Part shown: piece after piece, positions 1-37,234 of the stretch
How positions within the stretch are numbered: the stretch's first letter is position 1
Layout: each line of letters opens with the position of its first letter
From: an uncultured Clostridia bacterium
Lineage (GTDB): Bacteria > Bacillota > Clostridia > Christensenellales > CAG-138
Direction of reading: 5' to 3'
DNA length: 37,234 nt
Assembly (NCBI GenBank): GCA_944336625.1
Contig: CALVLF010000091.1
Span: 1 to 37,234, forward strand
Made by a program: the position numbers and the translations under genes
The notes under the pieces: model-generated
What the model was told of the DNA's origin: nothing
Databases searched by the model: none
Seen by the model: only the letters and a program-made list of their open reading frames with translations

Positions 1-45
1 CGAAAATAGATAAAATTGATCTTGGGAAAACTGCGCGGCGAACGA

Positions 46-72
46 ATAAAAGCCCCTCCGAAGAGGGGCTTT
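46..72 (-). terminator. Rho-independent terminator after ispH-rpsA
   Basis: Minus-strand RNA forms a perfect 10-bp stem (arms 63-72 and 49-58) closed by a UUCG tetraloop, followed by UUUUAUUC. It lies 17 nt past the rpsA stop and ends the surE-to-rpsA transcription unit. Confidence 0.9.
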
Positions 73-88
73 GCATATACTATGGGTT

Positions 89-2419
89 TTATTTTTCCTC
101 GGAATCCGTCAGGGCAGTAAAGCCGGAAAACAGATCTGCGAGGGAAGTGGTGGACTGCTGCACCGGGGGCAGATCATAATCCGCATCCTCCCGGCGGGGA
201 CGGCGCTCGCGGCGCTCGCCGCGGTCGCCACGGTCGGCCCGGTCGGAACGCTCGCCGCGCTCACTGCGCTCGCTGCGCTCCTGCTGCTGGCGGGCGCGGG
301 CCTCGTTGGCAGCATTGCGCTGCTCTGCACGCTCCTGGGCAATGCGCTCCCGCTCTGCGCGCTCGGCAGCCAGCTGCTCGGCGATTTCGGGATTCTCTTC
401 CAAAATCACTTCCCGGCGGCTCAGGCTGATGCGCTTGGCTTCGGGGTTTACATCCAGAACCTTGCAGCGGACCATATCGCCCACGTTGATTTCATCTTCT
501 ACCTTCTCGATGCGCTTTACGCCCACCTGGGAAATATGGATCAGGCCGTCGATGGTGGGCTCCAGGGCCACAAAGGCGCCGAAGGGAACGATGCGCACTA
601 CCTTGCCCTCTACAATGGAGCCGACGGGATATTTCTTATCCGCCAAAGTCCAGGGCTTGGGCTGGAGCTGCTTATAACCCAGGGATACCCGCTGGCGCTC
701 CACGTCCACATCCCGGATGAGGACTTCGATTTCCTGGCCGATGGAGAGGACATCGGAAGGATGCTTTACGCGGCCCCAGGCCACGTCGGTTACATGCACC
801 AGGCCATCGATGCCGCCAATATCTACAAAGGCGCCAAAGTCGGTAATCCGGCGAACAACGCCCTTTACCTTGGAGCCCACAACCAGCTGGCTCCAGAGTT
901 CCTTGCGCTTTGCCTCGGCCTCTTCCAGCATAACGGCCTTATGGGAAGCTACGATACGCTTGCGGGACTTGTCTACCTCGATGACCTTGAGCTTTAAAGT
1001 CTGGCCAACGTAATCGCTGATATTTTCAACATACTTGGTGGAAAGCTGGGAAGCGGGAATGAAAGCGCGAATGCCCTCGATGGTGGCGATAAGGCCGCCC
1101 TTGACAACTTCCTTGCCCACGCCCTCGAAGACCTTGCTTTGGATATCCTCATCCTCCATCAGCCTATCCCAGAGCTTTTTGCTTTCTACATTTTTGCGGG
1201 AAAGGAGTACGTTGCCCTCGCCATCGTTTACCTTGAGGACTTCCACTTCGATTTCATCGCCCACCTTTACGGAATCCGCAGGATCAACATCGGGGTCAGT
1301 AGAGAATTCGCTACGCGGGATATAGCCATCCGCCTTATAGCCGATATCAATGCCAACTTCTCCATTCACGATTTGAAGCACAGTGCCCTTGATGATTTGA
1401 CCATTCCGAATGCGCACCAGGGTCTTTTCGAATGCTTCTTCGAAGCTGGGCTCGGCCGCATCTTCAGCCACAGGCGCTTCTGCCACGTTCTCCGCTACAG
1501 CGGCCTCGGCCGGCACGGACGTCTCGACGGTAGCTGCTTCCTCCGCCTCTACCTTTTCCATTTCGGGGCTTTCAGCCATCGTCTTTTCCAGTTCGCTCAT
1601 TCTTGTTATAACCTCCATTATTATCCAATTCGGCGTCGACGCGCCTCCAACAACCCCTATTATATCATTTGTAGCAATATTTTCAAGCAAAACTTCTTCA
1701 ACTTTCTCAATGGATTGCACATGTTTACAGTTTTTTTTGCAAACGTTCGCTAACTTTTGTGTGTTCGAGCTTTCATGACCGCCAACCACCAGAATTTTTG
1801 TACATTTTTTACTCAATTCGGCCGCTTCTTCCTGTCTCTGGCGCGTTGTTGGACAAATTGTGCAATAACATTCAAGTTCTTCTATTTTTGCAAATAAAGC
1901 TGCCTGCAAAGCCTGAAAGCCTTCCAGCTGCGCTGTCGTTTGGGATACCAGGCAGGCCCGGGAGAGGGGCGGAAGCTCGCCCGCCTGCGCCGCATCCCGC
2001 AAGATAAAAACCTGCCCCCCTGGAACGTGGCCCGCTATGCCCTTTACCTCCGGGTGCTCCGCCGCCCCAAAGATGATAATGGCCCGGCCTTCCGCCGCCT
2101 GCTGGCTGACGATCCTGTGGATCCGGGCCACATGGGGGCAGGTAGCATCCAGCACTTCCCCGGCCCGGGCGGAAAGGGCCGCCCGGTCTGCCGGGGCAAG
2201 GCCGTGGGAGCGAATCACAACCCGGGCCCCTTGGGGGATAGCCGAAAGGGATTGGGCGGAATGAATGCCCTCTTCTTCCAGGCGGTTAAGGACCTCCGGA
2301 TTATGGATCAACGGGCCATAGGTATAGACAGGGCCCTTCTTTGCCGCAGCCCGGGCGATGGAAATCGCCCGCTCCACCCCGAAACAAAAGCCTATGTTTT
2401 TGCCGGTCAGAATCTTCAC
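89..2419 (-). CDS. ispH-rpsA: Bifunctional IspH (HMBPP reductase) / ribosomal protein S1 fusion
   Basis: A 776-residue fusion. Residues 1-273 are 4-hydroxy-3-methylbut-2-enyl diphosphate reductase, the last step of the MEP pathway. The three Fe-S cysteines are C12 (GFCFGV), C94 (DATCP) and C189 (TICPTT), with HPEV near 122-125 and SSNT at 217-220. An acidic Ala/Glu-rich linker (about 275-330) leads to four S1 RNA-binding domains (about 341-408, 424-494, 512-581, 597-668). The tail (about 685-745) is rich in Arg, Glu, Ser and Gly. This fusion is known in Clostridia. The start is GTG, overlapping the plsC stop as GTGA, behind GGAGG. A good internal ribosome site precedes Met274 at the domain junction, so S1 may also be made alone. 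The gene is last in its operon. Confidence 0.95.
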   Translation of the reverse strand: MKILTGKNIGFCFGVERAISIARAAAKKGPVYTYGPLIHNPEVLNRLEEEGIHSAQSLSAIPQGARVVIRSHGLAPADRAALSARAGEVLDATCPHVARIHRIVSQQAAEGRAIIIFGAAEHPEVKGIAGHVPGGQVFILRDAAQAGELPPLSRACLVSQTTAQLEGFQALQAALFAKIEELECYCTICPTTRQRQEEAAELSKKCTKILVVGGHESSNTQKLANVCKKNCKHVQSIEKVEEVLLENIATNDIIGVVGGASTPNWIIMEVITRMSELEKTMAESPEMEKVEAEEAATVETSVPAEAAVAENVAEAPVAEDAAEPSFEEAFEKTLVRIRNGQIIKGTVLQIVNGEVGIDIGYKADGYIPRSEFSTDPDVDPADSVKVGDEIEVEVLKVNDGEGNVLLSRKNVESKKLWDRLMEDEDIQSKVFEGVGKEVVKGGLIATIEGIRAFIPASQLSTKYVENISDYVGQTLKLKVIEVDKSRKRIVASHKAVMLEEAEAKRKELWSQLVVGSKVKGVVRRITDFGAFVDIGGIDGLVHVTDVAWGRVKHPSDVLSIGQEIEVLIRDVDVERQRVSLGYKQLQPKPWTLADKKYPVGSIVEGKVVRIVPFGAFVALEPTIDGLIHISQVGVKRIEKVEDEINVGDMVRCKVLDVNPEAKRISLSRREVILEENPEIAEQLAAERAERERIAQERAEQRNAANEARARQQQERSERSERGERSDRADRGDRGERRERRPRREDADYDLPPVQQSTTSLADLFSGFTALTDSEEK
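1598..1616 (-). promoter_or_regulatory. Candidate internal ribosome binding site and start for S1 alone
   Basis: Inside ispH-rpsA, minus-strand GGAGGT (1616-1611) stands 10 nt before an in-frame ATG (1600-1598, Met274, MSELEKT). This lies exactly where the IspH fold ends and the linker begins. Translation from here would give a 503-residue S1-only protein. The match may be chance, because the GGAGGT also encodes part of the IspH C-terminus. Confidence 0.4.
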
Positions 2420-3012
2420 AGAGCAGCCTCCAGCTTCGCTTTATTTTCCAGCAAGGCCGCCTCAAAGGCGGCGGTCAAAGCCTTGATCTTCTCTGCATGG
2501 GGCAGGCCCGCCACCAGTTCCGCCCCATAGATGGGCGTCCCAACGCAAATCTTGGGATGTGGCGTAAGATAGCTGCTGGGATGGATGTAAATAGGCACCA
2601 CCGGCGCCCCGCTGCGCAGGGCCATAAAGGCAGCCCCATTCTCCAGCTCATCCAGCTCATAGGTTATGGAACGCTTTCCCTCCGGAAATACGCCAAAGAC
2701 TTTTCCCTGCTTGAGCAGGGTCATAGCGTTTCGCAGGGAGGCCAGATCCGCCGTTTTCCGGTTGATGGGAAAGGCCAGGAGGGCGTTAAAAAAACATCTG
2801 CCCACAGTCCTTTTGAATATCTCTTTTTTGGCCATAAAATGGATAATCCTGGGGGAAACCAAGGCAAGGAGCACCGGATCCCACATGGAGATATGATTTG
2901 CAATAAAAATGGCAGGGCCTTTTATGCCCAGGCCTTCCCTGCCCATCACCTTGGGCCGCCAGAATAGCAGGGCCACATACCCTAAGACATACTTGGCAAA
3001 ATAATACAGCAT
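2416..3012 (-). CDS. plsC: 1-acyl-sn-glycerol-3-phosphate acyltransferase (PlsC family)
   Basis: A 198-residue membrane-associated acyltransferase that makes phosphatidic acid from lysophosphatidic acid and an acyl donor. The HX4D motif is seen at residues 40-45 (NHISMWD), and FPEGKRS forms the acceptor-phosphate site about 65 residues later. A hydrophobic N-terminal stretch (1-18) fits membrane attachment. The length is normal for short bacterial PlsC enzymes. It sits 2 nt downstream of cmk and overlaps the GTG start of ispH-rpsA, an order (cmk-plsC-ispH/rpsA) common in Clostridia. The acyl donor cannot be told from sequence. Confidence 0.9.
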   Translation of the reverse strand: MLYYFAKYVLGYVALLFWRPKVMGREGLGIKGPAIFIANHISMWDPVLLALVSPRIIHFMAKKEIFKRTVGRCFFNALLAFPINRKTADLASLRNAMTLLKQGKVFGVFPEGKRSITYELDELENGAAFMALRSGAPVVPIYIHPSSYLTPHPKICVGTPIYGAELVAGLPHAEKIKALTAAFEAALLENKAKLEAAL

Positions 3013-3014
3013 GC

Positions 3015-3695
3015 CTAATTCCCTCCTTTCCCTGCAGGGAGATGCCGGAGCACGGCTTCCACTGCCTCCGGGATGGTCAGATCCGTAGTATCCACCAGGA
3101 TGGCCTCCGGCAGCTGCACCAGGGGGGCAAAAGCGCGGTGGGCATCATTATAATCCCGCTGCGCGATCTCCTGCTCTATCAGCTCCAGGCTCCGCCCTTC
3201 TCCCTGGCCCCTGTCCTGCAGCTCCCGGAGCCGCCGGCCGGCCCGGGTAGGCAGGGAGGCGGTGATATAGAATTTATAGGGCGTTTCCGGAAGAACATAG
3301 GACCCAATCTCCCGGCCATCCATCACCACGTCATTCTCCCGGGCCACATTCCGCTGGGCTTCCGCCAGTTTCATGCGCACCGCCGGGATAGCGCTAATAT
3401 CGGAAGCCGCCTGGGCCACCTCCTGGGTACGGATCCCCTCGGAAACATCCTCGCCATCCAGATAGGTATGCTGCGTTCCCTCGATATTTCTGGCAAAAAT
3501 CTCCGTCCCCTCCAGCAGGGGCAGGACGGAAGCCGGATCCGAAGGGCAGATGCCGTTTCGCAGGGCCTTGAGAGCCATGGCCCGGTACATAGCGCCCGTA
3601 TCCAGATACAGAATGCCTAGAGCGCTGGCCACCGCCTTCGCGATGGTACTCTTCCCCGCCCCCGCCGGGCCGTCAATGGCAATGTTCAGCCGCAT
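3015..3695 (-). CDS. cmk: (d)CMP kinase
   Basis: Cytidylate kinase, 226 residues, phosphorylating CMP and dCMP with ATP in pyrimidine nucleotide synthesis. The Walker A loop GPAGAGKST is at residues 9-17, followed by YLDTGAMYRA, which is diagnostic of Cmk. VMDGREIGSYVLP and the lid region ELQDRGQ come later. The length is as expected for the family. It starts 18 nt after the flavoprotein gene and abuts plsC, so the two are almost certainly cotranscribed. Confidence 0.95.
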   Translation of the reverse strand: MRLNIAIDGPAGAGKSTIAKAVASALGILYLDTGAMYRAMALKALRNGICPSDPASVLPLLEGTEIFARNIEGTQHTYLDGEDVSEGIRTQEVAQAASDISAIPAVRMKLAEAQRNVARENDVVMDGREIGSYVLPETPYKFYITASLPTRAGRRLRELQDRGQGEGRSLELIEQEIAQRDYNDAHRAFAPLVQLPEAILVDTTDLTIPEAVEAVLRHLPAGKGGN

Positions 3696-3713
3696 AGATC
3701 ATTTTTCCCTTTC

Positions 3714-4949
3714 TCATTCATCAAAGCCTCCACAGCGGATGCTGCGGCCGGCAAGCGCGCCGGTTGAAAAGGCGATTTGCAGGTTAAAGCCGCCGGTATA
3801 TGCATCCACATCCAGGATCTCCCCCGCGAAATACAGCCCCGGGACCAGTCTGGATTCCATGGTGGAAGGATCCACCTCCCGCAAGGATATGCCCCCCCGG
3901 GTGATGACCGCCTCCTGAATATCCCGGGCCCCGGCTACCGTCAAAGGCAGGGCTTTCAACAGGCGGCAAAAGGCCTGCCTTTGCCCTCTCGTTATGCTGT
4001 TTACGCTCTGCTCCCCCGGTATGCCCGAAAGAGCGACCAGAATAGGGATCAGCTTAGCAGGCAGCAGCTCCCCTAAAGAATTGCTGAACTGGCGCCGGCT
4101 GTTCTTTTCAAAATCCCGCAATACACGCCTGTCCAATGCTTCCATATCCAACCCCGGCTTCAGATCGATCAGCAGCTTTACTCCCTCTGGAGCATCCGCG
4201 ATGCGGCTGCTGGCAGAGAGGACCAGGGGCCCGGATACGCCAAAGTGGGTAAAGAGCATTTCCCCCAGCTCCTGAAATACCACCTTCCCCTTGCGCAGGG
4301 CCTTTAGGGTAACATTCCGCAAGGAAAGGCCCATGGCCTGCTTGGGCCATTCTTCCTCCGTAACCAGGGGTATGAGGGAAGGTTTGCAGGGAACGATGCT
4401 GTGCCCCAGGCCTTGGGCGAAACCATATCCTTCCCCATCGGATCCTGTGGAAGGATAGCTCAGCCCACCCGTGCAGAGAACCACGGCGTCAAAGGCCTCT
4501 TCCCTTCCATTAACCGTAACCATAAGGCTACCGTCCCTGCGCCCCAGGGCTTCCACATGGCTGTGAAGCCGCAGTTCTACCCCCCGGGCAGCTATATAAG
4601 CATTGAGGGCCTTAAGGACATCGCTGGAATGGTCCGAGCGGGGAAATACCCTCTGGCCCCGCTCTACCTTCGTAGGGACGCCCATGCCTTCAATCAGGTC
4701 TATGATATCCCGGTTTGTAAAGCCGTATAAGGCGCTGTACAAAAACTTGGGATTTCTGGGAATATTTTCGAACATCTCTTCCACAGGGCAGGCGTTTGTC
4801 AGGTTACAGCGGCCTTTGCCCGTGAGAAAGAGCTTCTTTCCCGTCTTTTCGTTGCGTTCAAACAGGACTACCCGGTGGCCCCGGCCGGCAGCCTCCCCGG
4901 CGGCCAGCATACCCGCAGGGCCCCCGCCAATGACAGCCACGCGGCTCAT
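3714..4949 (-). CDS. HI0933/BaiN-family FAD-dependent oxidoreductase
   Basis: A 411-residue flavoprotein of the HI0933 (BaiN/RdsA-like) family. The N-terminal dinucleotide-binding fold begins VAVIGGGPAGMLAA at residue 4. The family signature GKGRCNLTN follows, then LCTGGLSYPSTGSDGEGY, and a C-terminal FAD motif near GLYFAGEILDVDAYTGGFN. Many homologues are called aminoacetone oxidase or bile-acid reductase, but the substrate here is not predictable. The start is the ATG at 4949, which overlaps the stop of the RpiR-type gene as ATGA. A longer reading frame upstream has no family similarity. The gene lies between a sugar-phosphate-type regulator and cmk, an arrangement seen in many Clostridia. 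Confidence 0.88.
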   Translation of the reverse strand: MSRVAVIGGGPAGMLAAGEAAGRGHRVVLFERNEKTGKKLFLTGKGRCNLTNACPVEEMFENIPRNPKFLYSALYGFTNRDIIDLIEGMGVPTKVERGQRVFPRSDHSSDVLKALNAYIAARGVELRLHSHVEALGRRDGSLMVTVNGREEAFDAVVLCTGGLSYPSTGSDGEGYGFAQGLGHSIVPCKPSLIPLVTEEEWPKQAMGLSLRNVTLKALRKGKVVFQELGEMLFTHFGVSGPLVLSASSRIADAPEGVKLLIDLKPGLDMEALDRRVLRDFEKNSRRQFSNSLGELLPAKLIPILVALSGIPGEQSVNSITRGQRQAFCRLLKALPLTVAGARDIQEAVITRGGISLREVDPSTMESRLVPGLYFAGEILDVDAYTGGFNLQIAFSTGALAGRSIRCGGFDE

Positions 4950-5833
4950 CGCTCCCGCTCCGATCCACCTGCCCCGCCATGGGCGGACATATAAACCTTT
5001 TGCCGCTTCCATAGCCGTTCCAGTTGATCCAGCCGCTCATATACGTCATCCTGCCGGCGCAGGCTGGCCGCTACGATCAGGGCGTTGATCAGGCTCAGGG
5101 GAGCCGTCAGGGAATCGGCAAAGGATGCCATGTCGCTATGGGCCAGCAGGACGAAATCCGCCAGCTCCGCAATAGGGGAAAGCATTCCGTCCGTAATGGC
5201 CGTTACCTTGGCGCCCATGCTCTTGGCAAAGGAAAGGGCTTCCACGGTACGGGTAGAATACCGGGGAAAGCTGATGCCAATGCAGATATCCTTCGGGCCA
5301 ATGCGGATCATGCTTTCATAGGCATCCCCGAAAGAGGCATTGACTACCACTACATTATCCAATACAAAGCCCAGGTAATAGCCCAGAAACTGGGCCAGGA
5401 GGGAAGCGCTCTTCATGCCCACGATATAGACCTTTTCCGCGGTAAACAGGGCGTCTACCACCCGGTTGAAGGTGGCATTATCCGCGGCATCGATGGTAGA
5501 GCGCAAATTGGCCACGTCGCTCTTGAGAATATTGGTCAGGATCTCGTCCTTTTCCAGGTCCGAGGTGAGGCGGATCCGCTGCACGGCGGTAAGCCGGTTG
5601 CGGATAAGCTCCTGCAGGGAGCGCTGCAGTTCCGGATATCCATCATAGCCCAGGGCATAGGCAAAGCGCACTACCGTGGATTCGCTTACCCCCACCGTAT
5701 GGCCCATGCGGGAGGCCGTGATGAAGGCTGCCTTGTCGTAATTTTCCATGATATAATTGGCAAGCAGCTTCTGCCCTTTGCTGAAGCTGTTGTAATTTTG
5801 ATTGATCCGTACCAAGAGATCCGCGTTTTCCAT
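4946..5833 (-). CDS. MurR/RpiR-family transcriptional regulator
   Basis: A 295-residue regulator with an N-terminal RpiR helix-turn-helix (about 1-77; the recognition region is near GVSESTVVRFAYALGYDGYPEL) and a C-terminal SIS domain (about 120-250) that normally binds a phosphosugar. VYIVGMKSASLLAQFLGYYL and ISFPRYSTRTVEAL mark the SIS fold. It starts 3 nt after surE with AAAGGA before the ATG, so it belongs to the surE operon. The effector is unknown. No sugar catabolic gene is next to it, so it may act elsewhere or on this operon. Confidence 0.88.
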   Translation of the reverse strand: MENADLLVRINQNYNSFSKGQKLLANYIMENYDKAAFITASRMGHTVGVSESTVVRFAYALGYDGYPELQRSLQELIRNRLTAVQRIRLTSDLEKDEILTNILKSDVANLRSTIDAADNATFNRVVDALFTAEKVYIVGMKSASLLAQFLGYYLGFVLDNVVVVNASFGDAYESMIRIGPKDICIGISFPRYSTRTVEALSFAKSMGAKVTAITDGMLSPIAELADFVLLAHSDMASFADSLTAPLSLINALIVAASLRRQDDVYERLDQLERLWKRQKVYMSAHGGAGGSERER

Positions 5834-5836
5834 TTG

Positions 5837-6616
5837 TTATCCTTTCGTCTGCTGCCGGCTGAGCGCCTTCATGTCCGTCATATCAGGGGTCAGCGGCGTA
5901 ACGGAAGCGTAGCCTTCCTGTACCCAGCGAATATCGCAATCCGTATCCGGCCCATGGGCAAAGGTAACGTCTATCGGTGCCCAGTAGTACCTATTGCCTC
6001 GCGGATCTGCCCGTTCAATGTATTTCCCATTATAAACCTGGTGGGCCAGCGGGGTAAAGCGTATGCCCTTTACCTTATGCTCCGGCAGGGCGGGAACGTT
6101 CAGGTTCCAAAGCCGGTCCCCGCTGGCCATGAATTCCGGCAAGAGGGACAGGGCCGTATCCGCCGCCAATTCAAAATCCAGCTGGCGGCCTTCCAGCCGG
6201 AAGCCGGAATCCATCGTCGCCAGGGAAACTGCCATGCTGGGAATGCCCAAAAGCGCCCCTTCCGTGGCGGCGGACACCGTGCCGGAATAGATCGTATCCG
6301 CCCCCAGGTTCTGTCCGTGGTTGATACCGGAAAGAAGGCAATCCGGCGGGCTATCCAAAAGGTTGCTGACAGCCAGCTTTACGCAGTCCACCGGCGTTCC
6401 GCTTACAGCATATACCGTAATATCGGAAAGGCCCGCCAGCTCCATCCTGCGGCCCCGCAGGGGCACGGCATACGTAAAGGCATGGCTTACGCCGCTTCGT
6501 TCCTGATCCGGCGCCGCAATGGTAACCCTATGCCCCCCTTTTCCCTGAAGGACATGGGCCAGGATCTGAATTCCCTGGGCAAAGACACCATCGTCGTTCG
6601 TCAGTAAGATATGCAT
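5837..6616 (-). CDS. surE: 5'/3'-nucleotidase SurE
   Basis: A 259-residue metal-dependent nucleoside monophosphate phosphatase. The N-terminus MHILLTNDDGVFAQGI carries the two metal-binding aspartates. GVSHAFT, the conserved SGINHGQNLG and AATEGALLGIPSMAVS follow, as in the SurE fold. The start is the ATG at 6616, 12 codons inside the longest frame, because AAGGAGG lies just upstream and the family begins here. It is the first gene of the surE-to-rpsA operon and has a clear promoter at 6673-6701. Confidence 0.93.
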   Translation of the reverse strand: MHILLTNDDGVFAQGIQILAHVLQGKGGHRVTIAAPDQERSGVSHAFTYAVPLRGRRMELAGLSDITVYAVSGTPVDCVKLAVSNLLDSPPDCLLSGINHGQNLGADTIYSGTVSAATEGALLGIPSMAVSLATMDSGFRLEGRQLDFELAADTALSLLPEFMASGDRLWNLNVPALPEHKVKGIRFTPLAHQVYNGKYIERADPRGNRYYWAPIDVTFAHGPDTDCDIRWVQEGYASVTPLTPDMTDMKALSRQQTKG

Positions 6617-6644
6617 AAAATGGCTCGCCTCCTTCTCAAATTTA

Positions 6645-6673
6645 TGACGCAAGGCTTGCGCACGCTTGCATCA
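6645..6673 (-). promoter_or_regulatory. Inverted repeat at the surE transcription start (possible operator)
   Basis: Arms TGACGCAAG (6645-6653) and CTTGCATCA (6665-6673) match at 8 of 9 positions, with an 11-base centre. The repeat touches the -10 box of the surE promoter and covers the predicted start, so it could be a repressor site or a leader hairpin. Confidence 0.4.
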
Positions 6674-6701
6674 TTGTAACAAAATACGGAAAAAAGCGCA
6701 A
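6673..6701 (-). promoter_or_regulatory. Sigma-A type promoter for the surE operon
   Basis: Minus-strand TTGCGC (6701-6696), a 17-nt spacer and TACAAT (6678-6673). Transcription should start near 6666, about 50 nt before the surE ATG. Confidence 0.75.
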
Positions 6702-6927
6702 CGTATATTCCAAAAAGATGCAAGTCCTGCAAAAAATATAAGCAAATGCAATAAACCAGCGATCTGTTTAAGCCGCTGGTTATAGGTCGGTCCATAACTG
6801 CCTATACACCCGCAAAAGAGACCGTGCAGAGCAGCCTGAAGCCGCCTTTTATCTCTTTGAAACCGCGCGCCAGTCTTTTCGGTATAATAGAGCTATGGGA
6901 GGCTATCGTGTGGTTTTCTCGATATAA
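6702..6927. other. Intergenic stretch between oad terminator and surE promoter
   Basis: About 225 bases with no supported gene. There is an 8-bp inverted repeat (AACCAGCG at 6754-6761, CGCTGGTT at 6774-6781) without a good U-tract on either strand. A plus-strand TATAAT at 6883-6888 has only a TTGAAA 20 nt upstream, too far for a normal promoter. Nothing else is recognised. Confidence 0.5.
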
Positions 6928-6955
6928 AAAGCGGCGGGCATTCGCCAGCCGCTTT
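6923..6955 (-). terminator. Terminator of the oad operon
   Basis: Minus-strand RNA pairs AAAGCGGC (6955-6948) with GCCGCTTT (6935-6928), with further pairing inside, then UUUAUAUC. It lies 25 nt past the oadA stop. Confidence 0.8.
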
Positions 6956-6979
6956 CAAAAATCCTTAGATATAATTCTG

Positions 6980-8458
6980 TCAGATGGACAGATCCTCCAC
7001 ATACAGCATGGTTACGCCCGCTGGGGCCGCGGAAGCTGGCGCGGCTTTGGCGGCCGGAGCCGCAGGTGCAGGCGCCGGTGCGGCCGCAGGCGCAGAAGCA
7101 GGGGCCTTGCCCTCTGCCGCAGCTTTGCGGGCCTCGAAAAACTTCATAGCCACCTGCGGGAAGAGGGCATAGCTAAGCACATCCTCTTCCTGGATCATAT
7201 AATCCTTGATCTCTTCCCGGTACTTATCCAGCTCCGGAGCCAGCAGATCGGCCGGGCGGCAGGTGATGGGTTCCTTGTCGCCGATAGCCATCTTGCGGAC
7301 TTCTTCGTTCACTGGGCCGGGCAGGGCGCCATATTCGCCGCCCAGAAGGGCCTTGGATTCCTTGGGGAAGGTCTTATACCGGCCCATGAGCACGTTGAAC
7401 ACGGCCTGGGTGCCCACGATCTGGCTGGTAGGAGTTACCAGGGGAGGATAGCCGAAATCCTTGCGGACGACGGGAACTTCCGCCAGCACTTCTTCGTATT
7501 TATCCTCTTTCCCTGCCTGCTTAAGCTGGGAAATCAGATTGCTAAGCATGCCGCCGGGCACCTGATAGATGAGGGTATTGGTATCCACGTTCAAAACCTT
7601 GGGATCCAGGAAGCCCTCGTCCTTCAGCTTCTTAGCAACGCCCCGGAAATGCTTGGCGGCTTCCGCCAACTTGCCAAGGTCATAGCCTGTATCATACTCG
7701 GTGCCCTTCAGGGTTGCCACCAGGGACTCCGTAGCGGGCTGGGAGGTGCCGTTTGCCAGGGGGGAGAGGGCACAGTCCACGATATCCACCCCGGCCTGTA
7801 CAGCCATAAGGTGGGTCATATCGCCGGTGCCGGTAGTATTGTGAGTATGGAGATGGATGGGCACATCCACTTCGCTCTTGAGCCGCTTTATCAGGGAATA
7901 AGCGTCATAGGGCAGGAGCAGGTTTGCCATATCCTTAATGCAGATATTATCCGCGCCCATCTGCACCAGCTCCTTGGCCAGCTTTACGAAATAGTCCTCA
8001 TTATGGACGGGGCTGATGGTATAGCTGATGGCAGGCTCACAAATGCCGCCATATTTCTTCGTATATTTGATAGCAGCTTCCAGGTTGCGCACGTCATTCA
8101 GGGCGTCAAAAATACGGATGACGTCGATGCCGTTCTCAATGGCTTTGCGGCAGAACTGCTCCACCACATCGTCCGCATAATGCTTATAGCCCAGGATGTT
8201 CTGGCCGCGGAAGAGCATCTGCAGCTTGGTGTTGGGAAGTGCCTTGCGCAGCTTGCGCAGCCGGTCCCAGGGGTCTTCATTAAGGAAGCGCAGGCAGCTG
8301 TCGAAGGTAGCGCCGCCCCAGCATTCCAGGGAATAATAGCCGATGCTGTCCAGAATTTCGCAGGCGGGGAGCATATCCTCGATCCGCATGCGGGTCGCCG
8401 CCTGAGACTGGTGCGCATCGCGCAGGATTGTATCGGTGATCATGAGTTTATGTGCCAT
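6980..8458 (-). CDS. oadA: Oxaloacetate decarboxylase alpha subunit (carboxyltransferase)
   Basis: A 492-residue carboxyltransferase of the oxaloacetate decarboxylase / pyruvate carboxylase B / transcarboxylase 5S family, moving CO2 from oxaloacetate to biotin. The N-terminal TIM barrel shows DTILRDAHQSQAATR (metal aspartate near residue 9), ECWGGATFDSCLRFL, the lysine of NICIKDMANLL (normally carboxylated) and the metal histidines in HLHTHNTTG. After the conserved C-terminal domain comes an Ala/Pro linker (about 447-480) and a short tail, VTMLYVEDLSI. There is no biotinyl domain and no AMKM motif; biotin is carried by the separate protein encoded at 9831-10226. SD AGGAGG precedes the ATG. 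It is the last gene of the operon. Confidence 0.9.
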   Translation of the reverse strand: MAHKLMITDTILRDAHQSQAATRMRIEDMLPACEILDSIGYYSLECWGGATFDSCLRFLNEDPWDRLRKLRKALPNTKLQMLFRGQNILGYKHYADDVVEQFCRKAIENGIDVIRIFDALNDVRNLEAAIKYTKKYGGICEPAISYTISPVHNEDYFVKLAKELVQMGADNICIKDMANLLLPYDAYSLIKRLKSEVDVPIHLHTHNTTGTGDMTHLMAVQAGVDIVDCALSPLANGTSQPATESLVATLKGTEYDTGYDLGKLAEAAKHFRGVAKKLKDEGFLDPKVLNVDTNTLIYQVPGGMLSNLISQLKQAGKEDKYEEVLAEVPVVRKDFGYPPLVTPTSQIVGTQAVFNVLMGRYKTFPKESKALLGGEYGALPGPVNEEVRKMAIGDKEPITCRPADLLAPELDKYREEIKDYMIQEEDVLSYALFPQVAMKFFEARKAAAEGKAPASAPAAAPAPAPAAPAAKAAPASAAPAGVTMLYVEDLSI

Positions 8459-8496
8459 TCAATAAACCTCCTAAAAGACGGTAGCAGGCACGGACA

Positions 8497-9693
8497 TTAG
8501 AGGAACAGCGCCAGGAACACGCCCGCAGCAATAGCGCTGCCAATAACGCCGGCCACATTGGGGCCCATGGCGTGCATGAGCAGGAAGTTTCCAGGGTTCT
8601 CCTTCTGGCCCACCACCTGTGATACCCGGGCGGCCATGGGCACGGCAGACACCCCCGCCGAGCCGATGAGAGGATTGATCTTATCCTTGGAAAACAGGTT
8701 CATTAGTTTTGCCAGGAGTACGCCCCCTGCCGTGCCAAAGGCAAAGGCGATAACGCCCATAGCAAAAATTCCCAGGGTTTGGCCATTAAGGAAAGCATCG
8801 GCCGTAGCCGTTGCGCCCACGGATACCCCCAAAAAGATGGTGACAATATTGATCAGTTCATTCTGGGCGGTCTTGCTCAACCGGTCCACTACGCCGCTTT
8901 CCCGGAACAGATTACCCAGCATTAGCATACCGATCAGGGGGGCGGCGGAAGGCAACAACAGCGATACAAAGATAGTGACCATAATTGGGAACACGATCTT
9001 TTCCGTTCTGGAAACGGGGCGAAGCTGCTTCATCACGATTTTACGCTCGCTTCTGGTGGTGAGCAGATTCATAATAGGCGGCTGGATCACGGGAACCAGG
9101 GCCATATAGCTATAGGCAGCAACGGCAATGGGGCCTAATAGGGCCGGCGCCAGCCGGGATGTAACATAGATGGCAGTAGGCCCGTCCGCGCCGCCAATTA
9201 TGCCGATGGAGGCTGCTTCCTTAAAACCAAAGCCGATTTGGGGAAAGAGGCTGGTAAGGGCCAGCGCTCCCAGAAAAGCTACAAATATGCCCAGCTGGGC
9301 AGCAGCGCCCAAAAGCAGGCTCCGTGGATTGGCAATCAGGGGGCCAAAGTCCGTCATAGCGCCCACACCCAGGAAGATCAGGGAGGGGTAGATGCCCAAC
9401 TTGACCCCCAGGTACAGGTAATCGATAAGGCCGGCATCCTGGCTGAAGCGGGCCCAGTCCACATGCCCGCCTTCGTAAAGGTAGGCATGATACATTTCTG
9501 CCCCCGGCAGGTTGGTAAGCAACATACCAAAGGCAATGGTCAGGAGCAGCATGGGTTCATATTTCTTCGCGATGGCCAAATACATCAGCAGGCAGGCTAT
9601 GGCGATCATAACCAGGCACCACGGATTTTCGGCCAGGGCTGCGAACCCAGTGGATTGTAAGAAATCCGAAAGCGGTTGTATTAAATTCTGCAT
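8497..9693 (-). CDS. oadB: Sodium-pumping decarboxylase beta subunit
   Basis: A 398-residue integral membrane protein of the OadB/GcdB/MmdB family. It decarboxylates carboxybiotin and exports sodium ions. About ten hydrophobic segments are visible. The family signature [20 protein letters not shown], containing the ion-binding aspartate, and the later [11 protein letters not shown] region are intact. The length is normal. SD AAGGAG precedes the ATG. The gene lies 137 nt downstream of the biotin carrier gene, and that gap contains three strong hairpins. With oadA beside it the natural substrate is most likely oxaloacetate, though beta subunits alone do not distinguish substrates. Confidence 0.93.
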
Positions 9694-9714
9694 GTTAACT
9701 CCTTAGGTCAATTG

Positions 9715-9738
9715 GCATGGCCGTTTCCGCAGCCATGC
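9715..9738 (-). repeat. Hairpin 3 of 3 before oadB
   Basis: Minus-strand RNA pairs 9738-9730 with 9723-9715 over 9 bp (GCAUGGCUG / CGGCCAUGC, one G-U) around a CGGAAA loop. It ends about 22 nt before the oadB start, just upstream of its AAGGAG. Confidence 0.65.
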
Positions 9739-9748
9739 TGTGGCCCCT

Positions 9749-9767
9749 TGCCGCTGGTCAGGCGGCA
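9749..9767 (-). repeat. Hairpin 2 of 3 before oadB, loop CUGACCA
   Basis: UGCCGC (9767-9762) pairs with GCGGCA (9754-9749) around loop CUGACCA. Beyond an A-A mismatch four more pairs can extend the stem. The loop is the same as in hairpin 1. Confidence 0.65.
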
Positions 9768-9782
9768 TAAGGGAATAAATTC

Positions 9783-9815
9783 TGCCCAGAGCGCTTGGTC
9801 AGGCGCCCCAGGCAG
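9783..9815 (-). repeat. Hairpin 1 of 3 before oadB, loop CUGACCAA
   Basis: In minus-strand RNA 13 continuous pairs form (CUGCCUGGGGCGC with GCGCUCUGGGCAG), including three G-U pairs that would be mismatches in a plus-strand RNA. The loop is CUGACCAA. The strand bias of the pairing argues that the structure works in the oad mRNA. Confidence 0.7.
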
Positions 9816-9830
9816 CCATTGGCTCAACCC

Positions 9831-10226
9831 TTAACCAAGGATTACCAGTACATCGCCAGAATTGACGGTAGCACCCTTGCCTACGTTTACGGCAACGACC
9901 TTGCCATCCCGCGGGGCCATGATCTCGTTTTCCATCTTCATAGCCTCCAGAATTGCCAGCACATCGCCGCTCTTCACTGCGTCTCCCGGCTTTACGCGAA
10001 CATCCAAAATCGTGCCAGGCATGGGGCATTCGATGGCTTCCTGCCCAGCAGCAGCCTGCGCAGGCGCGGCCGCGGCAGCGGGGGCGGGAGCGGGGGCAGG
10101 GGCGGGAGCGGGCGCAGGGGCCGCAGCCATAGGCGCGGGGGCAGCCACAGGAGCAGCGCCGGCCGCGATTTCTTCAACCTCTACCTCATAGGAAGCACCG
10201 TTTACATTGACGATGAATTTACGCAT
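9831..10226 (-). CDS. Biotin carboxyl carrier protein of the decarboxylase
   Basis: A 131-residue biotin carrier, the gamma/delta-type subunit that shuttles carboxybiotin between OadA and OadB. Residues 1-20 are a short conserved start (MRKFIVNVNGASYEVEVEE). Residues 21-60 form an almost pure Ala/Pro linker. Residues 64-131 are a biotinyl domain with EAMKMEN, biotin lysine K97. This split from OadA resembles glutaconyl-CoA and methylmalonyl-CoA decarboxylases (GcdC/MmdC). The linker is encoded by a low-complexity GC repeat (about 10050-10150). AGGAGG precedes the ATG. Confidence 0.92.
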   Translation of the reverse strand: MRKFIVNVNGASYEVEVEEIAAGAAPVAAPAPMAAAPAPAPAPAPAPAPAAAAAPAQAAAGQEAIECPMPGTILDVRVKPGDAVKSGDVLAILEAMKMENEIMAPRDGKVVAVNVGKGATVNSGDVLVILG

Positions 10227-10265
10227 GATATATCCTCCTGATGCATTTAAATGATAATGATTTGG

Positions 10266-10679
10266 TTAGATGCGTTTGATGCTGTGAATGCGCAGGCCCT
10301 GGGGGGTTGTCTCCATGGTGGACGCAACCGCAGCGGACACGGCCGCCACAAACTGGCCGCGATCGCCGGCCGCCCCGGGCGACAGGCATTTTACGGAATG
10401 GATCCGAAGGCCCTGCGGTTCCGTTCCCATCGCGCAGGCGATGGCAGAAGCAATGATGGCATCCAATAGCCTGCGGTCTCCTACGTTCAGCGCGGCGGGA
10501 GCTGCTGCCGGCGCCGGAGCGGGCACGCTGGGAGCCTTTTGCGGGGCCGGTGCCTCCTGGTTCTTGTTTTTCTCCAGAATAGCGCTCATCAGTTTGGTCA
10601 GCAGGATCAAGCAAATGAGCCCGATGAATACGGTAACCATGCCCAGAACAAGCACAAACCACGGACTGATGTTTTGCAT
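10266..10679 (-). CDS. oadG: OadG-family membrane subunit with a duplicated C-terminal motif
   Basis: A 137-residue gamma-subunit-like protein. One transmembrane helix is at about residues 8-29, followed by a Pro/Ala-rich segment (43-63) and the OadG C-terminal region. In this protein that region occurs twice: residues 71-97 end PQGLRIHSVK and residues 109-136 end PQGLRIHSIKRI, each preceded by an Ala-rich helix. The family usually has one copy. OadG helps assemble the alpha and beta subunits at the membrane. It is the first gene of the oad operon, with GGGAGG before the ATG and a promoter at 10787-10815. Confidence 0.85.
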   Translation of the reverse strand: MQNISPWFVLVLGMVTVFIGLICLILLTKLMSAILEKNKNQEAPAPQKAPSVPAPAPAAAPAALNVGDRRLLDAIIASAIACAMGTEPQGLRIHSVKCLSPGAAGDRGQFVAAVSAAVASTMETTPQGLRIHSIKRI

Positions 10680-10751
10680 GATAATATTCCTCCCTTCTTA
10701 ATATTTTTTGCCAAATGCGAGTAGTTATAAGGATTAGTTATAATATGGTAA

Positions 10752-10773
10752 TTTTGCGGCCTCGCCCGCAAAA
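10752..10773 (-). promoter_or_regulatory. Leader hairpin of the oad operon
   Basis: A perfect 8-bp inverted repeat (TTTTGCGG and CCGCAAAA, arms 10766-10773 and 10752-10759) lies just downstream of the predicted oad start. No U-tract follows, so it is not a terminator. It could be an operator or an mRNA-stabilising hairpin. Confidence 0.45.
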
Positions 10774-10786
10774 CCCGATTACTCTT

Positions 10787-10815
10787 ATTGTACAAAATCT
10801 AAGACGTATGTGCAA
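10787..10815 (-). promoter_or_regulatory. Sigma-A type promoter for the oad operon
   Basis: Minus-strand TTGCAC (10815-10810), a 17-nt spacer and TACAAT (10792-10787). The leader to oadG is about 100 nt long and includes the hairpin at 10752-10773. Confidence 0.8.
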
Positions 10816-10875
10816 GGAGAATTGCCAATTTTGCCAAGTATATTTTCAGGAGTCGGGTTTCAGCTATATTTTTTC

Positions 10876-11595
10876 CTAATGGCCCAGAAGAACGGCCAGG
10901 GCCGCTTCCTCTGCCTTGGTAAGCCTGCGATACTGGCCTGCAGGCAGATCCCCCAGGCGCAAAGGGCCCAGTGCTACGCGCCGGAGCATGAGGGTTTCAT
11001 GGCCCACCGCCGCCAGCATGCGGCGCACCTGCCGGTTTCGCCCTTCGTGAATCGTAATATTAAAGGTAGTATTCCCATTGCGAAGGCGGTAAACCTCCTC
11101 CACCCGGGCCGGGCTGGTAAGCCCATCCTCCAGACGGATGCCCTGCTCCAGAAGCCGGCGCTGCTCCTTCGTTAAAACGCCATCGCAAATGGCGGAGTAG
11201 GTTTTGTCCATCTGAAACTTTGGATGCATAAGCCGGTAGGCCAGCTCCCCATCATTGGTCATTACCAGCAGGCCCTCGGAATCATAGTCCAGACGGCCTA
11301 CATTATAGAGACGCTGGGGAAAGTCCTGGATAAGGTCCATCACGGTTGCCCGCCCCTGCGGATCCTTTGCAGTGCATACCATGCCCCTGGGCTTATGCAG
11401 GATGAGCACGATCTTCTCTTCTTTTCCTTCCAGGGGCGCGCCATCCAGGGTAACCCGGTCCTTCCCCGGTTCTACGGACATACCCAGGGATGCTGGCTTT
11501 CCATTTACCTGCACACGGCCCGCCACAATGATTTCCTCACATTTACGCCGGGAGGCCACGCCTGCATCCGCCATATATTTTTGCAGCCTTACCAT
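10876..11595 (-). CDS. rluB: 23S rRNA pseudouridine synthase, RluB type
   Basis: A 239-residue RluB/RsuA-family pseudouridine synthase. An N-terminal S4 RNA-binding domain (about 1-60, starting VRLQKYMADAGVASRRKCEE) precedes the catalytic domain. The catalytic aspartate lies in GRLDYDSEGLLVMTNDGELAYRL, and EGRNRQVRRMLAAVGH is also conserved. The probable target is the 23S rRNA helix-89 region (RluB U2605 type), although RsuA-like targets cannot be excluded. It follows scpAB-ytfIJ-dacF, close to its usual Firmicute place beside scpB. A 111-nt gap with a weak hairpin separates it from dacF, so it may be partly independent. Confidence 0.92.
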   Translation of the reverse strand: MVRLQKYMADAGVASRRKCEEIIVAGRVQVNGKPASLGMSVEPGKDRVTLDGAPLEGKEEKIVLILHKPRGMVCTAKDPQGRATVMDLIQDFPQRLYNVGRLDYDSEGLLVMTNDGELAYRLMHPKFQMDKTYSAICDGVLTKEQRRLLEQGIRLEDGLTSPARVEEVYRLRNGNTTFNITIHEGRNRQVRRMLAAVGHETLMLRRVALGPLRLGDLPAGQYRRLTKAEEAALAVLLGH

Positions 11596-11596
11596 A

Positions 11597-11620
11597 ATTT
11601 TCCCACCTTTCTTGGAAAAT
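11597..11620 (-). promoter_or_regulatory. Inverted repeat enclosing the rluB ribosome site
   Basis: ATTTTCC (11620-11614) and GGAAAAT (11603-11597) can pair on the minus-strand RNA with the AAAGGTG ribosome site in the loop, just before the rluB ATG. The stem is A/U-rich and weak. Confidence 0.3.
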
Positions 11621-11638
11621 ACCGCCTCTTACCAGCAA

Positions 11639-11658
11639 AGCCGCCCGGTAAGGCGGCT
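11639..11658 (-). terminator. Weak terminator-like hairpin between dacF and rluB
   Basis: A 7-bp stem AGCCGCC / GGCGGCT with a six-base loop, followed only by UUUGCUGG. It may give partial termination after dacF or stabilise the message. Confidence 0.4.
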
Positions 11659-11706
11659 CACGGCAGAACCGGAAAGCCCTGCAAAAAATTCCGCAAGGCA
11701 ACCCGA

Positions 11707-12837
11707 TCAATGCATGATGCGCAAAAGTTTATCGATATAGTAGCGGACCGTAGCTTCATCTACAGCCTCCTGGGCCACCAGGGGGAAGGCGGTGCGCAGG
11801 GCGCCATCCTCCTCCAAAACCTCCACATATCCGCAGGCTTCCCCCGCATCCAGCGGCGCCTCTATGGAATCGGGAAGGATTACCCGCGTGCGGTAGGTGC
11901 TGCTTCCATCCTTTTCCACTGGTACCATTATATCCGCCGGCGCACAAAGTGCCAACCGTTTTTTCATACCGCCGGACACATATACGTTGGCAATCCGGTC
12001 CCCCGCCTGCACCAAGGGGCGCATTTCATAATTGTCCATCCCATAATCCAGAAGCGCCATAGCATCCTCGAACATATTGGGGCAGGAAAGCACTACTCCC
12101 ACCAGTTGCATGCCTTCCCGTTCCGCTGCAAATACCAGGCAGCGGCCCGCAGCCTGCGTATAGCCGGTTTTAATGCCGTTGCCGCCTTCATACTTCCAGA
12201 GGATCTGGTTTTTATTTTTAAAGGTTCGCGCTACAGCACCCGTCTCCGTTCGGTAATACTGGGTGGAAACAATCTCACGGAAGGTTTCGTTTTTCATGGC
12301 TTCCGCAGCGATCAGGGCCAGGTCATAGGCAGTGGTATAATGATTCTCGTCCGGCAGGCCGTTGGGGGTAACGAAATTGGTGTTTACTGCGCCAATCTCC
12401 CGGGCCCTTTCGTTCATTCGGGCAGCAAACTGCTCAACCCCATTGGCGATATGCACGGCAATGGCCACCGCCGCATCGTTTCCAGAGGCCAGCATCAGCC
12501 CATAAAGCAGATCCCGCAGGCTAATGGTCTCCTCCAGCTGTAAATATATGCTGGAGCCTTCTACGCCATAGGCGCTGGCATCCGTGGTGACCATTTCCTC
12601 CAAATCCCCCTCCTCTATGGCCAGCAATGCCGTCATAATCTTGGTAGTGCTGGCCATGGGGAGCTGGGCCTGGGCATTTTGCGCAAATAAAACTTTCCCT
12701 GTGGAAGCCTCCAGCAGCACAGCCGCCTTGGCGCCAATCTGGGGCGGATCGGAAAGGGCCTTTGCCGGTAACCAGGGCAGGAAAAGGAGCAGGGCAATAA
12801 ACCCTGCGCCCCAGCTTCTTAGCCGCCTGTTCAGCAT
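11707..12837 (-). CDS. dacF: D-alanyl-D-alanine carboxypeptidase, DacF type (active)
   Basis: A 376-residue S11-family penicillin-binding protein that trims the terminal D-Ala of peptidoglycan. In spore formers DacF-type enzymes adjust spore cortex crosslinking. There is a signal peptide at about 1-28. All catalytic motifs are present: S63-T-T-K66, S118-G-N120 and K223-T-G225. A C-terminal PBP5-like beta domain follows (about 265-370). The start overlaps the ytfJ stop by 7 nt, so the two are cotranscribed. A paralogue at 16074-17216 has lost all three motifs. Confidence 0.92.
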   Translation of the reverse strand: MLNRRLRSWGAGFIALLLFLPWLPAKALSDPPQIGAKAAVLLEASTGKVLFAQNAQAQLPMASTTKIMTALLAIEEGDLEEMVTTDASAYGVEGSSIYLQLEETISLRDLLYGLMLASGNDAAVAIAVHIANGVEQFAARMNERAREIGAVNTNFVTPNGLPDENHYTTAYDLALIAAEAMKNETFREIVSTQYYRTETGAVARTFKNKNQILWKYEGGNGIKTGYTQAAGRCLVFAAEREGMQLVGVVLSCPNMFEDAMALLDYGMDNYEMRPLVQAGDRIANVYVSGGMKKRLALCAPADIMVPVEKDGSSTYRTRVILPDSIEAPLDAGEACGYVEVLEEDGALRTAFPLVAQEAVDEATVRYYIDKLLRIMH

Positions 12838-13289
12838 TTCTCCCCACCCGCTCCTTTTTTAGCTCCACACAGGCCCCGAATCGCCTGTTCTAAGGTCATT
12901 ATGGATTCCGGCAGCAGCTCAATGGCCCGATCCAGGGCTGTGGCGCTGGAGGCCGGCAGGACTTTTACATTTCCCCCGCTTACAGATAAGAACGCCAGAG
13001 GCGTCAGGCTCATACCTGCAACGGATGCGCCTGCAAAAGGATACTTTCCTTCCTCCCCTTCCCCATCCAGCTCCTGCCCCAGCTGGGTAATCGGGTACTT
13101 CCCCTCTTTTTTCAGCCACTGGCCATATTCCCCGCCGCCGGAGAAGAAGCCAATGCTCACCTTGGATACGGGCAGGATCATGGTTTCCGCGCCAGTCAAA
13201 ATAGGGGTTCCTACAATGGTATTTACGTCCACCATCTCCTTGATCTGCTCCATGGTGGATTTCATGATGTTTTCAATGGGGTGCGCCAT
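12831..13289 (-). CDS. ytfJ: GerW/YtfJ-family sporulation protein
   Basis: A 152-residue protein of the GerW (YtfJ) family. B. subtilis GerW is needed for proper spore germination. The N-terminus MAHPIENIMKSTMEQIKEMV is typical, as are VIVGTPI-like (TIVGTPI), the Gly-rich SIGFFSGGGEYG and GGNVKVLP near the end. It overlaps the DUF2953 gene upstream by 28 nt and dacF downstream by 7 nt. GAGGT stands 8-9 nt before the ATG. Expression in the developing spore is expected from the family, but no sporulation promoter was recognised here. Confidence 0.92.
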   Translation of the reverse strand: MAHPIENIMKSTMEQIKEMVDVNTIVGTPILTGAETMILPVSKVSIGFFSGGGEYGQWLKKEGKYPITQLGQELDGEGEEGKYPFAGASVAGMSLTPLAFLSVSGGNVKVLPASSATALDRAIELLPESIMTLEQAIRGLCGAKKGAGGEKC

Positions 13290-13828
13290 ATTTTTTTACC
13301 TCGCCTGATGGATATTTGCTGCCGGATAGCAACAGCTATAATTTGCCATGGCCGAATGATTCCTATGCCTTCCATATTCAGGCAAAAGCAGCGCAACCCA
13401 AAGACAGGAAAAACCTGTATGCAAAGCGTTTCCGGCGTGAACAGGGGAGAAAGCAGCTCCTGCAGGAAGATTGTAATCCCGCCTGCCCACCAGATAGCCC
13501 CCGTAGCATCCCCGCTCCGGCCGATAGTCCCTCCTATGGTCAGGTAGGGAATTGCCAGCCAGCTCCTCCAGCCTTGCAGGATCGCCTTCATGAGGAGACT
13601 GCTGGACTTTTTTTGCCGGGCGGGGAACTTCCGTGCCCGGCCGCCTATATAAAGCTGGAAGGGAAAAAAGGAAAGCCTGACCCGAAAGCGGCGCCGCAAA
13701 AGTCCCAGAAAGAGCCAAATGGTCACCTCCGCCGTAATCCACTCCTTTTCCAGGGTAAGGCAAACATGCACCCGCACCCGATATAAAAGCGCCCAGATGA
13801 TAAAGGCGCCCAATAGAAAAAAGACCAT
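13262..13828 (-). CDS. DUF2953 (YtfI-like) membrane-associated protein
   Basis: A 188-residue protein of unknown function, identified as DUF2953/YtfI-like mainly from its place directly before ytfJ (as in B. subtilis ytfI-ytfJ) and its general make-up. It has an N-terminal hydrophobic segment (about 1-16), a basic middle, and a Gly-rich stretch near TIGGTIGRSGDATGAIWW. The second methionine is taken as the start because GGAGGAG lies directly before it. The first ATG, four codons earlier, has no ribosome site. The product may lie at the membrane of the developing spore, which is inference from context. Confidence 0.7.
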   Translation of the reverse strand: MVFFLLGAFIIWALLYRVRVHVCLTLEKEWITAEVTIWLFLGLLRRRFRVRLSFFPFQLYIGGRARKFPARQKKSSSLLMKAILQGWRSWLAIPYLTIGGTIGRSGDATGAIWWAGGITIFLQELLSPLFTPETLCIQVFPVFGLRCFCLNMEGIGIIRPWQIIAVAIRQQISIRRGKKIWRTPLKTS

Positions 13829-13891
13829 GCGCTCCTCCATAAAAAGGCAGTGGTCTTACTATTTCCCAGTTGTTATGGTTTTATGTTTCCT

Positions 13892-14545
13892 TCATGAACA
13901 AGGGGAATCCCCCTGCGCCACCCCATCCAGCGGCATCTCCTCCGGGGAGGAAAGGGATGCAGGCGGTTCCGTGCCCTCCGGCTGGCCGCTTTCCTCGCTC
14001 TCCACGGAAAAAGTCTCATAGCTGGGCAGCTCTTCCAGCGCATGCAGCCCAAACTGCCGCAGGAAAGCATCCGTCGTGCCGAAAAGCATGGGCCGCCCCA
14101 CAGCGTCCTTCCTGCCCAGCTCCTGGATCAGCCCCATCTTCAGAAGCTGGCTGACGGAATAATCGCACCGCACCCCCCGAATGGCTTCGATATCATTTCG
14201 GGTAACCGGCTGCTTATAGGCCACAATGGAAAGGGTTTCCAGCATGGCCTGGGAAAAGCTCTTGGTTTGGACGGGCTGGAGAAATTCCTCCACATATTTT
14301 GCATATCGGCGGTTGGATACGAGCTGCACGGTATCCGCCGTCTGGTAGAGCTGAATCCCTCGGGCGCTTTCCACATACTGTTTTTCCATCCGGGCCAGAA
14401 TGCCCCGAAGCTCCAGCTCCGTCACATCCAGCGCCCGCTGAAGGGCGGGGAGGCTGACCGGCTCGCCGGAAACGAACAGAATGCTTTCGATAATGCCGGA
14501 ATATTCGGCATCCGTCTGTGGCTTGGTATGCATGCGGTCTTCCAT
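13892..14545 (-). CDS. scpB: Segregation and condensation protein B
   Basis: A 217-residue ScpB, the winged-helix dimer that joins ScpA and SMC in the bacterial condensin complex. Two winged-helix domains are visible. ESILFVSGEPVSLPALQRAL opens the first; the segment TLSIVAYKQPVTRNDIEAIR is the family hallmark, followed by GRPMLFGTT near the end. The C-terminal 35 residues are acidic, Pro/Ser-rich and unconserved. It begins 5 nt after scpA. A weak ribosome site suggests translational coupling. Confidence 0.95.
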   Translation of the reverse strand: MEDRMHTKPQTDAEYSGIIESILFVSGEPVSLPALQRALDVTELELRGILARMEKQYVESARGIQLYQTADTVQLVSNRRYAKYVEEFLQPVQTKSFSQAMLETLSIVAYKQPVTRNDIEAIRGVRCDYSVSQLLKMGLIQELGRKDAVGRPMLFGTTDAFLRQFGLHALEELPSYETFSVESEESGQPEGTEPPASLSSPEEMPLDGVAQGDSPCS

Positions 14546-14550
14546 TGCTT

Positions 14551-15315
14551 TTATTCTTCATCCATATAAGTAAAGGCCTGGTCATCCTCGCAAAGGTCTC
14601 CCCGCAGGACCAGAATCGGGGCATAGGGCCGGCTTTGCCGGAGATGAATCTCCCCCCGGGCCAGCATGTCCAGCAGGGCCATAAAGGTAACGATCATTTC
14701 CATCTTGGGCGCATCCGGCGCAAAGAAATCCAGGAAATCCATTTGCTGCCTTCTGCGGAGCAGGGAGCGTATCTTACCCAGCTGCTGCCGGACCGTATAG
14801 GCATCCCCCTGGACCTCCTGCCGGGCGGGGGGCTGGTCCTCCGCCTCCCGGCGGTGCAGCATGTCCAAAAAAGCCCCGAAAAGGCTTTCTGCCGACCCCT
14901 CCTCCAGGATTACTGCCTGGGGCGGGAGCAAGAATTCCTCCGGGAGCTTGGTAAAAAGGCCCTGGGCTGCCTGGCGCAGCTCCTCCAAATAAACCCCTGC
15001 GGCCTTGATCGCTTTATATTCCCGCAGCTGGCGGATGAGGGTTTCCGCCGGGTCTTCCCCCCCCTCTTCCGGCTCCTTGGGGGGCCGGGGCAGCAGGGAG
15101 CGGGATTTGATATAAACCAGCGTAGCGGCCATGGCCAGAAACTCGCTGGCCATATCCATATCTAGGCTATCCACCTGGCGCATATAGGCCAGGTATTGGT
15201 CCGTAATTTCGGAGATGAAGATATCTTTAATATCCACCTCCGCCTGCTCGATCAGGTGCAGAAGCAGGTCCAGCGGGCCGGAGAACTGCTTGAGGTGTAC
15301 TTCGTAGGCCGCCAT
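14551..15315 (-). CDS. scpA: Segregation and condensation protein A
   Basis: A 254-residue ScpA, the kleisin that bridges the SMC heads. The N-terminal SMC-neck-binding region reads YEVHLKQFSGPLDLLLHLIE, followed by IKDIFISEITDQYLAYM and MAATLVYIKSRSLLP, all typical. A variable acidic middle leads to the C-terminal winged-helix (MIVTFMALLDMLARGEI) that binds the SMC head. It starts 2 nt after the protease gene and is followed by scpB. Confidence 0.95.
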   Translation of the reverse strand: MAAYEVHLKQFSGPLDLLLHLIEQAEVDIKDIFISEITDQYLAYMRQVDSLDMDMASEFLAMAATLVYIKSRSLLPRPPKEPEEGGEDPAETLIRQLREYKAIKAAGVYLEELRQAAQGLFTKLPEEFLLPPQAVILEEGSAESLFGAFLDMLHRREAEDQPPARQEVQGDAYTVRQQLGKIRSLLRRRQQMDFLDFFAPDAPKMEMIVTFMALLDMLARGEIHLRQSRPYAPILVLRGDLCEDDQAFTYMDEE

Positions 15316-15317
15316 AT

Positions 15318-15995
15318 TTACCCGATCCCCAGCAAGCTGAACAGACCGGAATACAGCAGGTTGATGCCCGATACGATGCCGTTTACAAGCGGGGTCATGA
15401 GGGAGCTCAAAATGCCCGTAAACAGGAGCACAAGAAGGATAATATAGCCATACTGATTCAAAAAGGAAAATACCTTATAGCTCTTGGGCCCCCGGAGAAA
15501 CAGGCACTGGGCAATATGGGAGCCATCCAGGGGCGGGATGGGCAAAAGGTTGAAAACGCAGAGGCTGATATTCAAAAAGAAGAAGTTATAAAACAGCTCC
15601 AGCCCTACCTGATTGACCCCGGTTGTGAAAAGGAAAATATAGAACACCCCCATGCTCACAATGGCCAGGAGCAGGTTGGCCGTAACCCCGGCGATGGATA
15701 CGATCAGCTCGTCCTTGCGGGGGTTTTTAAAATACCGGGTGCTTACGGGCACGGGTTTTGCCCAGCCAAAGCGGAAGAGGATCAGCGTCAGCAAGCCTAT
15801 GGGATCAATATGGGCCAGGGGATTGATGGTCATCCGCCCCATGTTCCGGGCCGTAGGGTCCCCCAGCCGGTAGGCTGCATAAGCATGGGCCCACTCATGA
15901 AAGGACAGGGCTACCAGAATCGCCGGCAGGCGATACAGCAGCTCCATCAGAAAGCCAGCAGGATTATAAAACAACGATGACAAACCACTCAACAA
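15318..15995 (-). CDS. Site-2 protease-like membrane metalloprotease (M50 family)
   Basis: A 225-residue integral membrane zinc protease of the M50 (YwhC/YdcA-like) group often found before scpA. The zinc motif HEWAH is at residues 33-37 and the third ligand lies in NLLPIPPLDG (D157). About five hydrophobic helices are seen. The start is TTG at 15995, supported by GAGGT about 9 nt upstream; the first ATG is 16 codons in and has no such site. It is too short for, and lacks the PDZ domain of, RseP. Its substrate is unknown. It opens the scp-ytfIJ-dacF unit behind a clear promoter. Confidence 0.88.
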   Translation of the reverse strand: MLSGLSSLFYNPAGFLMELLYRLPAILVALSFHEWAHAYAAYRLGDPTARNMGRMTINPLAHIDPIGLLTLILFRFGWAKPVPVSTRYFKNPRKDELIVSIAGVTANLLLAIVSMGVFYIFLFTTGVNQVGLELFYNFFFLNISLCVFNLLPIPPLDGSHIAQCLFLRGPKSYKVFSFLNQYGYIILLVLLFTGILSSLMTPLVNGIVSGINLLYSGLFSLLGIG

Positions 15996-16028
15996 TCTTA
16001 TCTTACCTCAATCTCAATAGATGAGGAT

Positions 16029-16058
16029 ATTATACGCTATAGCCCGGGCCCTTGGCAA
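16029..16058 (-). promoter_or_regulatory. Sigma-A type promoter for the protease-scpAB unit
   Basis: Minus-strand TTGCCA (16058-16053), an 18-nt spacer and TATAAT (16034-16029). The start near 16022 gives a leader of about 27 nt to the TTG start. Confidence 0.7.
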
Positions 16059-16073
16059 GCTTTAGCCCCGGTT

Positions 16074-17216
16074 TTAGCCATGAACCCAGGTCAGCAGGGC
16101 CTTCCCGGCATAATCCCATATTCCGGAACGTTCCACCTCCGCCAAAGGGAATAGCTCCAGCGTGCAGAGCTCCGCCCCTTCCCCGTCTACGTACCTTACC
16201 TTTCCTACGGCTACATCCCGGTATAAGGGGGCGGCCAGGGTTTCCGGCAGCTCCCATTGGGCGGTATAGCTCGCACCCCGGGGCAGAAGCAGGGCGGCAT
16301 TTTCCTGCGTCCCCAAAGAGACAGATTCCATTTTTCCGCCGGATACTGGCACGGTTTCAATCAATGCCTGGCCGGCCTTTGCCAGCAGCACGCTTTCATA
16401 AGCGCTGAATCCATATTCGATCAGGTCGCTGGCAAGGGCGGTTCGGGCCGCAGCATCTGGCGCGCCAATGAGGGCGCAAAGCCAGGTCGTTTCATTGCGG
16501 GTTACGCTATAGATGCCACAATAACCCGCCTCCCCCGAAGATCCTGTGGCAACGCCGTTGCAGCCTACGGTATTTTTCAGCAGCCGGTTGGAGCTGGCCA
16601 GCTCCGTTTCCCGCCCATCCGGATGGGTAATCGCATCATAAAAAATGCTGCTGAAGCTGGTAAACGTCCCGCTATCCATCAGCGCCTGCCCCAGCAGGAG
16701 CAGGTCCTGGGCGCTCAGAAGAACATCCGCATCCATGATGTTTGCATAGCTCACGTCAATTCCCAGCTGCGCAAGCCGGCGGTTCATCTGGGCCAGGCAG
16801 GCATCTGCAGAGCCATAAGCCGCCTCTGCCAGCGCATAGATGGCATCCCCTGCTGTAATCATCACAGCCGCCTTCATAAGGGCTGCCGCTGCGATGCTCT
16901 CTCCAGCGGATACGAAGGCCGTTGGGCCCGAAATACCTGCGGCTTCTTTGCTAACGAGCACCTCGCTTTCCATGGTAAGCGAGCCCTGGTCTGCCGCCTC
17001 GCATACGGCCAGCAAGGCAGGCAGGCGGGTGAGCCCCCCTACTTCCATTTTCGTTTCCGCATCTTGCGCAGCTACGATCTGCCCGCTTCCCCGCTCCAGC
17101 AGGATCGCCGCCTTCGCTCCTCCCATATCCACCGGCAGGGCTTCCGTCCCCAGGGCCCTTGCTCCTGGAAACAGCAAAAAAAGGGCCAGCACCATGGACA
17201 GGATGTTTTTTCGCAT
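16074..17216 (-). CDS. Catalytically dead DacF-like protein (S11 pseudo-carboxypeptidase)
   Basis: A 380-residue protein with the S11 D,D-carboxypeptidase fold: signal peptide (1-21), the GAKAAILLERGSGQIVAAQ opening strand pair, and a C-terminal PBP5-like beta domain. The active site is gone. Where the neighbouring DacF has STTK, SGN and KTG, this protein has G61-L-T-R64, T121-A-G123 and A223-T-G225. The frame is open and full length, so this is not a decayed gene. It probably acts as a binding or scaffold protein at the cell or spore envelope (inference). The start at 17216 is chosen for the signal peptide and the G-rich ribosome site; a hairpin (17223-17270) covers that site. Confidence 0.82.
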   Translation of the reverse strand: MRKNILSMVLALFLLFPGARALGTEALPVDMGGAKAAILLERGSGQIVAAQDAETKMEVGGLTRLPALLAVCEAADQGSLTMESEVLVSKEAAGISGPTAFVSAGESIAAAALMKAAVMITAGDAIYALAEAAYGSADACLAQMNRRLAQLGIDVSYANIMDADVLLSAQDLLLLGQALMDSGTFTSFSSIFYDAITHPDGRETELASSNRLLKNTVGCNGVATGSSGEAGYCGIYSVTRNETTWLCALIGAPDAAARTALASDLIEYGFSAYESVLLAKAGQALIETVPVSGGKMESVSLGTQENAALLLPRGASYTAQWELPETLAAPLYRDVAVGKVRYVDGEGAELCTLELFPLAEVERSGIWDYAGKALLTWVHG

Positions 17217-17222
17217 ATAAAA

Positions 17223-17270
17223 CCCCCCATGCTTTTCACGTATTAATAAATACTTATGAAGCAAGGGGGG
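17223..17270 (-). promoter_or_regulatory. Long hairpin covering the ribosome site of the dead DacF paralogue
   Basis: Minus-strand CCCCCC (17270-17265) pairs with GGGGGG (17228-17223). GCUU (17262-17259) pairs with AAGC (17234-17231), and an inner GUAUU/AAUAC stem closes the loop. The GGGGGG is the only ribosome-site candidate before the ATG at 17216. The structure, followed by UUUUAU, could be an attenuator, a terminator of deoB or a translational lock. Confidence 0.5.
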
Positions 17271-17290
17271 ATTCCATACGTTTTTTGTCT

Positions 17291-18478
17291 TTATAGACAT
17301 CCCAGCTGTTTATAAAAAGAGGTTCCGCTCTTCCAGGGGCTGCCGGTGATATGTTCAAAGGCGGTGCTGCCAATATCGGCAAAGGTGGCCCGGGTCCCCA
17401 GGTCTATGCCCGTCTCCAATGCCTTATGCCAGGCGATAACCGGCACATATTCCCGGGTGTGATCCGTTCCGGGCCAGGTGGGGTCGCAGCCATGGTCCGC
17501 CGTAATGAGAAGCAGGTCTTCCGGCCCCATGGCCGCCAGCAGCTCTGGAAGCCGGCTGTCGAAATATTCCAGAGCCCGGCCATATCCTTCCACATCATTC
17601 CGGTGTCCATAGAGCATATCCGTATCCACCAGGTTTGTAAAGATCAGATCCGCGCTCCCTGCCTCCCGGATATAGCGGATGGTGGCCTCGATTCCGTCGT
17701 GGTTGTTTTTCGTATGGTCTACCCGGGCGATGCCCCGGCGGCAGAAAATATCCTCGATCTTTCCAACGCCCAATGTGGTATAGCCCAGGGCCGTCAACCC
17801 ATCCAGGATTGTATCCTTAACGGGAGGTATGGCGAAATCCCGCCGGTTCTCCGTCCGGGTATATACTCCGTTCCCCCCGATAAAAGGCCGTGCTATCACC
17901 CGCCCTACAAGATCCGGCCCTACCAGGATGGCGCGGGCTGCCTCGCATATTTTATACAGCTCCTCCGGCGGGATAACGGCTTCATGGGCAGCTACCTGAA
18001 ACACGCTATCTGCGGAAGTATAGACGATGGGCTTGCCGGTGCGCACATGTTCATCCCCCAGTTCCTGGATAATGACCGTGCCGGAAGCCACCCGGTTCCC
18101 CAGGATGCCCCGGCCGATCTTCTTTTCAAATGCGTCTATGATATGCCGGGGGAATCCCTGCGGATAGGTTTGAAAGGGGGTTTCCATAATGACCCCTGCC
18201 AGCTCCCAATGGCCGCAGGTAGTATCCTTCGCATGGGTCATCTCCGCCGCGCGGCCATATGCCCCCCGGATCTGGCCTGCATAGGGCGGCAGGCTATGGG
18301 CGCCCTCTATGCGGGAAAGGCCCATGGAATACAGATTTGGCAACTCAAGAACGCCCCGCTTCTCGTAAATATGGCAGATGGTATTGGCGCCATCGTCCCC
18401 AAAATCCGCCGCATCCGGCAGGCTGCCGATCCCAGCGCTATCCAGGACAATCAGGATTGCCCGCTTGTTTTTTACCAT
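17291..18478 (-). CDS. deoB: Phosphopentomutase
   Basis: A 395-residue DeoB, which interconverts (deoxy)ribose 1-phosphate and 5-phosphate in nucleoside salvage. It is an alkaline-phosphatase-superfamily enzyme. The opening [19 protein letters not shown] holds a metal aspartate. KDTTCGHWE holds the threonine that becomes phosphorylated. [20 protein letters not shown] holds metal ligands. The length is standard. It lies beside a SpoIIM-like gene and a DacF-like gene, as spoIIM, drm and dacF do in Bacillus, but without xerD or pnp. The ATG follows AAGAGGG. Confidence 0.96.
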
Positions 18479-18526
18479 TGTAATCCCTCTTTCTCGCTGC
18501 CAGGGGCTGGCTTTGCATTTGCCATT

Positions 18527-18555
18527 ATTTTATCATCTCTCCCAGGGGGCGTCAA
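18527..18555 (-). promoter_or_regulatory. Sigma-A type promoter for deoB
   Basis: Minus-strand TTGACG (18555-18550), a 17-nt spacer and TAAAAT (18532-18527), beginning 1 base after the SpoIIM-like stop codon. The leader to deoB is about 40 nt. Confidence 0.75.
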
Positions 18556-18556
18556 A

Positions 18557-19162
18557 TCACCGGGGCCAGAAACGAAGGATAGCGGGAGCGGCAGCGCTTT
18601 CTAAAATAATGCAAAAAATAAGGCAAGCCACGGACCGCGGCCCCAGCCCTCTATTGTCCACGCCTACTTCCCCAAGCAGGCGGAGGGTTATAGCCGCCCC
18701 GCACAGCAAGCCCGGCGCCAGGCAAAGGGGAACGCCCCAGGCAAGGCCCTTGGCCCCCAGGGAATGAAATAGAAAATACAGCGCCGTGCCCATAAAGGCG
18801 CCCTTTAGCCCTATGGATAGGCCGCCAGCCACAAAAAGAGGCCGCCAGAGCCTGGGCAGATAGGCGGCGCAATACAGCAAGAGATTTAATGCTGCCGAAT
18901 GGAGAAGGGCCGGAAGAAGTTGATAGCTTTCTGCCTGGGCAGCGGAAAGAAATAGCTCCGGTACAGCGCCCGCAAGCTGCGCCTCCGCAGTTTTCGCCAG
19001 GGATATCCCCGCAGCGGTGCCCGCAATAAAATAAAACAGCAGCAGTAAAATTAGATAAGGATGCCTGAAAAAGGCCTGGAGAAGATCTTCTGAATTTTTA
19101 AAATAGCCTGTCTGTTGAATACCCATGCTCATATGTACGCCGGCAGGGGTAAGCATATGCAT
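18557..19162 (-). CDS. spoIIM: SpoIIM-like integral membrane protein
   Basis: Up to 201 residues with about five hydrophobic helices (near 33-54, 80-100, 106-125, 128-148, 180-195). The helix pattern and the GGLSIGLKGAFMGTALYFL segment resemble SpoIIM (DUF95), part of the engulfment machinery with SpoIID and SpoIIP. The position between spo0A and deoB supports this, since spoIIM lies near deoB in Bacillus. The match is by pattern rather than strict motif. The start is unclear: ATGs at 19162, 19156, 19132 and 19126 are all in frame, none has a ribosome site, and all fall in an inverted repeat (19122-19165). The longest frame is reported. Confidence 0.6.
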   Translation of the reverse strand: MHMLTPAGVHMSMGIQQTGYFKNSEDLLQAFFRHPYLILLLLFYFIAGTAAGISLAKTAEAQLAGAVPELFLSAAQAESYQLLPALLHSAALNLLLYCAAYLPRLWRPLFVAGGLSIGLKGAFMGTALYFLFHSLGAKGLAWGVPLCLAPGLLCGAAITLRLLGEVGVDNRGLGPRSVACLIFCIILESAAAPAILRFWPR

Positions 19163-19165
19163 GGG
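19122..19165 (-). repeat. Inverted repeat over the SpoIIM-like start region
   Basis: CCCATGCATATG (19165-19154) can pair with CATATGAGCATGGG (19135-19122), with a 2-nt bulge and an 18-nt loop. All candidate start codons of the downstream gene are inside it. Confidence 0.5.
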
Positions 19166-19169
19166 AAAA

Positions 19170-19955
19170 TTATGGCAGTTTCATCAAGCGGCGGCTAACC
19201 TGCTCGGAAATGTTGAAGATAAATTCCTTGTTGGTGGGGCGGGTTTTGTCCTCTTCAACCGTGTTTCCGAAGACTTTATGCTGTGCTTTCAGGTTCCCGC
19301 GGGTCCAGCTTACTTCAATAAAGTTGCGTATATTGCGCTCGATCTGCTTTGAATTTACACCGTGGACTTTGGCCGCATAAGGATATGCATCTTTGGAGAG
19401 GCAGATGCCCCGGCCAATGTTTCTTATGCAAAAGGCGATCACCGTCTTTGCCTGATAATAGCCTGCCAGGCTCACCGGGCAGCCCATAAAGCGGAAGAGC
19501 TTGGTAATGTATTCATCGATCTGAAGGTTTATTTCATTTTCCCGCATACGGGAGCGAAGCAGCTTTAAGGAGTTATCCTGATCTGGGGCAAAATCCATCA
19601 TCCGGCTAAAGATCAGGCTTTCATCCGTGGGCATTTGGATATGGTAGGTAACGCCCAGGCTTTCCCCCAGCTGGATGGCTTCCTCGCCCTTCATGGACGA
19701 TAGGGCGAAAATGCGCGTATTTTTACAAAGTTCCTGCGCGCGAAGCTGCCGTAAAACAGCAATTCCGTCCATTTTGGGCATGAGCATATCCAGCAGCATC
19801 ATATCCGGATTATAAAGCTGGGCATGCACAACGCCAGCCGCCCCATCAATTGCAGAGGGGAGCAGCGTAATAATGGGGATTTTAGAAAAATAATTTTCTA
19901 GTCGCTCACGCAAAGTAACATTATCTGTTACAATAAGTAAAGAATATGTTTTCAT
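19170..19955 (-). CDS. spo0A: Spo0A, sporulation master regulator, with an atypical receiver domain
   Basis: A 261-residue Spo0A. The C-terminal DNA-binding domain is well kept (about 140-256; NSKQIERNIRNFIEVSWTRG is the recognition region, and TRPTNKEFI follows). The N-terminal receiver (1-120) keeps the phosphate-accepting D56 (LLDMLMPKMDG), but the acidic pair is T10-D11 rather than D-D. S86 stands for threonine, and M108 (HIQMPTD) replaces the near-invariant lysine of the KP motif. Such changes usually weaken phosphorylation or its signal. The place after spoIVB is standard. The gene has its own promoter (20018-20046) and a weak ribosome site (GAGAG). Confidence 0.93.
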   Translation of the reverse strand: MKTYSLLIVTDNVTLRERLENYFSKIPIITLLPSAIDGAAGVVHAQLYNPDMMLLDMLMPKMDGIAVLRQLRAQELCKNTRIFALSSMKGEEAIQLGESLGVTYHIQMPTDESLIFSRMMDFAPDQDNSLKLLRSRMRENEINLQIDEYITKLFRFMGCPVSLAGYYQAKTVIAFCIRNIGRGICLSKDAYPYAAKVHGVNSKQIERNIRNFIEVSWTRGNLKAQHKVFGNTVEEDKTRPTNKEFIFNISEQVSRRLMKLP

Positions 19956-20017
19956 AGGATGCTCTCAAAAGGCTGGATTGGGATAATGTTATATGCAAGG
20001 AATTTCTTGGTAACAAT

Positions 20018-20046
20018 AGTATAACAGAATCTACAGCAATATGCAA
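20018..20046 (-). promoter_or_regulatory. Promoter for spo0A
   Basis: Minus-strand TTGCAT (20046-20041), a 17-nt spacer and TATACT (20023-20018) form a good sigma-A promoter. Overlapping AGGATT with GATT 13 nt further on faintly resembles a sigma-H promoter, as B. subtilis spo0A has, but the -10 match is poor. Confidence 0.75.
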
Positions 20047-20134
20047 TCCTTATGTATGTTTTTTAATTACATCTTTGCGTAAACCCGCATCCCGGCAAAA
20101 ATAAATGCCTAGCAGGCGGCAATGCGGCCCTATA

Positions 20135-20172
20135 CAAAAAATTCGGCAAAGCCGGCCAGGGTTTTCCTGGCC
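20135..20172 (-). terminator. Double-hairpin terminator upstream of spo0A
   Basis: GGCCAGG (20172-20166) pairs with CCTGGCC (20160-20154). Next to it CGGC/GCCG (20154-20144) forms a short stem followed by AAUUUUUUG. This is a likely end for spoIVB transcripts that pass the first hairpin. Confidence 0.6.
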
Positions 20173-20247
20173 ACGCCCTATGCAGCTTGATCTTTCTTTT
20201 GCAAAAGCAAAGCCCTATGCTTCTGCCTGGAAAGGCAGGCATAAACA

Positions 20248-20281
20248 TTTTCCGGCCCTCCTTTCCCATAGGGCCGGAAAA
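20248..20281 (-). terminator. Strong hairpin directly after spoIVB
   Basis: A perfect 12-bp stem (TTTTCCGGCCCT with AGGGCCGGAAAA) and a 10-base loop, 5 bases after the spoIVB stop. The U-tract after it is poor (UGUUUAUG), so it may protect the 3' end rather than terminate alone. Confidence 0.6.
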
Positions 20282-20285
20282 TCCT

Positions 20286-21530
20286 TCAGCACATTTCATA
20301 CATCCAAAGGGCATATATGCAATATCCCCGCAAGGGGTCGTTAACGAATACATGCGTGACCGCGCCAATCAGCTTTCCATCCTGGATGATGGGGCTGCCG
20401 CTCATGCCCTGAACGATGCCCCCCGTCTTTTCGATCAGGTCTGGATCAGTAATCTGCACTACCATTCCCTTTCCCGCCGCTTCTGTTTGGGGATATACCT
20501 TGATAATCTGGCAGTCATAAGCCTGTACGCCCGCTTCATCTACTGTGGCCAGGAGCTGTGCCGGCCCAGTATGGACCTCTTCTGGGTAGGCCAGAAGCAT
20601 GCCCTGGGGATACAAGGGGTTTTGCACAGGCGCATAAAGCTCGCCATAGATCCCTAGATCGCTATTGGTATCTATGGTGCCCAGATGCTGGCTCACGGCG
20701 CTGAAAGTGCCCTGTAATTCCCCAGGAAGGCCGCTACTTCCCTGCGATACGCCTAAAACGCTAGAGTGCAGAATCTCCCCTTCCTTAACCGAGAGGAGTG
20801 CGCCGGTATCCACATCCGTAATTGGATGGCCCAAAGCACCATAGCGTAGGCTGTCCATGGCATAAAATGACAGGGTTCCGATTCCCGCTGTACTATCCCT
20901 TACCCACATGCCCATCTTATAGACCCCGTCTGTGGCGTCCTGGGCCGGCTGCAAGGTTACTTCCAGCTCTTCCCCGGATCTTTCCAGGCGCAGGCAAATT
21001 TTCCCCTTCGTTTCGTTGCACAGGCTGGTCAGATGGGCTGCATCCTTCACCCCGGTGCCTTCCACTGCCAGAATCACATCCCCCACCCGAATTCCGCTTT
21101 CCCGCGCTGGGCAGACAGCCTCTCCCGATGGATTTTCAAAGCTGCCCAGGCCTACGACCAGGGCGCCCTGGGTATGCAGGGTAACGCCTACGGACTGGCC
21201 GCCGGGCATCACCCAGATCTCGTCCCGGGCTCGAAATGATATCTCCTTTACGGGTATGAAGTCGAAAAGCTGAATCTGAACCGTATAGCCCTTTTCGTTT
21301 CCCAACCCCTGGCTTAAATCCTGGCTGACAGCCTGGTCACCTTCCCCATAATCTACGGAAAAGGGCCCGGAAATATAGGCTAATTCCTTCTCGCTTTCCG
21401 ATCCCAGATAGGCGTAATCCGGCAATTCGCGGATCCGCTGGGCCTCTTCCCCGTAATTAAAGCTCATCAGCAGCAGGCACAGCACCACGCCCAAACTGCG
21501 CATAAACATCCGCGCCCCGCCTTTTTTCAC
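20286..21530 (-). CDS. spoIVB: SpoIVB serine peptidase
   Basis: A 414-residue SpoIVB, the forespore-secreted serine peptidase that signals across the intermembrane space to trigger pro-sigma-K processing. It has an N-terminal signal/anchor helix (about 9-22), a PDZ domain (about 110-180; GIRVGDVILAVEG) and the S55 peptidase domain. The catalytic histidine is in GALGHPITD, the serine in GMSGSPI, and the aspartate 15 residues before the serine, as in B. subtilis (D363, S378). The GTG at 21530 is chosen as start because GAGGAG stands 8 nt upstream; the longer frame would run into the recN terminator. It sits between recN and spo0A as usual. Confidence 0.93.
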   Translation of the reverse strand: MKKGGARMFMRSLGVVLCLLLMSFNYGEEAQRIRELPDYAYLGSESEKELAYISGPFSVDYGEGDQAVSQDLSQGLGNEKGYTVQIQLFDFIPVKEISFRARDEIWVMPGGQSVGVTLHTQGALVVGLGSFENPSGEAVCPARESGIRVGDVILAVEGTGVKDAAHLTSLCNETKGKICLRLERSGEELEVTLQPAQDATDGVYKMGMWVRDSTAGIGTLSFYAMDSLRYGALGHPITDVDTGALLSVKEGEILHSSVLGVSQGSSGLPGELQGTFSAVSQHLGTIDTNSDLGIYGELYAPVQNPLYPQGMLLAYPEEVHTGPAQLLATVDEAGVQAYDCQIIKVYPQTEAAGKGMVVQITDPDLIEKTGGIVQGMSGSPIIQDGKLIGAVTHVFVNDPLRGYCIYALWMYEMC

Positions 21531-21544
21531 GCCACCACTCCTCA

Positions 21545-21580
21545 AAAAACTAAAAACTGCGGAATCCAATCCGCAGTTTT
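21545..21580 (-). terminator. recN terminator abutting the spoIVB ribosome site
   Basis: A perfect 11-bp stem (AAAACTGCGGA with TCCGCAGTTTT, arms 21570-21580 and 21553-21563), a 6-base loop, then UUUUUAGUUUUUU that runs straight into the GAGGAG of spoIVB. Confidence 0.85.
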
Positions 21581-21609
21581 ATTGTCGCCCTAGGGCCGGG
21601 CAGTTATTC
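21580..21609 (-). promoter_or_regulatory. Possible sigma-G type promoter for spoIVB
   Basis: Minus-strand GAATA (21609-21605), an 18-nt spacer and GACAATA (21586-21580) loosely fit the forespore sigma-G pattern (GHATR, CATNHTA), with two mismatches in the -10. Transcription would start near 21573, inside the terminator stem. Confidence 0.3.
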
Positions 21610-21663
21610 GATGTTTATTATTTTACCAGTTTTCAAAAAACTGGCAGTGGGCGCCTGAATTTT

Positions 21664-23358
21664 TTATTTTTGCCGCCGTTTGGCTTTTTCCGCTTCACAG
21701 CGCAGTATGAGCTCCTTCGCATGTTCCAGAGCGGCCATGCTTTCCTGATTGCCGCTCATCATAGCTGCCACCTGAACACAGCGCTCCTCCATAGAAAGCT
21801 GCCGCACATAGGTATGGGTGGCGCCCCCTTCCTCGCGCTTTTCCACCAAATAGTGGGCATCCGCTAAGGCAGCAATCTGGGGGAGATGAGTCACGCACAG
21901 CACCTGATGGGAATCGGCAATGGTAACCATTTTTTCCCCTACCACCGCAGCAATGCGGCCGCTGATCCCCGTATCGATCTCATCGAATACCAGGGTGGGG
22001 ACGGCGTCCCCTTTTGCAAACATGGCCTTGAGAGCCAGCATGATCCGGCTCATCTCACCGCCGGAAGCCACCTTTTCCAAAGGCTTCAAAGGCTCCCCTG
22101 CATTGGCGCTGAGCAGGAACTCGGCCCGCTCAGCTCCCAAAGGGGAAATGCCGCTGGCAGGCTGAAGCAGGACGGAAAAATCCCCATGGGCAAATCCCAG
22201 ATCCATCAGTTCCTGGCGCATTCCCTTTTCCAGCGCCTCTGCGGCCTTTTTGCGGGCCTGGCTAAGCTTCGCCGCTTTCTTTTCGTATTCCGCCGCGATT
22301 TGCGCCCCTTCCTTCTCCAATGCTGCGCGCCGCTCCGCCGCCCCCTCCAGGTCGCTGAGCCGCTGGAATGCTTCCGCGTAATAGGCCATAATGGCATTGT
22401 AATCCGGGCCGTATTTCCGCTTCAGGCTGCCGTAAAGCGTTAACCTTTCCTCGATCTGATCGATCCTGTGGGGATCGTACTCAAAGCCATCCCGCATTTC
22501 CCGCAGGCTGTAACCTGCATCCTCCAGCCCATAGTAGAGCTCTTCCAGCCGGCTGGCCAGGGATGCATACGCCTCGGAAAGGCTGGAAATGCCCTGCATT
22601 TGCCGCAAGGCATCATGGAGGAGGGATAATGCCCCTCCGTCCCCGGAAAGGGCTTTGCTGCTGCCTTCCAGGGCGGCAAGGATCTGCTCTGCATTATGCA
22701 CCAGAGTGCGCTCCGCCAGGAGCTCTTCTTCCTCCCCCGAGCGCAGGCCTGCCTTATCAATTTCATCCAGCTGATAATGGAGAATATCGATTTCCCGCGC
22801 CCGTTCATCCTCCGAACCAAAGCCATCCAACAGGGCCTGTTGAATGGCTTTATATCTTTGGGCTGCCTGGGCCACTTCCCGCTTGCAGGCTTCCAGTTCC
22901 GGGCCGCCAAAGGCATCCAGGTAGTCCATATGCCTGGATTTTTCCAGAAGGGACTGGTGGGCATGCTGGCCATGAACATCCACCAGCCGCTCCGTGATCC
23001 CCTGGAGGACGGAAAGCGTAACGAGGGTTCCATTTACCCGGCAGATATTCTTGCCGGAAGCGGATAACTCCCGGGAGAGGAGCAGCTCCCCATCCTCACA
23101 TGGCAGCCCCTGGTCTTCCAGGCTGCTTAAAAGGGCAGGGTCGTTTTTTAAATCAAACACAGCCTCTACCCGGGCTTTGTTTTCCCCATGCTTAATCCGC
23201 TCCCGGCTGGCCCGCTCGCCCAGAACCAGGTTTACGGAATCGATTACGATGGATTTGCCCGCCCCCGTTTCGCCGGTCATCACATTGAAGCCGGGCGCAA
23301 AGGAAATATCCAGCTCTTCAATAAGCGCTACATTTTTTACAAAAAGCCGCTGCAGCAT
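21664..23358 (-). CDS. recN: DNA repair protein RecN
   Basis: A 564-residue SMC-like ATPase acting early in double-strand break repair. Walker A GETGAGKS is at residues 29-36. The Q-containing VDVHGQHAHQSLL, a long coiled-coil centre (about 160-370), the signature VASGGEMSRIMLALK and Walker B TLVFDEIDTGISG complete the ATPase heads. The length is standard. It begins 5 nt after argR. A strong terminator follows the stop by about 85 nt. The order argR-recN-spoIVB-spo0A is conserved in Firmicutes. Confidence 0.97.
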   Translation of the reverse strand: MLQRLFVKNVALIEELDISFAPGFNVMTGETGAGKSIVIDSVNLVLGERASRERIKHGENKARVEAVFDLKNDPALLSSLEDQGLPCEDGELLLSRELSASGKNICRVNGTLVTLSVLQGITERLVDVHGQHAHQSLLEKSRHMDYLDAFGGPELEACKREVAQAAQRYKAIQQALLDGFGSEDERAREIDILHYQLDEIDKAGLRSGEEEELLAERTLVHNAEQILAALEGSSKALSGDGGALSLLHDALRQMQGISSLSEAYASLASRLEELYYGLEDAGYSLREMRDGFEYDPHRIDQIEERLTLYGSLKRKYGPDYNAIMAYYAEAFQRLSDLEGAAERRAALEKEGAQIAAEYEKKAAKLSQARKKAAEALEKGMRQELMDLGFAHGDFSVLLQPASGISPLGAERAEFLLSANAGEPLKPLEKVASGGEMSRIMLALKAMFAKGDAVPTLVFDEIDTGISGRIAAVVGEKMVTIADSHQVLCVTHLPQIAALADAHYLVEKREEGGATHTYVRQLSMEERCVQVAAMMSGNQESMAALEHAKELILRCEAEKAKRRQK

Positions 23359-23363
23359 CTTTT

Positions 23364-23816
23364 CTATACCTTTAATAGCGTTTGAAAGCGCTCAATCAGC
23401 GCCTTGGCGTCTTCTCCCTCTTTTACGGCGATAAAGATGGTGTTGTCCCCCGCGATCGTACCGGAGATTTCATCCCAGCGCAGGGAATCGATGGCTTCCG
23501 TAGCGGCGCCGGCCGTTCCGGATATGGTTTTGACAATCACCAGATGGCCCGTGGCCGTCATAGATAGGACGGAATGGGCAAAAATGCTGATAAACCGGTC
23601 TTTCAGCCCCGCTTCCGCTTTATCCACCGTGGCATATTTATAATTTCCATCCTCGGAGAGTACCTTAATCAGACGCAGCTCCTTGATATCCCGAGAAACG
23701 GTGGCTTGGGTAACATGAACCCCCTGCTCTCGCAGCCGGGCGGCCAGGTCTTCCTGCGTATTCACATTGCAGCGGTCAATAATGTCCAGAATAAGGGCAT
23801 GGCGTGCCGATTTCAC
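23364..23816 (-). CDS. argR: Arginine repressor ArgR/AhrC
   Basis: A 150-residue regulator of arginine metabolism. The N-terminal winged helix (about 1-70) includes THVTQATVSRDIKELRLIKV-like residues (VHVTQATVSRDIKELRLIKV). The C-terminal hexamerisation and arginine-binding domain has the expected GTAGAATEAIDSL segment and the GTIAGDNTIFIAV strand pair. The start is GTG at 23816, behind GGGGAGG. It stands 29 nt after nadK and is cotranscribed with recN, as in many Firmicutes. No arginine biosynthesis gene is in the window. Confidence 0.95.
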   Translation of the reverse strand: MKSARHALILDIIDRCNVNTQEDLAARLREQGVHVTQATVSRDIKELRLIKVLSEDGNYKYATVDKAEAGLKDRFISIFAHSVLSMTATGHLVIVKTISGTAGAATEAIDSLRWDEISGTIAGDNTIFIAVKEGEDAKALIERFQTLLKV

Positions 23817-23845
23817 GTAGATTGGTCCTCCCCATGATTTTTATA

Positions 23846-24661
23846 TTATGTCAACTTCGTATGGATCAGTTCAAAAACGTTCCGCCGCGCAAACTGGATA
23901 AATTTAATGAAGCGTTGGCTTCTGGTGACTGTAATGGTATCCTGCTCATTAATATCCTGTGTATAAATTCCATCCACAGCCAGATAGCCATCGCTTTTCA
24001 TTTGCAGCAGAATGGTTTCTTCCGCCCTGGCGACGATGGGCCGGAAGCTCAGGGTATGGGGGCAGATCGGCGTAATGATGGAAACATCCAGCCCCGGCGC
24101 CACCACCGGCCCGCCAGCGGAAATGGAATAACCCGTGGCGCCATTGGGCGTACTGATGATAATTCCATCGCAAAAAACGCTGCCCGCATCCAAGCCGCCG
24201 ATATTCACGCGGATATTGGCCACGCCGGAAAAGCGCCGCTTATACAGCAGGGCTTCGTTGATGCAATCCCGGGGTTCTCCGCCGTTTATAGAGCAGGAGA
24301 GAAGCATGCGCTTATCTTCCATATAATCCCCGGCCTTGAGCCTGCGGAGGGCTTCCGGGATCTGGTTTGCACAGATGCCGCTCATAAATCCTACCCGGCC
24401 AAAGTCAACGCCCAATACCGGCACCTCTAAAGGCACAGCCAAAGCGGCGGCCCGCAGAATCGTACCATCGCCGCCCAAAGCCAAAATGGCCTCCGGCGGC
24501 ATATCCGCAAAAGTTGGGAAGGCTGAAAAGGCTGGCAATATCTGAAGTGAACCATCCACGGCGCAGGAGAAGGATACGATTTTTGCAGCTTCTATGATTT
24601 GCTGAACAGCGCGCAGCGCCTTAGGATTATTGGGGTTTGCAAAAATGCCGATATTCCGCAT
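23846..24661 (-). CDS. nadK: NAD kinase
   Basis: A 271-residue ATP-NAD kinase producing NADP. The GGDGT motif is at residues 63-67. CINEALLYKR supplies the conserved NE pair. IISTPNGATGYSISAGGP and HTLSFRPIV are family hallmarks. AGGTGG precedes the ATG. It follows tlyA by 91 nt, and that gap holds a near-consensus promoter, so nadK-argR-recN can be transcribed apart from the long upstream operon. Confidence 0.96.
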   Translation of the reverse strand: MRNIGIFANPNNPKALRAVQQIIEAAKIVSFSCAVDGSLQILPAFSAFPTFADMPPEAILALGGDGTILRAAALAVPLEVPVLGVDFGRVGFMSGICANQIPEALRRLKAGDYMEDKRMLLSCSINGGEPRDCINEALLYKRRFSGVANIRVNIGGLDAGSVFCDGIIISTPNGATGYSISAGGPVVAPGLDVSIITPICPHTLSFRPIVARAEETILLQMKSDGYLAVDGIYTQDINEQDTITVTRSQRFIKFIQFARRNVFELIHTKLT

Positions 24662-24690
24662 AAGACCACCTGAACGATCTTTGTTTATTC

Positions 24691-24719
24691 ATTATATGCG
24701 CATAAATCCTCTTTTTCAA
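24691..24719 (-). promoter_or_regulatory. Strong sigma-A promoter for nadK-argR-recN
   Basis: Minus-strand TTGAAA (24719-24714), a 17-nt spacer and a perfect TATAAT (24696-24691). The start near 24684 gives a leader of about 23 nt. Confidence 0.85.
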
Positions 24720-24752
24720 GGTATTTTTTTACCAGCCAAGCATGATTATGCA

Positions 24753-25565
24753 CTAATGCAGGGATTCATGTGCTTCATTTACAACATTCCTAATTTTTTC
24801 TTCGAAATTAATTTCTCTTTCCAGCCCGCCGCCCTCCTTCTCCAGCAGCAGCAGAAACTCAATATTCCCCTTAGGCCCGGTGACCGGCGAATAATCTATC
24901 CCGCCGATCCGGAATCCCGCCTCCTGGCCATAGCGCAGGCTATCCCGTAAAACGGCCATATGGACCTGCGGGTCCCGCACAACTCCGTTTTTCCCCACCT
25001 TTTCCCGGCCAGCCTCAAATTGGGGCTTCACCAGGCTGACCGCCTTCGCCCCCGGCCCCAGGCAGGCATAAAGGGCCGGCAGAATAAACCGGATGGAAAT
25101 AAAGCTCACATCCATGCCGGCAAAATCCAGGGGTTGGGAAAACCAGCCCGGCTCCATATTCCTGGCATTGCTCCGTTCCATCACCACAACCCTGGGGTCG
25201 TTCCTTAAGCGCCAATCCAGCTGGCCATAGCCTACATCGATGGCGTAGACTTGCCGCGCTCCATTCTGCAGCATGCAGTCCGTAAAGCCTCCTGTGGAAG
25301 CCCCTACATCCGCTGCGACGCAGCCTTCCAACTTCAGGCCAAAGCTGCGAATAGCCTTATCCAACTTGAGCCCGCCGCGGCTCACAAAAGGAATTGGATC
25401 CTCCCGTACCGTAAGGGCCTGCTCCGGTTCCAGGCACTGGCCTGCCTTTTCCACCCGCTGTTCGCCAGCGAATACCACCCCTGCCATGATGAGGGAGCGG
25501 GCCTTTTCTCTAGATTCCGCCAGGCCCAGCTCCACAAGCCGCAGATCCGCTCTAATACCTTTCAT
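24753..25565 (-). CDS. tlyA: TlyA-family rRNA methyltransferase (YqxC type)
   Basis: A 270-residue protein with an N-terminal S4 RNA-binding domain (about 4-62; RLVELGLAESREKARSLIMA) and an FtsJ-like SAM-dependent methyltransferase domain. Motif I is VAADVGASTGGFTDCML; later come GMDVSFISIRFILPAL and LVKPQFEAGR. TlyA proteins 2'-O-methylate 16S and/or 23S rRNA; the older hemolysin label is not supported by activity. The start is the ATG that overlaps the dxs stop as ATGA; upstream in-frame sequence is not homologous. The order dxs-tlyA-nadK-argR-recN is typical of Firmicutes. Confidence 0.94.
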   Translation of the reverse strand: MKGIRADLRLVELGLAESREKARSLIMAGVVFAGEQRVEKAGQCLEPEQALTVREDPIPFVSRGGLKLDKAIRSFGLKLEGCVAADVGASTGGFTDCMLQNGARQVYAIDVGYGQLDWRLRNDPRVVVMERSNARNMEPGWFSQPLDFAGMDVSFISIRFILPALYACLGPGAKAVSLVKPQFEAGREKVGKNGVVRDPQVHMAVLRDSLRYGQEAGFRIGGIDYSPVTGPKGNIEFLLLLEKEGGGLEREINFEEKIRNVVNEAHESLH

Positions 25566-27427
25566 CGGCCCTCCGCCTCCAGTTCTTCTTTCAGCAATTC
25601 TCGCAAGGTGTCCGCATCCATGCCGCAGCTTCTGAATTGCGCCTGGGCTGAGGCCTGGGCAACGGGAACATCGCCTACGCCAATCCGCAGGATCCGCACG
25701 CCCGTTCCCTGCAGGGCCTCGCACAGCCTGCTTCCCAGGCCCCCTGTTCTAAGCCCATCCTCCAGGCTCAGGACCGTACGGCAGGTTTCTGCCAAAGCGC
25801 CTACCATCTCCATATCCATAGGGCGTATACACCAAGCATTCACCAGGCCTGCATCCAGGCCGGAAAGGGCCTCCAGGCCAATCTGCACCATCTTTCCAGC
25901 GGCGACGATGGTCACCGGGCGCAGCGGCCGCAGAAGCTCCCACTTCCCCCGAAGGAGGGGGGCATTCCGCGGCCTGGACATAAGGCTTCCCCGGGGATAG
26001 CGCAGGGCAGCAGGCCGGCCCCCTGCCAGGGCCAGGGCCAACGCGGCAGAGAGCTCCTCCTGGCTGGAGGGCGCAAAGATATCCAGCCCCGGTATGGTTT
26101 GCAAATAGGCCAGATCATACACCCCCTGATGGGTTTCTCCATCCTCCCCAACCAGGCCCGCCCTATCTATGGCAAAAACCACGGGCAGCCCCTGTAGACC
26201 CACATCATGCAGAACCTGGTCGTAGGCCCGCTGCAAAAAGCTGGAATAGATGGCCACCACCGGCCGCAGCCCCTGGGCCGCCATCCCGGCGGCTAGGGTC
26301 ACCGCATGCTGCTCCGCAATGCCCACATCGAAAAACCGGCGCGGATAGCGGCAGGAAAATTCCTGCAGGCCCGTACCGTCCCGCATGGCCGCCGTAATGG
26401 CCACGATCCGGCTATCCGCCTCTGCCAATTTGCACAGGGTTGCCCCAAAAACGTCGGAATTCGTCCGGGTAGATCCAGCGCGGGCAGATCCCGTTTCCGG
26501 GTCGAAAGCACCAACGCCATGGAATTTATCCGGGCTGGATTCTGCGGGCAGATATCCCTTTCCCTTCTTTGTTACCGCATGGATCACTACAGGGCCGCGC
26601 AGCTCCCTAGCATTTTCCAGCACTCGAATCAGGGTATCCAGATCATGGCCGTCGATAGGGCCCAGATAGGTAAACCCCATTTCTTCAAAGAGGACATTGG
26701 GCAGCAGAAAGTACTTAACTCGCTCCTTAAAGCGAGATATAGAGCCATACAAGCCCCGGCCGATCCCCGGTATGTGCTCCAAAAAACGGATAGTGCTCCG
26801 CTTTATGTCGTTATACCGTTTGCTGGCCCGCACCTTGCTCAGGTGCAGGGCCATGGCACCCACGTTTTTCGCGATGGACATGCCGTTATCATTCAAAAGG
26901 ACAATCAACGGCAAGCCGCTCTGGCCGCCGTCATTCAGGGCTTCAAAGGCCAGGCCCCCCGTCAGGGCCCCGTCGCCAATCAGGGCCACGGCATGATGCT
27001 GGCAATCACCACAAAGGGCCATGGCCCGAAGCATACCCAGCGCAGCAGAGATGGACGTGCTTGCATGGCCCGTATTGAAAGCGTCATGGATGCTCTCTTC
27101 CCGTTTTGGAAAACCCGAAAGCCCCCCTTCCCTCCGAAGCGTAGGGAAAACCTCATCCCGGCCAGTGAGCAGCTTATGCACATAAGACTGGTGCCCTACG
27201 TCGAACACCAGCTTATCCGCCGGGCTGTCGAACACCCAGTCCAGGGCCATGGTCAGCTCCACCGCCCCCAGGTTTGAGGCCAGATGCCCCCCGTTTTTAG
27301 ATACCACATCCACCAGGCGGGCCCGAATCTCCTGGGCAAGGGGATATAGCTCCTCCCGCTTCAGCGCCTTATAGTCCTCCAGGGAATGGATACGGCGCAG
27401 AATGGGCGTTTCCCACTGCGATTCCAT
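25562..27427 (-). CDS. dxs: 1-deoxy-D-xylulose-5-phosphate synthase
   Basis: A 621-residue thiamine-diphosphate enzyme, the first step of the MEP isoprenoid pathway (pyruvate + glyceraldehyde 3-phosphate). VFDVGHQSYVHKLLTGR, the ThDP/Mg site GDGALTGG, LGPIDGHDLDTLI, the catalytic glutamate in GIAEQHAVTLAAG and GLVGEDGETHQG are all present. The ATG at 27427 shares one base with the ispA stop; an in-frame TTG one codon earlier is less likely. Its neighbour ispA uses the isoprenoid units made downstream, and the last pathway step (ispH) is also in this window. Confidence 0.97.
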   Translation of the reverse strand: MESQWETPILRRIHSLEDYKALKREELYPLAQEIRARLVDVVSKNGGHLASNLGAVELTMALDWVFDSPADKLVFDVGHQSYVHKLLTGRDEVFPTLRREGGLSGFPKREESIHDAFNTGHASTSISAALGMLRAMALCGDCQHHAVALIGDGALTGGLAFEALNDGGQSGLPLIVLLNDNGMSIAKNVGAMALHLSKVRASKRYNDIKRSTIRFLEHIPGIGRGLYGSISRFKERVKYFLLPNVLFEEMGFTYLGPIDGHDLDTLIRVLENARELRGPVVIHAVTKKGKGYLPAESSPDKFHGVGAFDPETGSARAGSTRTNSDVFGATLCKLAEADSRIVAITAAMRDGTGLQEFSCRYPRRFFDVGIAEQHAVTLAAGMAAQGLRPVVAIYSSFLQRAYDQVLHDVGLQGLPVVFAIDRAGLVGEDGETHQGVYDLAYLQTIPGLDIFAPSSQEELSAALALALAGGRPAALRYPRGSLMSRPRNAPLLRGKWELLRPLRPVTIVAAGKMVQIGLEALSGLDAGLVNAWCIRPMDMEMVGALAETCRTVLSLEDGLRTGGLGSRLCEALQGTGVRILRIGVGDVPVAQASAQAQFRSCGMDADTLRELLKEELEAEGR

Positions 27428-28314
27428 CAATGTTTACGCTCCAATGTATAATCCGTCAGTTCTTCCAGGAAGGCGGCTCGACTCTGGAAGATCTTCAGGG
27501 CGGCCTTTGCCTTTTCGGCCGTCTCCCGCGCCATGGTTTTGGAGGCCTCCAGCCCAAAAAGGTTTACATAGGTAAGCTTATTGGCATCTTTATCCTTGCC
27601 CAGGGTCTTCCCCATGCCTGCAAAGCTCCCCTCCACATCCAGAATATCGTCGGTAATCTGGAACAGCAGACCATATAAGGAACCAAACTCCCCAATCGCA
27701 TCCACCTGCTCCGCCCTCGCGCCGGCGATATAAGCACCCGAAAGGACCGCTGCCTTTATAATGGCTCCGGTTTTCCGGGCATGAGTATAACGCAGCCGCT
27801 CTGCGCCGCCGGATAGATCCCCTTCGGATTCCAGATCCACTGCCTGGCCGGCTACCATCCCGCAAACCCCGGCGCCGCCGGCAACAGCCTGAATGGCTTT
27901 CAGATAGCCAGGATTTCCACTATAGCGCCCTAGGGCTTCTAGCATGATCTCAAAGGCATAGGACAAAAGGCCATCCCCGGCCAGAATAGCCATCCCCTCT
28001 CCGTACACCTTATGATTGGAGGGTTTTCCCCGCCGGAAATCGTCATTATCCATGGCAGGCAGATCATCGTGTATGAGGGAATATGTATGGATCATCTCCA
28101 GAGCGCAGGCAACGGGCAGCGCAGCAGCCAGATCCCCTTCCAGCATTTCACAGCTTGCCAGGGTCAGGCAGGGGCGCAGCCGCTTCCCTCCGTTATGGAC
28201 GCTATAGGCCATAGCGGTAAGAAGGCGCTGGGGTATTTGAGGATTTTGCAGATATTTTTCCAGGGCGCTGGCCGTCATTTCCCGGTAACGGGCCCCATCT
28301 TCCCGGTAGCTCAC
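27427..28314 (-). CDS. ispA: Farnesyl diphosphate synthase, IspA type
   Basis: A 295-residue polyprenyl synthase. The first aspartate-rich motif is D83-D84-LPAMD89, the second D222-D223-ILD, with GGKRLRP at 42-48. Tyr78, five residues before the first motif, matches E. coli IspA (AYSLIHDDLPAMD) and indicates a C15 product. The start is GTG, overlapping the xseB stop as GTGA. The xseA-xseB-ispA-dxs order is widely conserved and couples precursor supply with the first MEP step. Confidence 0.95.
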   Translation of the reverse strand: MSYREDGARYREMTASALEKYLQNPQIPQRLLTAMAYSVHNGGKRLRPCLTLASCEMLEGDLAAALPVACALEMIHTYSLIHDDLPAMDNDDFRRGKPSNHKVYGEGMAILAGDGLLSYAFEIMLEALGRYSGNPGYLKAIQAVAGGAGVCGMVAGQAVDLESEGDLSGGAERLRYTHARKTGAIIKAAVLSGAYIAGARAEQVDAIGEFGSLYGLLFQITDDILDVEGSFAGMGKTLGKDKDANKLTYVNLFGLEASKTMARETAEKAKAALKIFQSRAAFLEELTDYTLERKH

Positions 28315-28538
28315 GCTTCTTCCACCTCCTCCACCTGCAGGGCGGCATCCACCTGCATCAGGCGGCCCTCATAAGCATCCAGCAGCTTTTTACAATAGGC
28401 GGTTAAGCTGGCCCCCTGCTCATAAAGCTTCACCATCTCATCCAGGGGCAGGCTGCCCGCCCCCAGCTTTTCCGCGATGGCATCCAGCTGCGCCTTCGCT
28501 TCTTCAAATGTGGGTTCTTTCTTCTTTGCTGCTGCCAT
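28311..28538 (-). CDS. xseB: Exodeoxyribonuclease VII small subunit
   Basis: A 75-residue XseB. The core reads EPTFEEAKAQLDAIAEKL, then LPLDEMVKLYEQGASL, the typical two-helix family pattern. The start at 28538 (MAAAKKK) is chosen because AGGAG lies about 10 nt upstream and the length then fits the family. It overlaps the end of xseA by 35 nt. The subunit binds the XseA tail to form the nuclease that degrades single-stranded DNA. Confidence 0.93.
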   Translation of the reverse strand: MAAAKKKEPTFEEAKAQLDAIAEKLGAGSLPLDEMVKLYEQGASLTAYCKKLLDAYEGRLMQVDAALQVEEVEEA

Positions 28539-29763
28539 ATTCGCCTGTCTCCTCCACTCGTTCAATCAGAATATCTGCCTGCCCATCCTGCAGGATCAGC
28601 TGGGCATGGGCGCCCTGGCGCAGATCCCGGGCGCTGCCCACATAGCCCTGGGGCAGTTTTACCATAGCATAGCCCCGCTGCAGCACCCGGCGGGGATTCA
28701 TTTCCTCCAGCCGGGCGCAAAGGCCCTCCAGGCTGCCGTAAGCCCCCAGAAGCTCTCCCTTGGCGCAGCCTTGCATGAATGTTTGCAGCCGCTCCACTTC
28801 CCCGCGCAGCAGGTCAATGCGGTGCTTAGGCAGGGAAAAGGCCCCGGATGCAGCCAGGGCATCCAACTCCTGCTTTAATCCCAGCAGCCGGTTGTGGGCG
28901 CTAGCGCGTATGGACTGCTCCGCTCCCAGTATTTCCCCCTTCAACCGGGCATATTCCGGCACGCAGAGCTCCGCCGCCGCGCTGGGGGTAGGCGCCCGCA
29001 GGTCCGCCACGAAGTCTGCAATAGAAAAGTCCGTTTCATGGCCTACCGCGCTCACCGTAGGGATTTTGCAGGCATAAATGGCCCGGGCCACGCATTCTTC
29101 ATTGAAGGCCCAAAGATCCTCCAGGCTGCCGCCCCCCCGGCCAATGATCAGCACATCCGCCCGGCCCAGCCGGTCCATATCCCGGATGCCCTGGGTGATC
29201 TCCTCCGCCGCCCCTTCCCCCTGGACCCGCACGGGGTAAAGGAGAATGTTCATCCTGGGGAACCTGCGCCGGGCGATATGGAGGATATCCTGAATCGCCG
29301 CCCCCGTGGGGGAGGTAATCACCCCCAGGCACCGGGGCAGCAGGGGCAGCTTTTGCTTATGCTCCTGGGCGAAAAGGCCTTCCGCTTCCAGCGCCTCCTT
29401 GCTCTCCAGAAAGCGGCGGTACAGATCTCCCCGGCCTTCCCGCTGCAGACGGGTAACATAGAACTGGTACTGGCCATCCTTCACATAAAGGGAAACGCTG
29501 CCAGAGACCGTTACCTGCTCCCCATCCTTGGGCAGGGCCGAGAGGGAAACCGCATTCTGCCGGAACATAACGCAGCGCACCAAGGCCCCTGCATCCTTGA
29601 TGGAAAAATAAAGATGGCCCGAGCTATGGCGTTTGAAGCCGCTCACTTCCCCCCGGACCTGCAGCCCCTGCAGGAGCACATCCCGGCGCAATAGGCCGTT
29701 TACATATTCATTGAGCTGGGTAACGCTCAATACATAGCCCGTATCCCTCCGCATTGCTATCAT
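28504..29763 (-). CDS. xseA: Exodeoxyribonuclease VII large subunit
   Basis: A 419-residue XseA. The N-terminal OB-fold starts at LSVTQLNEYVNGLL and contains GEVSGFKRHSSGHLYFSIKD. The catalytic domain shows ITSPTGAAIQDIL, IIGRGGGSLEDLWAFNEE and AVGHETDFSIADFVADLRAPTPSAAAE. A coiled-coil region leads to NPRRVLQRGYAMV. The ATG at 29763 overlaps the folD stop as ATGA; a second ATG three codons later (29754) is also possible. Longer upstream frame is not homologous. Confidence 0.94.
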   Translation of the reverse strand: MIAMRRDTGYVLSVTQLNEYVNGLLRRDVLLQGLQVRGEVSGFKRHSSGHLYFSIKDAGALVRCVMFRQNAVSLSALPKDGEQVTVSGSVSLYVKDGQYQFYVTRLQREGRGDLYRRFLESKEALEAEGLFAQEHKQKLPLLPRCLGVITSPTGAAIQDILHIARRRFPRMNILLYPVRVQGEGAAEEITQGIRDMDRLGRADVLIIGRGGGSLEDLWAFNEECVARAIYACKIPTVSAVGHETDFSIADFVADLRAPTPSAAAELCVPEYARLKGEILGAEQSIRASAHNRLLGLKQELDALAASGAFSLPKHRIDLLRGEVERLQTFMQGCAKGELLGAYGSLEGLCARLEEMNPRRVLQRGYAMVKLPQGYVGSARDLRQGAHAQLILQDGQADILIERVEETGEYGSSKEERTHI

Positions 29764-30611
29764 GCATTCCGGGAGGCTGCTTCCGCTGCCTCTACCGTAT
29801 TTTCCATGAGCATGGCGATAGTCATGGGGCCTACGCCCCCCGGAACGGGGGTAATATACGCAGCCTTTTCCAGAACGGGGGCATAATCCACATCCCCCTG
29901 CCATTTCCCTTCCAGCCGGACCTGGCCTACGTCAATCACTACAGCGCCGGGCTTAACCATATCCGCCGTGATCAGCTTGGCCCGGCCCACGGCGCTGATG
30001 AGGATATCCGCCTCCCGGGTGATGCTGCCAAGATCCTGGCTGCGGGAATGGCAGATGGTAACCGTAGCATCCTCCCGGAGCATGAGCAGGGCTACCGGCT
30101 TGCCAACGATATTGCTCCTGCCTACCACGACACACCGTTTCCCAGCGATTTCCACGCCGGTGCTTTTCACAAGGTGCACGATGCCCTTGGGGGTACAGGG
30201 CAGAAAGCCCGGCCGGCCCGTCAGCAGGGCGCCGGCATTATATAGATGAAAGCCATCCACGTCCTTTTCCGGCAGGATGCGCTCCAAAACACTGCCCGTA
30301 TCCAAATGCGCAGGCAGAGGCAGCTGCACCAGGATGCCATGAACGCCCGGATCCTGATTCAGTTCGTCAATCTTACTCAAAAGGGCATCCTGCGAAAGGC
30401 CAGCATCGAAGGTATATTGCCGGGCGTCGATACCCAGCTCCGCCGCTTTTTTCCCCTTGGAACGGACGTAGAGCTGCGAGGCGGGGTCTTCTCCCACCAG
30501 GATGACAGCCAGGGTGGGAACCACGCCTATATTCCGCAGGGCTTCTACCCGCGCCTTTATGCCCTTACAGGCCTCCTGAGCCAGGGCTTTTCCATCCAAT
30601 ATATTTCCCAT
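29760..30611 (-). CDS. folD: FolD: methylenetetrahydrofolate dehydrogenase / cyclohydrolase
   Basis: A 283-residue bifunctional enzyme interconverting 5,10-methylene- and 10-formyl-tetrahydrofolate with NADP. It shows YVRSKGKKAAELG (catalytic lysine), GILVQLPLPAHL, KDVDGFH, the PCTPKGI loop, the nucleotide-binding GRSNIVGKPVA and the C-terminal TPVPGGVGPMT. The length is standard. It directly follows the Kae1-like gene, whose end carries its GGAGG ribosome site. Confidence 0.97.
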   Translation of the reverse strand: MGNILDGKALAQEACKGIKARVEALRNIGVVPTLAVILVGEDPASQLYVRSKGKKAAELGIDARQYTFDAGLSQDALLSKIDELNQDPGVHGILVQLPLPAHLDTGSVLERILPEKDVDGFHLYNAGALLTGRPGFLPCTPKGIVHLVKSTGVEIAGKRCVVVGRSNIVGKPVALLMLREDATVTICHSRSQDLGSITREADILISAVGRAKLITADMVKPGAVVIDVGQVRLEGKWQGDVDYAPVLEKAAYITPVPGGVGPMTIAMLMENTVEAAEAASRNA

Positions 30612-31556
30612 TTAAAGTTCCTCCTTCTGGATATGATCCCGGGCAATAAGGGCTACGCCCACGGCATTGTCCGAGCTCAGTTCCGGCTGGCCAAAATAGA
30701 GCTGAAGGCCGCTGCCCTGCAGCCGTTGGGCCAGCATCTGGCGCAGTATTTGGCTGGAGGCCACTCCCCCGGCCAGCAGGGCCCGGTCTATGCCGGTTTT
30801 TTCTGCAGCCCGCAGGAGCATTTTGGCAAAGGTACGGGCCAAGCAGTCATATACCGCCAGAGCCAGCTCCCCATCCTGGGCCTTCCCCACCAGGGAACGG
30901 GCCGCCGTTTCCACCCCGGAAAAGGAGCAGCGCAGATCCTTCACGCTGGCGGGCAGCTTAATATTGGTGCCGCTTGCTTCCCGAGCCAGCCTTTCTAGGC
31001 TAGGCCCCGCAGGAAAGGGCAGGCGCAGGGCCACGCCCAGCCTATCCACCAGCTGTCCCGCATGTAAATCCTCCGTTCCGCCTAAAAGCCGGATGGACAG
31101 CCCCTCCCCCACGGTAAAAATTTCCGTCGTTCCGCCGGAAAGATGCATGCCGAGGAAGGGCAGCGACTCCGCCAAAGCTTCATTCCCCAGAAGGGCCGCC
31201 CGCACATGGCCCTGCTGATGGGAGGTATAAAGGGGCTTAAGCCCCAGCGCCGCCCCGCAGGCGCAGGCCGCCATCCGGCCCGCCAGAAACACGGGCATAT
31301 AGGAATCCGCCTCGGGGCGGGGGCGGCTGCTCACTGCCAGCCCGGCAATATCCTGCCGGCTGATCTGTTCAAACATGCGAGGCACCATGGCCTCCAGATT
31401 GCGGACATGCTGAAACAGGCCTTCGCTCTGGCGCAGGCCTCTTTCTCCCATCTTTACAGAAAGCACCGTCCGTTTATCATAGACGATGCCCTTTTCATCT
31501 ACACAAGCCACCGAAGTAGTATAACAGCTGGTATCCAAGCCAACGTAGAGGGGCAT
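30612..31556 (-). CDS. Kae1/TsaD-like paralogue of unknown function
   Basis: A 314-residue protein of the ASKHA fold, Kae1/TsaD (Gcp) family. The opening YVGLDTSCYTTSVACVD, the metal-site SHQQGH, the phosphate loop HLSGGTTEIF and the final SSDNAVGVAL correspond to TsaD elements. Yet the sequence departs from canonical TsaD in many places, including SSRPRPEADSYMPVF where TsaD has GPGL-type sequence. Such Kae1-like genes near nusB/folD are seen in Clostridia. A tRNA t6A role is not assured; a standard TsaD probably lies elsewhere. It overlaps the nusB stop by 1 base. Confidence 0.78.
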   Translation of the reverse strand: MPLYVGLDTSCYTTSVACVDEKGIVYDKRTVLSVKMGERGLRQSEGLFQHVRNLEAMVPRMFEQISRQDIAGLAVSSRPRPEADSYMPVFLAGRMAACACGAALGLKPLYTSHQQGHVRAALLGNEALAESLPFLGMHLSGGTTEIFTVGEGLSIRLLGGTEDLHAGQLVDRLGVALRLPFPAGPSLERLAREASGTNIKLPASVKDLRCSFSGVETAARSLVGKAQDGELALAVYDCLARTFAKMLLRAAEKTGIDRALLAGGVASSQILRQMLAQRLQGSGLQLYFGQPELSSDNAVGVALIARDHIQKEEL

Positions 31557-31975
31557 CAGCAGGCGCCTCCACTTTCCAGCTGCTTTGCCAAGGTGCCCAG
31601 CATGCCGTTGATGTAGCTAGGGGAACGTTCTCCGCCAAACATCTTGGCCAGCTCCACTGCTTCATTGATGGATACGCTGTAAGGAATGTCTTCCCTATAC
31701 AGCATCTCAAAAATCGCCACGCGCAGGATAGACAGATCCACCTTGGGCATACGGCCAATCCGCCAGCCTACAGCCAGTGCTTCGATAGTTTGATCGATTT
31801 CCTCCCCGTGATCTTCGATTCCCTGAAGCACTGCCTGGGAAAAACGTACATCCTCCGGAGAAGGGATTTCATTGATGCCGGACTTGTCCAGCACCGCGTC
31901 ATAAGTATCCTCGCCGCCAAACAGGCTTGCAAAGGCAAGTTTCATGGCCACCTCGCGGGCCGTCTTTCTGCTCAT
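31556..31975 (-). CDS. nusB: Transcription antitermination factor NusB
   Basis: A 139-residue all-helical NusB that binds boxA RNA with S10 in rRNA antitermination. SRKTAREVAMKLAFASLF opens it, and the C-terminal VDLSILRVAIFEMLYREDIP plus SINEAVELAKMFGGERSPSYINGMLG are characteristic. GGAG lies about 11 nt before the ATG. It sits between the Asp23/AmaP group and the folD-xse genes, as in many Clostridia. Confidence 0.95.
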   Translation of the reverse strand: MSRKTAREVAMKLAFASLFGGEDTYDAVLDKSGINEIPSPEDVRFSQAVLQGIEDHGEEIDQTIEALAVGWRIGRMPKVDLSILRVAIFEMLYREDIPYSVSINEAVELAKMFGGERSPSYINGMLGTLAKQLESGGAC

Positions 31976-31993
31976 GGTCTGCAGGTCTCCATT

Positions 31994-32212
31994 TTATTTT
32001 CTGCTGAAAATTCGGGAAAAAAATTCTGCCACGCCGCTCCATCCGCCTTCATCCAGCAACCGGCCGATAAAATAAAGCCCGCCCACTACAAGGAACAATA
32101 GCAGGGTGCGCCAGAAGTTGATCGTAAAAATCAGGATGCAGAAAATCACTCCGCCTAATACACCCAAAACACGCCATTTATGCGTCTTAAAAAAAGCAAG
32201 CCATTCATCCAT
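31994..32212 (-). CDS. DUF2273-type small membrane protein
   Basis: A 72-residue protein with two hydrophobic helices (about 13-28 and 32-48) and an amphipathic end. The pattern and its place next to amaP and an Asp23-family gene fit DUF2273 proteins. The start is the ATG at 32212 (MDEWLAFF), with AGAGGG upstream; it overlaps amaP by 8 nt. The function is unknown. A role in anchoring Asp23-type proteins at the membrane is inferred from context. Confidence 0.78.
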   Translation of the reverse strand: MDEWLAFFKTHKWRVLGVLGGVIFCILIFTINFWRTLLLFLVVGGLYFIGRLLDEGGWSGVAEFFSRIFSRK

Positions 32213-32816
32213 TTGCCAATTCCCTCTTTCCTGTGCCGCTCTTAGCCAGCTGCTGGGCCGGTGCCGTAACAACCATCATGCTGATATTCTCGGCTTTGAT
32301 CCCCGTCAGCCCTTCCAGGTATTCTTTCAGGCTGGCCCGAAGCTTGGAGGTGGTTTCCGGCACGTTTGTTTCATTGAGCAGAACCAGCTTCAGCTCTATG
32401 GCAATACTCCCATCTTCCTGAAGTTTAATCACGCTGGAGGCTTCTCGCACCTGGTTATTTGCCCGGCAATGCCGCTGTACCATGGCGTCAATCGCTGCAA
32501 GGGTGATTCTGGTAGTGCCAAACTCCTCCTGGGCGATAAGGGCGGTGGTCGCCGGCGGGGGCGTGGATGCCCGATTTCCCTTTTTGTTGAAGCCGATCAT
32601 CAGCCGCAGGCATACCAGGAAAAAAATGACGCCGATGCCGCCCAATACCAGCCCGAAATTGAAACTGCCCAGCTGCATGCCAAAGGCCTGGACTATATTA
32701 TAAATGGCTTCCAGAGAGAATATCCCAAAGGCCAGCAAAATGAACACGATGCCCACCGACATGCCCAGCAAAGAAAACAGGATCAGCAGCAGCCTGTCAA
32801 AAAAGCTCGGTTTCAT
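32205..32816 (-). CDS. amaP: AmaP-type alkaline shock membrane anchor protein
   Basis: A 203-residue protein with two N-terminal transmembrane helices (about 10-32 and 53-73) and a cytoplasmic domain (about 95-185) resembling an Asp23 fold. In Staphylococcus AmaP holds Asp23 at the membrane. GAAAGGG precedes the ATG. It lies 117 nt downstream of an Asp23-family gene, in a gap containing two GC-rich hairpins, and overlaps the DUF2273 gene. Confidence 0.82.
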   Translation of the reverse strand: MKPSFFDRLLLILFSLLGMSVGIVFILLAFGIFSLEAIYNIVQAFGMQLGSFNFGLVLGGIGVIFFLVCLRLMIGFNKKGNRASTPPPATTALIAQEEFGTTRITLAAIDAMVQRHCRANNQVREASSVIKLQEDGSIAIELKLVLLNETNVPETTSKLRASLKEYLEGLTGIKAENISMMVVTAPAQQLAKSGTGKRELANG

Positions 32817-32864
32817 AATATACCCTTTCTATCTTGCCAATTCTATTTTATGCCAAAACCAGAA

Positions 32865-32917
32865 CGGCGATCAGGCTCGGCCCGGTCGCCGCTTTGGCCG
32901 CAGCGCCCTGGAGGCGC
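32865..32917 (-). repeat. Two tandem GC-rich hairpins between Asp23-family gene and amaP
   Basis: GCGCC/GGCGC (32917-32903) and CGGCGA/TCGCCG (32891-32865) on the minus-strand RNA. No U-run follows, so full termination is unlikely. They may set a lower amaP level relative to the Asp23-family protein. Confidence 0.5.
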
Positions 32918-32933
32918 CTTTATTTCGGGATAA

Positions 32934-33362
32934 TTATGCCTCTGTGTTTTCTTCAGAAACGGCGGCCTCCGGCATGGCCTTGGCGGGCTTTTCAAAGCTG
33001 ATGGACTGCACAGCAATATTTACGCTGGAAACCCGGATGCCAGTCATCGTTTCAATGGTGCTCTTGACTTTGGTCTGAATATTCCGGCAAACTTCATGGA
33101 TCTTATAGCCGTATTTTACCACCACGCTGATATCAATAACAGCTGCTTCCCCGCTCATATCCACTTTGATGCCCTTGGTCAGGCTCTTTTTTCCGCCCAG
33201 CATGCCGCTAATGCTTTCCGCCACCGTGCCGCTCAGATTTTCTACGCCCTCCACCTCGCTTGCTGCCAGGTTGGCGATTGTAGCGATTACATCGGGAGAA
33301 AATATGATCTTACCGCCCTCGATGACGGTGACATCCGTGCTGATTGTCTGCTCAGGTGCCAT
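32934..33362 (-). CDS. Asp23/Gls24-family envelope stress protein
   Basis: A 142-residue Asp23/Gls24 (YqhY-like) protein. SPDVIATIANLAASEVEGVENLSG is a clear family start (this extends over residues 22-45). VVVKYGYKIHEVCRNIQ and MTGIRVSSVNIAVQSISF follow. AAGGAGG precedes the ATG. It is the first gene of a long operon with its own promoter and directly follows the spoIIIA operon, a common clostridial arrangement. YqhY has been linked to lipid metabolism in Bacillus; the role here is unknown. Confidence 0.92.
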   Translation of the reverse strand: MAPEQTISTDVTVIEGGKIIFSPDVIATIANLAASEVEGVENLSGTVAESISGMLGGKKSLTKGIKVDMSGEAAVIDISVVVKYGYKIHEVCRNIQTKVKSTIETMTGIRVSSVNIAVQSISFEKPAKAMPEAAVSEENTEA

Positions 33363-33393
33363 GTTGATGCCTCCTTACTTTTATCTTACGCAT

Positions 33394-33422
33394 ATTATAT
33401 CAGATTTTACCAAACCTGCAAA
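33394..33422 (-). promoter_or_regulatory. Sigma-A promoter for the Asp23-to-tlyA operon
   Basis: Minus-strand TTTGCA (33422-33417), a 17-nt spacer and a perfect TATAAT (33399-33394); TTGCAG with a 16-nt spacer is an equal reading. The start near 33387 gives a leader of about 25 nt. Confidence 0.8.
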
Positions 33423-33466
33423 CACAAATGGCGCCTTTGCTATTTTATTTTCATTCTGTACACTTT

Positions 33467-33997
33467 TCATTCCCCTTCCGATACAATCTTGATATTATCT
33501 GCGCTCTCTCCGGTTTCCCGTTTAACGATATCCAATATCTGGGCCACCTGCTCCGAACTTAGGGCCGGGGAATCCACCACCACGTTGACAGAACCTTTAT
33601 GGAAGGTAACGGCTGCATCTGCAAACCCCTTGGCCCGCAGGAGGTTCTCGATGGTAAACTCCGCCTCCATATTTTCCACAAGGGTCATCTTCTGGGCCTG
33701 GGCATCCGCCAGCGTCTCTGCATCGCTGTAGGATACGGCGATCACCTCATCCAGGTATTCGATCTCTGTGGCCCGCACCGCATCCCGTTCGGTGCGGAAA
33801 GTTTCAAAGTAATCGTCCCCGGCAGCGGATACTTCCGGAGATTCTACCGCTGCTTCCTGTGCCTCCTGGGCCAGGGCAGAGCTGGGGACCGCTTCCGCCT
33901 CCTCCCCATTCAGCCGCAGGTTCGCGTAAATCGCCCCCACTAGCAGAAGCCCCGCAGCCAGGAGCAGGCCGTATTTCTTAAAAAATCCTTTTTTCAT
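33467..33997 (-). CDS. spoIIIAH: Stage III sporulation protein AH
   Basis: A 176-residue SpoIIIAH, the mother-cell ring protein whose YscJ/FliF-like domain pairs with forespore SpoIIQ. A basic start and one transmembrane helix (about 10-26) are followed by an acidic Ala/Glu-rich stalk and the C-terminal domain (about 70-176). The domain ends AQILDIVKRETGESADNIKIV. The ATG at 33997 is chosen because AAGGAGG stands directly upstream and the protein then starts MKKGFFKKYG, as is typical. It is the last gene of the spoIIIA operon. Confidence 0.94.
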   Translation of the reverse strand: MKKGFFKKYGLLLAAGLLLVGAIYANLRLNGEEAEAVPSSALAQEAQEAAVESPEVSAAGDDYFETFRTERDAVRATEIEYLDEVIAVSYSDAETLADAQAQKMTLVENMEAEFTIENLLRAKGFADAAVTFHKGSVNVVVDSPALSSEQVAQILDIVKRETGESADNIKIVSEGE

Positions 33998-34013
33998 GGG
34001 TTCCCTCCTTGTA

Positions 34014-34595
34014 TTATTGTGCATCGATACTGGATAAGCCCATTTCAAACACTTCAATGCAGTTGGCATCCACCCCCAGTACCGTTTCCACCGCCCTTTC
34101 CAGGCGCAGTTTTACGGCGATATCCGCCGCCCCCTCCGCGATAACAATAACCCCCCGAACCTCCGGCGCCTTTTCCGTAAGAACCAGGGCCTCCTCCTGC
34201 AAGGAAGCCGGCCGGGTAGATTCCGTCCGGTTCTCATTTACGGTCGTTCCTCCTTCCGATGTGCTTTGCGAAGTGCTGCTTTGCACATCCGTGCTCATGG
34301 CGGGAACGATCTGGGTTCCTGTTTCATAGGTGATCATCACCTGCACCCTGCCTGCGCCCCGAATGCAGGATAGGGTCTCGGCAAGTCTTTCCTCAACAGA
34401 GCTTTCCGCAAAGGCCTCTGCCCCAGTGCCGGATTGCGCGGGCGGGCCTTCCGTTTCCCGCCCGCAAGAAGCGGAATATATCAGAATCCCCAACACAGCC
34501 AGCAGGGCATATATCCCCAGTTCCAGCCGCTTATCCTTTTTCATGGCCGCTGCCAGCTTTTGCAGCGGCACCAGAATTCCCTTCATCCCCGTCAT
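34014..34595 (-). CDS. spoIIIAG: Stage III sporulation protein AG
   Basis: A 193-residue SpoIIIAG, which forms a large ring in the intermembrane space between mother cell and forespore. One transmembrane helix is seen at about 23-41 (RLELGIYALLAVLGILIY). The C-terminal ring-building domain (about 70-193) includes LSCIRGAGRVQVMITYETG and PEVRGVIVIAEGA. The ATG at 34595 overlaps the short spoIIIAF stop as ATGA. A longer frame upstream reads through spoIIIAF in another phase and is not used. Confidence 0.94.
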   Translation of the reverse strand: MTGMKGILVPLQKLAAAMKKDKRLELGIYALLAVLGILIYSASCGRETEGPPAQSGTGAEAFAESSVEERLAETLSCIRGAGRVQVMITYETGTQIVPAMSTDVQSSTSQSTSEGGTTVNENRTESTRPASLQEEALVLTEKAPEVRGVIVIAEGAADIAVKLRLERAVETVLGVDANCIEVFEMGLSSIDAQ

Positions 34596-34768
34596 AGGAC
34601 CTCCTGCCAGGCGGAAGCCACCGCCTCCGCCAATATCCAGAATATAATCAGATCCAGCGCCCGCTCTGCGCTCTTGCCCATAGCCCCGCCCGGCAACAGG
34701 AACCCCAACACGCACCGCAGGATGGCCGCGGCACTGATCTTAATGACAAGCGCATATAGCCAGCCCAT
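34592..34768 (-). CDS. spoIIIAF: Severely shortened SpoIIIAF (58 residues)
   Basis: This small gene fills the spoIIIAF slot between spoIIIAE and spoIIIAG. The product has two hydrophobic helices (about 4-25 and 38-50) joined by LLPGGAMGKSAERALDLI, which resembles the LLPSSSMQKYAKMVVSLL loop of B. subtilis SpoIIIAF. The roughly 140-residue C-terminal domain of normal SpoIIIAF, which has a ring-building fold, is absent. The ATGA overlap with spoIIIAG leaves no room for it and no frameshift remnant. GGGGAG lies upstream of the ATG, 2 nt after the spoIIIAE stop. It is either a minimal functional membrane hairpin or a reduced relic kept for coupling. Confidence 0.82.
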   Translation of the reverse strand: MGWLYALVIKISAAAILRCVLGFLLPGGAMGKSAERALDLIIFWILAEAVASAWQEVL

Positions 34769-34770
34769 GT

Positions 34771-35919
34771 TTATACCCCGCTCCCCAGGGCTGCCACCAG
34801 GCCCATGGTCAGCACATACATGAGGGTTACCAGCCCTACGCAGCCGAACATATACCGGCAGATATCCGCCAGGCCATCCAGCATCCGGGGCATCCGCCCA
34901 TCGGAAACCTGGGCGCAGAGGGCCCCCGTCAGCCGCAAAGCCAGGCTCATGCCCCCAAGCTGCAGTAGGGGGGTGAGCACCATGCCCAGGCCCAGGAGCA
35001 CCGCCGCGATGCCCGCAGCGTTTTTAATCAGGATGGTGCAGCCCCGCACGCTGTCCAGGCTCCCTGCCACCACCCCTCCCACCAACGGCAGGGATTTATC
35101 CAGCGTATATTTCATGGTGCGAAAGCTCAGGCTATCCACCCCCCCGGCACTCATCCCGCGGATCGTCATGATTCCCAGGAAAATAGTAGTCAGCCCGCCC
35201 ATGGCCCATTTTACAAAGGACTTTATGGCGGCGGAGAGGCGGCCGATTCGCTCCTGCCCCGTAAGCGCCCCTACGATCTGCAAAACCCCGGCGCTCATGA
35301 CCGCCGGCAGCAGCCCCTCCTGCACCGCCTTTGCCACCGTGCCGCTGAGCAAGACGAAAACGGGCTGCACCATTCCGGCGGAGGACGTGGCCCCTACTGC
35401 CGCCAGCAAAGCCACCAGCAAGGGCGTCAATGCCTCTAAAAGACCGCAAATATCCCCCACCGCCTGGGCCGCTAGAGAAAGCTGCCCGGCCATCATGGCG
35501 CTCAGGATCATGACGCACACGCCATAGCATAGGAAGTTCGCCATCTCCTTCACCCCGTTCTGCCCCCGGCCCAAGATCGCTTCCAGCAGGCCGCATATCA
35601 GCGTAATCGCCAGGATTGCCCCCAGGCTTTTCATGCTGGCGGCTACGGCCGCAAGCCCCTGCCGCCATAGCCCCGTTAGCAGCCCTCCATCCGCCTGCTC
35701 CTCCCCCAGGGCATAGCCGGCAATGAGGGAGCGCACATCCCCATAGCCCCACAGCTCCCGTATTTCCTGCGGCAGCTGGCTGTAGCTTTCCTGCCAGGCT
35801 CCCAGGTCATAGCTTGCGAGAACGCCTTCCAGGGTAGATTCCAGCTCCGCCTCCAGCGCCCGGCAGGGAAGGGGGCATAAAAGCAGGGCAAGAAAAAACC
35901 AAGGGATGAACCGTTTCAT
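34771..35919 (-). CDS. spoIIIAE: Stage III sporulation protein AE
   Basis: A 382-residue polytopic membrane protein of the SpoIIIA-SpoIIQ channel. It has a cleavable-looking signal (1-21), an extracytoplasmic N-terminal region (about 22-75) and about eight hydrophobic segments. SAGGVDSLSFRTMKYTLDK and LPLVGGVVAGSLDSV match the conserved middle of the family. The length is normal. The start overlaps the spoIIIAD stop as ATGA. Confidence 0.94.
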   Translation of the reverse strand: MKRFIPWFFLALLLCPLPCRALEAELESTLEGVLASYDLGAWQESYSQLPQEIRELWGYGDVRSLIAGYALGEEQADGGLLTGLWRQGLAAVAASMKSLGAILAITLICGLLEAILGRGQNGVKEMANFLCYGVCVMILSAMMAGQLSLAAQAVGDICGLLEALTPLLVALLAAVGATSSAGMVQPVFVLLSGTVAKAVQEGLLPAVMSAGVLQIVGALTGQERIGRLSAAIKSFVKWAMGGLTTIFLGIMTIRGMSAGGVDSLSFRTMKYTLDKSLPLVGGVVAGSLDSVRGCTILIKNAAGIAAVLLGLGMVLTPLLQLGGMSLALRLTGALCAQVSDGRMPRMLDGLADICRYMFGCVGLVTLMYVLTMGLVAALGSGV

Positions 35920-36317
35920 ACGCCCCCCAAAAGCCCCGAAAGCAGATCCAATACGGAAAAGACAGCGGGCAGGGCCGCTGCAACGATCATCACCCGGCCT
36001 ACCAGCTCTACCTTGGAAGCGATGGCGCTCTCCCCGGCGTCCCGGCAGGCTTCCGCCGCGAACTGGGCAACGTAGGCCATGCCGAACACCTTGAAGATAA
36101 GCTTGATTTGCTGGCTTCCCAAGCCATACCGCCCCGTTATTCCCTCGATAACCTGCTGCACTGCGCCGATTTCCGTCAAAGCATAGGCAAAAAGCACCAC
36201 GCCGGTTCCCAGGCTGAGCTGCAGGGCCATTTCCGGCCGGTAGGCCCGAAGCAATATGACACCCCCAAGGGCCAGAACGGCCAGGCCAGCTATCTTGAAT
36301 ATTTCCATTTTTCTCAA
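35916..36317 (-). CDS. spoIIIAD: Stage III sporulation protein AD
   Basis: A 133-residue membrane protein with about four hydrophobic segments. KIAGLAVLALGGVILLR at the start and the conserved LIFKVFGMAYVAQFAAEACRD segment identify SpoIIIAD. It belongs to the channel that keeps the engulfed forespore active. It overlaps spoIIIAC and spoIIIAE by 4 nt at each end, a sign of tight translational coupling. Confidence 0.95.
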   Translation of the reverse strand: MRKMEIFKIAGLAVLALGGVILLRAYRPEMALQLSLGTGVVLFAYALTEIGAVQQVIEGITGRYGLGSQQIKLIFKVFGMAYVAQFAAEACRDAGESAIASKVELVGRVMIVAAALPAVFSVLDLLSGLLGGV

Positions 36318-36511
36318 TACAGGCTAAAGATCCGGCGAACCTGCTCGAAAAGGGTTCCGATCTCCCCCAAGACCATTCCCAGGACGATTACCAGCCCCAT
36401 CAGGGCGGCCAGCATGGCGATGTCATCCCTGCCGGTTTGCTTGAGGAGCTGGCAGGCCACTGCTACCAACATACCGATCCCCGCGATCTTTAAAACGATC
36501 TCGATTTCCAT
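36314..36511 (-). CDS. spoIIIAC: Stage III sporulation protein AC
   Basis: A 65-residue protein with two transmembrane helices (about 5-22 and 33-52) and the family pattern KIAGIGMLVAVACQLLKQTGRD (positions 8-29). The length and sequence are typical. It lies 27 nt after spoIIIAB and overlaps spoIIIAD. Confidence 0.95.
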   Translation of the reverse strand: MEIEIVLKIAGIGMLVAVACQLLKQTGRDDIAMLAALMGLVIVLGMVLGEIGTLFEQVRRIFSLY

Positions 36512-36538
36512 CTCGCTTCCCCTTTGTGCTTTCTATAT

Positions 36539-37039
36539 TTATATAATCAGTATGGCAGCGCCTAACCCCCACAGCAGCCCCAGGGTGCCATATAACGCGC
36601 TCTTTTTCTCCCGCTCCTTTTCCGCCTCCGCCCGCTGCCTATGGAGCTCCTCCAGCAGCCCATTAGCCGTTTCCCGGCGGCCCGCATCATCCGTGCAGGC
36701 CAGCGCACTTCCCAATCCCCGGAGAATAGCCCGGTCCTGGGGCTGCAGGCCGTAAGGGCTTTGGGCCTCCAGGGCATCTTCCCAAGCCCGCTCCACCCCC
36801 AGGCACTCCAGTTTTTCGCCAAAAGTTTGCCAAAATGCGGCCAGATCGCCTGGCTTTTCCCCCATCTCCTCCACCAGGGCGCCCAGGGGAAGGATGCGGT
36901 ACTCCATCTTGTGCAGGAGCTGGGGAATATCCCGCTCAAAAGCTACCAGCCCCGCCTGGCGGGCGGTAAGCGCATAACCCTTTCCGTAGCCATATAGAGC
37001 GCTGACGCACAGGGCTGCCAGGGCCAGAAACAGCCTCAT
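36539..37039 (-). CDS. spoIIIAB: Stage III sporulation protein AB
   Basis: A 166-residue SpoIIIAB with an N-terminal hydrophobic helix (1-15), a cytoplasmic helical domain resembling the type II secretion GspF fold, and a C-terminal helix (about 148-166). FERDIPQLLHKMEYRILPLG and the later EKEREKKSALYGTLGLLWGL fit the family. The ATG overlaps the spoIIIAA stop as ATGA. Confidence 0.94.
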   Translation of the reverse strand: MRLFLALAALCVSALYGYGKGYALTARQAGLVAFERDIPQLLHKMEYRILPLGALVEEMGEKPGDLAAFWQTFGEKLECLGVERAWEDALEAQSPYGLQPQDRAILRGLGSALACTDDAGRRETANGLLEELHRQRAEAEKEREKKSALYGTLGLLWGLGAAILII

Positions 37040-37234
37040 GCTTCCTCCTCCGCTTGAAAAATGGTGCGCAACTGTAACCCTTTGCCCCGCTCTCTGGATA
37101 GGGAGATCACCCGCTGGAAGCAGCCTTCCTGCACCAGTTCATAAAGGGCTTTACGCCGCCTGAGATCTTCCATGCCGCACCCATGGGCGCTAGCCAGAAT
37201 CCGTACGCCGCAGCCTGCCGCCTCCAGCACGGCC
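37036..37234 (-). CDS. spoIIIAA: Stage III sporulation protein AA, C-terminal part (cut by window edge)
   Basis: Only the last 65 codons of spoIIIAA are in the window. The visible part reads LEAAGCGVRILASAHGCGMEDL and then RVISLSRERGKGLQLRTIF, matching the end of the SpoIIIAA ATPase, a PilT/type II secretion-like motor of the channel. The ATG, Walker motifs and operon promoter lie beyond base 37234. Confidence 0.9.
   Translation of the reverse strand, partial: AVLEAAGCGVRILASAHGCGMEDLRRRKALYELVQEGCFQRVISLSRERGKGLQLRTIFQAEEEA

What the first reader, a model, noticed from the sequence alone, without database searches (positions are those of the whole stretch)
19170..19955. Spo0A with a degraded phosphorylation site
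The aspartate D56 is kept, but the near-invariant lysine of the receiver is methionine (M108), one of the two acidic-pocket residues is threonine (T10), and the switch threonine is serine. The DNA-binding domain is normal. This suggests Spo0A here is controlled differently: weak or no phosphorylation, constitutive dimerisation, or control by amount.
Basis: partly seen in the sequence, partly recalled or inferred. Interest (0 to 1): 0.65.

Follow-up and report, generated by a model that had tools for sequence, protein, structure and literature searches.

The report
Second, phosphosite-eroded Spo0A paralogue
The gene sitting where the sporulation master switch Spo0A is normally found turns out to be a fast-changing sister copy with a damaged phosphorylation pocket, while a second, far better conserved Spo0A elsewhere in the same genome most likely runs sporulation.

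Summary
In detail: the minus-strand ORF 19955..19170 has T10, D11, D56, S86 and M108. T10 and M108 are shared by all three genomes of the genus, so they are not errors. S86 is ordinary. The DNA-binding domain folds normally, but its recognition helix departs at seven positions.

The window gene keeps the ancestral spoIVB locus. The other copy lies beside a SipL-domain gene and belongs to an ancient second Spo0A lineage shared with other Clostridia (100/100 support), probably including Clostridium thermocellum's known second Spo0A.

Across Christensenellales the locus copy diverges (complete pocket in 7 of 42) while the other keeps a near-invariant helix. One genus lacking SpoIVA, SpoIIGA and the second copy still keeps the locus copy.

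So this is a pseudo-receiver paralogue under purifying selection. It most likely acts as a phosphorylation-independent (or weakly phosphorylated) regulator beside the main Spo0A, like WhiI beside BldM. The surprise is the main copy: its phospho-aspartate is Glu in 8 of 19 genera that keep sporulation genes.

The parts
19170..19955 (-). spo0A paralogue at the ancestral spoIVB locus ('LOC' copy), 261 aa
   Evidence: ORF; Pfam Response_reg + Spo0A_C; TIGR02875 148 bits, below cut-off 200
19584..19955 (-). receiver domain (residues 1-124), complete (beta-alpha)5 fold predicted; pseudo-receiver by residue content
   Evidence: AlphaFold2 mean pLDDT 91; best PDB match the Spo0A receiver 5wq0, rmsd 1.3-1.6
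19926..19928 (-). codon of T10 (first acidic-pocket position lost)
   Evidence: shared by three genomes of the genus
19923..19925 (-). codon of D11 (second acidic position kept)
19788..19790 (-). codon of D56 (phospho-acceptor position kept)
19698..19700 (-). codon of S86 (Ser/Thr switch position; Ser is ordinary here)
19632..19634 (-). codon of M108 (replaces the invariant Lys)
19197..19520 (-). Spo0A_C DNA-binding domain (about residues 146-253), recognition helix altered at seven positions
20286..21569 (-). spoIVB (Peptidase_S55), the upstream neighbour that marks the ancestral spo0A locus
   Evidence: Pfam; synteny

Best explanation
The window gene is the locus-bound member of an old pair of Spo0A paralogues. 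In Christensenellales the other member, which lies next to a sipL-type gene, is the conserved Spo0A and most likely runs sporulation. The window copy has drifted into an atypical response regulator: it folds as a receiver plus Spo0A DNA-binding domain, is kept by purifying selection, but has lost one metal-binding acid and the invariant lysine, so aspartate phosphorylation can at best be weak and poorly transmitted. It most likely acts as a phosphorylation-independent transcription factor set by its amount, with altered DNA specificity, either on its own targets or by pairing or competing with the main Spo0A (as WhiI pairs with BldM). Shown: two paralogues, pocket loss fixed in the genus, purifying selection, retention in a genus that lacks SpoIVA, SpoIIGA and the second copy. 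Inferred: the loss of phospho-control, the shift of targets, the partnership.
For: Second full-length Spo0A in the same genome, 271 vs 148 bits on the Spo0A equivalog model with cut-off 200. 61 of 65 family genomes have two or more Spo0A_C matches; every locus fetched with spoIVB/recN/deoB holds a divergent copy, apart from the canonical one of G065. Trees: second copies of the order form one clade (100), which joins second copies of other families at 100/100, in genomes whose locus copy is canonical. Pocket complete in 7/42 locus copies, 12/12 classical. Protein 74% identical between species with 62% of fourfold sites changed. Second copy lies beside a SipL-domain gene. Genus g20 lacks SpoIVA and SpoIIGA, has no second-copy score, yet keeps the locus copy (L084). 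DNA-binding domain 32% identical to B. subtilis against 56% for the second copy. WhiI lacks the same two kinds of residue and works as a heterodimer (PMC4125116).
Against: D11, D56 and S86 are kept, and D56 survives in 32 of 42 locus copies, which suggests some lineages still use the aspartate. No expression, binding or interaction data exist. The conserved copy of this genome also lacks one pocket acid (S11), so the pocket alone does not separate the two. No exact 0A box lies upstream of the window gene.
Confidence: 0.6

Rival explanations
1. The protein is still a working phospho-switch. An orphan kinase phosphorylates D56 using D11 for the metal, and M108 merely changes signal transmission or lifetime, so it reads a different signal from the second Spo0A.
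For: D11, D56 and S86 retained in all three species of the genus. Several histidine kinases without an adjacent response regulator are present (L231, L233, L234, L237, L238, L243, L249). D56 kept in 32/42 locus copies.
Against: K108 is otherwise invariant in Spo0A (57 of 57 classical and second copies). T10 also lost. Neighbouring locus copies lose D56 or other pocket residues repeatedly.
Confidence: 0.25
2. The gene is a remnant in slow decay after the second copy took over, with no function left.
For: Fast evolution, long branches; lower GC (47.5%) than the window (56.5%).
Against: Intact ORF with 74% protein identity at 62% changed fourfold sites; kept at the locus across many families and in a genus without the sporulation genes tested.
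Confidence: 0.07
3. The window copy is still the sporulation regulator and the second copy does something else, as deletion of Clo1313_1409 alone abolishes sporulation in C. thermocellum.
For: In C. thermocellum the copy closer to B. subtilis Spo0A (Clo1313_1409) is required (PMC4890492); the locus is the classical one.
Against: In this order the conservation is reversed: the second copy has the classical helix and K108, stands beside a SipL-domain gene and is the one missing together with SpoIVA and SpoIIGA in genus g20.
Confidence: 0.07
4. Assembly or sequencing error at codons 10 and 108.
For: None beyond the genome being a draft in 141 contigs.
Against: Both residues recur in two other assemblies of the genus, at 74% and 56% protein identity.
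Confidence: 0.01

Closest known systems
Spo0A (B. subtilis type, TIGR02875 equivalog)
   Same: Domain order, locus next to spoIVB, receiver fold, E213/R214/R217 of the recognition helix
   Different: Pocket lacks the first acid and the lysine; 148 bits against a cut-off of 200; seven changed helix residues; a better Spo0A exists in the genome
Second Spo0A of Clostridium thermocellum (Clo1313_0637 / Cthe_3087)
   Same: A genome with two Spo0A of unequal conservation; our second-copy lineage in other families has similar identities (47-53% to B. subtilis, 51-58% to the partner; the paper gives 49 and 56)
   Different: There the better conserved copy is the one required for sporulation and the second copy is not eroded to this degree; here it is the locus copy that is eroded. 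Orthology of Clo1313_0637 to our second copy is likely but was not tested with its sequence
WhiI of Streptomyces (atypical response regulator, partner of BldM)
   Same: Lacks the conserved lysine and one of the two adjacent aspartates (PMC4125116), acts beside another regulator in spore development
   Different: Different effector domain, different phylum; heterodimer formation is shown there and only proposed here
Receiver-less Spo0A homologues of gut phages
   Same: Spo0A DNA-binding domain freed from phospho-control (PMC10294663)
   Different: The window protein keeps a folded receiver and is chromosomal at the ancestral locus; the short Spo0A_C ORFs elsewhere in the genome resemble these more

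Membership tests
Spo0A (functional equivalog) | Score above the curated cut-off of TIGR02875 (200 bits) | tested here: not met
   148.4 bits; the second copy of the same genome scores 270.6
Spo0A (functional equivalog) | Receiver plus Spo0A_C domain | tested here: met
Spo0A (functional equivalog) | Complete phosphorylation pocket (two acids, D, T/S, K) | tested here: not met
   T10 and M108
Spo0A (functional equivalog) | Position beside spoIVB | tested here: met
Spo0A (functional equivalog) | Required for sporulation; binds 0A boxes as a phospho-dimer | not testable with these tools
   needs genetics and biochemistry
Pseudo-receiver / atypical response regulator | Receiver fold lacking at least one of the five catalytic residues | tested here: met
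   fold; residues; definition PMC12632262
Pseudo-receiver / atypical response regulator | Activity independent of aspartate phosphorylation | not testable with these tools
   needs in vitro phosphorylation and a D56A allele
Ancient second Spo0A lineage (sipL-linked) | Falls in the second-copy clade | tested here: not met
   the window protein lies with the locus copies; the C101 copy is the member

The most novel reading that the evidence does not exclude
In this family of Christensenellales, Spo0A signalling has been taken off aspartate phosphorylation altogether. The locus copy is a pseudo-receiver partner, and the conserved sporulation Spo0A itself has lost the metal-binding acid and, in 8 of 19 genera that keep SpoIVA and SpoIIGA, carries glutamate at the phospho-acceptor, so sporulation would start without Spo0A~P.
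Probability: 0.3. Interest if true: 0.8.

Novelty: new variant of a known kind. Interest (0 to 1): 0.55.

Why it matters
Spo0A presence is used as a marker for spore formation in gut metagenomes (for example PMC11536998), and Spo0A~P is taught as the universal trigger of sporulation. Here the gene at the classical spo0A locus is a diverged pseudo-receiver paralogue, and in one genus it persists where SpoIVA, SpoIIGA and the second copy were not found, so calling it Spo0A misleads. The order also offers a natural series, from intact pair to eroded pair to a glutamate at the phosphosite, in which to ask whether sporulation can be started without phosphorylating Spo0A.

Tried and rejected
Sequencing error: rejected, both residues recur in two relatives. 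Serine 86 as a sign of decay: rejected. Pseudogene: unlikely given intact frame and silent changes; formal dN/dS could not be computed because silent sites are saturated. A Christensenellales-specific duplication, my first reading of the tree, was withdrawn: the second copy is shared with other families of the class. Exact 0A boxes (TGTCGAA) are enriched upstream of both Spo0A types across the order (26 vs 2.1 and 11 vs 1.05 expected from mononucleotide shuffles, none upstream of spoIVB, deoB or dacF), but none lies upstream of either gene in this genome and spoIIGA upstreams of the family show no excess (3 vs 1.7), so no regulatory circuit is claimed for this genus. A promoter scan upstream found nothing above chance. 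Correlation of pos-11 loss with D56E is suggestive in counts (10 of 11) but has too few independent changes to test. The small membrane ORF 18557-19162 that I first took for SpoIIM matched no Pfam or NCBIfam model.

Full report
OBSERVATION. The ORF lies on the minus strand, 19955..19170, 261 aa. Pfam finds both expected domains. All three genomes of the genus, including Christensenella sp. UBA5394 and Christensenellaceae Hs463_bin26 among named records, share T10 and M108. M or L at 108 is also found in the neighbouring genera, while sister rows L087 and L135 keep a complete pocket, so the losses happened inside this family. Serine at 86 is as common as threonine in classical Spo0A.

SETTING. 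The gene stands in the classical place, downstream of spoIVB (Peptidase_S55), in the order nadK-argR-recN-spoIVB-spo0A-...-deoB (gene names other than spoIVB and the M50 peptidase from reading the sequences). The genome, however, has five Spo0A_C matches. One, on contig C101, is a full-length Spo0A with K108, D56 and a classical recognition helix; it scores 270.6 bits on the curated Spo0A model, the window protein 148 (cut-off 200). Named relatives place the genome in Christensenellales; the family is probably GTDB's CAG-74 (recollection).

DISTRIBUTION. 61 of 65 genomes of the family have at least two Spo0A_C matches, and many families of the order do too. I fetched loci and sorted copies by context: 'LOC' next to spoIVB, recN or deoB, and 'ECT' elsewhere. 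ECT copies are near-invariant in the recognition helix (TSASKVERAIRHAIEV) and keep K108 in 45 of 45. LOC copies diverge strongly; only 7 of 42 keep a complete pocket, against 12 of 12 classical Spo0A. Family f2 (G065) still has a canonical LOC copy next to an ECT copy (L188, L189; 350 and 312 bits), so the decay came after the pair existed.

ORIGIN. In a 100-row tree the ECT copies of the order form one clade (SH-aLRT 100). Genomes from other families of the class also carry two copies. Fetched and added, ten of their second copies join the Christensenellales ECT clade at 100/100, while their locus copies are canonical. Both ECT groups tend to sit upstream of a SipL-domain gene and ispE. So the pair is older than the order. 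A pair is known in Clostridium thermocellum: Clo1313_1409, whose deletion abolished sporulation, and Clo1313_0637, mutated in evolved strains (PMC4890492, PMC3804516, PMC8303734). The identities reported there match those of our pairs, but I could not place Clo1313_0637 itself. Placement of the longest LOC branches is uncertain, and the deep LOC grouping is weakly supported (87; dispersed).

FUNCTIONAL SIGNS. The LOC protein is 74% identical between two species while 62% of fourfold sites differ, so it is maintained. AlphaFold2 gives a complete receiver fold (pLDDT 91), matched best by Spo0A receivers. The LOC DNA-binding domain is only 32% identical to B. subtilis Spo0A, against 56% for ECT, and seven recognition-helix positions differ while E213, R214 and R217 remain. 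In genus g20 (six genomes) SpoIVA and SpoIIGA are absent in all six, no genome has a second-copy score, and five of six keep a long Spo0A; the one examined (L084, G056) is a LOC copy between recN and deoB with spoIVB gone. Elsewhere the coupling is looser: f25/g46 lacks SpoIVA and keeps both copies. Read together, ECT goes with sporulation and LOC can serve something else.

MECHANISM. By the definition of PMC12632262 the window receiver is a pseudo-receiver. It lacks DD1 and K but keeps DD2, D and S. WhiI of Streptomyces lacks the same two kinds of residue and acts by heterodimer with BldM (PMC4125116). The most likely reading is a regulator whose activity depends on its amount, with its own targets or in partnership or competition with the main Spo0A. 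The pair, the residues, the selection and the retention are shown; control by amount, pairing and targets are inferred. A weak remaining phospho-switch cannot be excluded, since D11, D56 and S86 survive and kinases without a neighbouring regulator exist.

BEYOND THE FINDING. The ECT Spo0A of this very genome lacks DD2 (S11). In 8 of 19 genera of the family examined (g3, g4, g10, g11, g13, g14, g17, g19) it has Glu at position 56 with Gly or Ser at 11, in every genome checked of those genera, and genomes of each of these genera hold SpoIVA and SpoIIGA. That is a sporulation regulator without a phosphorylatable aspartate in would-be spore formers, and is more surprising than the window gene. None of the papers I found mentions it, but the library is incomplete.

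VERDICT. Observation confirmed; interpretation partly right but aimed at the wrong one of two Spo0A proteins. New variant of a known kind.

Noticed in passing
L026, L041, L039, L030, L024, L023, L025, L017-L019, L021, L028, L029, L040, L042, L034, L051 (second Spo0A copies): The conserved Spo0A has Glu instead of Asp at the phospho-acceptor, with Gly or Ser at position 11, in 8 of 19 genera of the family, in genera that keep SpoIVA and SpoIIGA.
   Followed up: partly
G000:C132:15647-15940 (L044:3929-4333), G000:C113:60112-60306, G000:C22:18825-19022: Three further Spo0A_C matches in the genome, the first a stand-alone 134-aa protein without receiver that also matches a PHROG family; similar short ORFs occur in other genera, and truncated Spo0A is known from gut phages (PMC10294663).
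   Followed up: partly
L075, L081, L091, L097: Tandem duplicate locus copies of spo0A between spoIVB and deoB in several genera, some with most of the receiver lost.
   Followed up: no
G092 (f4), G117 (f15): Nine and eight Spo0A_C matches in one genome.
   Followed up: no
G086, G106, G122, G146, G157, G168, G179, G188 (f23, genus g44): Very small genomes (0.8-1.2 Mb) that keep SpoIVA and three to five Spo0A_C matches.
   Followed up: no
window 19170-19955: GC of the locus copy is 47.5% against 56.5% for the window.
   Followed up: no
L221 (G105, f21): A second-copy Spo0A with a classical recognition helix but an almost unrecognisable receiver.
   Followed up: no
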